Source: a virus. Taken from it: a stretch of DNA of 56,389 nucleotides. Positions 1 to 56,389 of this stretch are shown piece after piece. The position numbers and the translations under genes were made by a program. Location of the stretch: positions 1 through 56,389 of the IMG/VR virus record IMGVR_UViG_3300035183_000021; one strand, given 5' to 3'. Position 1 is the stretch's first letter. Every line of letters begins with the position of its first letter. The notes under the pieces were generated by a model, which was given only the letters and a program-made list of their open reading frames with translations, was not told the DNA's origin and did no database searches.

Positions 1-126
1 CCATCCCCACTTCGCAGCCACCTGCGCTCCGTCACTTCGTCACTTCGTCACTTCGTCACTTCGTCACTTCGTCACTTCGTCACTTCGTCACTTCGTCACT
101 TCGTCACTTCGTCACTTCGTCACTTC
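1..126. repeat. Left copy of terminal direct repeat, with 8-bp tandem array
   Basis: Bases 1-30 are followed by twelve perfect copies of GTCACTTC (31-126). The array then exits into unique sequence. The same 30 bases and the same array recur at 56240-56389, where at least 15 copies are present and the window ends inside the array. This fits either a terminally redundant linear genome or a circular contig opened in the array. T7-like phages carry short-repeat arrays beside their terminal repeats, so a packaging or concatemer role is possible, but that is inference. Confidence 0.85.
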
Positions 127-159
127 ATCCCTTCACCCTTTCACCATCCCCCGTGGTTT

Positions 160-196
160 GTCCACAAAACAAAACCCCCAGGCTCACACCTGGGGG
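160..196 (-). terminator. Leftward intrinsic terminator
   Basis: An 8-bp perfect stem (CCCCCAGG at 175-182, CCTGGGGG at 189-196) has a 6-base loop. On the minus strand it is followed by a T-rich run (the complement of the A-rich 160-174). It reads as a rho-independent terminator for leftward transcripts. The only minus-strand gene between here and the convergent junction at 34 kb is the antisense HNH gene in the intein (1242-1955), so its transcript could end here. That link is inference. Confidence 0.6.
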
Positions 197-303
197 TGGC
201 ACAGTTGCCCCAGGGTTCGGTATTCCCCGGATGGTGGGGTACTTACTGCCAGGGGCGGATGAGAATCTAATTTTAGCCTAGACCCCCCTTTCAGTCTACC
301 CTC

Positions 304-332
304 TTGACGCCTCTGACCTCTATTGCTATATC
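304..332 (+). promoter_or_regulatory. Candidate sigma70 promoter for the rightward structural genes
   Basis: TTGACG (304-309) is separated by 17 bases from TATATC (327-332), a near-consensus host sigma70 promoter. It lies about 140 bases upstream of the small terminase gene and just upstream of a possible leader ORF at 366. It is the best promoter seen in the left-end region. Confidence 0.6.
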
Positions 333-365
333 TCTTTCATGTTCCATACACCATGGAGTGTTACA

Positions 366-455
366 ATGATCTACCCTTACTACGTTCCTTGTCCGCCCTA
401 TTCTTCTCCTGGCGTTAGTTGTTTTATCTCTGCTATTGGTACTAGTGGCTTTTAA
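366..455 (+). CDS. Possible 29-residue leader peptide
   Basis: An ATG at 366 is preceded by GGAG (355-358) with a 7-base gap. It opens a 29-codon frame rich in Tyr, Pro, Ser and Cys that stops 15 bases before the small terminase start. It lies about 30 bases downstream of the expected start of the 304-332 promoter. The small terminase itself has no visible Shine-Dalgarno, so translation may be coupled through this ORF. I recognise no homologue; it may be a chance ORF. Confidence 0.35.
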   Translation: MIYPYYVPCPPYSSPGVSCFISAIGTSGF

Positions 456-470
456 CGCCATATTCCCCTC

Positions 471-950
471 ATGGATACTCTACCCCTTAAACACACAAAG
501 TGGACCGACCGTCTGGCCTTTGATGTGGCCCTCATGCTGGAAAACAGCGGGGAGACCCTTCAGGAGGTGATGGAGCGGCACCATATCACAGCCGACGATA
601 TTCTGCGGTTCAACGCCGACCCGGTGTTTCTGAGGAAGGTAGGGGACTACCGCACGGAGATCAGGGACAAAGGACTGACGTTCCGTCTCAAGGCTCGCGC
701 GCAGGCGGAGGAATTACTCACGACTTCGTGGGTTCTCATCCATGATCCGGCAGTGTCCCCTGCTGTCAAAGCTGACTTGATCAAAAGCACGGTCCGATGG
801 GCCGGACTGGAGCCGAAGAATGACGTAACCACAGAACTTCCTGCTGGTGGTGTGAAAATCACTATTAACCTTGGTCCTAATCCCAGCGATGCCCGCACTA
901 TTGAAACCAACCCTGTTGAGATCGAAGATGCAACTCCCATCGAACATTGA
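471..950 (+). CDS. Putative terminase small subunit
   Basis: This 159-residue protein directly precedes the large terminase, the usual place for the DNA-recognition subunit. The N-terminal third (about residues 15-60) reads as a helical, HTH-like segment. The motif KADLIKSTVRWAGLEPK (about residues 101-117) resembles small terminase-like proteins of podoviruses. The C-terminus is acidic. No Shine-Dalgarno precedes the ATG (upstream bases are pyrimidine-rich), so it may depend on the preceding small ORF. The role is inferred mainly from position. Confidence 0.6.
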   Translation: MDTLPLKHTKWTDRLAFDVALMLENSGETLQEVMERHHITADDILRFNADPVFLRKVGDYRTEIRDKGLTFRLKARAQAEELLTTSWVLIHDPAVSPAVKADLIKSTVRWAGLEPKNDVTTELPAGGVKITINLGPNPSDARTIETNPVEIEDATPIEH

Positions 951-1116
951 GGATTTGTTTACCCAGAATTACAACGGTTTTCGGTCAGTGAAATTGCGTA
1001 GCGCCAATGAGGCTATTACTGTGGAGAATGCTCTGCGTAAGGCCAACCTGTCGTTTCAGACCAAAATTACGCGCAGCAAAAAACGTGGGCGAGAGTTTGT
1101 GATCTATCTGGTTTAA
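928..1116 (+). CDS. Small basic hypothetical protein
   Basis: A 62-residue protein starts at the ATG at 928, overlapping the end of the small terminase gene by 23 bases. A purine-rich GAGATCGAAG precedes the ATG. The C-terminal half is basic (a KITRSKKRGREF stretch). A longer frame opens at 871, but the overlap would be larger and that N-terminus looks like a shadow of the terminase frame. It sits between the terminase genes; function unknown. Confidence 0.55.
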   Translation: MQLPSNIEDLFTQNYNGFRSVKLRSANEAITVENALRKANLSFQTKITRSKKRGREFVIYLV

Positions 1117-1126
1117 GGCACGCCAG

Positions 1127-3382
1127 ATGCTGGAGATAAATTACACCCCTCCGCCGACTGTCAAAAGGTTCATGGCTTCAAACGCCAGAATGCGCGTTCT
1201 TATGGGGCCTGTTGGCTGTCTTGCGCCTGAAACGCTGGTGGTTACGGAATATGGGTTGATTCCCATCGCGCATATAGATCGGCCAATGCGCGTTCTATCG
1301 TGGAACGAGAAGACATGTCAATTCCAGCTTTCTTGGTGTGGCGGTGCGTTCCCAAAAGGTACGGACTATCTATACCGAGTTTCAACGCCGCGAGGAGAAT
1401 TTGCCGCAAACGAATATCACCTCGTTTACGACGGATCGCGTACATATCGACACGTTCGATCACTGCTCCCCGGTCAGACCGTTTCCCAATATTCCGGCGA
1501 CCTGCCTCTGACAGATTTGGTGAAAGTCCTCCTCGCGTCACAGCCAGATGCTCGCCATTCGAGGGGAAAAGCCGTAGATTATCTGGGTGATTATGCAGCG
1601 TCAGCCCGTCGATATGGTCTACAACTTCTGAGGGAAGAAGGTATCGACCTAGCTTACGTTCAAGAACCAGGCGATGTTCAAAGATTATCTTACCCTTCCG
1701 GTTCGGTCGCTGGCGGGCGTAGGGATGGTCGTCTGGAGCGGTCACTAGCACGTATCCGTCAAGGTCTATCCGCCGCCCTGACACGTATTGGTGGTTTCTT
1801 TCCCCCGGTTGCGCCCCTTCATTTAGCCGTGGCAGGTTCAACCGCAGCATCACTTTTCGGACATAGCGAGGAGTTAGACCCACAATTTCTGCGATTTCTA
1901 CAGACGATCGACGACCATCTGCCAATTGGGCAATCCGCTTCGTGTTTTCATTCATACGACTTAACCTCCATATCCGACGGGACCATCCTATCAGTGACTC
2001 GTGAGACTGTCAAACGGTCGTATTGGGATATGCAGGTACTTGACACCAATAATTACGTCACTGCCGATGGAACGATCCATCATAATTCAGGTAAATCCAC
2101 TGCTTGCTGTTTTGAGATAATCCGCCGTGCGGCTATGCAGGCTCCTAATTCCCGTGGTATTCGTAAAACCCGAGCAGTGGTTGTACGGGAAACGGCTAGG
2201 CAGTTGCAGGATACGACGATCAAGACATTCCTCGACTGGTTTCCGCCAGGGGCGTGTGGGGAGTTTATGCGCACGACCAAGACCTACTTTTTCAAAGTGG
2301 GTGATGTGGAGTGCGAGATTATGTTCCGCGCGCTGGATGACGCGGATGACGTGGCAAATCTGAACTCGTTGGAAGTGACTTTTGCGTGGTTCAACGAGTG
2401 CCGCGATATTCACCCTGATATTGTAGACGCCATGTCTAAACGTGTTGGGCGGTATCCGTCAGCTAAAGATGGGGGGCCGACGTGGTTTGGGATGTGGGGA
2501 GACACTAACCCGCCGACGATGGACACGTGGTGGTATTACCAGATGGAGCATCTTGACCCCAGGGATGGGGTGTCACCACTCGATAACGGTTGGGAGGTGT
2601 TCAAACAGCCGTCGGGGCGGAGTCCCTTTGCTGAGAATATCGAGAACCTGCCGGAAGGGTATTACGACACAACTGGACGGTCGGAGGAGTATATCCGTGT
2701 CTATATCGACGGCGAGTATGGGCTATCCTTGGCGGGGACGCCGGTCTATAAGTATTTCAGACCAGATTACCACATGGCTTCCTCTCCGTTACGACCGATT
2801 CTCAATGGGGTTCGGCCTATTGTCGTGGGGATGGATTTGGGGCTTACCCCGGCGGCGGTTATTGGGCAGCAGGACCCGCGCGGGCGGGCGCTGATTTTTG
2901 CAGAAGCGGTGTCGTTCGATATGGGTATCCAGCGGTTCATCCGTACCATGCTTAAGCCTCTGCTCTATGAACGCTTTCCGGGGGCTCCGGTGTTGGTGGT
3001 GACTGACCCGGCAGGGATGCAGCGGGCGCAGACGGATGAGCGCAGCGCGGTGGATATTATCAAAGCGGAGGGGTTAAAAGTCATTCCGGCTAAAACGAAT
3101 AGCCTGTCAGCGCGGATCAACGCGGTGGATGAATATCTCATGCGGCAGGTGGATGGTGATCCGGCGTTTCTCGTTGATCCTCGCTGCACGCAGCTAAAAG
3201 CCGCTATGATGGGAGGTTATCGCTATAAGCCTAAAGGTGACGGTGAGATCGACAAAAATAAGCACTCCCACGTAGCTGAAGCGCTTCAGTATTTGATGCT
3301 CCATATCAGTGGTGCTGCCGAGGGGCAGATGCTGCGTCAGCGGCGTGAAATAAAACACTTGTCAGCACTGGGTTGGACGTGA
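1127..3382 (+). CDS. terL: Terminase large subunit interrupted by an intein
   Basis: The product is a 751-residue precursor. The ATPase P-loop is split: residues 26-30 read MGPVG, then a 290-residue intein (31-320), then SGKST from residue 321. Splicing would restore GPVGSGKST, a perfect Walker A, and leave a 461-residue terminase. Downstream are a Walker B-like region (FAWFNECRD) and an RNase H-like nuclease motif (VVGMDLGLTP), as in phage packaging motors that cut concatemers and translocate DNA through the portal. AAGG lies upstream of the ATG. Without splicing the ATPase should be inactive, so splicing is presumably essential for packaging. Confidence 0.93.
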   Translation: MLEINYTPPPTVKRFMASNARMRVLMGPVGCLAPETLVVTEYGLIPIAHIDRPMRVLSWNEKTCQFQLSWCGGAFPKGTDYLYRVSTPRGEFAANEYHLVYDGSRTYRHVRSLLPGQTVSQYSGDLPLTDLVKVLLASQPDARHSRGKAVDYLGDYAASARRYGLQLLREEGIDLAYVQEPGDVQRLSYPSGSVAGGRRDGRLERSLARIRQGLSAALTRIGGFFPPVAPLHLAVAGSTAASLFGHSEELDPQFLRFLQTIDDHLPIGQSASCFHSYDLTSISDGTILSVTRETVKRSYWDMQVLDTNNYVTADGTIHHNSGKSTACCFEIIRRAAMQAPNSRGIRKTRAVVVRETARQLQDTTIKTFLDWFPPGACGEFMRTTKTYFFKVGDVECEIMFRALDDADDVANLNSLEVTFAWFNECRDIHPDIVDAMSKRVGRYPSAKDGGPTWFGMWGDTNPPTMDTWWYYQMEHLDPRDGVSPLDNGWEVFKQPSGRSPFAENIENLPEGYYDTTGRSEEYIRVYIDGEYGLSLAGTPVYKYFRPDYHMASSPLRPILNGVRPIVVGMDLGLTPAAVIGQQDPRGRALIFAEAVSFDMGIQRFIRTMLKPLLYERFPGAPVLVVTDPAGMQRAQTDERSAVDIIKAEGLKVIPAKTNSLSARINAVDEYLMRQVDGDPAFLVDPRCTQLKAAMMGGYRYKPKGDGEIDKNKHSHVAEALQYLMLHISGAAEGQMLRQRREIKHLSALGWT
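1242..1955 (-). CDS. HNH homing endonuclease encoded antisense within the intein
   Basis: This 237-residue protein is read from the minus strand, entirely inside the intein DNA. Residues 5-42 resemble a helix-turn-helix (ADGRRSSVEIAEIVGLTPRY). Residues 89-140 form an HNH_3-type nuclease core: FEHRLVLER, LPSEVVDHIDG (His114), then HNHPDNLRLF (Asn126) and SNGEHL. The ATG is preceded by GGAGG (1965-1969) at 9 bases and by a TTGACA-N17-TAGGAT promoter (2013-1985). Free-standing phage HNH enzymes commonly have this layout. The expected role is cutting intein-less terL alleles to spread the intein. Its C-terminal third is antisense to the intein's N-terminal splicing blocks, so both strands are constrained there. 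Confidence 0.88.
   Translation of the reverse strand: MNENTKRIAQLADGRRSSVEIAEIVGLTPRYVRKVMLRLNLPRLNEGAQPGERNHQYVSGRRIDLDGYVLVTAPDDHPYARQRPNRKGKIIFEHRLVLERKLGRYLLPSEVVDHIDGLTLHNHPDNLRLFPSNGEHLAVTRGGLSPNLSEAGRRNIGKRSDRGAVIERVDMYAIRRKRGDIRLRQILLAALKLGIDSPYLLGTHRHTKKAGIDMSSRSTIERALADLYARWESTHIP
1985..2013 (-). promoter_or_regulatory. Promoter for the antisense HNH gene, inside the intein
   Basis: On the minus strand TTGACA (2013-2008, perfect -35) is followed after 17 bases by TAGGAT (1990-1985, four of six -10 matches). The predicted start lies about 10 bases before the GGAGG ribosome binding site of the HNH gene. The promoter also falls within the intein, so promoter, ribosome binding site and gene would move together. 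Confidence 0.6.
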
Positions 3383-3431
3383 TATGCTTCAATTGTCATC
3401 TCTTCCTCCTCCCTCTTGCCTCCGAGGGTTT

Positions 3432-3464
3432 GCCCCCGTAAGCTCTGCTACGGGGGCTTTTTTT
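3432..3464 (+). terminator. Rho-independent terminator after terL
   Basis: GCCCCCGTA and TACGGGGGC form a 9-bp stem (3432-3440, 3449-3457) followed by seven Ts. It ends the terminase transcript before a new promoter at 3469. Confidence 0.85.
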
Positions 3465-3468
3465 GTAC

Positions 3469-3497
3469 TTGACTGAAGAATTGGGATTTGCAATAGT
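3469..3497 (+). promoter_or_regulatory. Candidate promoter upstream of the portal gene
   Basis: TTGACT (3469-3474) and AATAGT (3492-3497) are spaced by 17 bases, immediately after the terL terminator. The expected transcription start, about 7 bases beyond the -10, falls at or next to the portal ATG (3504), which has no Shine-Dalgarno. A leaderless portal mRNA is therefore possible. Confidence 0.4.
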
Positions 3498-3503
3498 AAG
3501 TAT

Positions 3504-5558
3504 ATGGCCGGACTAACTTTTTTGCGGGTTGTGTCGAATTCTGATCTCGCCAAACAAGAGCGAGAGGCGGCTGAACGTGCCTTGCAGGAACGCCAGAACC
3601 AGCCTGTTATTCTCGGGTTGGCAGCGTATTTGCGTCAGTGCTGGGATGCTGCGCGGCTTGCTAAGCGGCCAATCGAGGAGAAAATGCTTGCCGCGTTGCG
3701 GCAGCGCAATGGTGAATACGAGCCAGATAAATTACAACAAATCCGTGCGCAGGGTGGTTCGGAGGTCTATATGATGATCACCGAGGTTAAATGCCGAGCG
3801 GCGGAGAGCTGGCTGCGCGATATTCTGCTTGACAGTGGTTCCCCGCCGTGGGATTTGCAGGCGACGCCTATTCCGGATTTGAGTCCTGCGCAGGATAAAG
3901 AAATACAGGCGATGTTCGCTGAGCGGGTTCTGAAGATTGTTGAGGAATACGGCCAGGCTCCTACTGTCGAGGAGATGCACGAAATCAAGGAGATGGTGGC
4001 GCAGGATTATCGTTTCGCCCTCATGCAGGAGGCTCAGAATCGCGCGGATCGGATGAAGGCCAAAATTCAGGATCAGTTTAGTGAGGGTGGTTGGGAGACT
4101 GCGTTCAATGAGTTTATCTCTGATCTGGTCACCTATCCTGCGGCTTTCATTAAGGGGCCAATTGTGCGTCGTCAGCGGACGCTGGGTTGGAAAACAGATG
4201 CTACAGGGCGGACTGTTGTAGAGCCTATTGAGCGTTTGGCTCCTGAATTTGAGCGTGTTGACCCGTTCCGTATCTATCCTGAGCCTGGAATTAGCGACAT
4301 CGATGATGGCTATATTTTCGAGCTGCATCGTATGACCCGTTCTGAATTGGCGGATTTGATTGGTGTTCCGGGCTACGATGAGGATGCCATTAGGCGGGTT
4401 CTTGAGGAGGAGAGCAGTATTTCGCTGGCGAATGATGGCATAGAGCTCCAGAAAGCCGAAGGAGAGCGACGATACTATTCTCACATGCGCCCGACGGCTG
4501 AGTTCGACGTTCTGGAGTTCTGGGGTAAGGTTAGTGGGAAGATGTTGATTGAGTGGGGATTGTCAGAGGAAGAAGTCCCCGATCCTGCCCGTGAATATGA
4601 TGCCAATGTCTGGTTGGTGGGGAACTATGTCATCAAGGCGGTATTGAATTACGACCCCCTTGGTAAGAAGCCCTACGTCAAAACTTCGTTCATTAAGTGC
4701 CCTGGTGCGTTCTGGGGTAAGGGTATTCCAGAGATCATTGCGGATTTGCAGAGTGTGTGCAATGCAGCGGCACGGGCGCTCGTGAATAACATGGGTATCT
4801 CCTCTGGCCCACAGGTCGAGGTGAACATCGAACGCCTCCCGCCTAATGAAGACATCACTACTCTTGTACCGTGGAAGATTTGGCAAACTGTCAATGATCC
4901 TGTGGGGTCAAGCGCACCAGCTATCCGGTTCACACAGCCTGATTCCCGCGCCCATGAGTTGATGGCCGTGTATGAGACGTTTAGCCGTCTGGCTGATGAG
5001 CATTCTGGTATTCCGGCCTATGTCTACGGTGATCTCAATGTGCAGGGGGCCGGGCGCACGGCGTCTGGTTTGTCCATGCTCATGGGTGCGGCTGGTAAGG
5101 GTCTCCGGCAGGTGGTCATGCACATTGATGCCGATATAGTTAGACCCATTGTCGAGCGGCAGTTTATATACAATATGCGCTACGACGAGGACGAATCCAT
5201 TAAAGGGGATGTTCAGGTCATTGCTAAGGGCGCGATCAATCTTGCGATTAAGGAGACTGTCAATATCCGTCGTATCGAGTTCCTTAACGCAACCGCCAAT
5301 CCCGTTGATCTTGAGATTCTTGGGAAAGAAGGGCGTGCTACTATTCTGCGGGAGGTGGCGAAAGGATTGCAAATGCCTGTGGATGATATTATTCCATCTC
5401 GGGAGAAGGCTGATTTTCAGAGCCGCATGCAGGCTAAGGCGATGGCGCTTACCGCACAGGCGCAGCCGCAGCCACAGGCCCCGCAGGGTACGCCCACATT
5501 CCCTGACGGTACTCCCAAAGGTGGGCAAGATGCCAATACGGTTGGGGGGATTGCATGA
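3504..5558 (+). CDS. Portal (head-tail connector) protein
   Basis: At 684 residues this is the expected size of a podovirus portal, the dodecameric ring at the capsid vertex through which DNA is packaged. It follows the terminase and precedes scaffold and capsid genes. A characteristic portal segment lies at about residues 500-560 (SGIPAYVYG, GRTASGLSMLMGAAGKGLR). The C-terminus is Gln/Pro/Ala-rich (AQAQPQPQAPQG), typical of flexible portal tails. The ATG lacks a ribosome binding site; no better start was found in the first 60 codons. Confidence 0.85.
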   Translation: MAGLTFLRVVSNSDLAKQEREAAERALQERQNQPVILGLAAYLRQCWDAARLAKRPIEEKMLAALRQRNGEYEPDKLQQIRAQGGSEVYMMITEVKCRAAESWLRDILLDSGSPPWDLQATPIPDLSPAQDKEIQAMFAERVLKIVEEYGQAPTVEEMHEIKEMVAQDYRFALMQEAQNRADRMKAKIQDQFSEGGWETAFNEFISDLVTYPAAFIKGPIVRRQRTLGWKTDATGRTVVEPIERLAPEFERVDPFRIYPEPGISDIDDGYIFELHRMTRSELADLIGVPGYDEDAIRRVLEEESSISLANDGIELQKAEGERRYYSHMRPTAEFDVLEFWGKVSGKMLIEWGLSEEEVPDPAREYDANVWLVGNYVIKAVLNYDPLGKKPYVKTSFIKCPGAFWGKGIPEIIADLQSVCNAAARALVNNMGISSGPQVEVNIERLPPNEDITTLVPWKIWQTVNDPVGSSAPAIRFTQPDSRAHELMAVYETFSRLADEHSGIPAYVYGDLNVQGAGRTASGLSMLMGAAGKGLRQVVMHIDADIVRPIVERQFIYNMRYDEDESIKGDVQVIAKGAINLAIKETVNIRRIEFLNATANPVDLEILGKEGRATILREVAKGLQMPVDDIIPSREKADFQSRMQAKAMALTAQAQPQPQAPQGTPTFPDGTPKGGQDANTVGGIA

Positions 5559-5770
5559 TTAAACCTGAGCCGCAGATCATCAAAGGATTGGCGCAGGCTG
5601 TCCGACAATATCCAGAGCTTTTGACCTGGATGGAGGGCGTGCTTGCGCATGAGATGAAGCGGCTTCCATACGCAGTAGAGAATCCGGCAGTTTTCCAGGG
5701 GCGCTGCCAGATGTTGACTGAACTCATTGAGTTCGCTAAAAAAGCCTCTGTTACAGCGGCAAAGTCATGA
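5555..5770 (+). CDS. Small hypothetical protein between portal and scaffold
   Basis: A 71-residue, probably helical protein overlaps the portal stop by 4 bases (ATGA), which suggests translational coupling. A G-run (GGGGGGATTGC) precedes the ATG. I recognise no domain. Its position suggests a head-assembly role, but nothing in the sequence shows one. Confidence 0.65.
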   Translation: MIKPEPQIIKGLAQAVRQYPELLTWMEGVLAHEMKRLPYAVENPAVFQGRCQMLTELIEFAKKASVTAAKS

Positions 5771-5814
5771 TGTGACTCGCCGTCTAATCACGCATACCGA
5801 TAGGAGCGTTCAAC

Positions 5815-6861
5815 ATGGCACTTCCAGAGCAAATTCGTAAGCAGACCGAGGCAGTTCAAGAGTTGTATAAACAACTCAATGCGGCGGACGAAAACACAGG
5901 CGCGGAGGAAACTCCCGCCAATGGTACCGATACGCCCGTTGAGGCTGTAGATACCCAGAATGCTGCCGACGAGACTTCTGCGGAGAATAATGCTGCTCCG
6001 TCGCCCGCGAGTGAGCATAAGTCGGGCGATGACAATGCGTCGGAAGAGACTCTTCTTCAAAAATACCGGACATTGCAAGGTATGTATAACGCTGAAGTCC
6101 CACGGCTGCATCAGCAGAATCGTGAATTGGCTCAGCGTGTACAGCAATTGGAACAGTTGCTCGCAACGCTGTCTGCGCAGCAATCAGCGCCTGCCGCAGC
6201 TCAACAACCTGTCGTTGATAAACTTATTACCGAGAAGGATGTTGAGGAATACGGTGAGTCGCTGGATGTGATGCGTAGGGTGTCTCGTGAAGAGTTGGCA
6301 CCGTTGGCGCAGCGGATTGCACAGATTGAGACTGTGTTGCGTCAAATGCAGACCAACATCGTTCCGCAAGTGCAGACTATCGCACAGCGCCAGCAGATGA
6401 GTGCAGAGCAGCAGTTCTGGGCCGACCTGGCCGCAGCCATACCGAATTTCCGTGAGATCAACGAGAATGAGGCGTTTCAGGCTTGGCTATTGGAGGCCGA
6501 TCCGCTGACGGGTATTACCCGCCAGACATACCTTGAAGATGCGCAGCGTAACCTCGATGCGCGCCGTGTAATCAATATCTTCCGCGCTTGGCTTGAGATT
6601 ACTGGACAAGCCACTGTTGCTCAATCCACTGGTCGCGCTGCTAATTCCGAGTTGGCGAAGCAGATTGCTCCTGGGCGTTCGAGAGGGTCCGGGACCCCTG
6701 CTGTTGCGAACAAAGCCAAGATATATACCCCGGCGGACATTGCTAAGTTCTTTAATGATGTCCGCGCTGGGAAGTATAAAGGCCGGGAACAGGAGCGTGA
6801 TCGTATCGAACGCGATATTTTCGCTGCTCAGCGAGAGAATCGCATCCAGTTCACTGCTTGA
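5815..6861 (+). CDS. Capsid scaffolding protein
   Basis: This 348-residue acidic, Gln/Ala-rich protein is coded directly before the major capsid protein, the usual scaffold position. Residues 15-75 are low complexity and acidic. A coiled coil follows (about 85-125: LHQQNRELAQRVQQLEQLL), with a second helical region near 155-205. The basic C-terminus fits capsid binding. AGGAG precedes the ATG. Scaffolds guide procapsid assembly and are lost before packaging; the assignment rests on composition and order. Confidence 0.75.
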   Translation: MALPEQIRKQTEAVQELYKQLNAADENTGAEETPANGTDTPVEAVDTQNAADETSAENNAAPSPASEHKSGDDNASEETLLQKYRTLQGMYNAEVPRLHQQNRELAQRVQQLEQLLATLSAQQSAPAAAQQPVVDKLITEKDVEEYGESLDVMRRVSREELAPLAQRIAQIETVLRQMQTNIVPQVQTIAQRQQMSAEQQFWADLAAAIPNFREINENEAFQAWLLEADPLTGITRQTYLEDAQRNLDARRVINIFRAWLEITGQATVAQSTGRAANSELAKQIAPGRSRGSGTPAVANKAKIYTPADIAKFFNDVRAGKYKGREQERDRIERDIFAAQRENRIQFTA

Positions 6862-6877
6862 TTAGAGGAGTTACATC

Positions 6878-7798
6878 ATGGCTTATGCTGTCTCGCCTGG
6901 CCGCCCGAATTATAGCGGCAATTTCATTCCCGAGATTTGGGCTGGTAAGCTGATCGAGAATTTCTACGACGCTACCGTGCTCGCAGCGATCTCGAACACT
7001 GACTATGAAGGTGAAATCCGTCAGTTCGGCGATACTGTGAATATCCGCACTACGCCGGAGATCACCATTCGTGACTACGTGAAGGGGCAAACCCTGACCG
7101 TGGAAAGCCCGGAAAAGCCCAAAATCCAGCTCGTGATCGACAAAGGCGAATACTTTGCCTGCGTCGAAGACGATGTGGATAAAATCCAGTCCGACATCAA
7201 CCTGATGGACGCTTGGTCGAAAGACGCTTCTGAGCGGATGAAGATCAAGATTGATACCCGTGTGTTGACGGACATTCTCCCTGATATTGCTTCTACCAAT
7301 AAGGGCGCTACTGCGGGTCGCATCTCTGGGTCGTTCAACCTCGGCACCACTGCTTCTCCGGTGTCTGTGACATCTACGAACGTCATCGACTTGCTGGTTG
7401 ATCTGGGTACTGTGCTGGATGAGGCCAACGCCCCTGAGCAAGATCGGTTTGTGGTCATTCCTGCCAAGATGGCTGGTTTGATCAAGAAATCCGATCTGAA
7501 GGATGCGTCGCTGTCTGGTGATAGCACGTCCATCTTGCGCAATGGTCGGCTTGGTATGATTGATCGCTTCACGGTGTATGTGAGCCACAATCTGTCCCGT
7601 TCCGGCACTGGTTCGGGTACCAAGTACAACATCATTGCGGGGCACAAGATGGGTCTGACGTTCGCGTCGCAGATGACGAACATGGAGACCATCCGCAGTG
7701 AGACCACCTTTGGTAGCATCGTGCGTGGGCTGCAAGTCTACGGCTACAAGGTCGTCAAGCCTGAGGCCCTGGCGACTGCGGTGATTACCATGCCCTAA
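6878..7798 (+). CDS. Major capsid protein (HK97-type fold expected)
   Basis: The 306-residue protein has the typical start of a phage coat protein (FIPEIWAGKLIENFYDATVLAAISN), then GDTVNIRTTPEITIRDY and a later RFVVIPAKMAGLI segment. These resemble the P22-type/HK97-type coat families in phages with scaffold-capsid order. GAGGAG precedes the ATG, and a tight terminator follows at 7804, fitting high expression of an abundant virion protein. Confidence 0.88.
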   Translation: MAYAVSPGRPNYSGNFIPEIWAGKLIENFYDATVLAAISNTDYEGEIRQFGDTVNIRTTPEITIRDYVKGQTLTVESPEKPKIQLVIDKGEYFACVEDDVDKIQSDINLMDAWSKDASERMKIKIDTRVLTDILPDIASTNKGATAGRISGSFNLGTTASPVSVTSTNVIDLLVDLGTVLDEANAPEQDRFVVIPAKMAGLIKKSDLKDASLSGDSTSILRNGRLGMIDRFTVYVSHNLSRSGTGSGTKYNIIAGHKMGLTFASQMTNMETIRSETTFGSIVRGLQVYGYKVVKPEALATAVITMP

Positions 7799-7803
7799 TG
7801 GAT

Positions 7804-7823
7804 GGGGGCTTCGGCCCCCTTTT
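7804..7823 (+). terminator. Terminator after the capsid gene
   Basis: GGGGGC-TTCG-GCCCCC forms a 6-bp GC stem with a stable UUCG loop, followed by TTTT. It lies 6 bases after the capsid stop codon. It may be partly permissive, since no clear promoter separates it from the next gene. Confidence 0.8.
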
Positions 7824-7849
7824 CAGTTTACAGTTGAAAGGAGTCCGAA

Positions 7850-8323
7850 ATGGCTACGTATACTGATTCGCTGGGTTTCAACAAAGGCTCTGCCGCTATT
7901 TCTGCGGACGGTGTTCATCGTTCGAGTGTTGTAGGTGTCACGCTCGATTTTCCCAAGATCATTGCTGCGCGTGCTGCTGCTGGCGCGCCTGCTTTGGCTG
8001 CTGGTGATGTGCTTGAGGTTCTGCCTATCCCGGCTGGTACTATTGTGCGTAATGTGGCTCTGGTGGTTACCACTACTGCTGCATCTGGCACGATTGCTAT
8101 CGGTGATAGTGCCTCTCCGTCCGGTTACCTGGCTGCGCAGTCTGTGGCGACCGCTGGTATTTTTGGTGGCGTGCCCACTCTCTCTGGTGGCGCTTTCTCT
8201 CCGGCGTTGAGTGGTGGGAAAGTGTATGCTACCCCCAGCGCTATTACCATCACGATTGGCACGGCCGTTCCTTCTACTGCTGTGGTTCGTGTTGTGGCAG
8301 AGTTGGTCAACCTCAATGCGTAA
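7850..8323 (+). CDS. Putative virion protein (decoration or head protein)
   Basis: A 157-residue Ala/Gly/Thr/Val-rich beta protein has an AAGGAG site before the ATG. It sits between two terminators just after the capsid gene. The composition and isolated, efficiently expressed setting suggest an abundant capsid-associated protein. I see no diagnostic motif, so decoration protein is an inference from position. Confidence 0.6.
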   Translation: MATYTDSLGFNKGSAAISADGVHRSSVVGVTLDFPKIIAARAAAGAPALAAGDVLEVLPIPAGTIVRNVALVVTTTAASGTIAIGDSASPSGYLAAQSVATAGIFGGVPTLSGGAFSPALSGGKVYATPSAITITIGTAVPSTAVVRVVAELVNLNA

Positions 8324-8328
8324 GCAAG

Positions 8329-8352
8329 ACGGGGGCTTCGGCCCCCGTTTCT
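8329..8352 (+). terminator. Terminator after the putative decoration gene
   Basis: ACGGGGGC-TTCG-GCCCCCGT forms an 8-bp stem with a UUCG loop, followed by a short pyrimidine run (TTCTC). It resembles the one after the capsid gene and may give partial termination. Confidence 0.7.
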
Positions 8353-8366
8353 CGAAGAGGTGATGT

Positions 8367-8642
8367 ATGAGTAAGTTGTATATCCGTGTTAAGAAAGACG
8401 GTTTCATTTACGACTACAACGAGATTCTGGCAAAGAACCCTGGCTGCGAAGTGGTTACTGAAGAAGTTGCCTTTCCAGAGCGATTTATTCCTGCGCATGC
8501 CAAAGAGCGGGTTGAGGAGTTCAAGAAGACTAAGGGGGCTCGTAAGAAGAGTACGTTGGATTTGACTACTGAGAATATTCCTGAGTCTCCTCCATACACT
8601 CCTCCTGAATTGGCCGAGGAAGCTGCGCGAGGGATGCCTTGA
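8367..8642 (+). CDS. Hypothetical structural-region protein
   Basis: A 91-residue protein with a compact N-terminus (about residues 1-60) and a Lys/Pro-rich tail. GAGGTG precedes the ATG. Its TGA overlaps the ATG of the next gene (TGATG), implying coupled translation with the head-tail adaptor. No recognised domain. Confidence 0.65.
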   Translation: MSKLYIRVKKDGFIYDYNEILAKNPGCEVVTEEVAFPERFIPAHAKERVEEFKKTKGARKKSTLDLTTENIPESPPYTPPELAEEAARGMP

Positions 8643-9286
8643 TGAAGCCAAGCGAAGTCATCGACGAAGTTCGGCAGTTGATTCAAGATACTATAGCACC
8701 ACATCGCTATAGCAATCCGATGCTGCTGGGTTTTGTTAACCAGACGCTCAAGCGGATGGCGATGCTTCGTCCTGATCTGTTTGCGGTAGTAGCAGATTTC
8801 AATACTACGCCAGGAAGTGTGCTACAGAGCTGTCCTGCTGACTCCATGCGGCTTGTCGATATATTTCAGGTCAAAGGTGGTAACGCTATCACCGAAGTGA
8901 ATAGGCAGACGCTGGATCGTACTGTACCGGATTGGCAGAATGCGCCAGCAGGACAGCCAGTGAATTTCATGCGTCATGTGCATAACCCCAACAAGTTTTT
9001 CGTGTACCCGCGCCCTGTTGCTGGAGTGGTGCTTGTTGGTGAGTATGTGCAGACTCCGCCTGATTACGCACTCGACGATGAAATCATAAACCCGCCTGAC
9101 GCTTATTTTCCTGTTGTTGTAGATGGAACTGTGTTTCTGGCAGAGTCTATTGACAATGAGCATGTGAACTCGGGGCGGGCGAAATTGTTTCAAGAGGCAT
9201 TCCTTCAGGGGTTGGGGGTTAGCTTGCAATCCCGCGTGGTCACTGATACGCCTTCTGCGGGGCTTGATCCTAAACAGGTGGTCTGA
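8642..9286 (+). CDS. Putative head-tail adaptor protein
   Basis: This 214-residue protein has a helical N-terminus (MKPSEVIDEVRQLIQDT, then LLGFVNQTLKRMAMLRPDLF) typical of podovirus adaptor/neck proteins that bind the portal. It resembles the DUF6682-type family as I remember it. I chose the ATG at 8642, with GAGGG 8 bases upstream, over a TTG one codon earlier. It overlaps both neighbours by single bases, so the three genes are translationally coupled. Confidence 0.6.
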   Translation: MKPSEVIDEVRQLIQDTIAPHRYSNPMLLGFVNQTLKRMAMLRPDLFAVVADFNTTPGSVLQSCPADSMRLVDIFQVKGGNAITEVNRQTLDRTVPDWQNAPAGQPVNFMRHVHNPNKFFVYPRPVAGVVLVGEYVQTPPDYALDDEIINPPDAYFPVVVDGTVFLAESIDNEHVNSGRAKLFQEAFLQGLGVSLQSRVVTDTPSAGLDPKQVV

Positions 9287-10062
9287 TGCCTGACCGTTCT
9301 TTTGAATCACTTGTTCCGCGTGTACAGGCTTCTGTGCCTGGTTGCCCGCATCCAACCATTGTGCAGTATATTCGTGACGCTGCGATCCGTACTTGCGAGC
9401 GCACACTGTATTGGCGGTACCAGCCACCGCTGTTCAATCTGTCACCCGGTGTTCACGAGTATTTCTACAACAAGCCTGAGAATACTGATGTCCACGCAGT
9501 ATTTGAGATGCTTGTTAATGATCGCCCGTTGAAACGGCTCACGTTGGAGAAAGCTATTGAGCTATACCCGCAATGGGCCGATCTCTACAGTGGCGAGAAT
9601 CCGTTTGTAGTATGGGGTATGTCCCCGCCATCTGGAACTTTCAATGCACCTGTGTATGATGGGGCTCAGTTCAATGATGGTGGTGCTATTGAATTACCAG
9701 ATTCAGCTTTGGCTAAGAGTGGTACTCCTCAAATCATTACTCAGATCAGCCCTGACAAATATATCATTCTCCCACTACCGGATGATAAATGCGTGTATCG
9801 GTGCCGGATGTTCTTGGCGCTTAAACCTAAGCACAATGCTTCTGGGATGGATAGCGCAATCTTCGATGAGCTGGAAGAAGTCATTATGCACGGAACGTTG
9901 CAACATCTTCTAGTGCTTCCTGGTCAACCTTGGACAGATCGTGAGCTTGCTGCGTACCATGCCAAACAGTATGTGTTTCAGACAGCCGAGCGCCGAGCGC
10001 GGGCTAATCTTGGTAACGTGCGCGGTATGATGCGGGTGCGGATGCAGCCTTTTGGGGTTTGA
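9286..10062 (+). CDS. Putative neck or adaptor protein
   Basis: A 258-residue protein starts on the last base of the preceding stop. Its N-terminus (residues 1-50, VQYIRDAAIRTCERTLYWRY) and helical C-terminus (residues 190-250) fit a second connector protein between portal/adaptor and tail. I recognise the general type in podovirus structural clusters, not a specific named family. AGGTGG precedes the ATG. Confidence 0.55.
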   Translation: MPDRSFESLVPRVQASVPGCPHPTIVQYIRDAAIRTCERTLYWRYQPPLFNLSPGVHEYFYNKPENTDVHAVFEMLVNDRPLKRLTLEKAIELYPQWADLYSGENPFVVWGMSPPSGTFNAPVYDGAQFNDGGAIELPDSALAKSGTPQIITQISPDKYIILPLPDDKCVYRCRMFLALKPKHNASGMDSAIFDELEEVIMHGTLQHLLVLPGQPWTDRELAAYHAKQYVFQTAERRARANLGNVRGMMRVRMQPFGV

Positions 10063-10064
10063 TC

Positions 10065-11444
10065 ATGCCTATCAAGCTCAAGAATAACGCTTTTGGGTAC
10101 CTTAATGTTTCTATTGGCCCTTCTGATACGGCTATTGTTCTTCAGAATGGTCATGGGGCGCGGTTTCCAGCACTTGGTACTGGTGATTATTTCTACGCTA
10201 CATTGATCAATACTTCGGGTGCTATTGAGATTGTTAAGGTTACCGCTCGTGTTGGGGATGTATTGACCGCCCAGCGCGGCGCAGAAGGTACAGCACCACA
10301 GTCTTTTCCTGCCGGGTCGCGCATTGAGTTGCGTATTACTGCTGCGAGCGTAGAAGAAAGCATCGATGCCGCGCTGAATGAGTTCGCTAGCACTGGTACT
10401 GTAGCGAATGCTATAAATGCTACGAACGCGGTGAACGCGGTAAATGCGGTGAATGTCACGAATGCCACGAACGCGACGAATGCAGTAAATGCAACGAATC
10501 TTACCGGTACTTCGACTTCTAATATTCAAACTTCTGCCCTTGGTAGTGGTACAGCAAATGCAACTACGTATCTGCGTGGGGATCGAACGTGGGCTACAGT
10601 ACCCTCTGCGGCCACTATGACTGCCACAAGTGGTGGCTTAGTGCCAACACCACCGAATGATGTAAACCAGGTACTTCGTGGCGATGGTACGTTTGGGGTT
10701 GCGACCAACGCGACGAATGCCACGAATGCGACGAACCTCACCGGCACTTCGACCTCCAACATCCCTACCTCAGCCCTCGGCAGCGGGACGGCGGATAGCA
10801 CGACGTTCTTGAGAGGGGATAGGACGTGGGCCGCTATCCCGTCCATTAGTGGTGTCGTTAACATTGTCCGCATTATGACACCCGGTAGCGGAACGTATAA
10901 CAAACCAGCAAATGTAACGAGACTGCTGATTCGAGCGGTTGGTGGCGGCGGTGGTGGTGGCGGTGGGTGGTATTATTTTGATGGCAATTCATGGCAAAAC
11001 GCACAGGGCGGTGGCGGTGGTGGTGGAGGGTATGCTGATGTGTTTATCACTAACCCGGCAGCGTCTTACTCATATACTGTTGGGGCTGGCGGGTCTGCTG
11101 GAGGTCCTAACGGAAACGGAGGTAATGGTGGAGCGACGACGATTGCCGGTATAACAGCCGGAGGCGGTATTGGTGGATATGGCGCCTTCAATTATACATC
11201 CTCTGCTGGTGCTGGCGGCAGCGGCAGCGGAGGAACTGTTAACGTGCGTGGTGATAGCGCATCTGGCTCGAACGGCGGCAATTCATTATTTGGTAGCGGT
11301 GGCAAATTCAACACATTAGCCGCAGGAGGAGCTGGCACGACTGGTGGAGGTGGAGGCGGTGGCGATGGAAATGCCCAATATTCAACTGGTTATAGCGGTG
11401 GCGCTGGCGGTGCCGGATTTATCGAAATTTGGGAGTTTATGTGA
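10065..11444 (+). CDS. Tail fibre protein with glycine-rich tip
   Basis: 459 residues. Residues 1-115 form a conserved attachment-type module (MPIKLKNNAFGYL) shared with the fibre at 11921. Asn-Ala-Thr repeats and two copies of a STSNI-TSALGSGTA module with LRGD-TW follow. The last 165 residues are extremely Gly-rich (a run of nine Gly, then GGNGGATT and similar), like Gly_rich_2 domains of phage adhesin tips. I chose the ATG at 10065 (GGGG upstream), which matches the paralogue, over a TTG two codons earlier. Likely role: receptor recognition at the cell surface. Confidence 0.78.
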   Translation: MPIKLKNNAFGYLNVSIGPSDTAIVLQNGHGARFPALGTGDYFYATLINTSGAIEIVKVTARVGDVLTAQRGAEGTAPQSFPAGSRIELRITAASVEESIDAALNEFASTGTVANAINATNAVNAVNAVNVTNATNATNAVNATNLTGTSTSNIQTSALGSGTANATTYLRGDRTWATVPSAATMTATSGGLVPTPPNDVNQVLRGDGTFGVATNATNATNATNLTGTSTSNIPTSALGSGTADSTTFLRGDRTWAAIPSISGVVNIVRIMTPGSGTYNKPANVTRLLIRAVGGGGGGGGGWYYFDGNSWQNAQGGGGGGGGYADVFITNPAASYSYTVGAGGSAGGPNGNGGNGGATTIAGITAGGGIGGYGAFNYTSSAGAGGSGSGGTVNVRGDSASGSNGGNSLFGSGGKFNTLAAGGAGTTGGGGGGGDGNAQYSTGYSGGAGGAGFIEIWEFM

Positions 11445-11887
11445 TGAGAGCAGCGCGAATTGAAAATGGCGTCGTAGCCGATTTGTGGGAAGTCCCTTCT
11501 CTCGATTGCTACGGTGAACTTTACACGCTTGTCGAAGCGCCGGAGTGGGTGCAGCTTGGCGCGACGTGGGATGGGACGACGTTCGTCAACCCGCCGCCTC
11601 CGCCCAAAACGCAGGAGGAAATCGTCGCCGAGTTTACGGCAAAAGTCCAAGCGCGTCTTGACGCCTTCGCCCGCACCCGTGGCTACGATGGAATCCTTTC
11701 GGCCTGCACTTACGCCACGAGCACGAATCCCAAGTTCGCCGTCGAAGGGCAATATTGCGTGCAGGTGCGAGATGAAACATGGGCAAAGTGCTATGAGATT
11801 CTGAACGCCGTGCAAGCTGGAGAACGTCCAATTCCTACGTGGGAAGAGCTAGAAGCTGAGTTGCCGCCCCTGAAGTGGCAGAATTAA
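11444..11887 (+). CDS. Putative tail fibre assembly protein (DUF4376-like)
   Basis: A 147-residue protein starts on the last base of the fibre stop. The N-terminus (MRAARIENGVVADLWEVPSL, then LGATWDGTTFVNPPPPP) and the C-terminus (QARLDAFARTRGYDGILSAC through LPPLKW) resemble tail fibre assembly proteins with a DUF4376-like domain. Its codon usage is richer in C and G at third positions than either flanking fibre gene, suggesting it arrived with a different module. Confidence 0.6.
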   Translation: MRAARIENGVVADLWEVPSLDCYGELYTLVEAPEWVQLGATWDGTTFVNPPPPPKTQEEIVAEFTAKVQARLDAFARTRGYDGILSACTYATSTNPKFAVEGQYCVQVRDETWAKCYEILNAVQAGERPIPTWEELEAELPPLKWQN

Positions 11888-11920
11888 ATTGCTGCAAATG
11901 CAGGTTATGAGGAGCCGCTA

Positions 11921-13096
11921 ATGCCTATCAAGCTCAAAAACAATGCTTTTGGGTATCTTAGCGCATCCATTAGCGCAACTGATACGAACATAGTTCTTCA
12001 GAATGGGGAAGGGGATTTCTTTCCCGCGCTAGGTGTTGGGGATTATTTTTACGCCACGCTAATTAGCCCTGCTGGGGTTCAAGAGATTATTAAAGTCATC
12101 GCCCGCAGTGGTGATATATTGACTGCTCAGCGTGGTGCAGAAGGGACATCACCACAGTCTTTTCCTGCTGGGTCGCGTGTCGAACTTCGGATTACTGTTG
12201 CAAGCGTAGAGGATAGGATTGCTGCTGCACTGAGCGATTTTGCCAGCACTGGCACTGTAGCGAATGCTATAAATGCGACGAATGCTACGAATGCGACGAA
12301 CGCTACGAATGCGACTAATCTTATTGGTACATCAACTTCAAATATTCAAACCTCCGCCCTCGGTACTGGTGTAGCAGATGCAACTAAGTATTTGCGGGGA
12401 GATCGAGCGTGGGCTGTAATACCTACTATGACCGCCACAAATGGTGGCTTAGTGCCAACACCCCCGAATGATGTAAACCAGGTACTTCGCGGCGATGGTA
12501 CGTTTGGAGTTGCGACGACTGCTACGAATGCGACAAATGCTACGAATGCTACGAATGCCACTAATGCGACGAATGCTACTAATCTTACTGGTACGTCTAC
12601 GTCGAATATTCAAACGTCAGCGCTCGGTAATGGCGTGGCGGATAGCACAGTGTTTCTAAGAGGAGATAGAACATGGTCTGGGCTACCTATTGCTTCTACA
12701 GTAGAAGCGCAGGGAGGAACGGACAATACTAAAATGATGACGCCTGTCCGTGTAAGGGATGCGTTTAATGCGAGTGGTTCTGCCCCCGTATACGCATGTC
12801 GAGCGTGGGTGAATTTCGATGGGACGACATCGCCGCCAACAATCCGAGCAAGTGGAAATGTAAGTAGTGTAATAAAAAACGGAACTGGAGATTTTACGAT
12901 TAATTTTACAACTGCGCTTCAAGATAGTAATTATTGTGTGTCTGGAATGTCGAATCAAAGAACGTCGGATGGATATATTTCCATCATTACAGTTGTTCAA
13001 GGAGGCATAACTGCAAGTAGTGTTAGAATCAGAACATACACAACAAGTGGTGTGCTTGGAGATTGGCCAGTTAACTATGTCAGTATTTTTAGGTGA
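11921..13096 (+). CDS. Second tail fibre protein, paralogous N-terminus with a different tip
   Basis: 391 residues. Residues 1-115 match the fibre at 10065 closely, as do the Asn-Ala-Thr repeats and the STSNIQTSALG/YLRGDR modules. The C-terminal 105 residues (from about 285, YACRAWVNFDGTTSPPTIRASGNVSS) are unrelated to the Gly-rich tip. They resemble beta-rich tip domains of many phage fibres. AGGAG precedes the ATG. The pair gives the virion, or its population, alternative receptor-binding tips on a common base. Confidence 0.78.
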   Translation: MPIKLKNNAFGYLSASISATDTNIVLQNGEGDFFPALGVGDYFYATLISPAGVQEIIKVIARSGDILTAQRGAEGTSPQSFPAGSRVELRITVASVEDRIAAALSDFASTGTVANAINATNATNATNATNATNLIGTSTSNIQTSALGTGVADATKYLRGDRAWAVIPTMTATNGGLVPTPPNDVNQVLRGDGTFGVATTATNATNATNATNATNATNATNLTGTSTSNIQTSALGNGVADSTVFLRGDRTWSGLPIASTVEAQGGTDNTKMMTPVRVRDAFNASGSAPVYACRAWVNFDGTTSPPTIRASGNVSSVIKNGTGDFTINFTTALQDSNYCVSGMSNQRTSDGYISIITVVQGGITASSVRIRTYTTSGVLGDWPVNYVSIFR

Positions 13097-13101
13097 CGCT
13101 G

Positions 13102-13293
13102 GTGTTTGATTTTCATCCAAAAACAAAACTTGGAAAAATGCTTCTAGAATTGAGGCGTAGTTATTTGGCTTCTGGAGGTAGTCTACTTTCACCGGAAGCA
13201 TTAGATGAAGAATTGAGATTACGTCGTAGTGGAGTAATTTGTGATGACGAGTTGTCAGATAGGAGAGAACTAAATGGTAATGAGTTGAAATAG
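13102..13293 (+). CDS. Small hypothetical protein after the second fibre
   Basis: A 63-residue protein starts at GTG 13102, where AGGTG lies 6 bases upstream. An in-frame GTG at 13093 has no ribosome binding site. It has basic helices and a short acidic stretch (PEALDEELRL). Unrecognised; third-position base use resembles the A+T-rich fibre tip before it. Confidence 0.5.
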   Translation: MFDFHPKTKLGKMLLELRRSYLASGGSLLSPEALDEELRLRRSGVICDDELSDRRELNGNELK

Positions 13294-13349
13294 CGGACAA
13301 ACAAAAGGGTGGGCTGCTGGTAAATATTGGCGCAGAGGAGCATTAAATC

Positions 13350-13604
13350 ATGGATTGGCACGACATCCACAAATATGTGCCTTATCTTGGCCTGATGATG
13401 TCTGATCAGAGCAGTCGGCCATATATCACAAGGTTGATTGAACAATCATTGCCAGGCATCGTTGTGGCGATGGTTGGCTTTTACGTTAGCGATGCCAAGC
13501 AGAGCGAACAGATAACGGCCATCAAACACGAGTTGGCACAGGTTCGTCAGGACTTGGTGGATATGCGGCGCGATTTGTATGTACCAAAGGCGGCGGTAAA
13601 ATGA
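13350..13604 (+). CDS. Small membrane protein, possible lysis accessory
   Basis: 84 residues with one hydrophobic segment (about 35-48, LPGIVVAMVGFYVS) followed by a coiled coil (about 50-78). GAGGAG precedes the ATG. It leads the lysis cassette, so a holin or antiholin-like accessory role is possible. The membrane segment is short and the role is inferred from context. Confidence 0.55.
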   Translation: MDWHDIHKYVPYLGLMMSDQSSRPYITRLIEQSLPGIVVAMVGFYVSDAKQSEQITAIKHELAQVRQDLVDMRRDLYVPKAAVK

Positions 13605-13777
13605 TCCTCTGCGAGCGCTGCATTCACAATACGGCAACGGACGTGGACTTGGTAGTCGAAATCGATGCCAAGACCGGTCACGTGCTTATCCCGCCGCATT
13701 GTGAGTTTGGCATACCTGGATTTCCGAACGTGAGGGAATGCAACGCTTTTTACGAGGTGCCAATTGATGGGGATTGA
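13601..13777 (+). CDS. Small Cys-containing hypothetical protein
   Basis: A 58-codon gene starts in an ATGA overlap with the previous stop and runs into the holin start. It holds a CERC motif at residues 4-7 plus Cys34 and Cys47, which could form a small zinc site. The continuous overlap chain (previous stop, this gene, holin) supports a real gene despite its size. Function unknown. Confidence 0.55.
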   Translation: MILCERCIHNTATDVDLVVEIDAKTGHVLIPPHCEFGIPGFPNVRECNAFYEVPIDGD

Positions 13778-13991
13778 ATTCAGACGCAAATTGCGCGGCC
13801 TCTGGCGCAGCCGCACCCATTGGGCTGGGGCATTGTTAGGTGTGCTGGTGGGTGCGACGCCGCAGATCGAGAGGCTGCTGCAAATCAAGCTGACGGCTGA
13901 CGACTACGCTGTGGCTGGGGTGGTGCTTTATGGCGTGATCAGCTTCCTGCGCTGGATCACCACCCAGCCGCTGGAGGACAAGGGTAAATGA
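13767..13991 (+). CDS. Putative holin
   Basis: 74 residues with two hydrophobic segments (about 19-33 and 48-66, YAVAGVVLYGVISFLRWI). The basic start (MGIEFRRKLRGLWRSR) and TTQPLEDKGK end are typical of small phage holins placed directly before the endolysin. GAGGTG precedes the ATG. Holins form inner-membrane lesions that set lysis time. It overlaps the endolysin start by 4 bases. Confidence 0.75.
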   Translation: MGIEFRRKLRGLWRSRTHWAGALLGVLVGATPQIERLLQIKLTADDYAVAGVVLYGVISFLRWITTQPLEDKGK

Positions 13992-14497
13992 CCGTTGACG
14001 ACATCATCGACGACATCATCCGCCGTGAGGGTGGTTATGGGGACCGCCCTGCGGATCGTGGCGGGCCGACGAAATACGGCATCACGCAGGCGACCCTATC
14101 GGTCTGGCGTGCCCGTCCGGTCACGGCAAAGGATGTGGAGGAGCTGACCGTCGAAGAAGCACGACGCATTTACCGGACGCTCTATATCGATAAGCCAGGT
14201 TTCGCCAGTTTGCCGGAGCCGTTGCGTGGTCTTGTGGTGGACACCGCCGTGCATAGCGGGGTCAAAACTGCCGTGCGACTTCTACAAAAAGCGCTTGGTG
14301 GGATTCTCGTGGATGGTGTTTTGGGACAGGAAACATTTGCCGCAGTGCAGGATGCTAATCTTTCCTGGCTATACCGCAAGATGCTGGCCGAACGCATCCG
14401 TTATCTTGGCGAGGTGATCACCGTGCGCCCGGCTAATGCGGAGTTCGCAAAGGGATGGATGGCACGTATCGCGGAGTTTGTGGAGACGGCACCATGA
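13988..14497 (+). CDS. Endolysin, glycoside hydrolase 108-type muramidase
   Basis: 169 residues. The motif REGGYGDRPADRGGPTKYGI places the catalytic Glu at position 14, as in GH108 enzymes. The rest (VVDTAVHSGVKTAVRLLQKALG and following) matches the peptidoglycan-binding half of that family. It cleaves the glycan backbone of peptidoglycan. There is no signal peptide, so it needs the holin for release. It is flanked by holin and spanins in overlapping frames. Confidence 0.88.
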   Translation: MTVDDIIDDIIRREGGYGDRPADRGGPTKYGITQATLSVWRARPVTAKDVEELTVEEARRIYRTLYIDKPGFASLPEPLRGLVVDTAVHSGVKTAVRLLQKALGGILVDGVLGQETFAAVQDANLSWLYRKMLAERIRYLGEVITVRPANAEFAKGWMARIAEFVETAP

Positions 14498-15042
14498 AAC
14501 AACGTGGCATTGTTCAGATGTATCTGTTCGGCGCGGTAGCTGTTGCGGCGTTGATGGCGGCGGTGGTTATCGGTGCTTATCGTGCCGGGCAGAAAGCAGA
14601 ACGCGCCTACTGGCAGGCGCGCGAACTTCAGGCGATGGCCGCTGCCGACCAGGCATTGACACAGGCGCACGAGACCATCCGCGCGATGGAGCACAATGCC
14701 CAGGCCGCTATGGTGGCGGCCTCCGATGCTTACCAAAAGGAGATTTCCCATGTGCGTACCGAGAAAGACCGCGTTATCGCTGATCTGCGCGCTCGCACTG
14801 TCGTCCTGCGCGACCCCTGGTCCCCCTACATTGATGCGCACCCCATGCCCGGAACCGCCCCAGCCTCCTGCGGATGTGATGCAGGAGAGAAAGGCGAACT
14901 TTCTGAATCGACTGCTGAATTTCTTGTCGCCCTCGCCAGCGAAGCCGATGAAGTCGTCGCCCAGCTCGGGCGATGCCAGCAAGTAGTGAGAGCCTATCAG
15001 CAACTGACTATGAAAGGAGACGCAAATGGCCGCAATGACTGA
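14494..15042 (+). CDS. Inner-membrane spanin (Rz-like)
   Basis: 182 residues from the ATG at 14494, overlapping the endolysin stop by 4 bases. An N-terminal membrane anchor (about residues 8-28, MYLFGAVAVAALMAAVVIGA) is followed by a long periplasmic coiled-coil stretch (about 35-100). This is the i-spanin architecture. With Rz1, nested within it, it would fuse inner and outer membranes in the last step of Gram-negative lysis. Confidence 0.8.
   Translation: MKQRGIVQMYLFGAVAVAALMAAVVIGAYRAGQKAERAYWQARELQAMAAADQALTQAHETIRAMEHNAQAAMVAASDAYQKEISHVRTEKDRVIADLRARTVVLRDPWSPYIDAHPMPGTAPASCGCDAGEKGELSESTAEFLVALASEADEVVAQLGRCQQVVRAYQQLTMKGDANGRND
14750..14986 (+). CDS. Outer-membrane lipoprotein spanin (Rz1-like), nested in Rz
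   Basis: 78 residues in a different frame, entirely inside the Rz gene. AAGGAG precedes the ATG at 14750. The N-terminus is a lipoprotein signal ending in a lipobox (LSSC, Cys at about 19). A short Pro-rich mature part (CPEPPQPPAD) follows, as in lambda Rz1. Fully embedded Rz1 genes are a known arrangement. Confidence 0.8.
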   Translation: MCVPRKTALSLICALALSSCATPGPPTLMRTPCPEPPQPPADVMQERKANFLNRLLNFLSPSPAKPMKSSPSSGDASK

Positions 15043-15466
15043 CTATCTGGAAAACAAGATCATCGACTGGCTGCTGCGCGGCCAGGCGTTCACCCCGCCC
15101 TCGACGGTGTACGTTGGGCTGTTCACGACTGCTCCCACCGACGCCGGTGGTGGCGTTGAAGTGTCCGGCGGCTCTTACGCCCGTGTGGCTGTCGCCTGCA
15201 CGCTTGCCAACTGGGCGGGTACGCAGGGCGCGGGTAGTACCACAGCGTCCACCGGATCGAGCGGGACGACGAGCAACAACGTCGCCATCACCTTCCCCGC
15301 TCCGACGGCGAACTGGGGCACGGTGACGGCCTTCGGTTTGTTCGACGCGGCGACCGGCGGCAATCTCTTGATCTACGGCAACTTGACCACGCCGAAGACC
15401 ATCAATAACGGGGACGCTGCGCCGAGCTTCGCGCCTGGGGCGCTTACCTTCCAGGACGACAACTGA
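15026..15466 (+). CDS. Phage structural protein of the 'DYLENKIIDWLLRGQ' type
   Basis: 146 residues: MTDYLENKIIDWLLRGQ, then VYVGLFTTAPTDAGGGVEVSGG and a beta-rich Gly/Thr body. I have seen this family in many phages and prophages, usually annotated as tail fibre or structural protein; the exact role is uncertain. AAAGGAG precedes the ATG. It overlaps the end of Rz by 17 bases, and the next gene starts on its last base. Confidence 0.6.
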   Translation: MAAMTDYLENKIIDWLLRGQAFTPPSTVYVGLFTTAPTDAGGGVEVSGGSYARVAVACTLANWAGTQGAGSTTASTGSSGTTSNNVAITFPAPTANWGTVTAFGLFDAATGGNLLIYGNLTTPKTINNGDAAPSFAPGALTFQDDN

Positions 15467-15801
15467 TGTACGAGTACCGCGCTACGGTGATCCGTGTCGT
15501 CGATGGCGATACCATCGATTGCCGTGTGGACTTGGGCTTCGATGTGGGCGTGGATATGCGTTTGCGTCTGGCTGGCATCGATGCGCCGGAAATGAGCACG
15601 GAGGCCGGGAAAGCGGCCTCGCGCTGGCTTGCGGACAGACTGCACGCAGGCACGGAAATCATCATCAAGACGCAGAAGGATCGCCGCGAGAAGTTTGGCC
15701 GCTATCTTGCCGAGGTGTTTTTGCCTGGTGATGCCACCAGTGTCAACCAGATGATGGTCGATGCTGGGATGGCGAAACGTTATGATGGAGGTAAACGATG
15801 A
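15466..15801 (+). CDS. Staphylococcal nuclease-like (TNase) protein
   Basis: 111 residues covering one SNase domain: VVDGDTIDC (Asp13, Asp15), RLRLAGIDAPE (Arg34, Glu42) and REKFGRYLAEVFL (Arg79). These correspond to the Ca2+-binding and catalytic residues of micrococcal nuclease. No signal peptide is visible, so it probably acts in the cytoplasm, possibly on host DNA or RNA. It overlaps neighbours on both sides within the lysis block. Confidence 0.82.
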   Translation: MYEYRATVIRVVDGDTIDCRVDLGFDVGVDMRLRLAGIDAPEMSTEAGKAASRWLADRLHAGTEIIIKTQKDRREKFGRYLAEVFLPGDATSVNQMMVDAGMAKRYDGGKR

Positions 15802-16034
15802 GACCGATATTGAACTTTCTCATTGGTCTCGACATCGCCATCAATGGGCTGTTTGGTGGAGAGCGTGGAGAGACCATCAGCGCTCGGTGGGGACGTAGCC
15901 GCACCAAGGTGTGGCTTTACTACTGGGGGTGCAGGTTGCTTGACCTGATACAGCCTCGTCACTGTGAGACTGCGGCGGAGTATTTCGCGCGCATTCGCGC
16001 CATTGAGGAAGAGCAAAATGCCGATCGTCAATAG
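15798..16034 (+). CDS. Small conserved phage protein
   Basis: 78 residues with a hydrophobic N-terminus (MRPILNFLIGLDIAINGLFG) and conserved-looking GERGETISARWG. Similar short proteins occur beside phage lysis genes, from memory. It overlaps the nuclease stop by 4 bases. Function unknown. Confidence 0.6.
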   Translation: MRPILNFLIGLDIAINGLFGGERGETISARWGRSRTKVWLYYWGCRLLDLIQPRHCETAAEYFARIRAIEEEQNADRQ

Positions 16035-16049
16035 CACAGTGGAGTGATC

Positions 16050-16502
16050 ATGACAGACGAAGAACTTGCAGCGCTGGCCGCTGAGATCACAAGCAATCCG
16101 GCCTATGCCGACTGGATCGCCAACGGCAACGACCAGCAGATTGCCGACGCGCTCAACGCCATTACGAAGCCAGTAGTAGGCAAGTTGTCGCGGGCGCGGT
16201 TTTCGATGTGGTGTGGGATCACTGGTCTGCGGGCGGTCATCGCAGACCACGCAGCTAATCCGGCTTCGCCGCTTCGCTCAGTGGCGCTGACGGTGCAGGA
16301 CTTCCTGCTTGGTGGGGTGGCTGATGCGATTGATTTTGCCGATCCTGTCAATCAAGCCATGCTGCAAGCGTGGGTGCAAGCTGGGGCGATCACGCCAGAG
16401 CAGGTAAACGAACTTCTGGAGATGGCCACGACCCAGGAGCCAGTGTTTGGTACCGTAACAAATCTTGATGTGGCCCGCGCATTGGGTCGGATGGGGGTCT
16501 GA
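16050..16502 (+). CDS. Hypothetical protein of the lysis/tail accessory block
   Basis: 150 residues, helical, with an ITSNPAYADWIANGNDQQIADALNA segment seen in phage and prophage proteins near tail genes. I start at ATG 16050 (GGAG upstream) rather than GTG 16044. No catalytic motif is visible; function unknown. Confidence 0.6.
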   Translation: MTDEELAALAAEITSNPAYADWIANGNDQQIADALNAITKPVVGKLSRARFSMWCGITGLRAVIADHAANPASPLRSVALTVQDFLLGGVADAIDFADPVNQAMLQAWVQAGAITPEQVNELLEMATTQEPVFGTVTNLDVARALGRMGV

Positions 16503-16503
16503 T

Positions 16504-16956
16504 ATGCCGATCACAACCAATGACATGATTGTCAAATTTGGCACGACGAAGACGCTCGAAGCCAATGGAGCCAGCATCGCCAACAACACCATCGTGAAAG
16601 CGGATGATGCAACGTACAGCATCATCGCGGACGGCGACAACGCGCCGGACGCGGAATTCGTTCTTGCCTGCACGTTCTCGACAGCGCCGACGGTCAATAC
16701 CACCATCGATCTGTATGCCGCCGAGCAGGACATCGACGGCACCAATGACGCTGCCGACCCAACGACGACCTACAAGCCGCGTTACATCGGCAGTTTCGTG
16801 GTCAATAACGTTACGACTACGCAATATCTCAAAGTGGTCGCCAGCAATGTTCCGACCGTAGCCTATTACTTCCTCCACAATAACGGCACTGGCCAAACCG
16901 TCAATGCAGGCTGGACACTCAAAGTCACCCCGCGCACGGTAGGCCCGAAGGTCTAA
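16504..16956 (+). CDS. Hypothetical beta-rich virion-type protein
   Basis: 150 residues from the ATG at 16504, one base after the preceding stop. A Thr/Asn/Ala-rich beta pattern resembles small phage structural proteins that precede LamG-like proteins. The next gene begins immediately after its stop. No specific domain recognised. Confidence 0.55.
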   Translation: MPITTNDMIVKFGTTKTLEANGASIANNTIVKADDATYSIIADGDNAPDAEFVLACTFSTAPTVNTTIDLYAAEQDIDGTNDAADPTTTYKPRYIGSFVVNNVTTTQYLKVVASNVPTVAYYFLHNNGTGQTVNAGWTLKVTPRTVGPKV

Positions 16957-18489
16957 ATGGTGGCTAATCTGGTACTGTCAAAGGGGTTCCAAGAGCAGCC
17001 GACAGGGTTGCTCGAAATCTCCGCAGAGGCGCGCGCTAATGGTCTGCATGCCGCCTTGTTACCAGCGGCACAAGGTTGGCAAGATATAGCCGGTAAATTG
17101 CTGGTCACTGGCGGCAGTGGCACTCGGTCAACTAGCGGCAGCAGCCTGGGGAATACGAGGAAGCTGACAGCAGCGGCAGATTTTTTTCTAGACCCGACGG
17201 CTGGCGCGCCCGGTTCTTACATGTGGGTACTGCGCGGTCGTTTTTCTGGGCTAGCCACGTGGGCCGGGTTTTTCAGCCGCACGGCGGACAATGGTACAGG
17301 GCATGGCTGGGCGTGGCAACGAGAGTCGTCCAATGACAGGCTGCGCGTTTATCATGCGAATGATTCCAGTTATGTTGATCTCGGTACGGTAAATGACCTG
17401 CTGGATAACCTTCCGCATACACTCGTTGGTGTATATCATAACGGCCGGTTAGCGCTCTACAGAGACGGCGTACTAATACGTTCGGCTACGCTATCTGGCG
17501 CACCGGCATACGTTCCTGGTCAGGGTCAGGTCAAAATTGGGTCGTCCCGAGATGTAGCGGGTCTTTCGGCCGAGCTGTCGCTAGCCGCGCTATTCTATCC
17601 GCGAGGTGATCCGAATGCGTATGCACAGGCTCTGTCCATAAACCCGTGGCGAATCTTCAGGCCCGCCCGCCGCGTTCTGTATTTCGATGTTGGAGGAGGC
17701 GGTGGTGCTGCTGCCCTTAATGGCGCTGCTTATGCTGCCGCGTCAGCCTCTGCATCCCTCACCACCGCCATTCCGCTCGTCGGCGCGGCGGCGTCAATTG
17801 CTACGACATCGGGTGCGCTCTCGACTGCCATCAAACTGTCCGGGGACGCGACGGCCACCGCGACTGCAACAGGCGACCTTATCACCCAGATCGTTCTATC
17901 CGGCTCCGCGCTCGCCCAGGCCATAGCCTCGGCTGGGCTGTACACCGGTATCCCGTTATCTGGCGATGCCAAGGCTGTTGCTGCTGCGGTGGGTAGCATC
18001 ACCACGCAGATCACGCTGTCCGGCCAGGCGATTGCAGCCGCGATGGCGTCCGGCGCGCTCACCGCTCCAGGTGCGGGATTGTCCGGATCGGCGCAAGCTC
18101 AGACATCTGCCAGCGGCTCGCTCGTGACCGCCATCCCGCTTGTCGGGGATGCACGCGCCTATGCGACGGCAGACGGCGGCCTGACTACGCTGATCAAGCT
18201 GTCTGGCGTGGCTGCTTCGGTTTCAGCAGCAACTGGAAATCTGACAATCTCTACTACAATATCTGGTGCAGCGTTGGCTGCGGCGCTTGCGTCTAGCACT
18301 TTGACTACGCAGATCACGCTTTCCGGGGATGCACTTTCATTTGCTGTTGCTAGTGGTATGCTTGATGGTGGTACGGCAGCCATTGATTACAGATGGTCTA
18401 TTCGTCCACATGCTCGTCGGTATGCAGCAAAGCCATCCCGGTCATGGCGGGTCAAACCATTGCGTCGTCGATATATTGGGAGTAGATGA
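16957..18489 (+). CDS. LamG-like lectin domain protein with LSG-repeat array
   Basis: 510 residues. About residues 60-235 read as a concanavalin/LamG-type sandwich (HTLVGVYHNGRLALYRDGV, then SINPWRIFRPARR, a common closing motif). Residues 255-470 are about nine imperfect repeats of some 22 residues, with the pattern L-T-x-I-x-LSG-x-A-x-A-x-A-x-G. The basic end is RWRVKPLRRRYIGSR-like. Probably a virion surface protein that binds carbohydrate. The repeat region may form a beta-solenoid or fibre. Confidence 0.65.
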   Translation: MVANLVLSKGFQEQPTGLLEISAEARANGLHAALLPAAQGWQDIAGKLLVTGGSGTRSTSGSSLGNTRKLTAAADFFLDPTAGAPGSYMWVLRGRFSGLATWAGFFSRTADNGTGHGWAWQRESSNDRLRVYHANDSSYVDLGTVNDLLDNLPHTLVGVYHNGRLALYRDGVLIRSATLSGAPAYVPGQGQVKIGSSRDVAGLSAELSLAALFYPRGDPNAYAQALSINPWRIFRPARRVLYFDVGGGGGAAALNGAAYAAASASASLTTAIPLVGAAASIATTSGALSTAIKLSGDATATATATGDLITQIVLSGSALAQAIASAGLYTGIPLSGDAKAVAAAVGSITTQITLSGQAIAAAMASGALTAPGAGLSGSAQAQTSASGSLVTAIPLVGDARAYATADGGLTTLIKLSGVAASVSAATGNLTISTTISGAALAAALASSTLTTQITLSGDALSFAVASGMLDGGTAAIDYRWSIRPHARRYAAKPSRSWRVKPLRRRYIGSR

Positions 18490-18800
18490 TGTTACCAGTC
18501 GTCGATCCGACAGAAATTGTCCCTCTGGAGTTTGATTTTTCTGGGCTTTTGAAAAGCTACCCGTCCGCGATTATCACTGGGCAGCGGATTGGCATTAGTG
18601 TTGTGAGTGGGGTCGATGACGATCCCGCCAGTCGGCTTTATGGTGCCCCTGTAGTTTCTGGTTTGCTGATTACGCAGTGGTTTCGTCCTCTTCCGGCTGG
18701 GGTCAAATATCGCATTACTTGTAATGTGGATGTGTCAAATACCAACTATAAGCCTACTATCGCTATTGAGCTCACTGTGGAAAATAGGGTAGATGCTTGA
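18486..18800 (+). CDS. Small phage structural protein
   Basis: 104 residues; an Ig-like beta pattern (FDFSGLL, ISVVSGVDDDPASRL, RITCNVDVSNTNYKPTIAIE) typical of small phage proteins next to LamG/fibre genes. It overlaps the preceding stop; a second ATG is at 18489. A 41-base gap follows. Confidence 0.55.
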   Translation: MMLPVVDPTEIVPLEFDFSGLLKSYPSAIITGQRIGISVVSGVDDDPASRLYGAPVVSGLLITQWFRPLPAGVKYRITCNVDVSNTNYKPTIAIELTVENRVDA

Positions 18801-18841
18801 TAGTGGTAAGGTGGCGAAATGGTATTTAGGATAGTGTAGCT

Positions 18842-21418
18842 ATGGCTAGTATAAAGATTGTTGGGTTCCTCGGCATCGCGCCGAAAATCTCGCCTGAGCT
18901 ACTTCCTGCTACGGCTGGGCAGGTTGCGAAGAATTGCAAGTTGTATTCGGGGGATTTGATTCCATATCCGCAACCTGTCGTTGTTGGGAACACTGGTCGT
19001 ACCGGTCCTATTAAGACGCTATTCGCGCTTCGTGATCCTGATACGGGGGCGAAGAAATGGCTTTCATGGGCGACAGATGTGGATATAGTGGTTGCGTCCA
19101 AGACTGACAAGAAAGAACAACGGTTTTATTACACAGGGGATGGTGCTCCTAAAGTCAGTAACTACAAATTAGCCACCTCTGGCGCTCCGCCTTATCCTGT
19201 AGGGTACTATGATCTCGGGTTGCCTATTCCTGAGAATAGCGCAAAATTGACCACGACTGCGGTTAAGTTCACCACGAAAACCACCGTAAGCTACGCCCGC
19301 GACAATTTCAATGTTGTAACGATTGTGACTAGCAAACCACACGGGTTGCGAACTGGTAATTATGTGTCAGTGTCAGGGTTCACTTACGTTAATGGCACAT
19401 ATAGCCAGTCTGGGACGACTATTACTGTTACAATCAATAATCATGGTCTATCGGACGGCGCGCAAGTTACATTGGATTTCACGTCTGGTTCTGCTCCAGA
19501 TGGGACCTATGTAATATCTAATGTTACCACTAATACGTTTGACGTTATTACATCGGTGTCTCAAACTACTAGTGGTAATGTTCGCTGGGATATTCGGAAT
19601 CTGAACGCTTTCAATGTCGAGTGTACGGTAATAGATAGCACTACTTTCACGTATTTCAGTCCTGGTCCGGCTATTGCCACTACGCCGAGTTCAGTGGGGA
19701 TGGTTGAGTTGGCCGGTCTCCCGCAAGCGCGGTCGTATGTGTTTACATGGTACACACCGTGGGATGAGGAGTCTATTGCGTCGAAGCCTTCTGACGATTT
19801 ATATATCAAAGAAGGTATTACTGTAGCCGTTTCCAATCTTCCGACAACCAAACCTGCTGGGAATAACTTCGTTCGTGGGGTACGGTTGTATCGCACCGTG
19901 GCGTCAGCGGCTGGGTCTGACTATTTCTTGTTGGATACTTTGTGGTTTCCTATAGAGATCACAAAAGTCGAACGGGATTCGTCTTCTGTTTCCACGATTA
20001 CTACGCTCTACCCTCATAATTTGAACGTAGATGACCGGTTTCTTATTGCGGGGCTCACAGGGGTAGCTGCTTCGTTTAACGTTCCTGGTACAGTAACTGA
20101 TGTCGTCGATGATTACACGTTCAAGTTCAGTCAATCTCCACTTGGTAGTGTTCCGCAGACTACTGTTACTGGTGGTTACGTCTATCATGACATTTCTGAA
20201 AACCCGCCCACGACTCCTCAGCGTTATTGGGGGTACACGTTAACTGGTACTTATAGTCAGACTGGTACGACGATTACTATCACGATCCCGAGCCATAATC
20301 TTACCGCAGGTTCAAAAGTATATTTGAAGTTCACTTCTGGCTCGGCCGTGAATGGTGTTTACACAATTGACAGCGTTACGACAAATACTTTTACGGTTAC
20401 TGCGGAAGCTGCTGCTACTACATCTGGTAACGTAACAGTTGATGGGTACGTTTTTATCGATGACTTCGATTCACGGGTTCTGCTTGATGTTCTTGGATCG
20501 GATAACTACGACCCGCCGCCGAAAGACCTCCAAGGATTGACAGTGATCCAGAACAATATCTTGTGTGGGTTTGTCGGTAACACGTTGTATTTTTCTGAGC
20601 CTGGACGCCCCCATGCTTGGCCTGCTTCTTATGCAGTGCATCTTGAGCACAATATTGTGGGTATTGCGGCAGTCGGTGGTTCCGCGTTGGTGGTAACAGA
20701 CTCGTATCCATATCTTGTATCAGGAGCTGACCCTGCTAATAGGATGTCTGTTGCACGGATTGACGCGCATATTCCGTGCCTAAGTAAAAGCAGCCTCGTG
20801 ACGATGGATTATGGGGCTGTGTATTCGACTCATGATGGACTAGCAGTATATTCACCAGCTAGTGGACCTGCTCTCGTTACTAAGTTGCTGTATAACTACG
20901 ACACATGGCGAGCCCACATTGACCCGTCTACAGTAGTTGCCGAGTATTATGGTGGTAGCTATTTCGCATCCCACTCGACTGGCGCATTTGTTTTTGAGCA
21001 AGATGCTAAGACTGGCGGGTTCTTTGTCGATCTAGATAATAGCTTCTCTGCTCCGTGGTATGACCCAATCGATGGTGCTGTATATTATGTAGCGGGTACC
21101 AATGGGGATGTTTATAAGTGGAATGATACGAACCAGCCGCCTATGACCCAGAGGTGGAAATCGAAAGTCCTCATTACCAAAGATATAGTCAATTTGGGAG
21201 CGGCTCGTATCATTGCAGACTATAATGGGGAAGATGGCGTAACATTTCGGTTGTGGGTTGATAAGCAGCTTCTGTTTGAGGTGACGGTGTATACCCCTGA
21301 AATTTTCCGGCTTCCTACGGGGTATCGTAGTGATACTTTTGAGGTAGAGGTAGAAAGTAGCATTCGCATTCGCGCTATTCACCTTGCCGAAACACCTTTA
21401 GGATTAGGGGAAATTTGA
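18842..21418 (+). CDS. Large tail protein (putative tail tube/nozzle)
   Basis: 858 residues. The start (KIVGFLGIAPKISPELLPATAGQVAKNCKLYSGDLIPYPQP is the region) is typical of large podovirus tail proteins. Between residues 150-560 there are several repeats of about 45-90 residues with HGL-x-x-G-x-x-V and SGTTITVTI patterns, like FCCH-type beta modules. The C-terminal half has beta-propeller-like segments (AVYSTHDGLAVYSPASG). Position before the internal proteins suggests tail nozzle function; not proven by motif. Confidence 0.6.
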   Translation: MASIKIVGFLGIAPKISPELLPATAGQVAKNCKLYSGDLIPYPQPVVVGNTGRTGPIKTLFALRDPDTGAKKWLSWATDVDIVVASKTDKKEQRFYYTGDGAPKVSNYKLATSGAPPYPVGYYDLGLPIPENSAKLTTTAVKFTTKTTVSYARDNFNVVTIVTSKPHGLRTGNYVSVSGFTYVNGTYSQSGTTITVTINNHGLSDGAQVTLDFTSGSAPDGTYVISNVTTNTFDVITSVSQTTSGNVRWDIRNLNAFNVECTVIDSTTFTYFSPGPAIATTPSSVGMVELAGLPQARSYVFTWYTPWDEESIASKPSDDLYIKEGITVAVSNLPTTKPAGNNFVRGVRLYRTVASAAGSDYFLLDTLWFPIEITKVERDSSSVSTITTLYPHNLNVDDRFLIAGLTGVAASFNVPGTVTDVVDDYTFKFSQSPLGSVPQTTVTGGYVYHDISENPPTTPQRYWGYTLTGTYSQTGTTITITIPSHNLTAGSKVYLKFTSGSAVNGVYTIDSVTTNTFTVTAEAAATTSGNVTVDGYVFIDDFDSRVLLDVLGSDNYDPPPKDLQGLTVIQNNILCGFVGNTLYFSEPGRPHAWPASYAVHLEHNIVGIAAVGGSALVVTDSYPYLVSGADPANRMSVARIDAHIPCLSKSSLVTMDYGAVYSTHDGLAVYSPASGPALVTKLLYNYDTWRAHIDPSTVVAEYYGGSYFASHSTGAFVFEQDAKTGGFFVDLDNSFSAPWYDPIDGAVYYVAGTNGDVYKWNDTNQPPMTQRWKSKVLITKDIVNLGAARIIADYNGEDGVTFRLWVDKQLLFEVTVYTPEIFRLPTGYRSDTFEVEVESSIRIRAIHLAETPLGLGEI

Positions 21419-21774
21419 TGGCAACACGTGGCGCACGTTTTGCGGCGATTCCTAGCATCCCTCAAGGAGGGATAACTGACTGGCAGTTTAGCTTGTTAAC
21501 TGCCATGAAGGAGAACATTGAGCTCTTGACAGGTGCCCGTGGCTCGGATGATTCTGCTCGTGCTATCCTTAAAGGACAACTTACGGTAGCTAATCCGCCT
21601 CCCCAGACGATGGTGAGAGTGACGGCAGAAGGTACTGGATATATAATCAGTGGGGTGGCTGTACCAAGTATCGACGACTATAGCAAGTTGATCTTGGATG
21701 TCCAGCAATTGGCAAACGACGTGGCTAATTTACGAGCAACGTTGAATGCGTTGATCAACCAACTGAAGGGGTGA
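21418..21774 (+). CDS. Small tail-region hypothetical protein
   Basis: 118 residues from ATG 21418 (AGGGG upstream), overlapping the tail protein's stop. The middle holds a DWQFSLLTAMKENIELLTG segment. The C-terminus is a likely coiled coil (VQQLANDVANLRATLNALINQL), suggesting oligomerisation. No named family recognised. Confidence 0.6.
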   Translation: MATRGARFAAIPSIPQGGITDWQFSLLTAMKENIELLTGARGSDDSARAILKGQLTVANPPPQTMVRVTAEGTGYIISGVAVPSIDDYSKLILDVQQLANDVANLRATLNALINQLKG

Positions 21775-21776
21775 TC

Positions 21777-22223
21777 ATGAAAAATCTGGGTAATCCTGGT
21801 TTGAGTATGGGGAATATGCTCGGGCAGACGGGTGCTGGGCTTGCTCCGCAAGGGCAGATGCCGCATGGTGGGCTAACGCCCCAAATGCTAGAAATGCACC
21901 TCAATCAATTTGTTACTCAGCATCCGCAGCAGCTTGCCCAGCTTCGTGCTGCAATTATGGAACTAATGCAAACTGGTGAGCTGACTCCTCAAGAGCTGAA
22001 TATGATCATCCAGCTTGCTACTGTTGCAGCGCAGAATCCTGAACTATATCCCTATGTACGGCGCTTCGCTATTCAACAAGGTCTCGCCACTGAGCAGGAT
22101 TTGCCGGAGCAGTATGACCCAGGATTGGTCTTTGTGTTGCTTCTCGCTGCACGAGCTGTACAGGCCGACATTGGTGGGCAAAACATGTTGCAAGGTGGTT
22201 CGCCTACAATGGCAGGAGCTTGA
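21777..22223 (+). CDS. Hypothetical helical protein, possible internal virion component
   Basis: 148 residues from ATG 21777, with a Gly/Met/Gln-rich start and helical remainder (LNMIIQLATVAAQNPELYPYVRRF region). It lies between tail and internal virion proteins. GGGG precedes the start. Unrecognised. Confidence 0.55.
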   Translation: MKNLGNPGLSMGNMLGQTGAGLAPQGQMPHGGLTPQMLEMHLNQFVTQHPQQLAQLRAAIMELMQTGELTPQELNMIIQLATVAAQNPELYPYVRRFAIQQGLATEQDLPEQYDPGLVFVLLLAARAVQADIGGQNMLQGGSPTMAGA

Positions 22224-22233
22224 AACATAGGCT

Positions 22234-22683
22234 ATGAGCACTCTGTCTATCGAAATGCTGACCCCTGAACGGGTTACTGAATTGTGGCCGGTTTTGGAAC
22301 CTTATTTTGAGGCAGCATGTAAGGGTAACGAAATCGCCAAGGATGAGATGGATGCTAAAGACATCTATGTTTTGGCTGTTGTTGGAATGGTAGCAGTGTT
22401 TGTAGGATTTGAAAACGGCGAGCCAGCTTGTGTTCTGTGTATTCAGTTCAACGTCACGAATGGTCATAAAGGCGCAGACATCATGGCACTGGCGGGGCGG
22501 AATCTGATGAAATTCAAAGCAGCGTACTGGCGCACTATTCTTGACTGGCTCAAAGCTAACGGCGTAGAGTTTCTTGATGCGTATGTGCCCGAACGCCGCG
22601 CGAAGTTATATATGAATCGCTTCGGGTTTAATAAATCCTGTGCTTACATTAGGATGACCTTACAAGGAGAGAATCATGAGTAA
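22234..22683 (+). CDS. GNAT-like internal virion protein
   Basis: 149 residues, with an acetyltransferase-like core ending in MNRFGFNKSCAYIRMTL. T7-like phages carry short proteins of this type next to internal virion genes; acetyl-CoA-binding residues are not clear here, so enzymatic activity is doubtful. Its end overlaps the next gene by 8 bases. The ribosome binding site is weak. Confidence 0.5.
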   Translation: MSTLSIEMLTPERVTELWPVLEPYFEAACKGNEIAKDEMDAKDIYVLAVVGMVAVFVGFENGEPACVLCIQFNVTNGHKGADIMALAGRNLMKFKAAYWRTILDWLKANGVEFLDAYVPERRAKLYMNRFGFNKSCAYIRMTLQGENHE

Positions 22684-23935
22684 GGGCGCTAGTGCAGTTG
22701 TTAGTGTGGCCGCAGCTATCGCTATCCCTTTTGCTGCTCCTGTAATTGCTGAGACGATTGGGCTTTCCGCTGCTATTGGATCAGCGTTGGGTTCGGCTAC
22801 TGCTGGAAGCGTGCTTGGCGGCGCTCTTGTAGGAGCAACGCTTGGCGCAGCTAAAGGGGCTATATTTGGTGAGAATGTAGGAAAAAGCGCCTTGATGGGT
22901 GGCCTTAGCGGCGGCATTGGCGGATATGTGGCCGCACCGAGTGCTGCCACCGCAGCAGGAGCCTCTGGGGGTGCTGGGCATGGGATAGCTTCTTACTCTA
23001 TTAGCCCTCCTGCGGCTAGTCTCACGAGTACAATGGGCGGAGGTGTTGGCTTGACTTCACCTTCAGCGTTTAGTGGTGAGTTGGCGACTGGTCTGTCCGA
23101 TGCTGCGGCGTTTGGACCAGTAGATTACAGTCTTGCTGCGGGTACGGAATTCCCTACTGTTGGGGTAAAACCGCCCATGATGGGGGCTGGACTGAGTGTA
23201 CCTAGTTCAGGTTTTGCCAATGTTGCATCTTCTACTGCTGGTGCTGCGTCTTCTACGCCTACGACATTTGTAGAAGCCTTGAAACAGGTTCCTTCCCAGA
23301 TTGCGGCGAGGTTTTCTGATCCAAAAGCACTGGCTGATCTGACACTTCGTGCTGCCGGGCAACTTGCGGGTTCTGCTTTTGCAGGAGATGGACTTTCTCC
23401 CGAGGAGCGACAGTTGTTGAACGCACAGACAGCGGAATTGCAAAAACTGCAACAAACCAATCAAGACCTCTTTAACCAGCGTTTGCAGGCAGCGCAGCAG
23501 CTTATGGGGGAATCGCGGTATTTCGATCCTGAGTATTTCGGCTTGCAAAGCGCGCGGCGCGCCCAAATTGCCGACGCCCGTGCTAAACGTGCTGGATTGC
23601 GTGGTCTTGAAGACCCTGTTCGTCAAGCTGAGGCCCGTCGGTTTGATCTGGCAACTGCTCGTGACGCAGCGACTGCTTTTGATGTAGGCTATGGCACTGG
23701 AGTTCAGGGACGGTTGCATACTCTTACCGCAGGGATCAATGCGATGCCGACTGGGTTCCCATCTAGTATGATTGATTACACGAGTCTGCGAAATGCCTAC
23801 AGTGATGCTGCCGAGCGCGTTCGTAAGAAACAGGCAAGTATTGGAACGTTGTTCGGCTCGCTGACGGGGTATTATGAAACGCAGAAACCGCAGGGTCAGC
23901 AACAGCAGCAACAGCAGCAACAGCAATGGAGCTAG
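22676..23935 (+). CDS. Putative internal (ejected) virion protein, Gly/Ala-rich
   Basis: 419 residues. The first 100 residues are a hydrophobic Gly/Ala-rich membrane-active stretch (GSALGSATAGSVLGGALVGA). The C-terminal part is a helical, charged region (about 225-390), ending in ten consecutive Gln. This fits a protein ejected to help form a channel across the envelope. CAAGGAG precedes the ATG. Located directly before a transglycosylase-bearing internal protein. Confidence 0.6.
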   Translation: MSKGASAVVSVAAAIAIPFAAPVIAETIGLSAAIGSALGSATAGSVLGGALVGATLGAAKGAIFGENVGKSALMGGLSGGIGGYVAAPSAATAAGASGGAGHGIASYSISPPAASLTSTMGGGVGLTSPSAFSGELATGLSDAAAFGPVDYSLAAGTEFPTVGVKPPMMGAGLSVPSSGFANVASSTAGAASSTPTTFVEALKQVPSQIAARFSDPKALADLTLRAAGQLAGSAFAGDGLSPEERQLLNAQTAELQKLQQTNQDLFNQRLQAAQQLMGESRYFDPEYFGLQSARRAQIADARAKRAGLRGLEDPVRQAEARRFDLATARDAATAFDVGYGTGVQGRLHTLTAGINAMPTGFPSSMIDYTSLRNAYSDAAERVRKKQASIGTLFGSLTGYYETQKPQGQQQQQQQQQQWS

Positions 23936-23965
23936 CGGTAAATCGCAGTAGCTAAGGAGTACATC

Positions 23966-26224
23966 ATGGATTTCGGGGATTTGCTTGCTGGTGCAGGAGT
24001 TGTCGGTCGAGCCTGGCGTGAAGAGGAAAATGCACAACGGCTTGCCCGCGAGCAAGAACTGCGGACTGCTGAGTTGAACCGATGGGAGCGTCTGAATCAA
24101 GTGGCGCTCAATAATACCACACCTGTGGAGGTACCACAGTTTCAGCTTGGCGCTTGGGTTGCTCCACCGGTGGCTGAAGTGCCTCCTGCGGCTCCCGCGA
24201 CTTCTGCGACTTCTGCGACTTCTGCGACTTCCACCGCTCCTGCTGCCCCTGCGGCTCCTGCTAAGACCGTTACTAGTGCTCGCTCCACTGTCTCTCCTGC
24301 TGCTCCCGCTGCTGCGCCTGTTGTCAAACCGCGCCCACTTGAGCAATTGAAAAACGTGCCTACTGAGCAGCTAACCACTGCGGAATGGCAATCACTTCCA
24401 CAAGCAGAAAAAGATCAGCGGTTGCAGATACTTAATAGGGAGCGTTTGGCCGCTATTGATCGTGCAGGACTACTTCAACTTCCTGCGGCTGCAATGGACT
24501 TCGTTGGTGGTCCTATTAACGCTCTTGCACATGGGTTAACTAAGTTAGGCAATGCAGTAAATTTCGCTAGAATTGGGCGGGCATTAGGTATTTATGGTCC
24601 TGAAGTGACTAGTGTTGAAGTACCTAAAGTAGGAACTGGTACTGCTACGCCGTATTTTGATACCTGGGTTCGTATACCTATACAAGAAAACCAGCCGCTA
24701 ACTGAAGCTCAATTACTTGAAAAACTAAAAGCCAACGACGCTGCCAAGAAGCAGGCGCAAAGCGAGGCTGCCAAGAAGCAGACGCAGAGTGCATCTGCTC
24801 TACAACTACCCGATCCTCAGCGTTTGCTCGCTGCTATGTCTCAAGTGGAGAGCGCGGGTAACCCTAATGCCGTCAGTGATAAGGGCGCAGTGGGGTTGAT
24901 GCAAGTGCTTGTTCCTACAGCTATGAAGCCTGGTTTTGGGCTGCCGAATGTGTTCGATTTCGCCGAGCAAATGGGCGTAAAAGTTGGGCAACGCAATGAA
25001 GATGAAGCCAAGCGTTTGTTGACCCGCAAGGATGTCGGGCCTGCGTATGGGCTGCTGTACATGAACGCCTTGTACCAGCGGTATAATGGCAATTTAGAGC
25101 ATGCTCTTGCTGCGTATAACGCAGGTTACACTACTGTTGATAAGTGGCTGCAAGCCGGTGCTGACCCTAACAAGCTCCCTAGCCGTGATTATGTCTCGAA
25201 GGTATTGGCTGCGTATGGCTCGCTGCCTGCTTCTAAGGGGGGTTCTACTACCTCTGCCGCCGCTACCTCTGCTGCTCCCGCTGCTCTTGCTGCGGTCGCT
25301 CCGACTGCTACCGCTCCCGCCGCTGCTGCTCCTACTGCGGCCACCCCCACTGCGGGGCTGACCATTCCTGGTATCTCCACAGCGCAGGCAGCTACGCTGC
25401 CAACTACGGCGGAGTCTCAGCGGCAGGAACCTCTTAGTCCTTCGCAGTTCTACCTTGCCAATCAGCAAGCCCTCTCTGTTGATATGCAGCGGGCAATGCA
25501 GCAACGTCAGGAACTTGCGCGGTTAGCAAGCATGTATCAGCAGGCGGGTCTAGGGCTTCAATATATGGCAGCTCGTGCTAAGCTGATGGAGTTTGATAAC
25601 AACTTGATTTATCTCCAAGGAATACAGGGACTACGGGAACTCACCCTTGCCAACGATCCTCGCCGTCTTGCCGCTGTGTTGTCGCAATACATGGGAACGC
25701 CGGTCGCTATTCAGCCTCGGACTGATGGCAAGTGGAATGTGCTTGTCAATGGGCAGAGCACTCGGACAGGGCTTACTACTCAAGAAGTTTCCGACCTGGC
25801 TCGTTCTACGTTTGACCAGGCTTACGTGCAGCAAAAAGCAGCGGCTTCGGCGGAGTACAACAAGAAGGCTTACGAGTCCATGCTCAAGATGCAGGAAGAA
25901 GCTGTTAAAGCTAACTTTGGAGCGCAAGCCGAGAACGCTAAACAGATGGCCCAGATGATCCGGGAGCTTGCGGTAGAACGCACGAAAGGAAATATGCAGC
26001 TTGCTACACAACTTGCTGTGGAGCAGCTTAAACAAAATGGTTGGAAGGTAACGGCTACTGGTGACGGTAGTGGTAACCTAGTTTTCGTGCCGCCACAAAA
26101 TTCTGGTATTCTCCCATTTGTGGTTGATTCAAGACAACTTCTGATGGGTAACCCAGCAGCTAAAAATTCACCAGTACCGCTAAGCCCATCGGTCTCTATC
26201 CCGATTCCTGCTCAAATGAGGTAA
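23966..26224 (+). CDS. Internal virion protein with lytic transglycosylase domain
   Basis: 752 residues. The SLT domain spans about 285-410: MSQVESAGNPNAVSDKGAVG (catalytic Glu295), LMQV, and LAAYNAGYTTVDKWL. It would cut peptidoglycan locally to let DNA enter. Ala/Thr/Ser/Pro-rich linkers flank it (about 75-125 and 425-475). The C-terminal third is helical. AAGGAG precedes the ATG. This matches T7 gp16-like activity carried here on a separate protein from the giant downstream. Confidence 0.85.
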   Translation: MDFGDLLAGAGVVGRAWREEENAQRLAREQELRTAELNRWERLNQVALNNTTPVEVPQFQLGAWVAPPVAEVPPAAPATSATSATSATSTAPAAPAAPAKTVTSARSTVSPAAPAAAPVVKPRPLEQLKNVPTEQLTTAEWQSLPQAEKDQRLQILNRERLAAIDRAGLLQLPAAAMDFVGGPINALAHGLTKLGNAVNFARIGRALGIYGPEVTSVEVPKVGTGTATPYFDTWVRIPIQENQPLTEAQLLEKLKANDAAKKQAQSEAAKKQTQSASALQLPDPQRLLAAMSQVESAGNPNAVSDKGAVGLMQVLVPTAMKPGFGLPNVFDFAEQMGVKVGQRNEDEAKRLLTRKDVGPAYGLLYMNALYQRYNGNLEHALAAYNAGYTTVDKWLQAGADPNKLPSRDYVSKVLAAYGSLPASKGGSTTSAAATSAAPAALAAVAPTATAPAAAAPTAATPTAGLTIPGISTAQAATLPTTAESQRQEPLSPSQFYLANQQALSVDMQRAMQQRQELARLASMYQQAGLGLQYMAARAKLMEFDNNLIYLQGIQGLRELTLANDPRRLAAVLSQYMGTPVAIQPRTDGKWNVLVNGQSTRTGLTTQEVSDLARSTFDQAYVQQKAAASAEYNKKAYESMLKMQEEAVKANFGAQAENAKQMAQMIRELAVERTKGNMQLATQLAVEQLKQNGWKVTATGDGSGNLVFVPPQNSGILPFVVDSRQLLMGNPAAKNSPVPLSPSVSIPIPAQMR

Positions 26225-26227
26225 TTC

Positions 26228-29200
26228 ATGGCCAAGGCAGGACTTTCCTTCGCTAACCCTTTCATGGAAAAGATGAATGTGGGGGAGATGCCGAACCCCT
26301 ATGATTCATTTACTCCACTCACTCCTCCCGCGAATATCGGCCTAGGGAACCTAGGTCCTTCTCTTGCTGACATGGCGGCACTAGGGGAGGCGCTTACCAA
26401 GCAAAGCCAGTTCACTATGCCGGAGATGCGCCAGCCGACTGTTACTCCTAGTCCGGCTATTGCATACAGCCCGTCTCGCAATGAACTGTTTGTTCAAGGT
26501 GTTACATTCCCCGTTGATGATGCAGCAACGGCTCTAAAAACCGAAAGCCTACTGAACAACCCAAGCACTGGAATTCCAGCAGGGGGCGACTGGCAGCCAT
26601 TAGATGTAAACGCATATCGGCAGTGGCTAGGAACTATCCGCAATCCAAGTCTTGGAAACTTATTTGCTAAAAACTTCGGGCGTGGTGTTGATGAGCTACA
26701 GATGCTTGGTGGCCGCTTCCTCCAGTGGTTGGGAGCTGAAAACTTAGGCAGCCGCATTGTCAAGGCGCAAGAAGAAGACCTCGCCCGCACTGCGCCGTTT
26801 GATCGTCGGTTTGCCGATATTAACTCTGGTCGTGATGCTGTTGAGTGGTTCGTAGCCAACCTCGCCCAACAAGGACCTAACCTGCTTGAATCAATCGCCA
26901 CAGCTCTCGGTTCGTTTGCTATCGGTACGGCTGCGGGTGGTCCACTTGTAGGGGCAGGTGCCGCGTTGGCGGGGCTTGCAGGAAAGTCCGCGTTCAAGCA
27001 AGCCGTTACCGCTGCGGCGCGGAAATACGCGGCTGGCGAAACGCTCAACGCCGCCGAATATAAATTACTCCGTGAAGCTGCTGGGCTAGCAGGCGTAGCC
27101 GCTGGAATGACGGCGCATAACGTCGGTATAGGTATTGCCGATACCTATGGTGAATTACGAGAGCAAGGAGCCAGCGCTGACGATAATACCGCCCGTTTGA
27201 AGGCTCTCGCTTGGTCTATGCCCTACGGCGCGTTAGAACTCCTACCTGAGTTCGCACTGGCTGCACGTGTATTTGGTAATGTGCTAGCTCGCTCCGCGCT
27301 CCCTGCTGGTACCTCCCTCTTACGCCGTGGCGCTGAAATGGCGCGTCGTGCTGGTGTCGGGCTTACTGTGGGTGGTGCTGCTGAAGGTACTGTAGAACTA
27401 GGACAAGAAGCTATTCTGCTGAAGGCTTCGGACCAGGATTTCTCGTCACCCGAGAACATCAATCGTTTGGTTGAATCGTTTGCTGCGGGCTTCGGTGTGG
27501 GTGGCCCCATTGGTGCTGCTGCTCACTTGCGCAGTAACCATCCTACGAACTTGCTAAATCCTGCTCAATCGCCTGAGCCGCCTACTGGTCGTAATTTGAT
27601 CGTACCCCCAGGGAATAGCCCGACTCCGAGCGCAGGTCCTAGTACTGCGGTACAGCCGTACTATACCCCTGCGACCTCAATAGAGGTAATGCCTTCCCCT
27701 CCTGAACAACTGACTGGTCCTCTTACTGCCCCGCAGCTTCCGGCCCCTGTTTCGCCGGTGGAACCGATGGGCGGCCCACAGATTATGGTAACGCCAGAAG
27801 GCGTAGCTTATCCCGATCAAATGCTGCGCCAGCACGGCAACGTCCCTCCCAGCGCACCTGGTACCCAAGGTGTGCTCAACATCTTCGGTGGGCAGATTTC
27901 TGCGCAAGAACTAGCTTCGCGGATGCAACCAACTGTTTTTGAGAATCAATCTCCAACGTTAACTCAGACAGTGGTAACTGATCCGCGTCAAGGAGCGCTT
28001 CAGTTTTCGGAACCTGTATCTACTGAGCAATTCAACACTCAGCAAACGCAAATACAACAGCAGGTTCCCATTCAGCAACAACTTGACGTACTTGCACAGC
28101 AACAAGCGCTTGCGCCCCAGGAACAAGAAATAGACAGCGCTTCGATGCCGATGCGCCAAGTGGGGCCAACGCAGCCTGTGCAATTACCTCTATTCTCGCG
28201 CCGCCAGGCTCCTCGTCCGAGCCGTGCAGAAGGGTTGCGTCGTGGTATTGGTACGAGGCTGGTAGAACCCACTATCGAAACCCCGCAAACAGTGGTTTCG
28301 TCTCCTACGCAGCTTCCGCTGTTCACCCAAGAAGGTGAACCGTCTCTCCCCGCGCTTCGTGCTGCGGGGGTAAAAACCAAACTGCCGCCTACACCGCTTG
28401 CGCAACCGAGTACCAAACAACGTTCCAAGCGGGGGCTCAAAAAGCAGGCTGGTGTCGCTGAAGTCAATATTGTTCCGCAGGAGGTCCCCTATGCCATTCA
28501 AGAGCAAAGCCCAACGCCGATTCCTGCACGCCAAGTACCCGAAACTGGCAATGGAGTGGGAGCGGAAATACCCACCGAGCAAAAACCTGCCAGAAAGGGT
28601 GAGGCCCTCAAAACAAAAGCCAAAGAGCGGCAAGTAGCGCCCGAAGCTCCGCCTGCGGCGGTAGTGCTGAAGAAAGGTCAACCGACTGAGACGAAGCAAG
28701 CTGCGCCTGCGGCAGAAGCACTGAAGAAAGGTCAACCGACTGAGACGAAGCAAGCTGCGCCTGCGGCAGAAACACTGAGGAAAGGACGGCGTACTAGCAC
28801 AAAGCAGACTACGCCTAAGGCTGAGCCTTTGAAAAAAGGCCAATCCGCCACCATGACGAGGGAAGAGCAGCTTGCTGAGGCTGGCCGACAGTGGGAAGAG
28901 TACGCAGACCCCGACACTCAGCCGAAGTGGGCCGAACTCACCAATGAACAAAAAGAGCAGTGGCGGAAAATTGTTGTTGACGAGCGTAAGCCTACCATTG
29001 CTGCGGCTGAGGAAATCGCCCCGCCGAAGAAACCGGAAGCAGTAAGAACTACTGCACAGGCTGAACAGACTGCGGAAACGGTTTCTCCCAAAGAGGAATC
29101 TGAACCCACACCAGCCAAGATACTAGAGGATGAGATCGCCGCCGCAGAGGAAGCTACGGACATTCGCACGTTTAAGGATGCCATTCAGACTGTCATCCAC

Positions 29201-32200
29201 TACGCTTTCTTTGCTGGCGAAGACACCAATGTCAAGAAGTTGGCGGACAGGGCTCGTGCCTTCCTTAACAATACGCAGTTCTCCGATACGCAGCAAGCTG
29301 CGATGGATGAGGCATTCCTGGAGGCGGCGAACTATGAGACGCAGCTTGAGGCTGTGTACAAGGGCGGTTCTCGTAAAGGGCAGATGAAGCCTTGGTTCTC
29401 CTATGCTGTGTCTCGTGGGCTACTGCCTAGCATCAAGGCGCGCATTATCAATCTGCCTTCAGAATACAAGACGCAGATGGAAGCGAAGTCTGTGGCAAGC
29501 GAACAGGCTCCGACCAAATCTACTGAATCTAGCATTGAAAAAATAACGGAAACGCCTGAAGCATTATTGGGTGAACTGATCAACGACCTCATTACTCGTG
29601 TTCGTGAGTACGACAGCCTAAAGAAAAAAGTTGCTTTTCGTGGCAAAACTTATACCAACCTAGTGGCGCTTGCCAAAGAACTCTACGCTAAGACAAGCGA
29701 ACAAGGAAAGAACTACATCGTCCGTGGTCATAAGCTACGTGAGTACTTCAAAGCTGACGGCTCTCCGAAACTGCTCAAGTCCGACGAGCGGTATATCATC
29801 ACTACCCAAGAGCTAACTACTGAGCAACAGCGCGCGTTGGAGCGAGAACAGAAAGCTGAAGCAAAAGCGATAGCGGCAGAATATTTGATCGCTGAACGTG
29901 AACGCGCGCGTCTTGAACAGGAAGGATTTAAGGTCGAAGACGCTTGGGATGATCCCGACGGTATGTTCTATCGGGATAATGGGACTGAGATCAAATCTAC
30001 GATCCCCCCCGGTCGGGTGCGTTTGTTGGTCAAGAGCTTCCTAAACAAGCTACGTATCAAGCCTAACGTATACATCTACGCCAACGTCGCTGATCTCAAA
30101 CGCCGCAACCCTGACTTGTATCGCCGTGCCGCTACTGCCCGCAAAGAGGGGGACTTCGACACAACCAACGCAGTGGGCTATTCGTTCGGTCCCAACGTAA
30201 TCATCTTCACGGATTTCGTTCGTACCGAGCAGCAGCTCAAGTTCGTCCTGGCACATGAAACGTTAGGGCACTTCGGCTTTAGAAGCATCGTATCCAAGAA
30301 AGACCTAGACGCGGTGCTTAATCGCATCTACAACGCTGATCCAGATATACAGGCGGCAGTGGACGCGATGGTCACCAATCGCGGCATGTCCAAACTGGAA
30401 GCAATTGAAGAATATCTGGCCGACAATGCCGCTGACCTGGATACGTCCATCATTGCCCGTATCTGGAATGTAGTGAAGAACTTCCTCAACAAGCTAGGGT
30501 TCACGTTCCAGGACGACGAGGCTCGCTACTTTATCAATCTGGCGCGCAAGTACGTGCGCCGGGGCGATGTGGGGCACTTCGTCAATGCTCGGTCCATCGT
30601 TGGCGATCTCGAAGCACTCAGACAAGATCAGATCGCCGGTCGCTATGCTCGGGTCTCCGCTGGAGATATGGGGTCGCGGCTATTCGCCGCCGGGGCGCTC
30701 AACCGTCGCTTTAGGAATACGGGCGGCCTCTATGGCGCGATGGAAGCCTTCGCTAAGGGGGTGTTCGGTGCTCGTCATGATGTGCCCGGCGTTGTTGCGC
30801 GCCTCCTTGAACAGGTCCAAACGCTGGATCACAAGGCTCGTCGTAGCTACGGTCTGAACCAAATCTACCGTCTTCTCGAAAAACAACAACATTTTGCTCG
30901 GGCGCTGCTGTCCAAATACCAGCGAATGACCGCTTTCACCCACTCGGTTGACCTGGGCTTCCTGAAGAAAGGCGTGACCGAGGCTGAGAAAGAACGCGCT
31001 GGTGAACTGCTAGCTCGTGCTGCGTTACTCCGTTCCGCGCAGGCTACTGATGAACTGATCAAGTCCTTTGGTCCACTAGTCACTGTGGACGACATGGGTA
31101 ATGTGATTGTTGACCCAGCCGTCCGCGCAGCTATTGAGCGTGCTGGTTTCGTCACTGCCGAGGAATTCCGCAAGGGCTTCGATATTACTTACTCAGACGG
31201 TAGCACGGTCCACTTCCAATACGACGTGGATGAAAACAGCCCTGAGTGGAAGGTTTATCTCGAAATACGCAATGCCGTAAACGAAGCCGCCATCGACCTG
31301 ATGCTATCTAACTACGAAGCCGCACAGGCCGAAACTAAGCGCGTGCTCAATGACCTGAACGCTAAGCGCCGTGGTACCAACGTCTTTACGGCTGAAGACC
31401 TTGCCGCTATCCGCAAGGTTGCTGCGATGTACCAGGCCAAGCGCTATGCAGGCAGTAGCGTGGCGAATGCTGGTGTGGAAATTAAGAGACAGGCTGAGAA
31501 AGACTCCGAGGAATTCCTGATTGCCTTTGGTCGTGCCTTGTTTAACGACGATGTGTTTGCAGCATGGATGAAAGACCCCAATGCCAAGCCCGCCATCGTC
31601 AAGGACATGGAGGAATTTCTCAAAGCTGAATACGACGACATCCGCGCTCAACTCCCGAGCCTGCGGGCCAAGGTCAAGAGCGAAGAGCAGTCGTTCCAGA
31701 TACAGAAAGCTATCCGCGACATATTCCTGTTTGATCTTCAGTCCAAGAACGCTGACTACTACGCCAAACGCACAATCCTTGGTTCCTACGTGCCGTTCTC
31801 TCGCCGTGGGTTTGAGCAGGTAAAACTGGTAGCGGTCGATGCTCGCGGAAATCCGGTAGCGTTGGACCCCAATATTCGCTCCGCGTTGCCCTACTTCCAG
31901 TTCAACTCTCGCCGCGAGGCTATGGCTGTTGCGGAAGAATTGGACAAGATATTTGGTGGTGACAACGAGTTCGTTCTGCTAGATGAAAACGGTAGCGAGG
32001 TTACTGTTCGTCTGAAAGCTGAAGTATCGCGTACCCGCCAGTCGCCTGACCTGAGCGAGGCTGTGAACTTCAACGAGTTCGTGTATGTGCTCAATCGTTT
32101 GAATGTGAATCTCTCGCCAGAAGCGCGGGAGCGAATCATCACTACTCTGACAGCTCAGAACGCCCGTGCTCGCCACAATTTGCAGCGCTCCGGTACCGAA

Positions 32201-34198
32201 GGGTGGGACAAAGATGTCGTGCGTTCCGTGTCTGAGTATCTGGAAACTACGGCCCATGTCGCTGCCAAGAAGCTGTTCCGTCACCGTCTTGACGATATTC
32301 TGTTGAACGACAGCTATTGGTTGGGGGACGACCAAAAACTGGCTGATTTGAAGGCTGCCGTCGAAAATGCCCAGACGGATGGGGAACGCGCCCGCGCCCA
32401 GCGTGCGTATGATGAATACGCCTATATGTATCGCTACATGAAAGGCGCGGCTGGGGAAAACACTGTTGTAATCGACGGTAAGGAAGTACCTACTCTCGGT
32501 CGTGGTGAAGACTACCGGGAAGAAGCCAAGCAAGTGCTCCGCTGGTATAGCGAGACGACCAACATCGCTGACTCGACCGAAGACCTTTTGTCGGGTGAAG
32601 TCGGTTCCAGACTCAAGCTCTTGACAGTGTTGATGCAATTGGGTGGTTCAGTCGCCACAGCCGTGGTTAACCTCTCGTCGTTAGTTACCCATGCACTTCC
32701 CTATCTGGCGTACTACAACCCGACTCGTGGATTCGGTGGGGGCTATGGTGAAGCCAAAGCCGCAGCCGCTTTGTGGAAAGCGGCTAAGGATGTGAAGAAT
32801 TTCAAACTGGCTGACCCCGCGTTCCTCGAACAAATACTACGTAACGGCACTTACGAGCGTTATGGGTTAACTGAAGACGAGGCTCAGTTCCTACTCGCCC
32901 AGACCGAAGAAGGTACCCTGCAAGCGGCTCAGTTCAACGCCCTGGTGGGCACCGCGCGTGGTAAGGTGTTCAACAACAAAGCGCAGGCTGCCGTTCAGGC
33001 GTGGATGTCCATGTTCTCCTACACCGAGCAGTTCAACCGCCGTGTTACGGCACTGGCTGCATATCGGTTAGAGAAGGACCGTCTCCGTGCGCAGGGTGTG
33101 ACAGACGAACAGCAACTTATTGACGCAGCTACCGAAGCCGCGCGCGTGGCCGTAAACACCTCGCAGGGTGAATACGCCATGTACAACCGCCCAGAGATGG
33201 CGCGCGGTAATGTGTTGCAATACGTCTTCATGTACAAGCAGTTCGTCATAATCACGGTGCAGTTGCTGCGGTCACTACCGCCTAAAGGCCAATTGCTCAT
33301 GCTGGGCTTTCTACTGTTGACTTCGGGATTGCGCGGACTGCCCTTCGCCGAAGACATCTTCGACATCGTAGATACCATCGCCCAGAAGCTGGGCCTGAAG
33401 ATGGCAAGCGTGGAGAAGGAGATCACCGAATGGCTAGACGCCGTTGCCCCTGGAATGACACCGTATGTGATGCGCGGCCTGCTTGACCGGGTGACTAGCG
33501 CTACGATTTCCACCCGGATGGGTATGGGCGATTTGGTGCCGCTAACAGGGGCGTTCAAAGCAGGTGCCGATCCGGCGAAAGAAATGGCCAACTTCGCGGG
33601 TCCAGTATTCGGGGGTATCTCTGGGCTGATCGGTATGGCGGGTAGCCTTGCTAGGTATGGCGCTGAAGCGATTGGCCTCCGAGACGACGTAACCTCGTTT
33701 AGCAGCATCATGCGCAATTCGCCTATTGCGGCTGTGCAGGCTATTGCCGACGGGCTTGCGTATCTCGACAGTGGGATGATTACCAACAACCGTGGACAGG
33801 TCATCTCCCGCGAAGCTCCGTATCATGTCATTCTTGCCCGGATGTTGGGCTTCTACCCTGCCATTGCTACAGAGCAGAACGACATCGTGCGCCTCTCCAA
33901 AGACGTAGCGAACTACGCTAAGGCGATTAAAGCAGAATTCGTTTCTGCATACGTGCAAGCCTCGCTCAATGGGGATAATGAACGTATGCAGAAAATCATC
34001 GCCGCCGTCGATCAATGGAATCGAGACGCCGAAGGCACTGGTCTGGAAATCAGCACATTCGTGCGGTCAGCTAACCGGGCCGCGTTGGAAGCGTCCCGTC
34101 CTACGGCGTTGCGGTATCTTAAAGCTGCACCGAAGCACGTGCGTCCCGAGACAGAGGAGCTACTCCGAATCCACGGGCTCGCAGACGAGATCAATTAA
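26228..34198 (+). CDS. Giant internal virion (polyvalent-type) protein
   Basis: 2656 residues, the largest gene. Residues about 205-300 hold Gly/Ala hydrophobic segments. Residues 430-990 are low-complexity Pro/Gln/Lys-rich, with an 18-residue repeat. Residues 1343-1348 read HETLGH in LAHETLGHFGFRS, resembling zincin-like metallopeptidase domains of phage polyvalent proteins, with acidic EAIEEYLADNAAD downstream. A hydrophobic segment near 2355-2375 precedes the C-terminal region. GAGG precedes the ATG. It is probably packaged and ejected with DNA. Its stop overlaps the convergent primase stop. A separate gene is nested at 28491-28637. Confidence 0.75.
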   Translation: MAKAGLSFANPFMEKMNVGEMPNPYDSFTPLTPPANIGLGNLGPSLADMAALGEALTKQSQFTMPEMRQPTVTPSPAIAYSPSRNELFVQGVTFPVDDAATALKTESLLNNPSTGIPAGGDWQPLDVNAYRQWLGTIRNPSLGNLFAKNFGRGVDELQMLGGRFLQWLGAENLGSRIVKAQEEDLARTAPFDRRFADINSGRDAVEWFVANLAQQGPNLLESIATALGSFAIGTAAGGPLVGAGAALAGLAGKSAFKQAVTAAARKYAAGETLNAAEYKLLREAAGLAGVAAGMTAHNVGIGIADTYGELREQGASADDNTARLKALAWSMPYGALELLPEFALAARVFGNVLARSALPAGTSLLRRGAEMARRAGVGLTVGGAAEGTVELGQEAILLKASDQDFSSPENINRLVESFAAGFGVGGPIGAAAHLRSNHPTNLLNPAQSPEPPTGRNLIVPPGNSPTPSAGPSTAVQPYYTPATSIEVMPSPPEQLTGPLTAPQLPAPVSPVEPMGGPQIMVTPEGVAYPDQMLRQHGNVPPSAPGTQGVLNIFGGQISAQELASRMQPTVFENQSPTLTQTVVTDPRQGALQFSEPVSTEQFNTQQTQIQQQVPIQQQLDVLAQQQALAPQEQEIDSASMPMRQVGPTQPVQLPLFSRRQAPRPSRAEGLRRGIGTRLVEPTIETPQTVVSSPTQLPLFTQEGEPSLPALRAAGVKTKLPPTPLAQPSTKQRSKRGLKKQAGVAEVNIVPQEVPYAIQEQSPTPIPARQVPETGNGVGAEIPTEQKPARKGEALKTKAKERQVAPEAPPAAVVLKKGQPTETKQAAPAAEALKKGQPTETKQAAPAAETLRKGRRTSTKQTTPKAEPLKKGQSATMTREEQLAEAGRQWEEYADPDTQPKWAELTNEQKEQWRKIVVDERKPTIAAAEEIAPPKKPEAVRTTAQAEQTAETVSPKEESEPTPAKILEDEIAAAEEATDIRTFKDAIQTVIHYAFFAGEDTNVKKLADRARAFLNNTQFSDTQQAAMDEAFLEAANYETQLEAVYKGGSRKGQMKPWFSYAVSRGLLPSIKARIINLPSEYKTQMEAKSVASEQAPTKSTESSIEKITETPEALLGELINDLITRVREYDSLKKKVAFRGKTYTNLVALAKELYAKTSEQGKNYIVRGHKLREYFKADGSPKLLKSDERYIITTQELTTEQQRALEREQKAEAKAIAAEYLIAERERARLEQEGFKVEDAWDDPDGMFYRDNGTEIKSTIPPGRVRLLVKSFLNKLRIKPNVYIYANVADLKRRNPDLYRRAATARKEGDFDTTNAVGYSFGPNVIIFTDFVRTEQQLKFVLAHETLGHFGFRSIVSKKDLDAVLNRIYNADPDIQAAVDAMVTNRGMSKLEAIEEYLADNAADLDTSIIARIWNVVKNFLNKLGFTFQDDEARYFINLARKYVRRGDVGHFVNARSIVGDLEALRQDQIAGRYARVSAGDMGSRLFAAGALNRRFRNTGGLYGAMEAFAKGVFGARHDVPGVVARLLEQVQTLDHKARRSYGLNQIYRLLEKQQHFARALLSKYQRMTAFTHSVDLGFLKKGVTEAEKERAGELLARAALLRSAQATDELIKSFGPLVTVDDMGNVIVDPAVRAAIERAGFVTAEEFRKGFDITYSDGSTVHFQYDVDENSPEWKVYLEIRNAVNEAAIDLMLSNYEAAQAETKRVLNDLNAKRRGTNVFTAEDLAAIRKVAAMYQAKRYAGSSVANAGVEIKRQAEKDSEEFLIAFGRALFNDDVFAAWMKDPNAKPAIVKDMEEFLKAEYDDIRAQLPSLRAKVKSEEQSFQIQKAIRDIFLFDLQSKNADYYAKRTILGSYVPFSRRGFEQVKLVAVDARGNPVALDPNIRSALPYFQFNSRREAMAVAEELDKIFGGDNEFVLLDENGSEVTVRLKAEVSRTRQSPDLSEAVNFNEFVYVLNRLNVNLSPEARERIITTLTAQNARARHNLQRSGTEGWDKDVVRSVSEYLETTAHVAAKKLFRHRLDDILLNDSYWLGDDQKLADLKAAVENAQTDGERARAQRAYDEYAYMYRYMKGAAGENTVVIDGKEVPTLGRGEDYREEAKQVLRWYSETTNIADSTEDLLSGEVGSRLKLLTVLMQLGGSVATAVVNLSSLVTHALPYLAYYNPTRGFGGGYGEAKAAAALWKAAKDVKNFKLADPAFLEQILRNGTYERYGLTEDEAQFLLAQTEEGTLQAAQFNALVGTARGKVFNNKAQAAVQAWMSMFSYTEQFNRRVTALAAYRLEKDRLRAQGVTDEQQLIDAATEAARVAVNTSQGEYAMYNRPEMARGNVLQYVFMYKQFVIITVQLLRSLPPKGQLLMLGFLLLTSGLRGLPFAEDIFDIVDTIAQKLGLKMASVEKEITEWLDAVAPGMTPYVMRGLLDRVTSATISTRMGMGDLVPLTGAFKAGADPAKEMANFAGPVFGGISGLIGMAGSLARYGAEAIGLRDDVTSFSSIMRNSPIAAVQAIADGLAYLDSGMITNNRGQVISREAPYHVILARMLGFYPAIATEQNDIVRLSKDVANYAKAIKAEFVSAYVQASLNGDNERMQKIIAAVDQWNRDAEGTGLEISTFVRSANRAALEASRPTALRYLKAAPKHVRPETEELLRIHGLADEIN
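28491..28637 (+). CDS. Small phage protein nested in another frame of the giant gene
   Basis: 48 residues in the +1 frame relative to the giant ORF. A strong AGGAGG (28479-28484) lies 6 bases before the ATG. The sequence begins MPFKSKAQRRFLHAKYPKLA and contains KNLPERV, the signature of a small basic protein I have seen as a stand-alone gene in many phages. The host frame here is low-complexity Pro/Gln/Lys, suggesting the giant ORF tolerates or grew around this gene. Role unknown. Confidence 0.75.
   Translation: MPFKSKAQRRFLHAKYPKLAMEWERKYPPSKNLPERVRPSKQKPKSGK
28667..28828 (+). repeat. 54-bp direct repeats inside the giant gene
   Basis: Two nearly identical 54-bp units (28667-28720, 28721-28774) and a diverged third encode 18-residue repeats (LKKGQPTETKQAAPAAEA type). 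They form a flexible basic linker and mark recent slippage. Confidence 0.85.
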
Positions 34199-37026
34199 AC
34201 CGCCTTCAACTGCCCATAGGCAAGGTTATCCAGAGCTTCGTCTGCGTCAGACAGTATCCCCTGCAAGCGCGGGTGGTTGAGGTTCAGACCAAGCACATAA
34301 GACTGACCGAGTTTGATTGGGGTATCCTTCGCCAGATAAGCCTTGTTTGATTTAGGCGTAGCGATGATACCCTCGCTAGCAAACTCATTGACGAATGTCT
34401 TATAGTCCGCGCCGCGCATCGCCAGCCAGCGCCGAAGGTGGGTACGGTCCAGCATGACAGTACCGTGCGTAATCGGATCAGCACTGGATTTGCGGTAGAA
34501 ATCGAAGCGCACCCGAACTTCTCCACGAGGTATGCGATTGTAGTCCATCGTGGGTTTCTGCGTGCCCGTGTGGAATATCTGCACCTGCATATCAGCAGTC
34601 TCGTTAAGGTATTCGGTCAATAGATCGAACGCATCCAGCTTGAACTCAGCCACGGTGCGACGGATCGCGCCTATTTGCGCCAGCACCCATTCAATACCCG
34701 GCTTGTGGTCATAGGCGATCAAACCCCATTCCCGTGCCAGTTTGCCAGCCAAATCTGCGAGGATGATAGCCTGTTCCCAATATCGTTCTTCACCCGAGAA
34801 GTGCGCCCTATATTCCCTGTGGAAGGTCTCAGTAGCTTGGGCAATGGTCGCACGGATACCGGTTTCACCTAACTCCAATAGCTTGGCGATGAAAGCTCGC
34901 CCGGCGAATCCGTAGTTACTGGTGATGAACTCGTAAATCTTACGTCCAGCAGTACTATCACGAGTGAAGATTGGACTAGGCGGAACAGAAACTTCAAGAA
35001 TCCGGGCCATCTGGGCGTCGGTATCCAGCCCACTCGCAATTAGCTTGGAGTTCAGAGATTTGTTGGTAGATACAATAACTGGCATCGCCCATGTCTTAGC
35101 GTCTCGCTCTTCGGCATTGCGGTTCAGCCGTGCTTTGTCTCTGCCTTGGCTCACCCAATAAGCGAAGTCACCCACTTCCTTGTCGTCCATCATGGTCACT
35201 TCGTCGATAGTCATGGGCATGTGGCAATATAACCCCATGCGGCTAAACAGCGTGTTCTGCGTGAACTTTGCCGCGAAGTGCAGCTTTTCTGGGTTGCCGT
35301 AAATGGACTGTATCCACATCTGCGCAAGCGTCTTCCCGCCGCCAGTGGGGCCGTAGAGCGAGACTATTAGTCCCTTCAGGCCGGTGAACGCATATAGTGG
35401 TGCAGAGAACCCAACTGTCAGTGCGAACATGTGGGCACGAAGATCGGCCTTTTCGAGCAGGGAAGTGAATTTCACCCAGGCATCAAGAGACCCTGCTGTA
35501 GTCCAGAGCTCGTTACCCAACCGTGCTGAGTTAGCAGCAAGGTTTATTGATTCTTCACTGGCAGTTCCATCAATATTGCGGCGCAGGATCGCATCACCAA
35601 TGACGAACTGTGAGAAGTTCTCCTTCCACCCCATCGTGGCGTACAGATTCGTCATGGCGCGTCTCTGCCGCAACTCTTCCATGTACGCGCGCAACATAGC
35701 TTGAAAATACCCCGTCTGTGTACGATTACTAAGTAGAATCCCTTGGTCGGCAATTACTATCGGGAAATCCCGATTCCCTTCAGCAAGAGTAGCTTGCCGC
35801 ATGACAAGTTCCTGCCAGCCGACATGTGGTCGATTCCAACAAAAGCGCACCGTCTCATACCCCAAACTTTCGTCTTTACCATACGACACAGGGTAGATGT
35901 CGAACTTGCACACATCAATGTCCGTTTCGTCGATGGTTATTTTGATACCATCGGTGGTGCGCTTGAATGGCTTCGGTAGGGGGATGCTTGTATCTACGGC
36001 TGGAGGAACACTTGAAGCAGGCGCAACTTCTAGATATTGCACTCCTAGCCGCGCTGGAGTACCCACTTTGTCTTTGAACTTGCAACCCCTACACCCGCCT
36101 GGGCGGAGTTCTTCAAATTTCCTACAGGTTGTTGGGCCTGTCGTCGCCTGTTTCCATTGTGCCAATTTGCGTAGCGTCTCATTGGCGTTGTGTCTAGGAT
36201 ACTGTTCCGACCATGCAATAGCGGTTGCCTCCGGGTCTTGACAATACGCCGCCACACCAAGCAGCGCATACCAGAAAGGTTCTTCTACTTCGCTCTGATT
36301 CTTCACGCCCCAATCAATCTGTTGGCACTTGGTAGCGACGACAACCGGGTTAGCTGGGGGGAAATCATGCTGCACCCGCAACGCTTGTGCCAGCCCACTG
36401 CTGGGCCGTTCCACGGGTTGGGTTGATATATACGCCGATAGGCTCGCCACCATCTGTTCGACAGGTATAGGCGGCGCGTCAATGAGCAGCTTTACCTTGG
36501 TACCACTTTTAGGATTGGTGGTACCCACAGGGCGCAGTACTCGGGCACTGTCCGCAGGAACAGCCGGGTCGATCTCGAATCCTTTGTCCTTGGCTGCTGC
36601 TTTCATCGCCTCAGCCAGCGGCTTCCATCGGGGTGGCTCCAGTTCTTCAGCCAACACCCAATAGACATGCAGCCCGTTGCCGGAGTGGACTACCATCGGC
36701 TTGGGTAGCCCCATCTGTTGAACGAACTTGCCTAGGGCCTGTAGCCCCTCTTTCCATGTAGGGAAGGGTTTGTTGTCCCCACAATCTACATCTAACGCAA
36801 TGACTTTCGTAGCACGAACGTTTTCCTGTTTCCGGCTTCCTTTTTCAATAAATGCTGAAATAGCGAAATAGGTGTTGTTGCCACGCTGGTCTAATGCGAC
36901 TATCGCTTTTGCGAGTTCTTCTACCGTAGCAAAGAATCCCTGTCGCCTACCGTCCGGGTTAATGACTGTGGTGACATAGAAACCTGTTGATGGTAGAACC
37001 CGCTGAAGGAAATTCAACGTGTCCAT
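34195..37026 (-). CDS. Primase-helicase (AEP-type primase fused to SF3/DUF927-like helicase)
   Basis: 943 residues. The N-terminal primase region has ALDVDCGD (Asp79, Asp81), HSGNGLHVYW (about 114-123) and DSARVLRPVGTTNPKSG, the pattern of archaeo-eukaryotic primase-like (RepB/prim-pol) enzymes. The C-terminal ATPase has Walker A GPTGGGKT (559-566) and Walker B MTIDEV. It would prime and unwind DNA at the phage fork. It is the last gene of the leftward unit; its stop overlaps the giant gene's stop. AGGGG precedes the ATG. Confidence 0.82.
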   Translation of the reverse strand: MDTLNFLQRVLPSTGFYVTTVINPDGRRQGFFATVEELAKAIVALDQRGNNTYFAISAFIEKGSRKQENVRATKVIALDVDCGDNKPFPTWKEGLQALGKFVQQMGLPKPMVVHSGNGLHVYWVLAEELEPPRWKPLAEAMKAAAKDKGFEIDPAVPADSARVLRPVGTTNPKSGTKVKLLIDAPPIPVEQMVASLSAYISTQPVERPSSGLAQALRVQHDFPPANPVVVATKCQQIDWGVKNQSEVEEPFWYALLGVAAYCQDPEATAIAWSEQYPRHNANETLRKLAQWKQATTGPTTCRKFEELRPGGCRGCKFKDKVGTPARLGVQYLEVAPASSVPPAVDTSIPLPKPFKRTTDGIKITIDETDIDVCKFDIYPVSYGKDESLGYETVRFCWNRPHVGWQELVMRQATLAEGNRDFPIVIADQGILLSNRTQTGYFQAMLRAYMEELRQRRAMTNLYATMGWKENFSQFVIGDAILRRNIDGTASEESINLAANSARLGNELWTTAGSLDAWVKFTSLLEKADLRAHMFALTVGFSAPLYAFTGLKGLIVSLYGPTGGGKTLAQMWIQSIYGNPEKLHFAAKFTQNTLFSRMGLYCHMPMTIDEVTMMDDKEVGDFAYWVSQGRDKARLNRNAEERDAKTWAMPVIVSTNKSLNSKLIASGLDTDAQMARILEVSVPPSPIFTRDSTAGRKIYEFITSNYGFAGRAFIAKLLELGETGIRATIAQATETFHREYRAHFSGEERYWEQAIILADLAGKLAREWGLIAYDHKPGIEWVLAQIGAIRRTVAEFKLDAFDLLTEYLNETADMQVQIFHTGTQKPTMDYNRIPRGEVRVRFDFYRKSSADPITHGTVMLDRTHLRRWLAMRGADYKTFVNEFASEGIIATPKSNKAYLAKDTPIKLGQSYVLGLNLNHPRLQGILSDADEALDNLAYGQLKAV

Positions 37027-37043
37027 TGTGCCCCTGCATTTAG

Positions 37044-37065
37044 CGGGGAGGGTTGCCCCTCCCCG
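37044..37065. other. Intergenic hairpin upstream of the primase-helicase gene
   Basis: A perfect 9-bp stem (CGGGGAGGG / CCCTCCCCG) with a 4-base loop lies between the HTH gene and the primase start. No leftward T-run follows, so it is not a clear terminator. It may be an mRNA processing or stability element. Confidence 0.5.
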
Positions 37066-37077
37066 TTATCCTGTTAT

Positions 37078-37365
37078 TTATTCAACAGTTTTCAGTAGCT
37101 CAAGCAGATACTGCTTACGTTGTTTCTGGTTTGCTGCAATTGCTTCAGGCGTAGGCCATCCGTACTTCGTCACTACTGCCAGCATTCGCTTGAGCATCGC
37201 CCGTGCTGCGTTTTCATTAGACCTACGGATGGGCCTCCCTTTCACCCATCCATAATACGTCACACGGGACACTCCAAGCAACTCGGCCATGTCCGCAGTA
37301 GTGAGAAGCATGTGCTTACGAAGGGCCTCGACCTTGGTGAAATCAATAGGTTTAGGCGTCATCAT
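37078..37365 (-). CDS. HTH-type DNA-binding protein
   Basis: 95 residues with a Cro/C1-like helix-turn-helix (about residues 22-45, TADMAELLGVSRVTYYGWVKG). The start at ATG 37365 is 9 bases after GGAGG; a GTG at 37371 is too close. It overlaps the upstream gene's end by 14 bases. The only obvious classical HTH regulator in the leftward unit, it could regulate replication genes or act on the host. Confidence 0.65.
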   Translation of the reverse strand: MMTPKPIDFTKVEALRKHMLLTTADMAELLGVSRVTYYGWVKGRPIRRSNENAARAMLKRMLAVVTKYGWPTPEAIAANQKQRKQYLLELLKTVE

Positions 37366-38359
37366 CTGCACCTACCTCCCCAATGAGCGCGGCAATCTCA
37401 TCTGCCAACGACGACGCAGCATCAACAGCCGAGACAGGGGTAGCCTTGGCCGCCGGAGCCGGGGCAGCTTTAACCGCCTTGGCAGGGGCCGCAGCCGGTG
37501 CCGGAGCAGCCGCTTTAGGTGCGCCAAAACCACGCCTAGGAGCAACAGTCTGCGCAGGTGCAGGGGCGGGCTCCTCCGTTACTGCTGCTACTTTGACAGC
37601 GGGTTTCGGCGCAACGGGTGCCGGAGCAGCGACTTCAGGAACAGGCACAGGCCGCCGGGGTACTTCCCCGGTGATTTCCTTGACTCGCTCGCTACCGAAC
37701 AACTCGTCCACGATCTTCTGCGTCTCCTCATCGAGGAACCCAGCGAAGGTGAACTTCAGCTTGGGGAACGACGCATCAGTATCGAAAGAGACACGAGTCT
37801 TCACGATCTCTGGCGGGATGCCCCGCATGGACAGCTCCTTCTGGTATTGATTCAGATTCTTGAGAGCAGCCGGAGTAACTTGCAACAGATAGATCGGACC
37901 GCTGGGGTCATCCGCAGCGACAACCGCCAGTCGCTTCTGGTCTGCACAAGCCTTGATCTGCTGCCCTTGCGGAGTCACTTTAGAACCCCATGCGTTCTGC
38001 GGGCAGGAAGCGCACAGATCACTTTGCGGGTCGGTGGCTTCAGGATCAGGGCTGATGCCATCCAGCGAGAAACAATCAGGCGCTTGCGGTTCCGAATCCG
38101 GCGTCCACGGTTTGGCATACCAGGTTTTCGACAGTCGCGGGTTAGCACCCACAATCACGACATCCAGCGCCGTGGCATCCAGCACAGTCTCAGTATCACC
38201 CTCGACGATGCGGAAACGTGCGCCCTTGATACTGATACGCGGGTACGTGGCCCCAGACGACAGACCACCGACCAGCGAAGCCGCCAGAGGCGACGGAGCG
38301 CCGATACGAGAAGCAAGGTGGGCGGGAACTTGGATGTTTGCAGGAATGATGTTGCTCAT
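37352..38359 (-). CDS. Putative ssDNA-binding or replication accessory protein
   Basis: 335 residues. Conserved-looking segments include KTWYAKPW, PDCFSLDGISPDP and DLCASCPQNAWGSK, with Cys residues suited to metal binding. The last 110 residues are Ala/Pro-rich, with an acidic end (EVGADDDA) typical of SSB-like proteins. Position among replication genes supports a DNA-binding role, but I cannot name the family. AGGAG precedes the ATG. Confidence 0.5.
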   Translation of the reverse strand: MSNIIPANIQVPAHLASRIGAPSPLAASLVGGLSSGATYPRISIKGARFRIVEGDTETVLDATALDVVIVGANPRLSKTWYAKPWTPDSEPQAPDCFSLDGISPDPEATDPQSDLCASCPQNAWGSKVTPQGQQIKACADQKRLAVVAADDPSGPIYLLQVTPAALKNLNQYQKELSMRGIPPEIVKTRVSFDTDASFPKLKFTFAGFLDEETQKIVDELFGSERVKEITGEVPRRPVPVPEVAAPAPVAPKPAVKVAAVTEEPAPAPAQTVAPRRGFGAPKAAAPAPAAAPAKAVKAAPAPAAKATPVSAVDAASSLADEIAALIGEVGADDDA

Positions 38360-38381
38360 TTTAGGCTCCTATAAGTTGGGG

Positions 38382-38789
38382 TTAGTCTTCGACTTTGGCA
38401 CCAGGTTTGCGAACGTTCACCTCCAGCTTGGTGCCATAATTGATACCGGGGGGAACAGCCTTCATCCGCTCGATATAGCCACGCACAGCAATTTTGCTAA
38501 CGCGCTTCTCAAGCAGATCGTATGCTTCATTCTCACGAATGAAGTTCAACACAGCGTCCCAATCAGCCACGTTCGCGTAGTCCGTGGTAGTCAGAAACGC
38601 AGTGCCATACTCGGACTTGAAACTGGTTAGGCCCTGCGCATCCATTTGCGTTTTGAGATACGCCTCCAGTTTCTCCATCTTGACTTTGATCGCGGCCACT
38701 TGGTCCTTTAGTTGAGCCTCGATAGCCGCTTTCTGGTCGCGCAGTTTCATGTAGGTGCGGATCACGTCACCTATACTTACATTGCTCAT
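38382..38789 (-). CDS. Hypothetical protein with coiled coil
   Basis: 135 residues from ATG 38789 (GAGGTG 7 bases upstream; a GTG at 38798 is less likely). The first 55 residues form a coiled coil. The remainder (SEYGTAFLTTTDYANVADWD) looks like a small globular domain seen in phage replication clusters. Its start overlaps the helicase end. Function unknown. Confidence 0.6.
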   Translation of the reverse strand: MSNVSIGDVIRTYMKLRDQKAAIEAQLKDQVAAIKVKMEKLEAYLKTQMDAQGLTSFKSEYGTAFLTTTDYANVADWDAVLNFIRENEAYDLLEKRVSKIAVRGYIERMKAVPPGINYGTKLEVNVRKPGAKVED

Positions 38790-38794
38790 GCTTG

Positions 38795-40348
38795 TCACCT
38801 CTTCGTTTGTTGCTGGATCATCTCAAGCAGCAGCCCTTGGAGCTTCTGCTTATTTTTCAGTCGTTCATACATCCTGCGTTCAAGGTCTGTACCCTCGATG
38901 TGGATGATGTTCGACACACGCTTTTTACCGATACGCTCGATTCGCCCATTGGCCTGTACATAGACCTCATTACTCGTGACCGGCCCATACCAGATGATTG
39001 TTGAAGCAGCGGTCAAGGTTAGACCATGCGCCATCGTACCTGGGTGGGCGATCAGAACATGTGGGTCTTTCTCATACTGGAACCCATGGAAAATGCTGTT
39101 GCGCTGACTGGCAGACACCTCACCGTTGACTACACCAACAGACCAGTGTTTGCTCAGTTCCTTCTCCAGCATGCGAAGCGTACCGGTTAGTGGGACAAAT
39201 ACGATTACCTTTTCTCCCGCCTCTTCGATCACCTCCTTCACTAAGTTCACACGTGGGGAACAATCCAGTTCGATGGTCTGACCATCGTCACCATAGGCCA
39301 CACCACAAGCAATCTGGACTAGCTTCTGAATCTTCACAGCTTCGTTGACCGCAGTGATGGTACCTTCCTGCGCAGCTTCAGTCACGAAGTGCTTCAGCAT
39401 TTGTGTGTAGTGCTTCTTCTGCTCAGGGGTTAGCTCTACTTGCCGAGTCTGAATAATCGTCTCAGGCAGATCAAAGCATTCGTCACGGGTATACCGCACA
39501 GCAGGTTGTAATACATGCTTCACGATTTCCACGGCCTCGGGGCGGGGGACGTATTTCCATTGCCCAACCTTCATCATTACCTGCTCACGAAACGCCGTGA
39601 ACGTCTTAGTCAAGTAGGGCGATCCCACCAGCTTCGCCAGTGCCCACGCATCAGTCGGGGCGTTCGGTGTCGGTGTGCCAGTCATCAACCACAACCGCGT
39701 ATTGGGGTTCTGCTCCATCCACTTACGGAAAATCTTGAACCTGCGGGTTGACGGATTACGCAGCACAGCCGCTTCGTCCACGATCACCAGGTCGAACATA
39801 CCGCTTGCCGCGTCCGCAATGATAGGAAAACCGTCGTGGTTGATAATGTAAAAGTCTGCATGCGTCTTCAACAACTTGAGTCTGCGTTCAGCGGTGCCGT
39901 GCAGCACAACAAATTTGCGGTGTACTAAATTGGTGAAGATCGCGTCTCCCCAGACCCGTTCCAGTGTAGAAAGCGGGGATATGATCAGCACTCTTTTGAC
40001 CTTCTTGGTCTTGATCAAATAATCCGCTGCCCACAATGCTGCTAGCGATTTGCCGGTCCCGATCTCGTTCAACACCAATCCTCGATGATGTAGCGTCAGG
40101 AACGCTGCGGTCAGCTTTTGGTGCTCGAACGGACGATATTGACCGGGCCAGTCGTAGTAATACAGGATCGGCGACGGAGCCTTGATACCCATATTGTTGA
40201 GCACCTTGACTTCATCGAGCCGATGCGGGGTTACTACGATGGGTATATCCTGTGCGTAAAGCAGCTTCGCCGTTGGAATACTCGCAAGCACCCGACCAGG
40301 GTTATTCAGTTTCAGTGCAAGCGCCTTCGCTTTTTCTACTACCAACAT
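38795..40348 (-). CDS. SNF2-like DNA helicase/translocase
   Basis: 517 residues. Motifs: FEHQ (74-77), Walker A NEIGTGKS (94-101), DEAA box IVDEAAVLRN (191-194), MTGTPTPN (motif III), and a C-terminal RecA-like half with motifs V-VI (LTAASTIIWYGP, QANGRIERIGK). This is the compact phage SNF2 family. It likely remodels replication or recombination intermediates together with the two nucleases encoded upstream. Confidence 0.87.
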   Translation of the reverse strand: MLVVEKAKALALKLNNPGRVLASIPTAKLLYAQDIPIVVTPHRLDEVKVLNNMGIKAPSPILYYYDWPGQYRPFEHQKLTAAFLTLHHRGLVLNEIGTGKSLAALWAADYLIKTKKVKRVLIISPLSTLERVWGDAIFTNLVHRKFVVLHGTAERRLKLLKTHADFYIINHDGFPIIADAASGMFDLVIVDEAAVLRNPSTRRFKIFRKWMEQNPNTRLWLMTGTPTPNAPTDAWALAKLVGSPYLTKTFTAFREQVMMKVGQWKYVPRPEAVEIVKHVLQPAVRYTRDECFDLPETIIQTRQVELTPEQKKHYTQMLKHFVTEAAQEGTITAVNEAVKIQKLVQIACGVAYGDDGQTIELDCSPRVNLVKEVIEEAGEKVIVFVPLTGTLRMLEKELSKHWSVGVVNGEVSASQRNSIFHGFQYEKDPHVLIAHPGTMAHGLTLTAASTIIWYGPVTSNEVYVQANGRIERIGKKRVSNIIHIEGTDLERRMYERLKNKQKLQGLLLEMIQQQTKR

Positions 40349-40352
40349 ACTG

Positions 40353-40661
40353 TCACCTATTCCTCTGTGCTCGAATCCACTTTTCTACCTCTGCAATGGA
40401 GAAGTCGTCATAGACAAGAAACCAGTAGCCACCCGCATCCTGAATCTGCCTCCCGCACGCAAGTTGAAGCGCAGTGGGTTTCTTGGTTTTGTCGGCCTTG
40501 CACTCGATGCCTACAAACTTACCCTCCACGATGCAGACCACATCAGGGATTCCAGCTCTTCCCATACCATTGGCGGCAGGAAAGAAGTACCAGATTTTTT
40601 CATGTCTTAACATTGCTGTCAACTTTTGTTTGATTCGCCCCTCTGGTGTTGTTGCTCCCAT
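40353..40661 (-). CDS. VRR-NUC domain nuclease
   Basis: 102 residues starting at ATG 40661, with AAAGGAG 6 bases upstream; a longer frame opening at 40694 is less likely. The PD-(D/E)XK core is visible: GIPDVVCIVEGKFVGIECKADK, with Asp in GIPDV, Glu in IECK and Lys in ECK. VRR-NUC nucleases act on branched DNA, and phage versions often sit beside SNF2-type helicases as here. Confidence 0.82.
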   Translation of the reverse strand: MGATTPEGRIKQKLTAMLRHEKIWYFFPAANGMGRAGIPDVVCIVEGKFVGIECKADKTKKPTALQLACGRQIQDAGGYWFLVYDDFSIAEVEKWIRAQRNR

Positions 40662-40687
40662 TATACACTCCTTTACGTCGATGTCAA
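40660..40687 (-). promoter_or_regulatory. Perfect-consensus internal promoter
   Basis: On the minus strand TTGACA (40687-40682) and TATAAT (40665-40660) are both perfect, with a 16-base spacer. The -10 overlaps the VRR-NUC start codon, so transcripts would begin just inside that gene. They would serve the downstream SNF2, accessory and primase genes. The overlap with a Shine-Dalgarno and ATG leaves chance possible. Confidence 0.45.
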
Positions 40688-40690
40688 GTA

Positions 40691-41347
40691 TCAAACCAAC
40701 GCGAACTCGCAGTCATGGCGGCACGGGCAGTAGCGGCACAACCCAGAAGGTCGGGCGGGCCAGTTGTCGTGTTCGTAAGCATCGTAGATACGCCGGATAC
40801 GCCGCATGATCTCAGCCCAGATGGTGTTAACTTCACTACGTTCGTAGGTATTGGTGTCCATCTCCATTGTCTTAAGCCACACAAGGACGGTCTTCACCCG
40901 CTGTACTTCTGGGAAGTGCTTGAACACCTGCGCCGCAAACAACTGCATTTGGAACTGGTCGGTTCTGCGTTTGCCCGTCTTCCAGTCCATCACCACCGCC
41001 TCGTCGCCAGTAACCACAAGTATGTCAAGTTTGCTACGCAGCCACGCATCAGGGTCACGCCAATTTGTTGGTGTAAGGTTTTCAGTTAGCGCCAGTTCGT
41101 GCTCGATGAACAATTGTCCTTGGCTAGCCAGCTTCTCTACCGCCGCGCACAAGGGTTCGTACTGCGCCACTTCCGGGTCTATGTCCGCGCCTTTTAACCT
41201 GGCTTCGAGAAGCGCGTGGATGCGCTCGCCGTACTTTGAGACCTCAGTGCCTTCGTCAGCGACCTCTTTTGTAATGCGCTGGCGGTAATATCGCAGCGGG
41301 CAGCTCTCGAATAGCTTGATCGAAGAATAGGAATGCGTTAAGCGCAT
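40691..41347 (-). CDS. Cas4/RecB-like PD-(D/E)XK exonuclease
   Basis: 218 residues starting at ATG 41347, which overlaps the polymerase stop. Motifs include an N-terminal SCPLRYYRQRI Cys, KLDILVVTGDEAVVMDWKTGK (Asp and DWK catalytic residues), QMQLFAAQ, and a C-terminal LCRYCPCRHDC cluster. Together the Cys residues suggest a 4Fe-4S cluster, as in Cas4/AddB-type nucleases. Likely role: DNA end resection or recombination. Confidence 0.82.
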   Translation of the reverse strand: MRLTHSYSSIKLFESCPLRYYRQRITKEVADEGTEVSKYGERIHALLEARLKGADIDPEVAQYEPLCAAVEKLASQGQLFIEHELALTENLTPTNWRDPDAWLRSKLDILVVTGDEAVVMDWKTGKRRTDQFQMQLFAAQVFKHFPEVQRVKTVLVWLKTMEMDTNTYERSEVNTIWAEIMRRIRRIYDAYEHDNWPARPSGLCRYCPCRHDCEFALV

Positions 41348-43212
41348 CAAGCGTCTCCATAGTTATCAGCCACACCAGCTTCACAAGCCACAGGCAGCCC
41401 CGGTGCCCACTTGGGCGGGGTAGACATGACTTCTACCAGTTTTGCCTTGGCTTCTTCGGCTTCTGCCTCAGGTGCGGTAATGATGATTTCGTCGTGGACT
41501 TGGAACACTACGTGGTAGTACTGCCCAATAGCCGCCATCTGTTCTCGAATGACAAGCGCGGCAAGGGCCTGTGTAATGTTTTCCGCAACTTTACCTGAGT
41601 ATATCCGCGTCCACGCCGAGTCGTCAATTTCCTCACCGTCCATCATCTTACGATACGCGCGAGGGTCATTGACATACACGAACCCACTAGGTGTAGACCG
41701 CAGCGCAGGATATTGAATCTTGAACCCGCTGGGTAAGGTGATACCTGTACTGTCATACGGCAATACATTATGTAAATTGCCACTTCGGCCTTGAACCATA
41801 TCCGTCAATGCGTTAGCACATTTTTGCCAGAACTGCGCAATGCGGAAGTTCTTAGTCCGATAGAGGCGCACGATGCGCTCCGCCTCGTTCAGATCGACCC
41901 TTACACTGATCCCACCTTGCCCAAGCTCTAGCGTGCGTTGAAGTTTGGCAGCACCAAGCCCATAGCCCAATCCGAGAACGCATACCTTACCTACAAATCG
42001 TTCCACCTTGTCAGCCTTGGTGATCTTACGCCCGTAAATTTCAGTAGCGAATTCAGAGTACACGTCCCGCTTATCACGAAACGCCTCAACCAGATCATCT
42101 TGCCCTGCGATGTAGGCCACCAATCGGGCTTCGATTTGCGACGAGTCGGCAACAATCAGCACATGCCCAGGGGGTGCCTTAAGTGCCCGTCTGATGGTGT
42201 TATCCCCACGGCTAGGAAGGTTTTGAAGGTTAAGTTTGTCACCACCACTGAAGCGCCCGGTATGTGCGCCGTAGTAGTTCAACATAATGGGCAGCCGCCC
42301 GCGTTCCGCTACCCCAAGCAGGGCCTCAGTGCGCGTCTCCTCTAGTGTGGACTTTACACCAAGCCGGGCAGCTACAGCCGCTTGCACCCGTTCATCAGGG
42401 TGTTCCAGTAAATCAGTCATGCCCTTGTCGGTTTTAGAGAACGCCCATGTTGTCTTTCCTGTTCGAGGGCTGATCTTAGTGGGCGGCTCCACACCTAGGG
42501 ATTTGAGATAGCTGGCAAACTTCTCGTTGGACATGAGCACATCTTGCGCAGCTTCTTCGCCGCCCATGCTCTGCGCCAGTTCTGCCGTCAACTCCCGCTT
42601 GTGGGCACGGACCTTTTCAAGGTGTTCCTCCAGTAACGGCACGTCCAGTTCGATTGTTGGTTCAGTATACATCCGGATCGTCTGGTCAATCACCAACAAC
42701 TCGGTGATTGGGAACCCCACCTTGAGCTTATCGAACAACTTCTTTGTCAGCTCTACATCATTGATGCAATACTGTCCGTAGCGGGCGAGCTCTTCTTCGG
42801 TAAAGTCGGCCCTACGCTTGCCCATCGCAGCCACGACCTCGGTGCCCTTCTTGCCCAGCCCATAGTACTCTGCGAGCTTCGCCAACGACCCGCCTACTGT
42901 CATACCGTGAAGCGGGCGAGACATGCTCAAAGTGTCCAACCAAAACCGGGGGCGAATACCAAAGTGCCACGACAGGATGGCCCCATCAAACGCTGCGTTA
43001 TGGCAGAGGATCGCCTTATCGCTGTAATCAAGTGACTTAAGGAACTTGCCGGGGTTATCGCCGGAGTACCAGTCAGCCGGATAATTGTTAACTTTTACGC
43101 CAACGCCGATGATCTCGAACCGTGGGTCCCGGATATACGCCTCCGTGGTCATCTTCGACAGGCTGTAGTCTTTGTCGTAATAAGTTTCGATGTCGATTGT
43201 AACAATGTCCAT
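41347..43212 (-). CDS. DNA polymerase I-type (family A) replicative polymerase
   Basis: 621 residues from ATG 43212 (AGAGGAAG upstream); a longer frame to 43266 overlaps the DUF3310 gene. The N-terminal 3'-5' exonuclease has TIDIET (Asp7, Glu9), CHNAAFDG and YCINDVELT. Polymerase motifs: A ADSSQIEARL, B KVCVLGLGYGLG, C QVHDEI. No 5'-3' exonuclease domain is present. It is the phage replicase, acting with the primase-helicase. Confidence 0.92.
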   Translation of the reverse strand: MDIVTIDIETYYDKDYSLSKMTTEAYIRDPRFEIIGVGVKVNNYPADWYSGDNPGKFLKSLDYSDKAILCHNAAFDGAILSWHFGIRPRFWLDTLSMSRPLHGMTVGGSLAKLAEYYGLGKKGTEVVAAMGKRRADFTEEELARYGQYCINDVELTKKLFDKLKVGFPITELLVIDQTIRMYTEPTIELDVPLLEEHLEKVRAHKRELTAELAQSMGGEEAAQDVLMSNEKFASYLKSLGVEPPTKISPRTGKTTWAFSKTDKGMTDLLEHPDERVQAAVAARLGVKSTLEETRTEALLGVAERGRLPIMLNYYGAHTGRFSGGDKLNLQNLPSRGDNTIRRALKAPPGHVLIVADSSQIEARLVAYIAGQDDLVEAFRDKRDVYSEFATEIYGRKITKADKVERFVGKVCVLGLGYGLGAAKLQRTLELGQGGISVRVDLNEAERIVRLYRTKNFRIAQFWQKCANALTDMVQGRSGNLHNVLPYDSTGITLPSGFKIQYPALRSTPSGFVYVNDPRAYRKMMDGEEIDDSAWTRIYSGKVAENITQALAALVIREQMAAIGQYYHVVFQVHDEIIITAPEAEAEEAKAKLVEVMSTPPKWAPGLPVACEAGVADNYGDA

Positions 43213-43508
43213 TAGTCTTCCTCTTCTTGTAGCACTTCCAGCAGCTTCTGAATATAGTGCTGGCACTTGGCAGCCTCAATGGCAGCTTCATCTTTGCGCC
43301 CCATCCGCATGAGATATTTTAGGGCGTTCCCACGGTAATACCCAACACGTTGTTCGTAGGGCCATGTGTCCACCACGTCCCAGGGTTCAACGCCCATCTC
43401 TTTGTAATGGTCTCCGCCGACTTGACGGTTTCTTGCACGTTCACGGCTTCCACTCCCCCCGCCGCCAAATAATTTGACTTCGATATGGTCGAATTTGGAT
43501 TTAGTCAT
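43212..43508 (-). CDS. DUF3310 family protein
   Basis: 98 residues from ATG 43508 (AAAGGAG upstream). The family signature is plain: VGGDHYKEMGVEPWDVVD, EQRVGYYRGNALKYLMRMGRK and a helical end. DUF3310 proteins are common next to phage replication genes; their biochemical role is not established. It overlaps the polymerase start by one base. Confidence 0.82.
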   Translation of the reverse strand: MTKSKFDHIEVKLFGGGGSGSRERARNRQVGGDHYKEMGVEPWDVVDTWPYEQRVGYYRGNALKYLMRMGRKDEAAIEAAKCQHYIQKLLEVLQEEED

Positions 43509-43572
43509 GATGACTCCTTTCAAAAGCGTGATATACTCCCTTAGCCCCGCCGGAGATAGCATCTCCGGCCCG

Positions 43573-43602
43573 ACGCCCTCCCCGTGAGGGCGTTTCTTTT
43601 TT
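43573..43602 (+). terminator. Rightward terminator inside the leftward operon
   Basis: ACGCCCTC and GAGGGCGT form an 8-bp stem followed by TTCTTTTTT on the plus strand. A second 8-bp hairpin (CCGGAGAT / ATCTCCGG, 43550-43568) lies just left of it. The polarity is opposite to the surrounding genes, so it may block antisense transcription. The paired hairpins could also mark mRNA processing of the leftward transcript. Confidence 0.6.
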
Positions 43603-43811
43603 CAGAACAGCCTCAACAACAGCCGCCGCCACCACGTATCGGCACGCACTAAACGCCATCCCTGCTCTTGGGCGGCCCAGCTTGGATGGAATACCCCCGT
43701 AGCTATGTCAAGTACGGCGTGATGACCCGGCAAAACTGCACAACGCATATCATGAAACGCCACTGGTCCGTAATATTGAATGGTTGGTTCACGTGGTTTA
43801 TCATTAGACAT
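43602..43811 (-). CDS. Small hypothetical protein next to the tRNA
   Basis: 69 residues (QYYGPVAFHDMRCAVLPGHHA and a basic WWRRLLLRLF end). An AGGAGG-like site precedes the ATG at 43811. It lies between the tRNA gene and the paired hairpins. No family recognised. Confidence 0.6.
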   Translation of the reverse strand: MSNDKPREPTIQYYGPVAFHDMRCAVLPGHHAVLDIATGVFHPSWAAQEQGWRLVRADTWWRRLLLRLF

Positions 43812-43831
43812 GATACCTCCTTAGAGAAGAG

Positions 43832-43905
43832 TGGGCCTGGTAGGGCTCGAACCTACGACCAAAGGATTATGAGTCCTCCGCTCTAACCGACTGAGCTACA
43901 GGCCC
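43832..43905 (-). tRNA. tRNA with CAT anticodon, probably tRNA-Ile2
   Basis: 74 bases fold as a full cloverleaf: acceptor GGGCCTG pairs with CAGGCCC, the D-arm is TAGCTCAGTCGGTTAGAGC, the anticodon loop CTCATAA lies on a 5-bp stem, and GTTCGAGCC forms the T-loop. The discriminator is A, and CCA is not encoded. The CAT anticodon could be Met or lysidine-modified Ile. The variable region TTTGGTCG resembles bacterial ileX-type tRNA, favouring Ile2 that reads AUA. Confidence 0.88.
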
Positions 43906-43920
43906 GATGATGTAATTCAA

Positions 43921-44172
43921 TTACTCCGGTGCCGATGGCGTAAGTGGAGCCCAATGTGTCGGGTTGGGATCGGTAGAGAATACAGCATCGACAATCCACT
44001 TCTCACCGTCCCAGAACACATAGCACTCAGCCCACCTCCATCCCTCGACCCAGGGTCCATCTTCTTCAAACACCTCCACCCGGAGACCAATGAAAACCCG
44101 GCCTTTCTCAAAAAGCCATACAGGTTCCTCAGTCGCCGGAAGGCGTATTTTGGTTTGGGTCCATATAGTCAC
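43921..44172 (-). CDS. DUF551-like small protein
   Basis: 83 residues starting at GTG 44172 (GGAG 6 bases upstream); GTG 44175 is too close to the site. It is Trp-rich and ends NPTHWAPLTPSAPE, like the THW-PL ending of DUF551 proteins common in phages. Function unknown. Confidence 0.6.
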   Translation of the reverse strand: MTIWTQTKIRLPATEEPVWLFEKGRVFIGLRVEVFEEDGPWVEGWRWAECYVFWDGEKWIVDAVFSTDPNPTHWAPLTPSAPE

Positions 44173-44375
44173 CACTTACTCCTTTCGTTCTCGCCATACA
44201 TCCATGCCAGAATCAGTCGTGCAATTTCAGGCAACTCATGTTTTGCAGCCACCCCACCGCCGGGAAGTGCGTACACACCATGCACCGGTTCAAACGTACC
44301 CCTCCTGCGTACCATCAATGGCATGAATCGAATCCCATGCAAGCTCACGCTACCATCTTTGTTTTCCAGCATCAT
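44169..44375 (-). CDS. Hypothetical small protein
   Basis: 68 residues (FMPLMVRRRGTFEPVHGVYAL segment), with GGGGGAG upstream of the ATG. It overlaps both neighbouring genes by a few bases, in a chain of coupled small genes. Unrecognised. Confidence 0.55.
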   Translation of the reverse strand: MMLENKDGSVSLHGIRFMPLMVRRRGTFEPVHGVYALPGGGVAAKHELPEIARLILAWMYGENERSKW

Positions 44376-44532
44376 TTTTTACTCCCCCAAAATCTCGCGG
44401 CTCTGTCACACTAGTAACAGTTCCACAAATGTCACACTTCCCAATATGCCAACAGGCCACACCACAAGGGCGGCGACCATATTTCTCCCCGCAAGAAGCA
44501 CAGACCCATTCAATTAGTTTTTCACGTCTCAT
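44350..44532 (-). CDS. Zinc-ribbon-like small protein
   Basis: 60 residues with a CASC pair at residues 11-14 and CDIC at about 33-36, plus Cys23 and Cys27, suggesting a zinc ribbon. AGGAG and a second GGAGG lie upstream of the ATG. It overlaps both neighbours. Possible nucleic acid or protein binder; no named family. Confidence 0.6.
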   Translation of the reverse strand: MRREKLIEWVCASCGEKYGRRPCGVACWHIGKCDICGTVTSVTEPRDFGGVKNDAGKQRW

Positions 44533-44753
44533 TCGCTCCTATTCCTCCTATTGTTCCTACTCCACCTGAAATTCGTCAGAGTCTCCACAATGCGGTTACA
44601 CTCCGCTGCTGTAATTGCAAACGCAGCGCCCGATTCGTTAAGCATTTTGAATAGCTTGCTAAAATGCTCGATACCGAAGTCAATCTCCGTATCGCTGAGC
44701 GGCTCACCGGCAACGACTTTTCCGTAAATCATGGCAGGGGAAATCTTTTCCAT
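44529..44753 (-). CDS. Hypothetical small helical protein
   Basis: 74 residues, mostly helical (SDTEIDFGIEHFSKLFKMLNE), with a basic Arg/Asn-rich end. It overlaps the zinc-ribbon gene by 4 bases. Function unknown. Confidence 0.55.
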   Translation of the reverse strand: MEKISPAMIYGKVVAGEPLSDTEIDFGIEHFSKLFKMLNESGAAFAITAAECNRIVETLTNFRWSRNNRRNRSE

Positions 44754-44765
44754 TTTGACCTCCGT

Positions 44766-45128
44766 TTATTTGTTAACCCAATACGTTGGCACCCAACCCA
44801 TTGTTGCGGCGAACTCCAGCGCATCCTTGCCGAGTATCGCTTCGGCCCGTTCCTTAGCGTATGCCGTCGCCCGCTCACCGCCAATACCGGCAAGCATGAA
44901 ACACTCAGCAAGTTCCGCACGCTGTAGCTGCATCGCGGCATCGATTGCCTGTTGCAGCCCATCGCTTAGCATTTTCTCTACCGGGTTGACTTTCCATTCC
45001 GAAGACCTGTCAGCGGCGCGAACCCCACTATCGCGCAGTCGGATGAGCATGTTAAGGTATCCGTCCCAAAATTTAGCGCGTTCAATAACACGCTGCTCAA
45101 GTTCTTTGATAGCATCTGCTTTACTCAT
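44766..45128 (-). CDS. Hypothetical protein
   Basis: 120 residues, helical and charged (KELEQRVIERAKFWDGYLNML). AAGGAG lies upstream of the ATG, which overlaps the preceding gene's end by 4 bases. No recognised domain. Confidence 0.55.
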   Translation of the reverse strand: MSKADAIKELEQRVIERAKFWDGYLNMLIRLRDSGVRAADRSSEWKVNPVEKMLSDGLQQAIDAAMQLQRAELAECFMLAGIGGERATAYAKERAEAILGKDALEFAATMGWVPTYWVNK

Positions 45129-45340
45129 GGCCTGTCTCCTTTTTCCAATTCAGCAACCAATTGTTCAGCATAGCGGACCGCTTCCTCCAAAGTGTCGAAA
45201 TCTGCCTCACACTGCCATTCGTCTTCATCGCAGCGAAGGTACACACTGAAAAAATCAGGGGCGCTGTCGTCCACTTCGCAAATCATGCCGGGATATTCAC
45301 GCACCCCACAAACTTGCACAACATCAGATATTTTAATCAT
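45125..45340 (-). CDS. Hypothetical acidic protein
   Basis: 71 residues from ATG 45340, just after the dUTPase stop; an upstream ATG at 45367 lies inside the dUTPase gene. It is acidic, with a CEVDDSAPDFFSVYLRCDEDEWQ segment and a helical end. Unrecognised. Confidence 0.55.
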   Translation of the reverse strand: MIKISDVVQVCGVREYPGMICEVDDSAPDFFSVYLRCDEDEWQCEADFDTLEEAVRYAEQLVAELEKGDRP

Positions 45341-45341
45341 C

Positions 45342-45821
45342 TCAAACCCCCGTGCTTCCAAAACCATTTACCCCACGATCTGTTTCTGACAGATCATCTA
45401 CCTCCTCAAATTGCACCCGTGGGACTTCGCAGATATACGCCTGCGCGATTCGGTCGCCGGGTTTTATAAGCATTGAATGATACCCGCCCACAGACGGCCA
45501 GCAGTTCAGCAGCACCTTAACTTCCCCACGGAAGTCTGAATCAATGACGCCGGGGAACACTTCAATATTATGCTTAAAAGCAAGGCCACTGCGGGACGCA
45601 ATCCGCATCATGTACCCATGCGGAATCTCAAACGCCAGACCAGTGCCGACAATGATCTGTTTTCCTGGGTATAGCAGCCCCCCGGCTCGCGCCTCATCAA
45701 CGACAGTCGCCGCATACAGGTCAAAACATGCGGCACCATCTGTCGCATAGGTCGGCATAATCGCATCGGGATGCAGCCGTTTCACTTTGATTTTCAGCAG
45801 TTTTTTCACTTCGGTTTGCAT
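45342..45821 (-). CDS. dut: dUTPase
   Basis: 159 residues with the five trimeric dUTPase motifs: YATDGAACFDLYA (I), ASRSGLAFKHNI (II), GVIDSDFRGEVKV (III), PGDRIAQAYI (IV) and the glycine-rich GVNGFGSTGV (V). It hydrolyses dUTP to dUMP and pyrophosphate, keeping uracil out of phage DNA. GAGGAG precedes the ATG. Confidence 0.93.
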   Translation of the reverse strand: MQTEVKKLLKIKVKRLHPDAIMPTYATDGAACFDLYAATVVDEARAGGLLYPGKQIIVGTGLAFEIPHGYMMRIASRSGLAFKHNIEVFPGVIDSDFRGEVKVLLNCWPSVGGYHSMLIKPGDRIAQAYICEVPRVQFEEVDDLSETDRGVNGFGSTGV

Positions 45822-45836
45822 GTCAACTCCTCCTAA

Positions 45837-46109
45837 TTAAGATTCAATTGCATACACTTTTACTCGTCGAGCTTGCGCTAGAGCATCTTGTAATTCTTCA
45901 AGATGTGCTTTGACAATCTTCTTATGGGTCTCTTCGTAGCTTTTTACCCACTCGACATACCGTGCAATAGCCGCACGAGCTTTCTTGCCAGTAAGAACAC
46001 CATATAGCACCCCGTCGTCTGTAATAAGACACATAAACGTGACCTCTGTCGGAGTCTGCCAAAGCTCAAAATGTTTACCATCAAGAACGCAACGCAAATG
46101 ATATTTCAT
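45837..46109 (-). CDS. Hypothetical protein
   Basis: 90 residues: a small beta-rich N-terminal part (MKYHLRCVLDGKHFELWQTP), then a long charged helix (about 50-85). Its ATG abuts the upstream gene's stop. GAGG lies upstream. No family recognised. Confidence 0.55.
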   Translation of the reverse strand: MKYHLRCVLDGKHFELWQTPTEVTFMCLITDDGVLYGVLTGKKARAAIARYVEWVKSYEETHKKIVKAHLEELQDALAQARRVKVYAIES

Positions 46110-46489
46110 TACTCACCTCCTACAAACACACCAAACTTTTCCCGGAGCGGCCTACTCAACCGCCTGCACACATCATCCACCGCCTCAAGAGTTTTTTCCA
46201 CCGTGGGCTGTCTGGTAGGAGCCAGAAACGTCACCTCTGCGGTTTTGGCAAATGCCTCCAGCAGCTCAGGCGGATATTCATTGTTTTTGATGCAGTGATA
46301 CAGGAACGTAACCCACTTGTCGTGTTCCCAATGGGGGGCGTCCCATTCTTGTTTGCCTCTACGCTGAGCCGCGACCTTATCGCAGACAGTCTGTAGTACC
46401 CCGAGTTTAGCCCGGACTTTCATACCATACTTGAACTGCCGCAGTGCGCGTAGCCATTCACGACGTTTAGCCTTGTCGATTTTGGGCAT
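46109..46489 (-). CDS. Hypothetical basic helical protein
   Basis: 126 residues with a strongly basic N-terminus (KIDKAKRREWLRALRQFKYG) and an HWEHDKWVTFLYHCIKNNEYP segment. It starts directly after the preceding gene. Function unknown; the basic character could suit nucleic acid binding. Confidence 0.55.
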   Translation of the reverse strand: MPKIDKAKRREWLRALRQFKYGMKVRAKLGVLQTVCDKVAAQRRGKQEWDAPHWEHDKWVTFLYHCIKNNEYPPELLEAFAKTAEVTFLAPTRQPTVEKTLEAVDDVCRRLSRPLREKFGVFVGGE

Positions 46490-46490
46490 A

Positions 46491-47135
46491 TCACACCCCC
46501 AGCTTGGCAGCGGTAAGCATTGCGGTTAGCATGTCCATATCAACATCTGGGCGCACCTTGAGTCTGATCCTACCTGTAGAGGAGTCGAGTTGTTCTCTTA
46601 TATTTCTAGGTACCAATTCCCGTAAAGGCGGCCATGCTTCGCACGCTTGATTAAGCGTAGTGTAAGTATCGAGGATTGCCCTTACCGACGAAACAAACTT
46701 CCTTTGCCGAGCAATTGCTTCCTCAACTCGCTTTTGTTTGACGGATACTTCAGCAAATAACTCGTCCCATGCCGGGTGGCTTTTAAGGCGTATCGTAGTT
46801 CCGGTCCAAACTGTCAGCTTTACATGTTCACTAGCCAACTCAGTGTCAGGAAACTGATGTGGCCATGGTTGCGGTGTCGTGAAGGAAAACGGCAAATTAC
46901 AATCTAAATCTCCAATCCTCCGAACAGTAAAATCCCGCACCGTTATAGACCACCCAACAGGAAGCTGATCAACAAGCGGTCGAATACTGCCAAACAACGT
47001 ATCGTAAATACGCTGCCCCCATGAGTTATCCACTTTTGCCATTTCCTTTGCCGCTGCTACAGCGGGAGCCATTCGCTCATAGGCTGCGTCAGTTATACGA
47101 GTCTTCAAATCTCTTGAAAGACGAATTGTTGCCAT
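46491..47135 (-). CDS. Possible Nmad5-like protein
   Basis: 214 residues from ATG 47135, with GGAGG just upstream. The start (MATIRLSRDLKTRITDAAYE) and overall layout recall proteins annotated as nucleotide modification-associated domain 5, from memory. No catalytic motif confirms this, and no base-modification partner is evident nearby. It overlaps the upstream gene's end by 47 bases. Treat the name as tentative. Confidence 0.45.
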   Translation of the reverse strand: MATIRLSRDLKTRITDAAYERMAPAVAAAKEMAKVDNSWGQRIYDTLFGSIRPLVDQLPVGWSITVRDFTVRRIGDLDCNLPFSFTTPQPWPHQFPDTELASEHVKLTVWTGTTIRLKSHPAWDELFAEVSVKQKRVEEAIARQRKFVSSVRAILDTYTTLNQACEAWPPLRELVPRNIREQLDSSTGRIRLKVRPDVDMDMLTAMLTAAKLGV

Positions 47136-47556
47136 ACTTCCTCCAAATTTCGTTGACGATGCAACTGACTTTTTTAACCGCACGTTGCCTGATTTCTTTG
47201 GCGCTGTATTTCGACAGTGCGATGAGTAATACCTCATCCTTGAATACATCGCCGGTGCCACACCGAGATAAGAAATGCCTCCTACCTTGCTCTGGTAAAT
47301 CAAATTTGAAGTTAGTTACCAAAACTTCCCTAGTCCAGATCGTCATTTGCAAAGCGCAGTAATTTGCCCTCGTATATGCGAATAGCGCCGCATCTTCTCC
47401 ATCAGGGTCATATCCCAGATTACGCAAGAATACTTCCCAAGGTCGGACGTAAGCCTCAATATACGAAGAGATTTTGTCTGGCTGGTAACATACCATTCCA
47501 ATTTCTCTTAAAGACGCCTGAATTTCCCGGACAACGCCGGGGTCAAGTGTTCCCAT
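47089..47556 (-). CDS. Hypothetical protein
   Basis: 155 residues, with a GGAGGAAG site before the ATG. Helical N-terminal half (VREIQASLREIGMVC) and a Cys-bearing C-terminus. Its end overlaps the next gene. No domain recognised. Confidence 0.55.
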   Translation of the reverse strand: MGTLDPGVVREIQASLREIGMVCYQPDKISSYIEAYVRPWEVFLRNLGYDPDGEDAALFAYTRANYCALQMTIWTREVLVTNFKFDLPEQGRRHFLSRCGTGDVFKDEVLLIALSKYSAKEIRQRAVKKVSCIVNEIWRKYGNNSSFKRFEDSYN

Positions 47557-47565
47557 ACTTCCTCC

Positions 47566-48669
47566 TCAATCCATCTTCACCACTTCCCCGAAGGGCACTT
47601 CGCCATTTTCCGTTGTGACCCACAACACCGGGACGTTCGGCTCCTCGCCAAACGAGCTACACTCCAGGTCGGTAAGGAACACGATAGCCACCGGTTCGAT
47701 GTTCTGTTCCGCGATCCACTTGAACACGGGAGCAAAATCAGTCCCACCACCACCGTGAAGCTGAAGGTTAAGGTTATCGTGCTGTTCGTAGCTCTCAGTA
47801 TGGCAGACTTCGCTATCGAAGTACACCACGTGAATGCGGGACGGCATCAGGTCTTCCTTGACCCGCTTAATCTCAGCCGCGAATTGATTGAGTGTATGCT
47901 GGTCAATGGAGCCGGAACAGTCGATGGCGAATACGATCTCGCCCATTGTCTCGCCACTGACACTAGGCAGGTACAGCCCCTGCGAGACAAACCGGCGGTT
48001 GAACCGGGCAAAGGATCGCTCGTCGTTACGGCACTTGACAAGGAACCGATACAGCACGTCCCGCCAGTCAACCCTGGGTTGTAACACCTCATCCACAAAC
48101 CGGCGCAAGCCAGCGGATAGCTTGCCCATCATCTTGGCCGCCTGCGCAGCCTGGGCCACCTTCACTTTCCACTCTGCCATGGCCTGCGCCTGTTCAGCGG
48201 GACTGCCTTCACCATCCTCGCAATTATCCAGCAGCCCATCGGTACCAGCGGCTTCGTTTTGTTCCGGCAGGATGTCGTAGATACCCTCACTAGTCCCACC
48301 CCCAGCGGCGTAGATGTTGGGATCATACAACCCCACCTTGGGCATCTTGCCGATGCCCTCGTCTATCAACAACTTGTTGATTACGTAATCCGCCGCCATG
48401 TTCCACCGCCTAACCTGCCTACTACCACGGCGATAGTTATGCTCCAGCATGGGGTGGAAACACTCGTGGGCCACGAGGAACTTGAGCTCTTCGTCGGTTA
48501 GTTCCTCAACAAACTTGGGATTGAACTTGACCCGTTTGCCATTCGTCGCCGCTGTCGGAATGCTGTCATCGAACTCGAACGGCATGGACAGGGCGATAGA
48601 CCCCACAAAGGGGTGCTCAAGGATCAGGGCGGTTTTGGCTTTTGCCAGTTTGATTTCCAGCTTGTTCAT
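47566..48669 (-). CDS. DUF2201/VWA-type metallopeptidase-like protein
   Basis: 367 residues from ATG 48669 (AGGAGG upstream). An N-terminal metallopeptidase-like domain has AHECFHPMLEH (HExxH at 68-72). A C-terminal von Willebrand A domain carries the MIDAS motif DCSGS (Asp250, Ser252, Ser254). This matches VWA-like/DUF2201 proteins, usually partnered with MoxR ATPases. Together with the ATPase at 49853 and DUF3150 at 48991 it forms a chaperone-like module, role in the phage unknown. Confidence 0.85.
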   Translation of the reverse strand: MNKLEIKLAKAKTALILEHPFVGSIALSMPFEFDDSIPTAATNGKRVKFNPKFVEELTDEELKFLVAHECFHPMLEHNYRRGSRQVRRWNMAADYVINKLLIDEGIGKMPKVGLYDPNIYAAGGGTSEGIYDILPEQNEAAGTDGLLDNCEDGEGSPAEQAQAMAEWKVKVAQAAQAAKMMGKLSAGLRRFVDEVLQPRVDWRDVLYRFLVKCRNDERSFARFNRRFVSQGLYLPSVSGETMGEIVFAIDCSGSIDQHTLNQFAAEIKRVKEDLMPSRIHVVYFDSEVCHTESYEQHDNLNLQLHGGGGTDFAPVFKWIAEQNIEPVAIVFLTDLECSSFGEEPNVPVLWVTTENGEVPFGEVVKMD

Positions 48670-48686
48670 CTCTTCCTCCTTGTAGC

Positions 48687-48980
48687 TTAATTTTTCGGCC
48701 ACACCGTGATCACATATTGGGTGATCTCAGCATCGTCATCCAGCTCATACCCCAAGGCACGTGTTCGCTGTATCACCTCTGGACTACCCGCCTTGGAATT
48801 CCGCAGTTCCTTGGCCGTCACCGTTAGTGCGCCTTGGAGACCACCGCGCCACATAATGCGGTACCCATTGTCCCGAAGGGCGCGGATGGCGGCTATCTTT
48901 GAGTCCCGCTCCAAAGGGAGCGGGGGTGCAGGTTCGCTCCAGTCATACCCCGTTAGGATGGGATACACGATTGCTTTCAT
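48687..48980 (-). CDS. Hypothetical protein inside the MoxR/VWA module
   Basis: 97 residues from ATG 48980 (GGAGG 5 bases upstream). It has a small alpha-beta pattern (IAAIRALRDNGYRIMWRGG). Position between the VWA and DUF3150 genes suggests it belongs to that module. Unrecognised. Confidence 0.55.
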   Translation of the reverse strand: MKAIVYPILTGYDWSEPAPPLPLERDSKIAAIRALRDNGYRIMWRGGLQGALTVTAKELRNSKAGSPEVIQRTRALGYELDDDAEITQYVITVWPKN

Positions 48981-48990
48981 ACCCACCTCC

Positions 48991-49839
48991 TCACAAGTTA
49001 CCCATGAACGCGCCCATCGCGTCCATAATCCGCTTAGCTTCCTCAGCCGTATTCCGCCGCAGGTCGGGATCGCTCCGCAGTGCGTCAGGCTGTTTGATCA
49101 GGGATGCCTCCACCTGTTGCCGCATCGCTTCCAAATGCGGGTCGTCGGCGAAGTTCAGCCGGGGCAGCAAGGCGCAGAGCTCTTTGGCATTCTCAATCAT
49201 CGAGTCACGGAAAATCGCCTCAGGATCAGACAGCTTTTCGGCGATATGCTTCACCCGCTCATACAGCCGCTGCCATATATCCCGCAACGCCGCTTGTTCC
49301 GCTTCCTTCACCCGCCTCTCAACATCCTGTTGAATGCGGGTCAGCTCATCGGACGCGATACTCACCCTGAAGTCTGACGTGGGTACAGGGAACACGGCCA
49401 GATCAATCTTGAACTTCCGCTCCAGCTCTGCCACGGTGGGGTAATCCGCCGGGTCATACAGCCCACCCAGAACCCGCTGCGCATCCAGGCGCATCTGGTC
49501 GTAGCTGTTGAGGAAATCCTGCACCAATTGCTCCCATTCAGCTTTCTCCTTGCGGAAATCCGTCATGAAGGCAAGGTAGTTTGCCGTAGGCAGCATCATG
49601 GTACCGTCCAGTCCCCACGGGAGGGTGTTTTGGTAATACTTGGTGCGGATGTAGGTCGTCTTCTTGTGAATCCGGTCCAGCTTGTCGTTCATTGGCAAGA
49701 GGGCCTTGTTAAACCGGCCAGCAGCCGACGTTGCCCCATGGGCAGACACCACCTCCTGCGAAGCCCGTTTGTCATACTTGCGGGCGGTCCACTGAGAGAT
49801 ATGCAGTTGAACGAGAAGCGCGCGGTCGTTGAGATTCAT
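48991..49839 (-). CDS. DUF3150 family protein
   Basis: 282 residues from ATG 49839 (AAGGAG upstream). DUF3150 features: QWTARKYDKRASQEV, AHGATSAAGRFNKALL, NTLPWGLDGTMMLP and FPVPTSDFRV, followed by long helices. DUF3150 proteins typically sit between a MoxR ATPase and a VWA protein, exactly as here. Biochemical role not established. Confidence 0.75.
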   Translation of the reverse strand: MNLNDRALLVQLHISQWTARKYDKRASQEVVSAHGATSAAGRFNKALLPMNDKLDRIHKKTTYIRTKYYQNTLPWGLDGTMMLPTANYLAFMTDFRKEKAEWEQLVQDFLNSYDQMRLDAQRVLGGLYDPADYPTVAELERKFKIDLAVFPVPTSDFRVSIASDELTRIQQDVERRVKEAEQAALRDIWQRLYERVKHIAEKLSDPEAIFRDSMIENAKELCALLPRLNFADDPHLEAMRQQVEASLIKQPDALRSDPDLRRNTAEEAKRIMDAMGAFMGNL

Positions 49840-49852
49840 GGTAGTCTCCTTG

Positions 49853-50842
49853 TTAAAACAGAACATTTTGGTGATTGATCGCCCACCGGGTGAATGCCTG
49901 GGTATTCGCCAAGGCCGGGTCCCGTCTGGCTGCATGGCTGATGGTGAGTACTGAGAACTCCGGGGGCATCCGCTCGGCGTACTGCACCACCCGCTCAAAG
50001 TTACTCTCAGTTGCCCTGCTTGCCAAGGCCCCTGACAGAGCGTAGAGCGTAGCGGGATCGGTGGGAACCTCCGCCGTGGCCGGGTTGAGCAGGATGGCAT
50101 CCGGGTTGGGCAGCTTCCGGTAAATCCGCAGGAACCCCACGAACTCCGCCGCCGCGCCTTCCCCAACGGCTCCCTTGAAACACTCGAACTCCGCCTCGGC
50201 AGGGACGGTGCCGAGCACGGCGCTCACGCCTTCAACCCACGAACGTGGGGTGGGATTCTGATCCCGTTGGGGGTCGAAGTCATGAAGCAAATTGGGCCGG
50301 AAGCGGATGAAGCTGATCACCTCAGGCTTGACGTTGTGCTCGATGGCCCATGCTGTCCAGTCGTCGATGTGGGTTTCGAGCTCCAGGACAGTCTCACGAT
50401 TGCGAAGGTGGGACAGAATCCGATTAGCCCCGGCGCGGTCAGACTGCCGGTTGCCCGTTGAGACCACCATCCATCCGTCGGGCATGGGGGTACCATGCAG
50501 TGTACGAGCTTGGCAAATGTTAGCCAAAACTTTCTGCAAATCAGGCCCTGCCTGATTTCTGTCATCGAACAGGAGGATACCCCGCTCAGGGGCCTTACCC
50601 TTGACCGGGAACCAGTCGGGGAGCTTGTAGTGGAGCATGTCATCGTCCCCCTTCGGGAACAAAATCCCGAAGTCCTCCACAAGCATCGTCGGCATGTGCC
50701 GCTCGATGCAGGGAACGCCAAGTTCCTCCGCCACCTCGTGGACGATGGTGGTCTTCCCCCCACCGGGCGCGCCTTCGATGCAGACAGTGCGGGTGATGGG
50801 AAAGAGAGACTTCAAGGTTTCCTTGAGAAGCGCAGCGCGCAT
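49853..50842 (-). CDS. MoxR-type AAA+ ATPase
   Basis: 329 residues with Walker A GAPGGGKT (24-31), Walker B GILLFDD and sensor-like VVSTGNRQSDRAGANRI. This is the AAA_5/MoxR class that pairs with VWA proteins to remodel targets. It starts the three-gene MoxR-DUF3150-VWA module. GGAGGC lies upstream of the ATG. Confidence 0.85.
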   Translation of the reverse strand: MRAALLKETLKSLFPITRTVCIEGAPGGGKTTIVHEVAEELGVPCIERHMPTMLVEDFGILFPKGDDDMLHYKLPDWFPVKGKAPERGILLFDDRNQAGPDLQKVLANICQARTLHGTPMPDGWMVVSTGNRQSDRAGANRILSHLRNRETVLELETHIDDWTAWAIEHNVKPEVISFIRFRPNLLHDFDPQRDQNPTPRSWVEGVSAVLGTVPAEAEFECFKGAVGEGAAAEFVGFLRIYRKLPNPDAILLNPATAEVPTDPATLYALSGALASRATESNFERVVQYAERMPPEFSVLTISHAARRDPALANTQAFTRWAINHQNVLF

Positions 50843-50863
50843 GATTGCCTCCTTGGGTTGAAA

Positions 50864-51010
50864 TTACTTGACAAAAACGCACTCATACGAGTGCCGGACC
50901 CCCATAGCATCGGTGTAGGTTTCCCCACACCCCACGGCCCACTCCACCATCAGGATCGCCACGAATGTGGCGAACAGGGCGATAGCAATGACTTCCAGTA
51001 AGACTTTCAT
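50864..51010 (-). CDS. Small membrane protein
   Basis: 48 residues with an N-terminal hydrophobic helix (about 4-26, LLEVIAIALFATFVAILMV) and a short periplasmic or cytoplasmic tail with two Cys. AAGGAGG lies 7 bases before the ATG, which overlaps the upstream stop in an ATGA. The strong site and overlap support a real gene. Function unknown. Confidence 0.65.
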   Translation of the reverse strand: MKVLLEVIAIALFATFVAILMVEWAVGCGETYTDAMGVRHSYECVFVK

Positions 51011-51420
51011 TCGATGACCTCCTTGCAGTATTCGTTAAGTTGTTTGTCCACGATCTTTATGAACTCCTCCCTGAAGTTGATGTGTGAAAACTGTCGCAAC
51101 ACCTCCACCCAGGCCCTAGCCCGGACCTCATCCTTGTAGGGGTTGAAATACCCCACGAATGTTGTGGGATCAGAGTGTTCCCCAGGCATCGGCAGGTATG
51201 AGTGATAATCTACCGTAGGACGCCCAATTGGACCAGTGCGGGTGATCTTGAATGACCAAAACCTCCGGGCATGGGCAATTAACACGGGATTGTCGTACCC
51301 CACCGACGGGAGGAACTTCGCCCAATCGCTTACCCAACCAAACACACTTAGGGAATTACCCTCCAATGGCATGACGGAGACATAAACCCCATTCGGTAGG
51401 AATTTATTCGATGGCTTCAA
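51007..51420 (-). CDS. Paralogue of the next gene, N-terminally shortened
   Basis: The shared core (VYVSVMPLEGNSLSVFGWV, then DWAKFLPSVGY, MPGEHSDPTTF, AWVEVLRQFSHINFREEF) aligns with the 51404-52015 protein. About 45 N-terminal residues of the paralogue are missing. Start uncertain: TTG 51420 lies after AGGAGG (which also codes Glu in the upstream gene); ATG 51462 gives a longer overlap. Some related phage proteins are annotated as antitoxin-like. Confidence 0.55.
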   Translation of the reverse strand: MKPSNKFLPNGVYVSVMPLEGNSLSVFGWVSDWAKFLPSVGYDNPVLIAHARRFWSFKITRTGPIGRPTVDYHSYLPMPGEHSDPTTFVGYFNPYKDEVRARAWVEVLRQFSHINFREEFIKIVDKQLNEYCKEVIE

Positions 51421-52015
51421 GGGTGATTTCCTCCTCTTCCAATTCCTCCACGTCCAAGCCATTGGCTACGATGGCCTCCCAGACGGCTTCTTCGCTTGTC
51501 AAGTATTCATACTCCTTTTCCAAGCGACTGTAGAGCTCCCGCATGTGATCGCGGAACACCTCTTTGAAGTCTTCTGCGAAGTTGTAGTCAACATACTGAC
51601 TGATCACCGCGAACCATGCGCGGCTTTTGAGCTCGTCCTCGTAAGGAGAGTAGAACTCGATGAAGTCCTCGTCGTCAGTGCGGCTGTCGGGCATTGGGAA
51701 GCTGTAGTCGAAGACTGTACAGTACTCATCGTAGTAACTACCACGATGTTTGCACGAAAAGTACCAGTGATTAAAAGCATGATCCACCAGAGGGGCATCG
51801 GTGTATCCCACCGATGCAAGGAACTTGTCCCAATCCTGGACATAACCCTCAAAACAGGCCCCATCGCCTTGGGACCAGAAACCGCTGAAATAAACATTGT
51901 CCACCTCGATACCGATAGCGGCCATGTCCGTTTTGAACTGGTCAACGACCGGTTCCCACCAGCCGTCGTAAAGGTTGATTTCCCAATGTTTTTCAAGCAA
52001 TTGTTGCTTCGTCAT
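51404..52015 (-). CDS. Putative antitoxin-like phage protein
   Basis: 203 residues with VYFSGFWSQGDGACFEGYV, a motif I remember from phage proteins labelled 'antitoxin of toxin-antitoxin stability system'. No toxin gene is evident beside it. The C-terminus is strongly acidic (EELEEEEITLE). It is duplicated by the shorter downstream gene and overlaps the gene upstream by 4 bases. The name is weakly supported; function unknown. Confidence 0.6.
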   Translation of the reverse strand: MTKQQLLEKHWEINLYDGWWEPVVDQFKTDMAAIGIEVDNVYFSGFWSQGDGACFEGYVQDWDKFLASVGYTDAPLVDHAFNHWYFSCKHRGSYYDEYCTVFDYSFPMPDSRTDDEDFIEFYSPYEDELKSRAWFAVISQYVDYNFAEDFKEVFRDHMRELYSRLEKEYEYLTSEEAVWEAIVANGLDVEELEEEEITLEAIE

Positions 52016-52335
52016 ACCGTCACTCCCTCAAGAACGCGAGCTTTGATGAGCTCGACGATGCCACCACGAATCACCCTGTGCATCCACTCAGTGGACAGTG
52101 ACCGCCTCGGGGCGGAGGGGCAGCATTGCGTCATGTGCCGGGACGTTGACCGGCTGTATTTGTCCTCGTTTCGGAACCATTGGCCGTCAACGTAGGCCAG
52201 GAGGGGGAAGTGGTAGCCGTAGGAATAGACGGCATAGACCCCGCTTGGGGCGTATTCTGCGAAGAGATTGGAACCCTTGAACGGTTCCAGCCGTTCGACG
52301 TACTCGCGGGCTTGATGATTGGCAATGCGCTTCAT
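52012..52335 (-). CDS. Small conserved phage protein (DUF8033-like)
   Basis: 107 residues from ATG 52335 (GGAGG upstream). The pattern GVYAVYSYGYHFPLLAYVDG with WFRNEDKYSRSTSRH recurs in small early phage proteins that I recall as DUF8033-like. Function unknown. It overlaps the antitoxin-like gene. Confidence 0.6.
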   Translation of the reverse strand: MKRIANHQAREYVERLEPFKGSNLFAEYAPSGVYAVYSYGYHFPLLAYVDGQWFRNEDKYSRSTSRHMTQCCPSAPRRSLSTEWMHRVIRGGIVELIKARVLEGVTV

Positions 52336-52354
52336 ACTTCCTCCTTGTGGGTTG

Positions 52355-52603
52355 TTAAGAGTGAATGCCGTAGTGGTCATCATGCCACACGGCCCCCAAT
52401 GCGTAGCCAAACTTGCCATCAGCCCGGTAATAACGGGCCAGCAGGTCAGTCTCGCCATCCCGCTCGATGAGTACCTTCGGGTAAACATCGAGATTCCAAG
52501 ACATGAGGTAGCCGATGGCGTTGAGAAGCTCCCTCCGGTCGCCGGTGGCTTCGGCGATGTCGGAGAAGTCGTCTTGAGAGAGGGAAAGTTCGATAATGCG
52601 CAT
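52355..52603 (-). CDS. Hypothetical protein
   Basis: 82 residues (MRIIELSLSQDDFSDIAEAT, then VYPKVLIERDGETDLLARYY), alpha-beta. A clear AAGGAGG lies before the ATG. Unrecognised; part of the run of small genes at the operon's start. Confidence 0.6.
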   Translation of the reverse strand: MRIIELSLSQDDFSDIAEATGDRRELLNAIGYLMSWNLDVYPKVLIERDGETDLLARYYRADGKFGYALGAVWHDDHYGIHS

Positions 52604-52618
52604 GTTTGCCTCCTTGGG

Positions 52619-52891
52619 TCAGTGAATCCTGCGAAGCTCGCAGATTGGGTTCCCCTTACGGTCAGTGGCGTAGAGGGTGTAGTCCTCATCGCCATCCCAC
52701 GTGAGACCCCGCGCCCCAATGGCGCGGTTAATCTGGCGGTCAGTAAGGCGGTAGATACCAGTGGCCGGGTCAAGACGGGCCACCACCTCGACGGTTCCCT
52801 GCGGGAACACGTCGTTGACCATCAGACCGCCTTCTCCGTCGGCCCAAAGGTCGTAGATGTAGAGGGTAAAGCGGAATTTCTTGGTTTTCAT
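52619..52891 (-). CDS. Hypothetical protein
   Basis: 90 residues from ATG 52891, with GGAGG 5 bases upstream. A beta-rich fold is likely (FRFTLYIYDLWADGEGG, TWDGDEDYTLYATD). Similar short proteins occur in phage early regions. Function unknown. Confidence 0.6.
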   Translation of the reverse strand: MKTKKFRFTLYIYDLWADGEGGLMVNDVFPQGTVEVVARLDPATGIYRLTDRQINRAIGARGLTWDGDEDYTLYATDRKGNPICELRRIH

Positions 52892-52946
52892 CGCTGCCTC
52901 CAAGGGTTGGATTACCACGCCGGGTATATCCGGCGTGGCGCATGGG

Positions 52947-53162
52947 TTAGTACCAGGGGGCTGTAGGCTTTGGAGGACAATTCTCCATCACCCCGGCGTA
53001 AAAGCCGAGGTAACCCACAAAATACTCAGTGGCTTCATCGAGCTCCTCCTTTGAGGAGACTTTTACTGGAAACCATCCAGTAACCCCGTTAGGGGCTTCA
53101 ACACGAATCACATGGTACCCCGCGAGATCACCACGGGTACGGTACTCGATGTCAACTTTCAT
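52947..53162 (-). CDS. First gene of the leftward unit, hypothetical
   Basis: 71 residues (MKVDIEYRTRGDLAGYHVIR, with EELDEATEYFVGYLGFY). AAGGAG lies before the ATG. As the first gene after the control region it is probably among the earliest expressed. Unrecognised. Confidence 0.6.
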   Translation of the reverse strand: MKVDIEYRTRGDLAGYHVIRVEAPNGVTGWFPVKVSSKEELDEATEYFVGYLGFYAGVMENCPPKPTAPWY

Positions 53163-53250
53163 GACAGTCTCCTTGTAAAGGCGAAGGGAGAGCCGCCGCG
53201 CGGCTCGGGATCAGGCTACCGCGACGCGCGCCGCGCGTCAAGTTTGCCGC

Positions 53251-53269
53251 TGCTTTCCCAGGGAAAGCA
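53251..53269. promoter_or_regulatory. Perfect 19-base palindrome, operator-like
   Basis: TGCTTTCCC and GGGAAAGCA are perfect inverted arms around a single base. It lies beside the direct-repeat array and about 90 bases before the first leftward gene. It could bind a dimeric regulator or act as an RNA hairpin in the leader. Confidence 0.55.
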
Positions 53270-53274
53270 ATGGG

Positions 53275-53391
53275 TTTACATGTTTAGTTTTTATTTACAG
53301 GTTTACATGTTTAGTTTTCGAGATGAATTTACACGTTCAGTTTTTATTTACAGGTTTACATGTTTAGTTTTTGGTATTTTATACGTTCAGT
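53275..53391 (+). repeat. Iteron-like direct repeats
   Basis: Five copies of a TTTACATGTTTAG-type core start at 53275, 53302, 53328, 53355 and 53378 (the third and fifth variant, with CGTTCAG). Spacing is 23-27 bases, about 2-2.5 helical turns. A further TTTACATG occurs near 53579. The regular spacing and A+T-richness suit a replication initiator or regulator array. Confidence 0.65.
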
Positions 53392-53790
53392 TAGTAAATT
53401 TACCACGGGGCGGGGGTTTGATCTAAACTTGACATGTTAAAAATCTAGGGTTTTGGGGGGTTGTAGATCGCGCGTAGATCGCAGGAAGTGCTTGATTTAT
53501 AAAGGAAAAATCGGTTACGATCTAAATAATCTACGATTTTGGAAATAATGTGGCGCTAAAAAATTGTGAGCTATTAGTTTACATGTGTATACTATACCCA
53601 TAAGTAAAGTAGGGTTTTTCAAAAATTCTGAGTGAACCTATTCGCAAAAATCCTATATTTTCTATATCATCTAACTCATTATATATCCCAGCGCGCCCGT
53701 GGCTCTTTGGCAAGTGGTTGATTTCAAACGATTTTCCAAAACTTAACATTAAAAATGTGTAAAATTACCTACTATAGCCAGCTAAAAAGC

Positions 53791-53819
53791 GCAATAGATT
53801 ATTTCTTACACTTTGTCAA
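53791..53819 (-). promoter_or_regulatory. Leftward promoter for the replication/metabolism genes
   Basis: TTGACA (53819-53814) and TATTGC (53796-53791) are spaced by 17 bases on the minus strand. It reads toward the repeat array and the leftward genes starting at 53162. Another ACTTGACA lies at 53990-53983 with a weaker -10. Confidence 0.55.
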
Positions 53820-54241
53820 GTTAGCGTAGATCGTGCGTAAGTAGTTGTTTTTGCGCTGTTTTTTCTGAGCGCGCCTGGAAAAAATTATGCCGCTGACATT
53901 TTTCGCCCGTTTCGCGCGCCTCGGTTATGCTTTACACGCAGTAAGTATTTGATTCGCAAAGAAAAATTTAGGAAAAAATTCGTGTCAAGTATGTATCGCG
54001 GTTGCCGATAGCATAAATTGCGTAGGAAGATGTTGTGCGAAGTGACGAAGCGGCGGCGCATGGGAAGATGTTGTGGAGCGAAGCTGGCGAAGCGGCGGGG
54101 CTGGCGTGGTGATTGGGGCGGCTTGAAAGGGCGTGCGTGCGCGAGCCACGACCCCCCGACGTATAGTCAAAACCCCCCTCAAGCAAAGACCCTCCACAAC
54201 GCGGCCAAGACCCTCCTTGGTGCTGGTGCTTGTGGTGCGAT

Positions 54242-54403
54242 AGCGTAGGGAAGGTAGCAGCGTAGGGAAGGCAGCAGCGTAGGGAAGGCGGTAGCGTAGG
54301 GAAGGCGGTAGCGTAGGGAAGGCGGTAGCGTAGGGAAGGCGGTAGCGTAGGGGTGGCAGCAGCGTAGGGAAGGCGGTAGCGAAGGGACGGCGGTAGCGTA
54401 GGG
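54242..54403. repeat. 17-bp tandem repeat array
   Basis: Ten head-to-tail copies of an AGCGTAGGGAAGGCGGT-type unit, some with single changes. Both strands are open in places, but the reading frames are only repeats, so I do not call a gene. The array ends just before a leftward terminator. Confidence 0.85.
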
Positions 54404-54405
54404 GC

Positions 54406-54434
54406 AAAAAATAAACCCGCCTTTCGGCGGGTTT
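54406..54434 (-). terminator. Leftward terminator after the 59-residue gene
   Basis: AAACCCGCC-TTTC-GGCGGGTTT forms a 9-bp stem. On the minus strand it continues into a T-rich run (complement of AAAAAATA). It lies 5 bases after the stop of the gene at 54439-54618. Confidence 0.8.
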
Positions 54435-54438
54435 CTCG

Positions 54439-54618
54439 TTACCGGGTCATTATGACCCGGACGTTTTCGGGTGGAATACCTTCTTTTTCGATAAGGTATT
54501 CCTGGAAGTCACAAGCGGCACGGTCCCGCTTGTAGGCGCGAAAGCGCATGGTATCGTTTTCTATCCACTTCACGATGAAGCGGATATTTTCCTGTTTCCT
54601 GGGTTTTCTTTGCTTCAT
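54439..54618 (-). CDS. Small basic protein of a leftward cassette
   Basis: 59 residues with a very basic start (MKQRKPRKQENIRF) and alternating charged helix and strand. GAGGTGA precedes the ATG and a strong terminator follows. It lies downstream of the next leftward cassette, separated by another terminator. Unrecognised; likely an early host-interaction protein by position. Confidence 0.65.
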   Translation of the reverse strand: MKQRKPRKQENIRFIVKWIENDTMRFRAYKRDRAACDFQEYLIEKEGIPPENVRVIMTR

Positions 54619-54633
54619 AGGTCACCTCTTTGG

Positions 54634-54661
54634 GAAAATGGCAGAGGCTTTCGCCTCTGCC
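54634..54661 (-). terminator. Leftward terminator after the 99-residue gene
   Basis: A perfect 9-bp stem (GGCAGAGGC / GCCTCTGCC) with a 4-base loop is followed on the minus strand by ATTTT. It is 9 bases past the stop of the gene at 54671. Confidence 0.7.
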
Positions 54662-54670
54662 GATTGGGGG

Positions 54671-54970
54671 TTAGGCGAGCTTCTCGACTCGCCGGGCGTG
54701 GCCTTGTGCCCCATCCTGGCGCTTGGGAAGCAACCCGATGTACGGGTTTCCGTAACGGTTGGCGAGCAATACCGGTTCGCCGTTTTTGTCGGCGATGAAC
54801 AAGGAATACTTGTTCACCGATGCTTTCCGCGCCTTCGCCAGTTTGAGCATCGTTTCGTAGCATTCGCGGGCATTTTCGGCCGAGAATCGGCCGTCAGGAT
54901 CGCGCTTGAGCGCGATTTCCCCGCGAGTGTTCAAAACGATGCTGACGCGCCCTTCAAACACTTTGCTCAT
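54671..54970 (-). CDS. Hypothetical protein of a leftward cassette
   Basis: 99 residues from ATG 54970 (GGGAG 7 bases upstream). Beta-rich start (VFEGRVSIVLNTRGEIALKR), a helix, then YSLFIADKNGEPVLLANRYGNPYIG. It has its own promoter, structured leader and terminator. No family recognised. Confidence 0.65.
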   Translation of the reverse strand: MSKVFEGRVSIVLNTRGEIALKRDPDGRFSAENARECYETMLKLAKARKASVNKYSLFIADKNGEPVLLANRYGNPYIGLLPKRQDGAQGHARRVEKLA

Positions 54971-55006
54971 AGTGTTTCTCCCATAAGTTAGATTGTCAAA
55001 GAACGT

Positions 55007-55041
55007 GGGCCTTTCGGCCCATCGATGCGCCCATCGCATCG
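55007..55041 (-). promoter_or_regulatory. Structured leader with two hairpins
   Basis: In the 5' leader of the 54671-54970 gene, GGGCC-TTTC-GGCCC (55007-55020) is followed by an 8-bp stem (TCGATGCG / CGCATCGA, from about 55021). They lie between promoter and ribosome binding site. Possible attenuator or stability element. Confidence 0.45.
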
Positions 55042-55049
55042 ACAGTTTC

Positions 55050-55078
55050 AGACTTGCATAACTTTACGTTTGTGTCAA
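55050..55078 (-). promoter_or_regulatory. Leftward cassette promoter
   Basis: TTGACA (55078-55073) is followed by the conserved GTAAAGTTATG found after the -35 of the two rightward cassette promoters. The 17-base -10 position reads AAGTCT, a poor match, so the shared block may be the real recognition or operator element. Confidence 0.5.
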
Positions 55079-55089
55079 GTTATGGGCGG

Positions 55090-55150
55090 ATTCCGTGCAT
55101 TCCGTGCATTCCGTGCATTCCGTGCATTCCGTGCATTCCGTGCATTCCGT
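55090..55150. repeat. 9-bp tandem repeat array
   Basis: Nearly seven copies of ATTCCGTGC run between the divergent leftward and rightward cassette promoters. The following stretch to 55290 holds no gene I can support. Confidence 0.9.
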
Positions 55151-55299
55151 CAGCCCACAAGCGCCGACACGCGACCCCCCGACTTGGTAGGGTTTCTGAC
55201 TCATCAACCCCCCACTAACCCCACAATTTGTTGGTGAGCTTCGCTTGGGAGCGCGTGATGGTGATTTAGTTTCCGCTTCTAGTAGGGTCTTCGTTGAAT

Positions 55300-55328
55300 T
55301 TGACATTTATGTAAAGTTATGTAACTAT
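55300..55328 (+). promoter_or_regulatory. Rightward cassette promoter 1
   Basis: TTGACA (55300-55305), then GTAAAGTTATG and ACTATTACGTCATGCG, is nearly identical to the element at 55723. The 17-base -10 reads AACTAT. It precedes the gene at 55394. Confidence 0.55.
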
Positions 55329-55393
55329 TACGTCATGCGCGGCATGGTGTCGCGTGGCCATACCCCAAGGCGGATTGGGGAAGGAGAGAAAAG

Positions 55394-55678
55394 ATGCCTT
55401 TCTATCTTGAATTTAAAACTGGTGGGTGCCCGAATTGCGGCCATCAGGCGGCCGTCCAATTGGACAGTCACCCGGCAGATACGTACTTCGTGTATGCATG
55501 CGAAGCATGCGATGCATGCTTCGCATTTGAGCACGGCGCGCCCGTGCTCATGACCGATAACGATTGGGCGGCGATTCGCGCCGCCCGGCAGGAGTATGAC
55601 TTAGAAATGGCCCAATATTGGGCCGAGGATGCCGCAATAATTGCGGCGGCTCGTGAAATCTACGAGGCGGATGAATAA
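55394..55678 (+). CDS. Zinc-ribbon-type small protein
   Basis: 94 residues with CPNC at residues 12-15 and CEAC-x-AC at about 36-42, likely one zinc site, then an acidic helical tail (EYDLEMAQYWAEDAA). AAGGAGAG precedes the ATG. It has its own promoter and terminator. Might bind a host factor; unrecognised. Confidence 0.7.
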   Translation: MPFYLEFKTGGCPNCGHQAAVQLDSHPADTYFVYACEACDACFAFEHGAPVLMTDNDWAAIRAARQEYDLEMAQYWAEDAAIIAAAREIYEADE

Positions 55679-55691
55679 TTTTCGCCTCAAG

Positions 55692-55715
55692 CCCTGCCGA
55701 AAGGCGGGGTTTTTT
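55692..55715 (+). terminator. Terminator of rightward cassette 1
   Basis: CCCTGCC-GAAA-GGCGGGG forms a 7-bp stem (one G-T pair), followed by six Ts. The preceding CGCCTCAAG is shared with the next cassette's terminator. Confidence 0.88.
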
Positions 55716-55722
55716 GTTGAAC

Positions 55723-55751
55723 TTGACACAAATGTAAAGTTATGCGACTAT
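55723..55751 (+). promoter_or_regulatory. Rightward cassette promoter 2
   Basis: TTGACA (55723-55728), GTAAAGTTATG and ACTATTACGTCATGCG follow 8 bases after the first cassette's terminator. The -10 position reads GACTAT. It precedes the gene at 55816. Confidence 0.55.
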
Positions 55752-55815
55752 TACGTCATGCGCAGCATTCCGCTGCAACCCGCGCCTCGGGGGAGTTCAG
55801 GGGCAGGAGGAAGAA

Positions 55816-56079
55816 ATGGATAGCATGCTTAAGCATCAAGCCGAAGTTATTAAGGGTTTTTTTGGCGCGTTCGAGCTGCCCATTCATTGGGCTGTTGATC
55901 TTGAATCGAAGCCGCAACCCATGTTGATGGCGGCATTTTCCGATGGCGTTGTTAGGTGGGCTACGCTTTCACCAGAGAAACGTTTCTTGGCCTATTTCGA
56001 GAATATGAACACACAAGAATTTCGGAGGCGGTATAATTTCTGGCGCGGCACTCCGTGGTGGCGGTTCCCACAAAACTAG
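55816..56079 (+). CDS. Hypothetical protein of rightward cassette 2
   Basis: 87 residues, rich in aromatic residues (HWAVDLE, WWRFPQN end). AGGAGG lies 5 bases before the ATG. Though promoter and terminator match cassette 1, the protein is unrelated to it. Unrecognised. Confidence 0.65.
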   Translation: MDSMLKHQAEVIKGFFGAFELPIHWAVDLESKPQPMLMAAFSDGVVRWATLSPEKRFLAYFENMNTQEFRRRYNFWRGTPWWRFPQN

Positions 56080-56098
56080 TTTCTGTCTCCGCCTCAAG

Positions 56099-56125
56099 CC
56101 CCGCCGAAAGGCGGGGTTTCTTTTT
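56099..56125 (+). terminator. Terminator of rightward cassette 2
   Basis: CCCCGCC-GAAA-GGCGGGG followed by TTTCTTTTT. Nearly identical to the terminator at 55692. From here to 56239 I see no gene; one GTAAAGTTAG lies near 56219. Confidence 0.88.
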
Positions 56126-56239
56126 GTCCGTCCTTACGGGGGGCGGACATGGCTTTTCAAAACTGACCCCCCGCCGCAATCCCAAACCTCTCACAACACA
56201 ACCCCCAAAAACCTCGTGTAAAGTTAGCCTCTTGACTCC

Positions 56240-56389
56240 CCATCCCCACTTCGCAGCCACCTGCGCTCCGTCACTTCGTCACTTCGTCACTTCGTCACTT
56301 CGTCACTTCGTCACTTCGTCACTTCGTCACTTCGTCACTTCGTCACTTCGTCACTTCGTCACTTCGTCACTTCGTCACTTCGTCACTTC
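56240..56389. repeat. Right copy of terminal direct repeat, with 8-bp tandem array
   Basis: Bases 56240-56269 are identical to 1-30. Fifteen copies of GTCACTTC (56270-56389) run off the window end, against twelve in the left copy. Confidence 0.9.

Follow-up and report, generated by a model that had tools for sequence, protein, structure and literature searches.

We found that the large terminase (TerL) gene of a virus is interrupted at its P-loop by an intein, and that the opposite strand of this intein encodes an HNH endonuclease with predicted expression signals of its own. The window, namely the whole stretch of DNA that was analyzed, is a virus record of 56,389 bases with structural genes on the plus strand and replication genes (polymerase, helicase and primase) on the minus strand. 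We consider it very probable that the element is a mobile intein whose antisense endonuclease recognizes the P-loop site and, by way of a mimic of that site, probably represses its own promoter, as I-TevI does. The features of the locus are collected in Table 1.

Table 1. Features of the interrupted terL locus and of the antisense endonuclease gene (positions in the window).
Feature	Position	Strand	Basis or remark
TerL (large terminase) gene, intein host	1127-3382	+	PHROG_2 E 2e-23; P-loop GPVG/SGKST flanking the insert
TerL N-extein	1127-1216	+	
TerL C-extein	2087-3382	+	
Intein, 290 aa	1217-2086	+	Blocks A/B in residues 1-95; F/G in 250-290; disordered spacer ~150-244
Dual-coding zone	1242-1480	both	N-terminal splicing domain (+) over HNH C-terminal domain (-)
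HTH + HNH_3 endonuclease gene, 237 aa	1955-1242	-	ATG start at 1955, stop at 1242; Pfam HNH_3, PHROG_10730; nested wholly in the intein
Shine-Dalgarno GGAGG of the antisense gene	1965-1969	-	Sequence
Homing-site-like element GGTCCCGTCGGATATGGA	1967-1984	-	Degenerate copy of the uninterrupted exon site (GPVG/SG); probable operator
-10 hexamer TAGGAT	1985-1990	-	Conserved position
-35 hexamer TTGACA	2008-2013	-	17-bp spacer; same position in 59/87 loci

The TerL gene forms one uninterrupted open frame of 751 codons. In addition to the PHROG_2 (terminase large subunit) profile in Table 1, it matches NCBIfam TIGR01547 with an E-value of 5e-9, below the cut-off of that model. The insert splits the P-loop between Gly and Ser (...LMGPVG / CLAPETLVV...TIHHN / SGKSTACC) and has the residues of a class 1 intein, namely Cys1, the block B His, the C-terminal HHN and Ser+1. 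Among 51 homologous inteins, C1, H68, H288, H289 and N290 are invariant, PF14890 (Intein_splicing) matches 40 of the sense translations, and the +1 residue is S, T or C across loci. In the AF2 model, residues 1-95 and 250-290 were predicted with confidence to adopt a Hint fold (splicing domain pLDDT ~95), and the spacer is predicted to be disordered (pLDDT ~30). Foldseek matched this model to the Ssp and Npu DnaB and Mtu RecA inteins with E-values of 1e-7 to 1e-5. No endonuclease family matched the sense frame in any of the 51 inteins. These results bear out the sequence-only reading, which had described a 290-residue P-loop intein with Cys1, HHN and Ser+1 but no in-frame endonuclease, and they suggest that TerL is probably spliced at this site. 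We also considered an unspliced, tolerated insertion that hides an HNH gene, as in ShiLan, where the host frame is likewise open and an HNH gene lies in a different frame (PMC11855218). However, the TerL insert has a full set of invariant splicing blocks and a Hint fold, and it interrupts the ATPase P-loop of a motor protein that is essential. We rejected such an insertion on the splicing blocks and the Hint fold, and regard it as highly improbable.

The second claim of that reading, that the minus strand encodes a 237-residue HNH_3-type enzyme lying wholly within the intein, was also upheld when the product was compared with HNH families. It matched Pfam HNH_3 above the gathering cut-off (E 6e-7; 29.4 bits against 24.8) and, over nearly its full length, the PHROG_10730 HNH endonuclease (E 1e-58), and it has an HTH at its N-terminus. 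Residues D113, H114, N122, N126 and H136 are invariant in 52 sequences; we take them to be the active-site residues, with roles assigned from general knowledge of HNH enzymes. The AF2 model has a pLDDT of 88.7 (input to the structure predictions was limited to IMG/VR and genome loci). A sequence search of the PDB with this protein gave nothing useful, and the top solved structure in Foldseek was the HNH homing endonuclease I-HmuI (1u3e; probability 0.93, E 0.05), a match that is globally weak and confined to the HNH core. The C-terminal helical domain (residues 150-237 of the window's protein, P0001; 1242-1508, minus strand) had no match outside the HNH family of these TerL inteins.

By tblastn, the same antisense arrangement was found in cultured phages, namely seven Pectobacterium phages, Dickeya phage Setonix and Pseudoalteromonas phage PHS3. 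IMG/VR was scanned with three queries (the HNH protein, an alignment of divergent HNH sequences and the intein frame), and one scan of bacterial genomes gave carriers in an actinobacterial MAG, a Desulfobulbaceae MAG and an Acinetobacter genome. At all HNH loci from these sources, the gene lies antisense in a TerL intein, and always in one phase. Removal of inteins that were more than 88% identical in nucleotide sequence left 87 non-redundant inteins, 56 in the discovery set and 31 held out, with zero stops in either frame; the remaining two sense frames at the listed loci contain 2-17 stops each. In other words, translating the minus strands of TerL inteins at the same site, as had been proposed, gave an intact antisense frame in every homologue examined, and no related intein with a missing or stop-ridden antisense frame was found. 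There was no P-loop-site intein without the HNH gene among the best 80 by intein frame, a ranking that favors HNH-bearing inteins, and rare inteins without it may be missed because each search comprised the best 80 matches. Searches for the same HNH family as free-standing genes or within other genes found only distant HNH genes, which lie on the same strand as their neighbors where annotated and have no C-terminal domain.

Several of the records differ in annotation or length. In the PHS3 record (L002, KX912252.1), HNH is annotated on one strand and TerL begins only after the intein. In the Ymer record (L001, OP748252.2), the whole fused TerL is labeled a hypothetical protein and no HNH gene is called. 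The TerL frames of loci L035, L032 and L057 have 1106, 903 and 1125 aa, compared with the usual 700-800 aa; L035 has 778 aa after the P-loop intein, so that it may contain another insert or intein, or be a fusion.

The phase of the two frames is such that the wobble base of each HNH codon is the second base of an intein codon, and the wobble base of each intein codon is the second base of an HNH codon; therefore, the two frames pull in opposite directions. We calculated diversity by codon position across 56 loci. It was highest at intein third positions in intein residues 1-15 and 256-290, and highest at HNH third positions in intein residues 91-240, where the lowest values fell at HNH second positions and not at intein second positions. 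All three codon positions showed low diversity in intein residues 16-75, the stretch in which the DNA for the splicing domain also encodes the HNH C-terminal domain; opposite the spacer (residues ~150-244) lies the coding sequence for the N-terminal portion of the HNH protein, HTH included. This pattern shows what we read as HNH coding in the middle of the intein, intein coding at both ends and both in between. Codon-level purifying selection in the antisense frame, which had been proposed as a test, is seen directly in the position-specific diversity. Shuffling the synonymous codons of the HNH gene gave ~7 intein-frame stops per gene (391 expected across the 56 loci, 0 seen), and shuffling those of the intein gave ~5 HNH-frame stops per gene (277 expected, 0 seen). 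For this window alone, the chance of no stop in these two shuffles was 0.002 and 0.007. By these sequence data, selection acts on both frames, and no homologue has a stop in either.

These data bear on the possibility that the antisense frame is open by chance, as can happen opposite a gene when the DNA is GC-rich. Given that other long antisense ORFs are present in the same GC-rich phage, ORF length alone is no evidence for an antisense gene. However, the frame matches PHROG_10730, is kept in all 87 loci, is least diverse at HNH second positions in intein residues 91-240 and lacks the stops expected after shuffling, and in free-standing HNH relatives nearly all antisense frames are broken by 3-18 stops. 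The evidence for a real antisense gene is its homology, its retention across dozens of lineages and the outcome of the shuffle tests. A chance ORF is refuted by the conservation data, and we give it practically no credence. Elsewhere in the window there is a further long antisense overlap (37289-38374 on the plus strand, 361 aa; 37352-38359 on the minus strand, 335 aa), which is probably due to chance in GC-rich DNA.

Upstream of the HNH start, the minus strand reads TTGACA, 17 bp, TAGGAT (2013-1985), then GGTCCCGTCGGATATGGA (1984-1967), which is overlapped by GGAGG, 9 nt upstream of the ATG. The promoter and Shine-Dalgarno site lie inside the C-terminal coding region of the intein. This is the only promoter-like site predicted in 1000-2400. 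On its own, such a hit in a single window is no more than chance, so the evidence for the promoter is its conservation: the -35 hexamer stands at a constant distance from the junction in 59 of the 87 loci, and promoter scores exceed those of synonymous controls. A Shine-Dalgarno-like tetramer precedes an in-frame start in 81 of the 87. These conserved signals show that the endonuclease gene has its own predicted minus-strand promoter and ribosome-binding site. They are, together with the homing-site-like element, new relative to the sequence-only reading.

The homing-site-like element reads GPVG-x-G and overlaps the promoter/leader region and GGAGG, an overlap of homing-site copy and endonuclease promoter that is also seen in I-TevI. 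In the window, it matches its own exon at 11 of 12 non-wobble bases, the best match in the whole intein. When both strands of the whole intein were considered, the best match to the locus's own exon lay 96-108 nt from the junction in 71 of the 87 loci, compared with only 11% at that place for codon-shuffled exon sites; it was inverted and 70-80 nt from the junction in five loci and elsewhere in 11. The element tracks the P-loop of its host, reading GPIG (L070), GPFG (L055 and L160), GGFG (L088 and L164), AGYG (L274), GGAG (PHS3, L276, L267 and L302) and, inverted, AGFG (L254 and L265). In the AGFG/AGYG-class carriers L001 (Ymer), L073, L254 and L265, the inverted element lies ~76 nt from the junction, compared with ~99 nt for elements on the HNH strand. 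A permutation of exon classes, which takes the classes as independent, was significant in the discovery set (p=2e-5) and, with the same p value, in the 31 held-out loci. Identity between element and exon is 20% at wobble bases, which is chance, and 91% at non-wobble bases, the latter figure being inflated because sites were chosen by best match, so that the permutation tests are the fair measure. Within the GPVG class, the information content is 1.2-2.0 bits at non-wobble and 0.1-0.5 bits at wobble bases. Coding for the intein cannot explain this pattern, because the variable wobble bases are the first positions of intein codons; we therefore rejected the idea that the upstream element is conserved for what it encodes on the sense strand.

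It is also conceivable that the element is a fossil and no working operator, being a flank left by entry of the HNH gene or a product of repeated gene conversion from the exon; resemblance to the exon alone could be inherited. However, the wobble bases match the exon only at chance, so the exon has not been copied into the element recently. In addition, the non-wobble bases persist where the intein frame would allow change, and the element follows the exon class across the 12 classes. We consider a fossil unlikely, and prefer the reading as an operator.

To the question of mobility, the closest TerL proteins are informative. At 78-87% identity, 79 of the 80 closest TerLs are empty at exactly GPVG/SGK and one carries the same intein; that is, the intein exactly occupies a position left vacant in close relatives, as expected for a homing endonuclease. 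The HNH proteins of the window and Ymer are 55% identical, although their TerLs share only 16% identity, and therefore the element appears to have spread between unrelated terminases. Conversely, loci L060 and L066 have TerLs that are 83% identical and HNH proteins that are only 56% identical. These comparisons suggest that, beyond descent, the element has moved from one terminase to another at a motif they share and has invaded repeatedly. The HNH enzyme presumably cuts or nicks intein-less terL and drives homing, for which the co-variation of the site mimic with the exon is indirect evidence.

A different role for the HNH protein would be in DNA packaging with the terminase and not in homing. 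Its gene sits in terL, and HNH proteins encoded beside terminase genes are known, for example HK97 gp74. HNH partners of terminases are also mentioned in the literature (PMC11855218). However, no HNH gene of the TerL-intein family was found in the stretches fetched around the 79 intein-less TerLs. Moreover, the HNH gene travels with the intein between unrelated TerLs, and the upstream element mimics the insertion site. A packaging role therefore seems very unlikely.

Under the homing interpretation, the HNH protein would bind the P-loop DNA GGNCCNGTNGG... and tolerate changes at its wobble bases. It would then cut or nick intein-less terL, and repair would copy the intein into the gene. The same protein would bind the mimic at its own promoter and switch itself off. 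Such autorepression would limit the amount of enzyme and would keep antisense transcription from interfering with late terL expression. A separate promoter would also let the endonuclease be made without TerL, which is impossible for an endonuclease encoded in frame.

With less assurance, we lean towards a broader view, in which the locus represents a third architecture of mobile inteins, with the splicing protein and the homing endonuclease overprinted on opposite strands. In this architecture, the C-terminal domain of the endonuclease, which no free-standing relative examined has, would have arisen antisense to the splicing domain, and the promoter operator would have co-evolved with the P-loop target across many phage lineages. 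The C-terminal domain may thus have been born by overprinting. If this is true, the loci are a natural record of specificity change in a homing endonuclease. They also offer a clean example, replicated many times over, of opposite strands coding for two conserved protein domains, and the paired homing and operator sites in many phages reveal the likely DNA specificity and wobble tolerance of the HNH enzyme by comparison alone. It has been assumed that the endonuclease of a mobile intein is either in frame with it or adjacent to a split intein; the arrangement contradicts this, and annotation restricted to the intein frame therefore misses a class of mobile elements. Public records name the element a hypothetical protein or cut the intein away. 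We found no earlier report in the open-access literature of an endonuclease antisense within an intein, or of a mobile intein built in this way.

Mobile inteins with an in-frame endonuclease (LAGLIDADG, or HNH in cyanobacterial GyrB) resemble this element in having a Hint domain in an active-site motif, an endonuclease within the element and a sporadic distribution. Here, however, the endonuclease is on the opposite strand, is a separate protein with its own promoter and shares its DNA with the splicing domain. In split inteins ('fractured genes'), a free-standing endonuclease gene lies between the halves; the endonuclease is a separate protein in both cases, whereas the TerL intein is contiguous and the gene overlaps it antisense. 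ShiLan-type elements are out-of-frame HNH insertions in phage methylases, and there too an HNH gene overlaps an open host frame in phages; however, the HNH gene there has the same orientation as the host gene and is hidden in an insert that is unspliced and has no detectable splicing domain, and that of the TerL intein is antisense (PMC11855218). Antisense homing endonuclease genes are known in nuclear group I introns (Dir.S956-2 and I-DsqI), where the endonuclease is likewise transcribed opposite to a self-splicing element, apparently from its own promoter (PMC9548176). There, the self-splicing element is an intron of RNA, and the gene occupies one of its peripheral insertions (P9.2 for L2066), whereas the TerL intein has two protein-coding frames on one DNA (PMC9548176). 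Operator mimics are known for T4 intron endonucleases. The operator of I-TevI, from the T4 td intron, resembles the homing site (15/20) and overlaps the promoter; I-TevI binds it and represses, and cuts there ~100-fold less (PMC2988022). The TerL-intein HNH gene is alike in that its promoter, too, is overlapped by a homing-site copy. However, I-TevI is a GIY-YIG enzyme of a group I intron and its regulation was shown experimentally, whereas the present case involves an HNH enzyme, an intein, an antisense gene and co-variation across many phages, known from sequence alone.

Follow-up and report, generated by a model that had tools for sequence, protein, structure and literature searches.

Phage genes embedded in other genes are already known, above all Rz1 within Rz of phage lambda. 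Across phages, spanin genes occur in embedded, overlapped and separated arrangements, and in a survey of 528 two-component spanins no family mixed the embedded arrangement with the others (PMC6139136). Overprinting and disorder in overlapping genes, as described for phiX174 and other small viruses, have been reviewed elsewhere (PMC8227390). Nested phage genes are usually treated as rare overprinting. In contrast, the nested gene described here presents itself as the conserved partner in a slot of a giant gene. It is carried by an IMG/VR virus contig (record IMGVR_UViG_3300035183_000021), which is 56,389 nucleotides long and is called the window below. We consider it very likely that this is a real small late gene in a dual-coding slot with interchangeable occupants, its translation being inferred.

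The host is a giant virion-type gene of the plus strand (26228..34198), whose product of 2656 residues matches phrog_11358, phrog_21376 and F116-like structural/PLxRFG proteins in its C-terminal part. The adjoining upstream gene (23966..26224, plus strand) encodes 752 residues with a transglycosylase SLT domain (PF01464, 5.4e-17). A conserved metallopeptidase-like domain containing HETLGHF (HExxH) is encoded at 29978..30487 of the plus strand. This domain served as bait for fetching relatives of the giant gene and as basis of the host tree; its enzymatic reading is inferred from the HExxH motif only. A minus-strand gene with a DUF927 domain (34195-37026, E 2e-28) overlaps the end of the giant gene tail to tail by 4 bases. 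Since the same 8-base tandem array CGTCACTT is found at both window ends (30-134 and 56269-56389), the contig is likely complete and cut inside this array (terminal redundancy or circular permutation).

At residue 755 of the giant protein, the +1 frame of the 2656-codon gene contains an ORF of 48 codons followed by TAG (28491..28637, plus strand). Its translation, MPFKSKAQRRFLHAKYPKLAMEWERKYPPSKNLPERVRPSKQKPKSGK, begins with MPFKSKAQRRF. The Shine-Dalgarno sequence AGGAGG (28479..28484, plus strand) is separated from the ATG by a 6-base spacer. No other out-of-frame ORF of at least 25 residues in the whole giant gene is preceded by a Shine-Dalgarno sequence matching at 5 or more bases. The product is strongly basic, with a charge of about +12 from a count of K/R versus D/E, and is basic from residue 4 onward. 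There is no cysteine among its 48 residues and therefore no lipobox. Homologues, kept nesting and substitutions that track the nested frame make it very likely that the gene is real, although its translation is inferred from sequence. It could be objected that the ORF is open by chance, because the +1 frame of a GC-rich gene often is, and that its likeness to other proteins reflects coincidence or low complexity. Indeed, the giant gene contains 14 other +1-frame ORFs of at least 38 residues. Because its +1 frame is so rich in ORFs, an open frame by itself is little evidence, and ORF length alone was dropped as an argument for the nested gene.

The small protein belongs to a family that we call family A. 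A scan of IMG/VR with the 48 residues yielded at least 349 relatives, and the best tblastn match shows 60% identity over all 48 residues (E 4e-15). Nearly all relatives start with MPFKS or a close variant. In the family alignments A1 and A3 the residues M1, P2, K4, S5, Q8 and P17 are invariant, and L33 and P34 are conserved at >=90%. The window product meets this signature (N-terminal MPFKS-x-x-Q, P17, LP near residue 33, basic tail) as well as the family criterion of an own start with initiation signal, here the ATG with AGGAGG at 6 bases. Stand-alone family A genes are present in many viral contigs and in annotated phages, for instance as gene 48 of Streptomyces phage Vorvolakos and in phage 023Pt_psg01; the annotation of these stand-alone members does not go beyond hypothetical protein. 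A further 31 loci were found on contigs of bacterial or archaeal genomes, mostly MAGs; some of them are nested in giant or ~410-residue frames, others are of a longer type (MPFKSKAQRRKFAQLLVEGKISDQTFEEWN...).

PHROG and Pfam families provided no function name for family A. Its relatives match phrog_1375 weakly (E 1.5e-5 to 0.006), the window protein without significance (0.33), and a Pfam search with the small proteins gave no match above its cut-offs. PDB sequence matches to A3 and A4 were confined to short stretches of designed or repeat proteins and similar, and were judged to be due to chance. In three loci (L064, L065, L067) the family A motif forms the N-terminus of proteins of 192-198 residues; therefore, it can be a domain of larger proteins.

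In many of the first 80 family A loci, a long host ORF, either a giant gene of >1100 codons or a gene of ~400 codons, contains the small gene in its +1 frame. Relatives of the giant gene were fetched by its own sequence and by the conserved domain (alignment A2); the 210 residues that follow the nest retrieved no relatives, the patterns derived from them being too specific. Nests were detected by comparing the small-family profiles with all out-of-frame ORFs upstream of the conserved domain. A nest is present in 55 of the 66 giant-gene relatives with assessable linker, of which 42 carry family A and 13 an unrelated small gene, family C. All recognised nests are in the +1 frame. Included in the 55 are L308, L309, L318 and L319, whose scoring as empty giants was dropped after a diverged family A had been found in them. 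No nest is recognisable in the other 11; hence, the nested gene is not indispensable at this slot. IMG/VR loci are partly redundant, and all counts refer to loci, not to independent events. In L336 the nested family A frame (host residue 866) is cut after 20 codons with the host ORF intact, which may represent decay or a sequencing error; its sister L335 has a nest of 44 residues.

The slot is held by a poorly conserved linker of residues ~721-960 (28388..29107, plus strand). Conservation per 40 residues is 0.09-0.25 in this linker, whereas the C-terminal part reaches 0.4-0.7, and the host frame over the nest falls within the region of lowest conservation. Directly after the nest, the linker contains a 54-base in-frame tandem repeat (LKKGQPTETKQAAPAAEA...; 28644..28816, plus strand), which falls within the segment absent from the empty-site relative L093/L323. 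In two relatives the giant gene is split shortly past the linker, with 3-4 kb of other genes between the halves (L104, 5708-9695; L095, 10708-13826); the linker is therefore a joint that tolerates breaks.

An earlier note, made from the sequence alone, had described an ORF with AGGAGG in the +1 frame of a 2656-codon gene, and this held, with the coordinates 28491-28637 confirmed. Its statement that similar proteins occur as stand-alone genes in many phages held as well, as seen from the viral contigs, Vorvolakos gene 48 and 023Pt_psg01. The host frame, which it had described as low complexity, is at the nest part of the most weakly conserved region of the giant protein. Of the two outcomes that it had named as refutations, the lack of homologues is itself refuted by the at least 349 relatives, and a disruption of the nested frame in relatives was not borne out, since ORF, frame and Shine-Dalgarno sequence are kept, also where the giant genes are only distantly related.

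Two statistics taken across relatives address the objection of a chance ORF directly. Of 45 nested starts, 33 have a suitably spaced Shine-Dalgarno sequence of at least 5 bases in front of them, versus 81 of 4610 (1.8%) other +1 ATG/GTG codons from the same host regions, which is an enrichment of ~40-fold. In 21 disjoint pairs, changes at host codon positions 1, 2 and 3 number 338, 191 and 164 in the nest versus 13332, 10589 and 22656 in the flanks. The share at host position 3 is 24% in the nest versus 49% in the flanks, and the excess changes of the nest are at host position 1, corresponding to the third codon position of the small gene. This shift is seen in both families A and C. Changes concentrated at position 3 of the small frame imply selection on the small protein; the binomial p-value on these counts assumes independence of single changes. 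When the window is compared with L094, host position 3 changes at a rate of 0.18 per codon in the nest, versus 0.62-0.65 in the flanks, and between L284 and L298 conservation is 100% for the nested protein versus 51% for the host. Together with the identity over all 48 residues and the nest and frame kept in relatives, the start-signal enrichment and the reversal of the codon phase all but exclude a chance ORF.

The same counts bear on the possibility that a DNA or RNA element, such as a recombination site or a structure, is the conserved unit rather than a protein. The clean cassette boundaries described below would fit such an element. However, 338 of the 693 changes in the nest fall at position 3 of the small frame, and nested and stand-alone members share conserved amino acids, so that we regard this explanation as very unlikely and a protein-coding gene as the conserved unit.

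The host frame is open in nested copies and rarely so in stand-alone copies. For family C it is open in 14/14 nested and 0/66 stand-alone copies, for family A in 87/87 and 17/43, respectively. Nested copies are open by definition, and the informative part is the rarity of an open frame in the stand-alone copies. The GC contents of the two family C sets are 0.60 and 0.49, and this difference in base composition could possibly explain part of the family C contrast.

Family C, the occupant of 13 slots (MPLKKGSSNKVVSANVKKIM..., beginning MPLKKGSS), matches phrog_2423 (E 2e-8) and is mostly stand-alone elsewhere. A distant homology of families A and C was considered and is unsupported, as they have nothing in common beyond MP-x-K. 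Good matches to both families were not found in any of the records searched; one weak C-like match (E 8e-4) occurs in the record of L094. Further C-like matches, in giants first scored as empty, belong to a different stand-alone type, which we take to be DUF6496-like, and do not represent a nest. Runs of other small basic proteins (MAKTPAWQRKEGKNPSGGLNAKGR... and ...RKQAIAIALS.AG...) are present elsewhere in the genomes of the giant-gene phages L345 and L346.

A direct view of the exchange is provided by L288 (A) and L289 (C), whose hosts are nearly identical. Their DNA agrees through the Shine-Dalgarno sequence and the start codon and diverges across the small gene; agreement resumes immediately behind the stop codon. 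The same start boundary is found between L269 (A) and L271 (C), with a less clean far side. Both pairs are close neighbours on the host-domain tree, where L269 (A), L270-272 (C) and L275 (empty) are placed within one tight clade. Besides L275, an empty slot is seen in L323, the contig of L093; it is clean, with AAGGAGG left in place, and the best segment of L093/L323 is 71% identical to the window's host. On this tree, A and C must have replaced each other at least 10 times, and at least 18 changes of state are needed if empty slots are counted, rows of unknown state being left out of these minimum counts. Host residues at the slot are wholly different between A and C occupants.

Alternatively, there may have been little exchange, with A, C and the empty state being old lineages sorted by descent, loss and gain. 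In favour of this view, carriers of A cluster more strongly on the host tree than they do after shuffling of the labels. Against it stand the different occupants in the near-identical hosts of L288 and L289, with boundaries at start and stop, the mixed clade of L269, L270-272 and L275, and the at least 18 changes of state. A chimeric assembly is conceivable and not excluded for a single pair, but the swap-pair contigs come from different metagenomes, and an assembly artefact is therefore unlikely. Consequently, repeated exchange is preferred and sorting of old lineages appears unlikely.

The boundaries also bear on a programmed frameshift, by which the N-terminal part of the giant protein would be fused to the small frame. 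The constant +1 relation of both frames would be in line with such a mechanism. However, the product begins exactly at ATG or GTG with MPFKS or MPLKKG, as in the stand-alone genes, the Shine-Dalgarno sequence is at initiation distance and the swaps begin at the start codon. A frameshift product would lack an initiation site of its own and be continuous with the upstream host frame; the nested gene does not meet this criterion. Frameshifting is thus very unlikely, and the nested ORF is best regarded as a gene with its own start.

Family A is found in a second nested setting, in the +1 frame near residues 15-55 of a gene of ~400 codons. Homologues of this gene lie between the portal gene and a structural (major-head-type) gene, and the name scaffold used for it is inferred from this position. 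By a first pattern, 53 of 78 scaffold-like loci carry the nest, with MPFQ variants being additional. These nests have no Shine-Dalgarno sequence, only A-rich leaders, possibly because their hosts do not use it. A third type of nested +1 ORF (MPYGKKSKMTKKVMKKKS..., MPYGKK...), of ~25-27 residues, was observed in the 5' part of the scaffold-like gene of L156, L157, L163, L175 and L180, at the site where relatives carry family A.

A family A match is also contained in 68 cultured Flavobacterium elemo records, with a structural protein annotated over it. In the one record read in detail, the nest is at residue 1220 of the gene for a structural protein of 3694 residues and the scaffold-like gene is located elsewhere. 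In L008, L016, L021, L024 and L059, a large gene is followed at a distance of 2-9 bases from its stop by a stand-alone copy, and in the first four of these the large gene matches the elemo giant. In L050 family A stands between a portal-type (head-tail adaptor) gene and a head assembly gene, and some copies adjoin terminase genes.

These settings argue against classical overprinting, by which the small protein would have been born de novo in the giant gene and later have escaped to stand-alone sites. Nested forms are common, and overprinting is the usual origin of viral overlaps (PMC8227390). However, family A stands alone in Streptomyces phages, in a head module, beside terminase genes and on bacterial contigs, and it is nested in a second, unrelated gene as well. 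Moreover, the same slot holds the unrelated, mainly stand-alone family C, and the host residues there differ completely between A and C occupants. The product of a de novo gene should be restricted to the lineage of its host gene, a criterion that family A does not meet. Hence, an origin within the giant gene is unlikely. The suggestion of the earlier note that the small gene may be older than its host frame is supported by its wide stand-alone distribution. Its expectation that standard annotation would miss such a gene held, since the 68 Flavobacterium records annotate only the host structural protein there. The slot with alternative occupants and the second nesting site in scaffold-like genes go beyond that note. 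As the family is nested in two structural genes, a conserved gene is probably missing from the annotation of many phage genomes.

Our reading as a small gene in a dual-coding slot rests on features that the sequences themselves show: the gene is nested in a conserved frame, its starts are enriched in Shine-Dalgarno sequences, selection follows its codon phase, swaps are clean, some slots are empty, and the host frame is open over nested copies but seldom over stand-alone ones. Translation would start by internal initiation at the nested gene's own Shine-Dalgarno sequence on the giant-gene mRNA; other ribosomes would read the same bases in the host frame, giving the poorly conserved, low-complexity linker. 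Between its conserved flanks, the slot would take up family A, the unrelated family C or nothing, always in +1, and the occupants would be exchanged as cassettes reaching from start to stop, with homologous recombination between the flanks as the presumed route. Of the two partners, the small gene would be the constrained one, and the host residues over the nest would mainly need an open frame.

A bolder reading, which we consider likely, is that of a dual-coding docking slot, where unrelated small genes are exchanged from start to stop in a fixed frame with the host kept open, and that the same small gene has docked likewise in a second structural gene, the scaffold-like one. If this holds, nested genes are more than accidents of overprinting and constitute a layer of modules that phage genomes can exchange. 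Since the product is small, basic and encoded beside giant virion-type, scaffold-like or terminase genes, it may act late, on DNA or in the head. This role is no more than a possibility, as only genomic context and charge speak for it: the protein could be a basic accessory, associated with DNA or the head, that assists virion assembly or genome delivery and is expressed along with the giant protein or the scaffold. The nested position may reflect such joint expression with the host gene, a saving in genome length, or an old event by which an insertion or gene fusion came to cover the small gene.

Sister phages that combine near-identical hosts with A, C or an empty slot amount to swap experiments performed by nature. 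It is evident from them that ~50-60 linker residues of a virion-type protein can be replaced wholesale, and they offer a direct route to the function of the small protein and to the question of A/C equivalence. In the open-licence literature searched, we found no paper on this nest or on the swapping of unrelated nested genes at one site, and an exact-motif search of the same literature gave no relevant-looking paper. The nested gene of the present case gives way to a non-homologous one, start and stop marking the borders of the exchange, and it is present in two different structural genes.

The two PHROGs families concerned, phrog_2423 (matched by family C) and phrog_1375 (weakly matched by relatives in family A, without significance by the window protein), are both without annotated function. 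The F116-like structural/PLxRFG proteins are homologous to the C-terminal 500 residues of the giant protein; this homology starts near residue 2124, far from the linker. The embedded spanins Rz/Rz1 of lambda resemble the present case in that a small phage gene lies wholly inside a larger one and is often missed by gene callers. Rz1, however, is a lipoprotein that acts with the product of its host gene in lysis, whereas the nested product is short and very basic, with no lipoprotein signal visible (no cysteine; judged from the residues alone). Unlike the surveyed spanin families, family A mixes nested and stand-alone arrangements; its hosts are giant virion-type or scaffold-like genes, and unrelated occupants swap at one site. 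As in the overlaps of phiX174 and other small viruses, a single piece of DNA specifies two proteins, one or both of which are often disordered. In those viruses, whose genomes are often small, it is usually the nested frame that arose later. In the present dsDNA phage contig of 56 kb, the nested gene looks established and it is the linker of the giant protein that overlies it.
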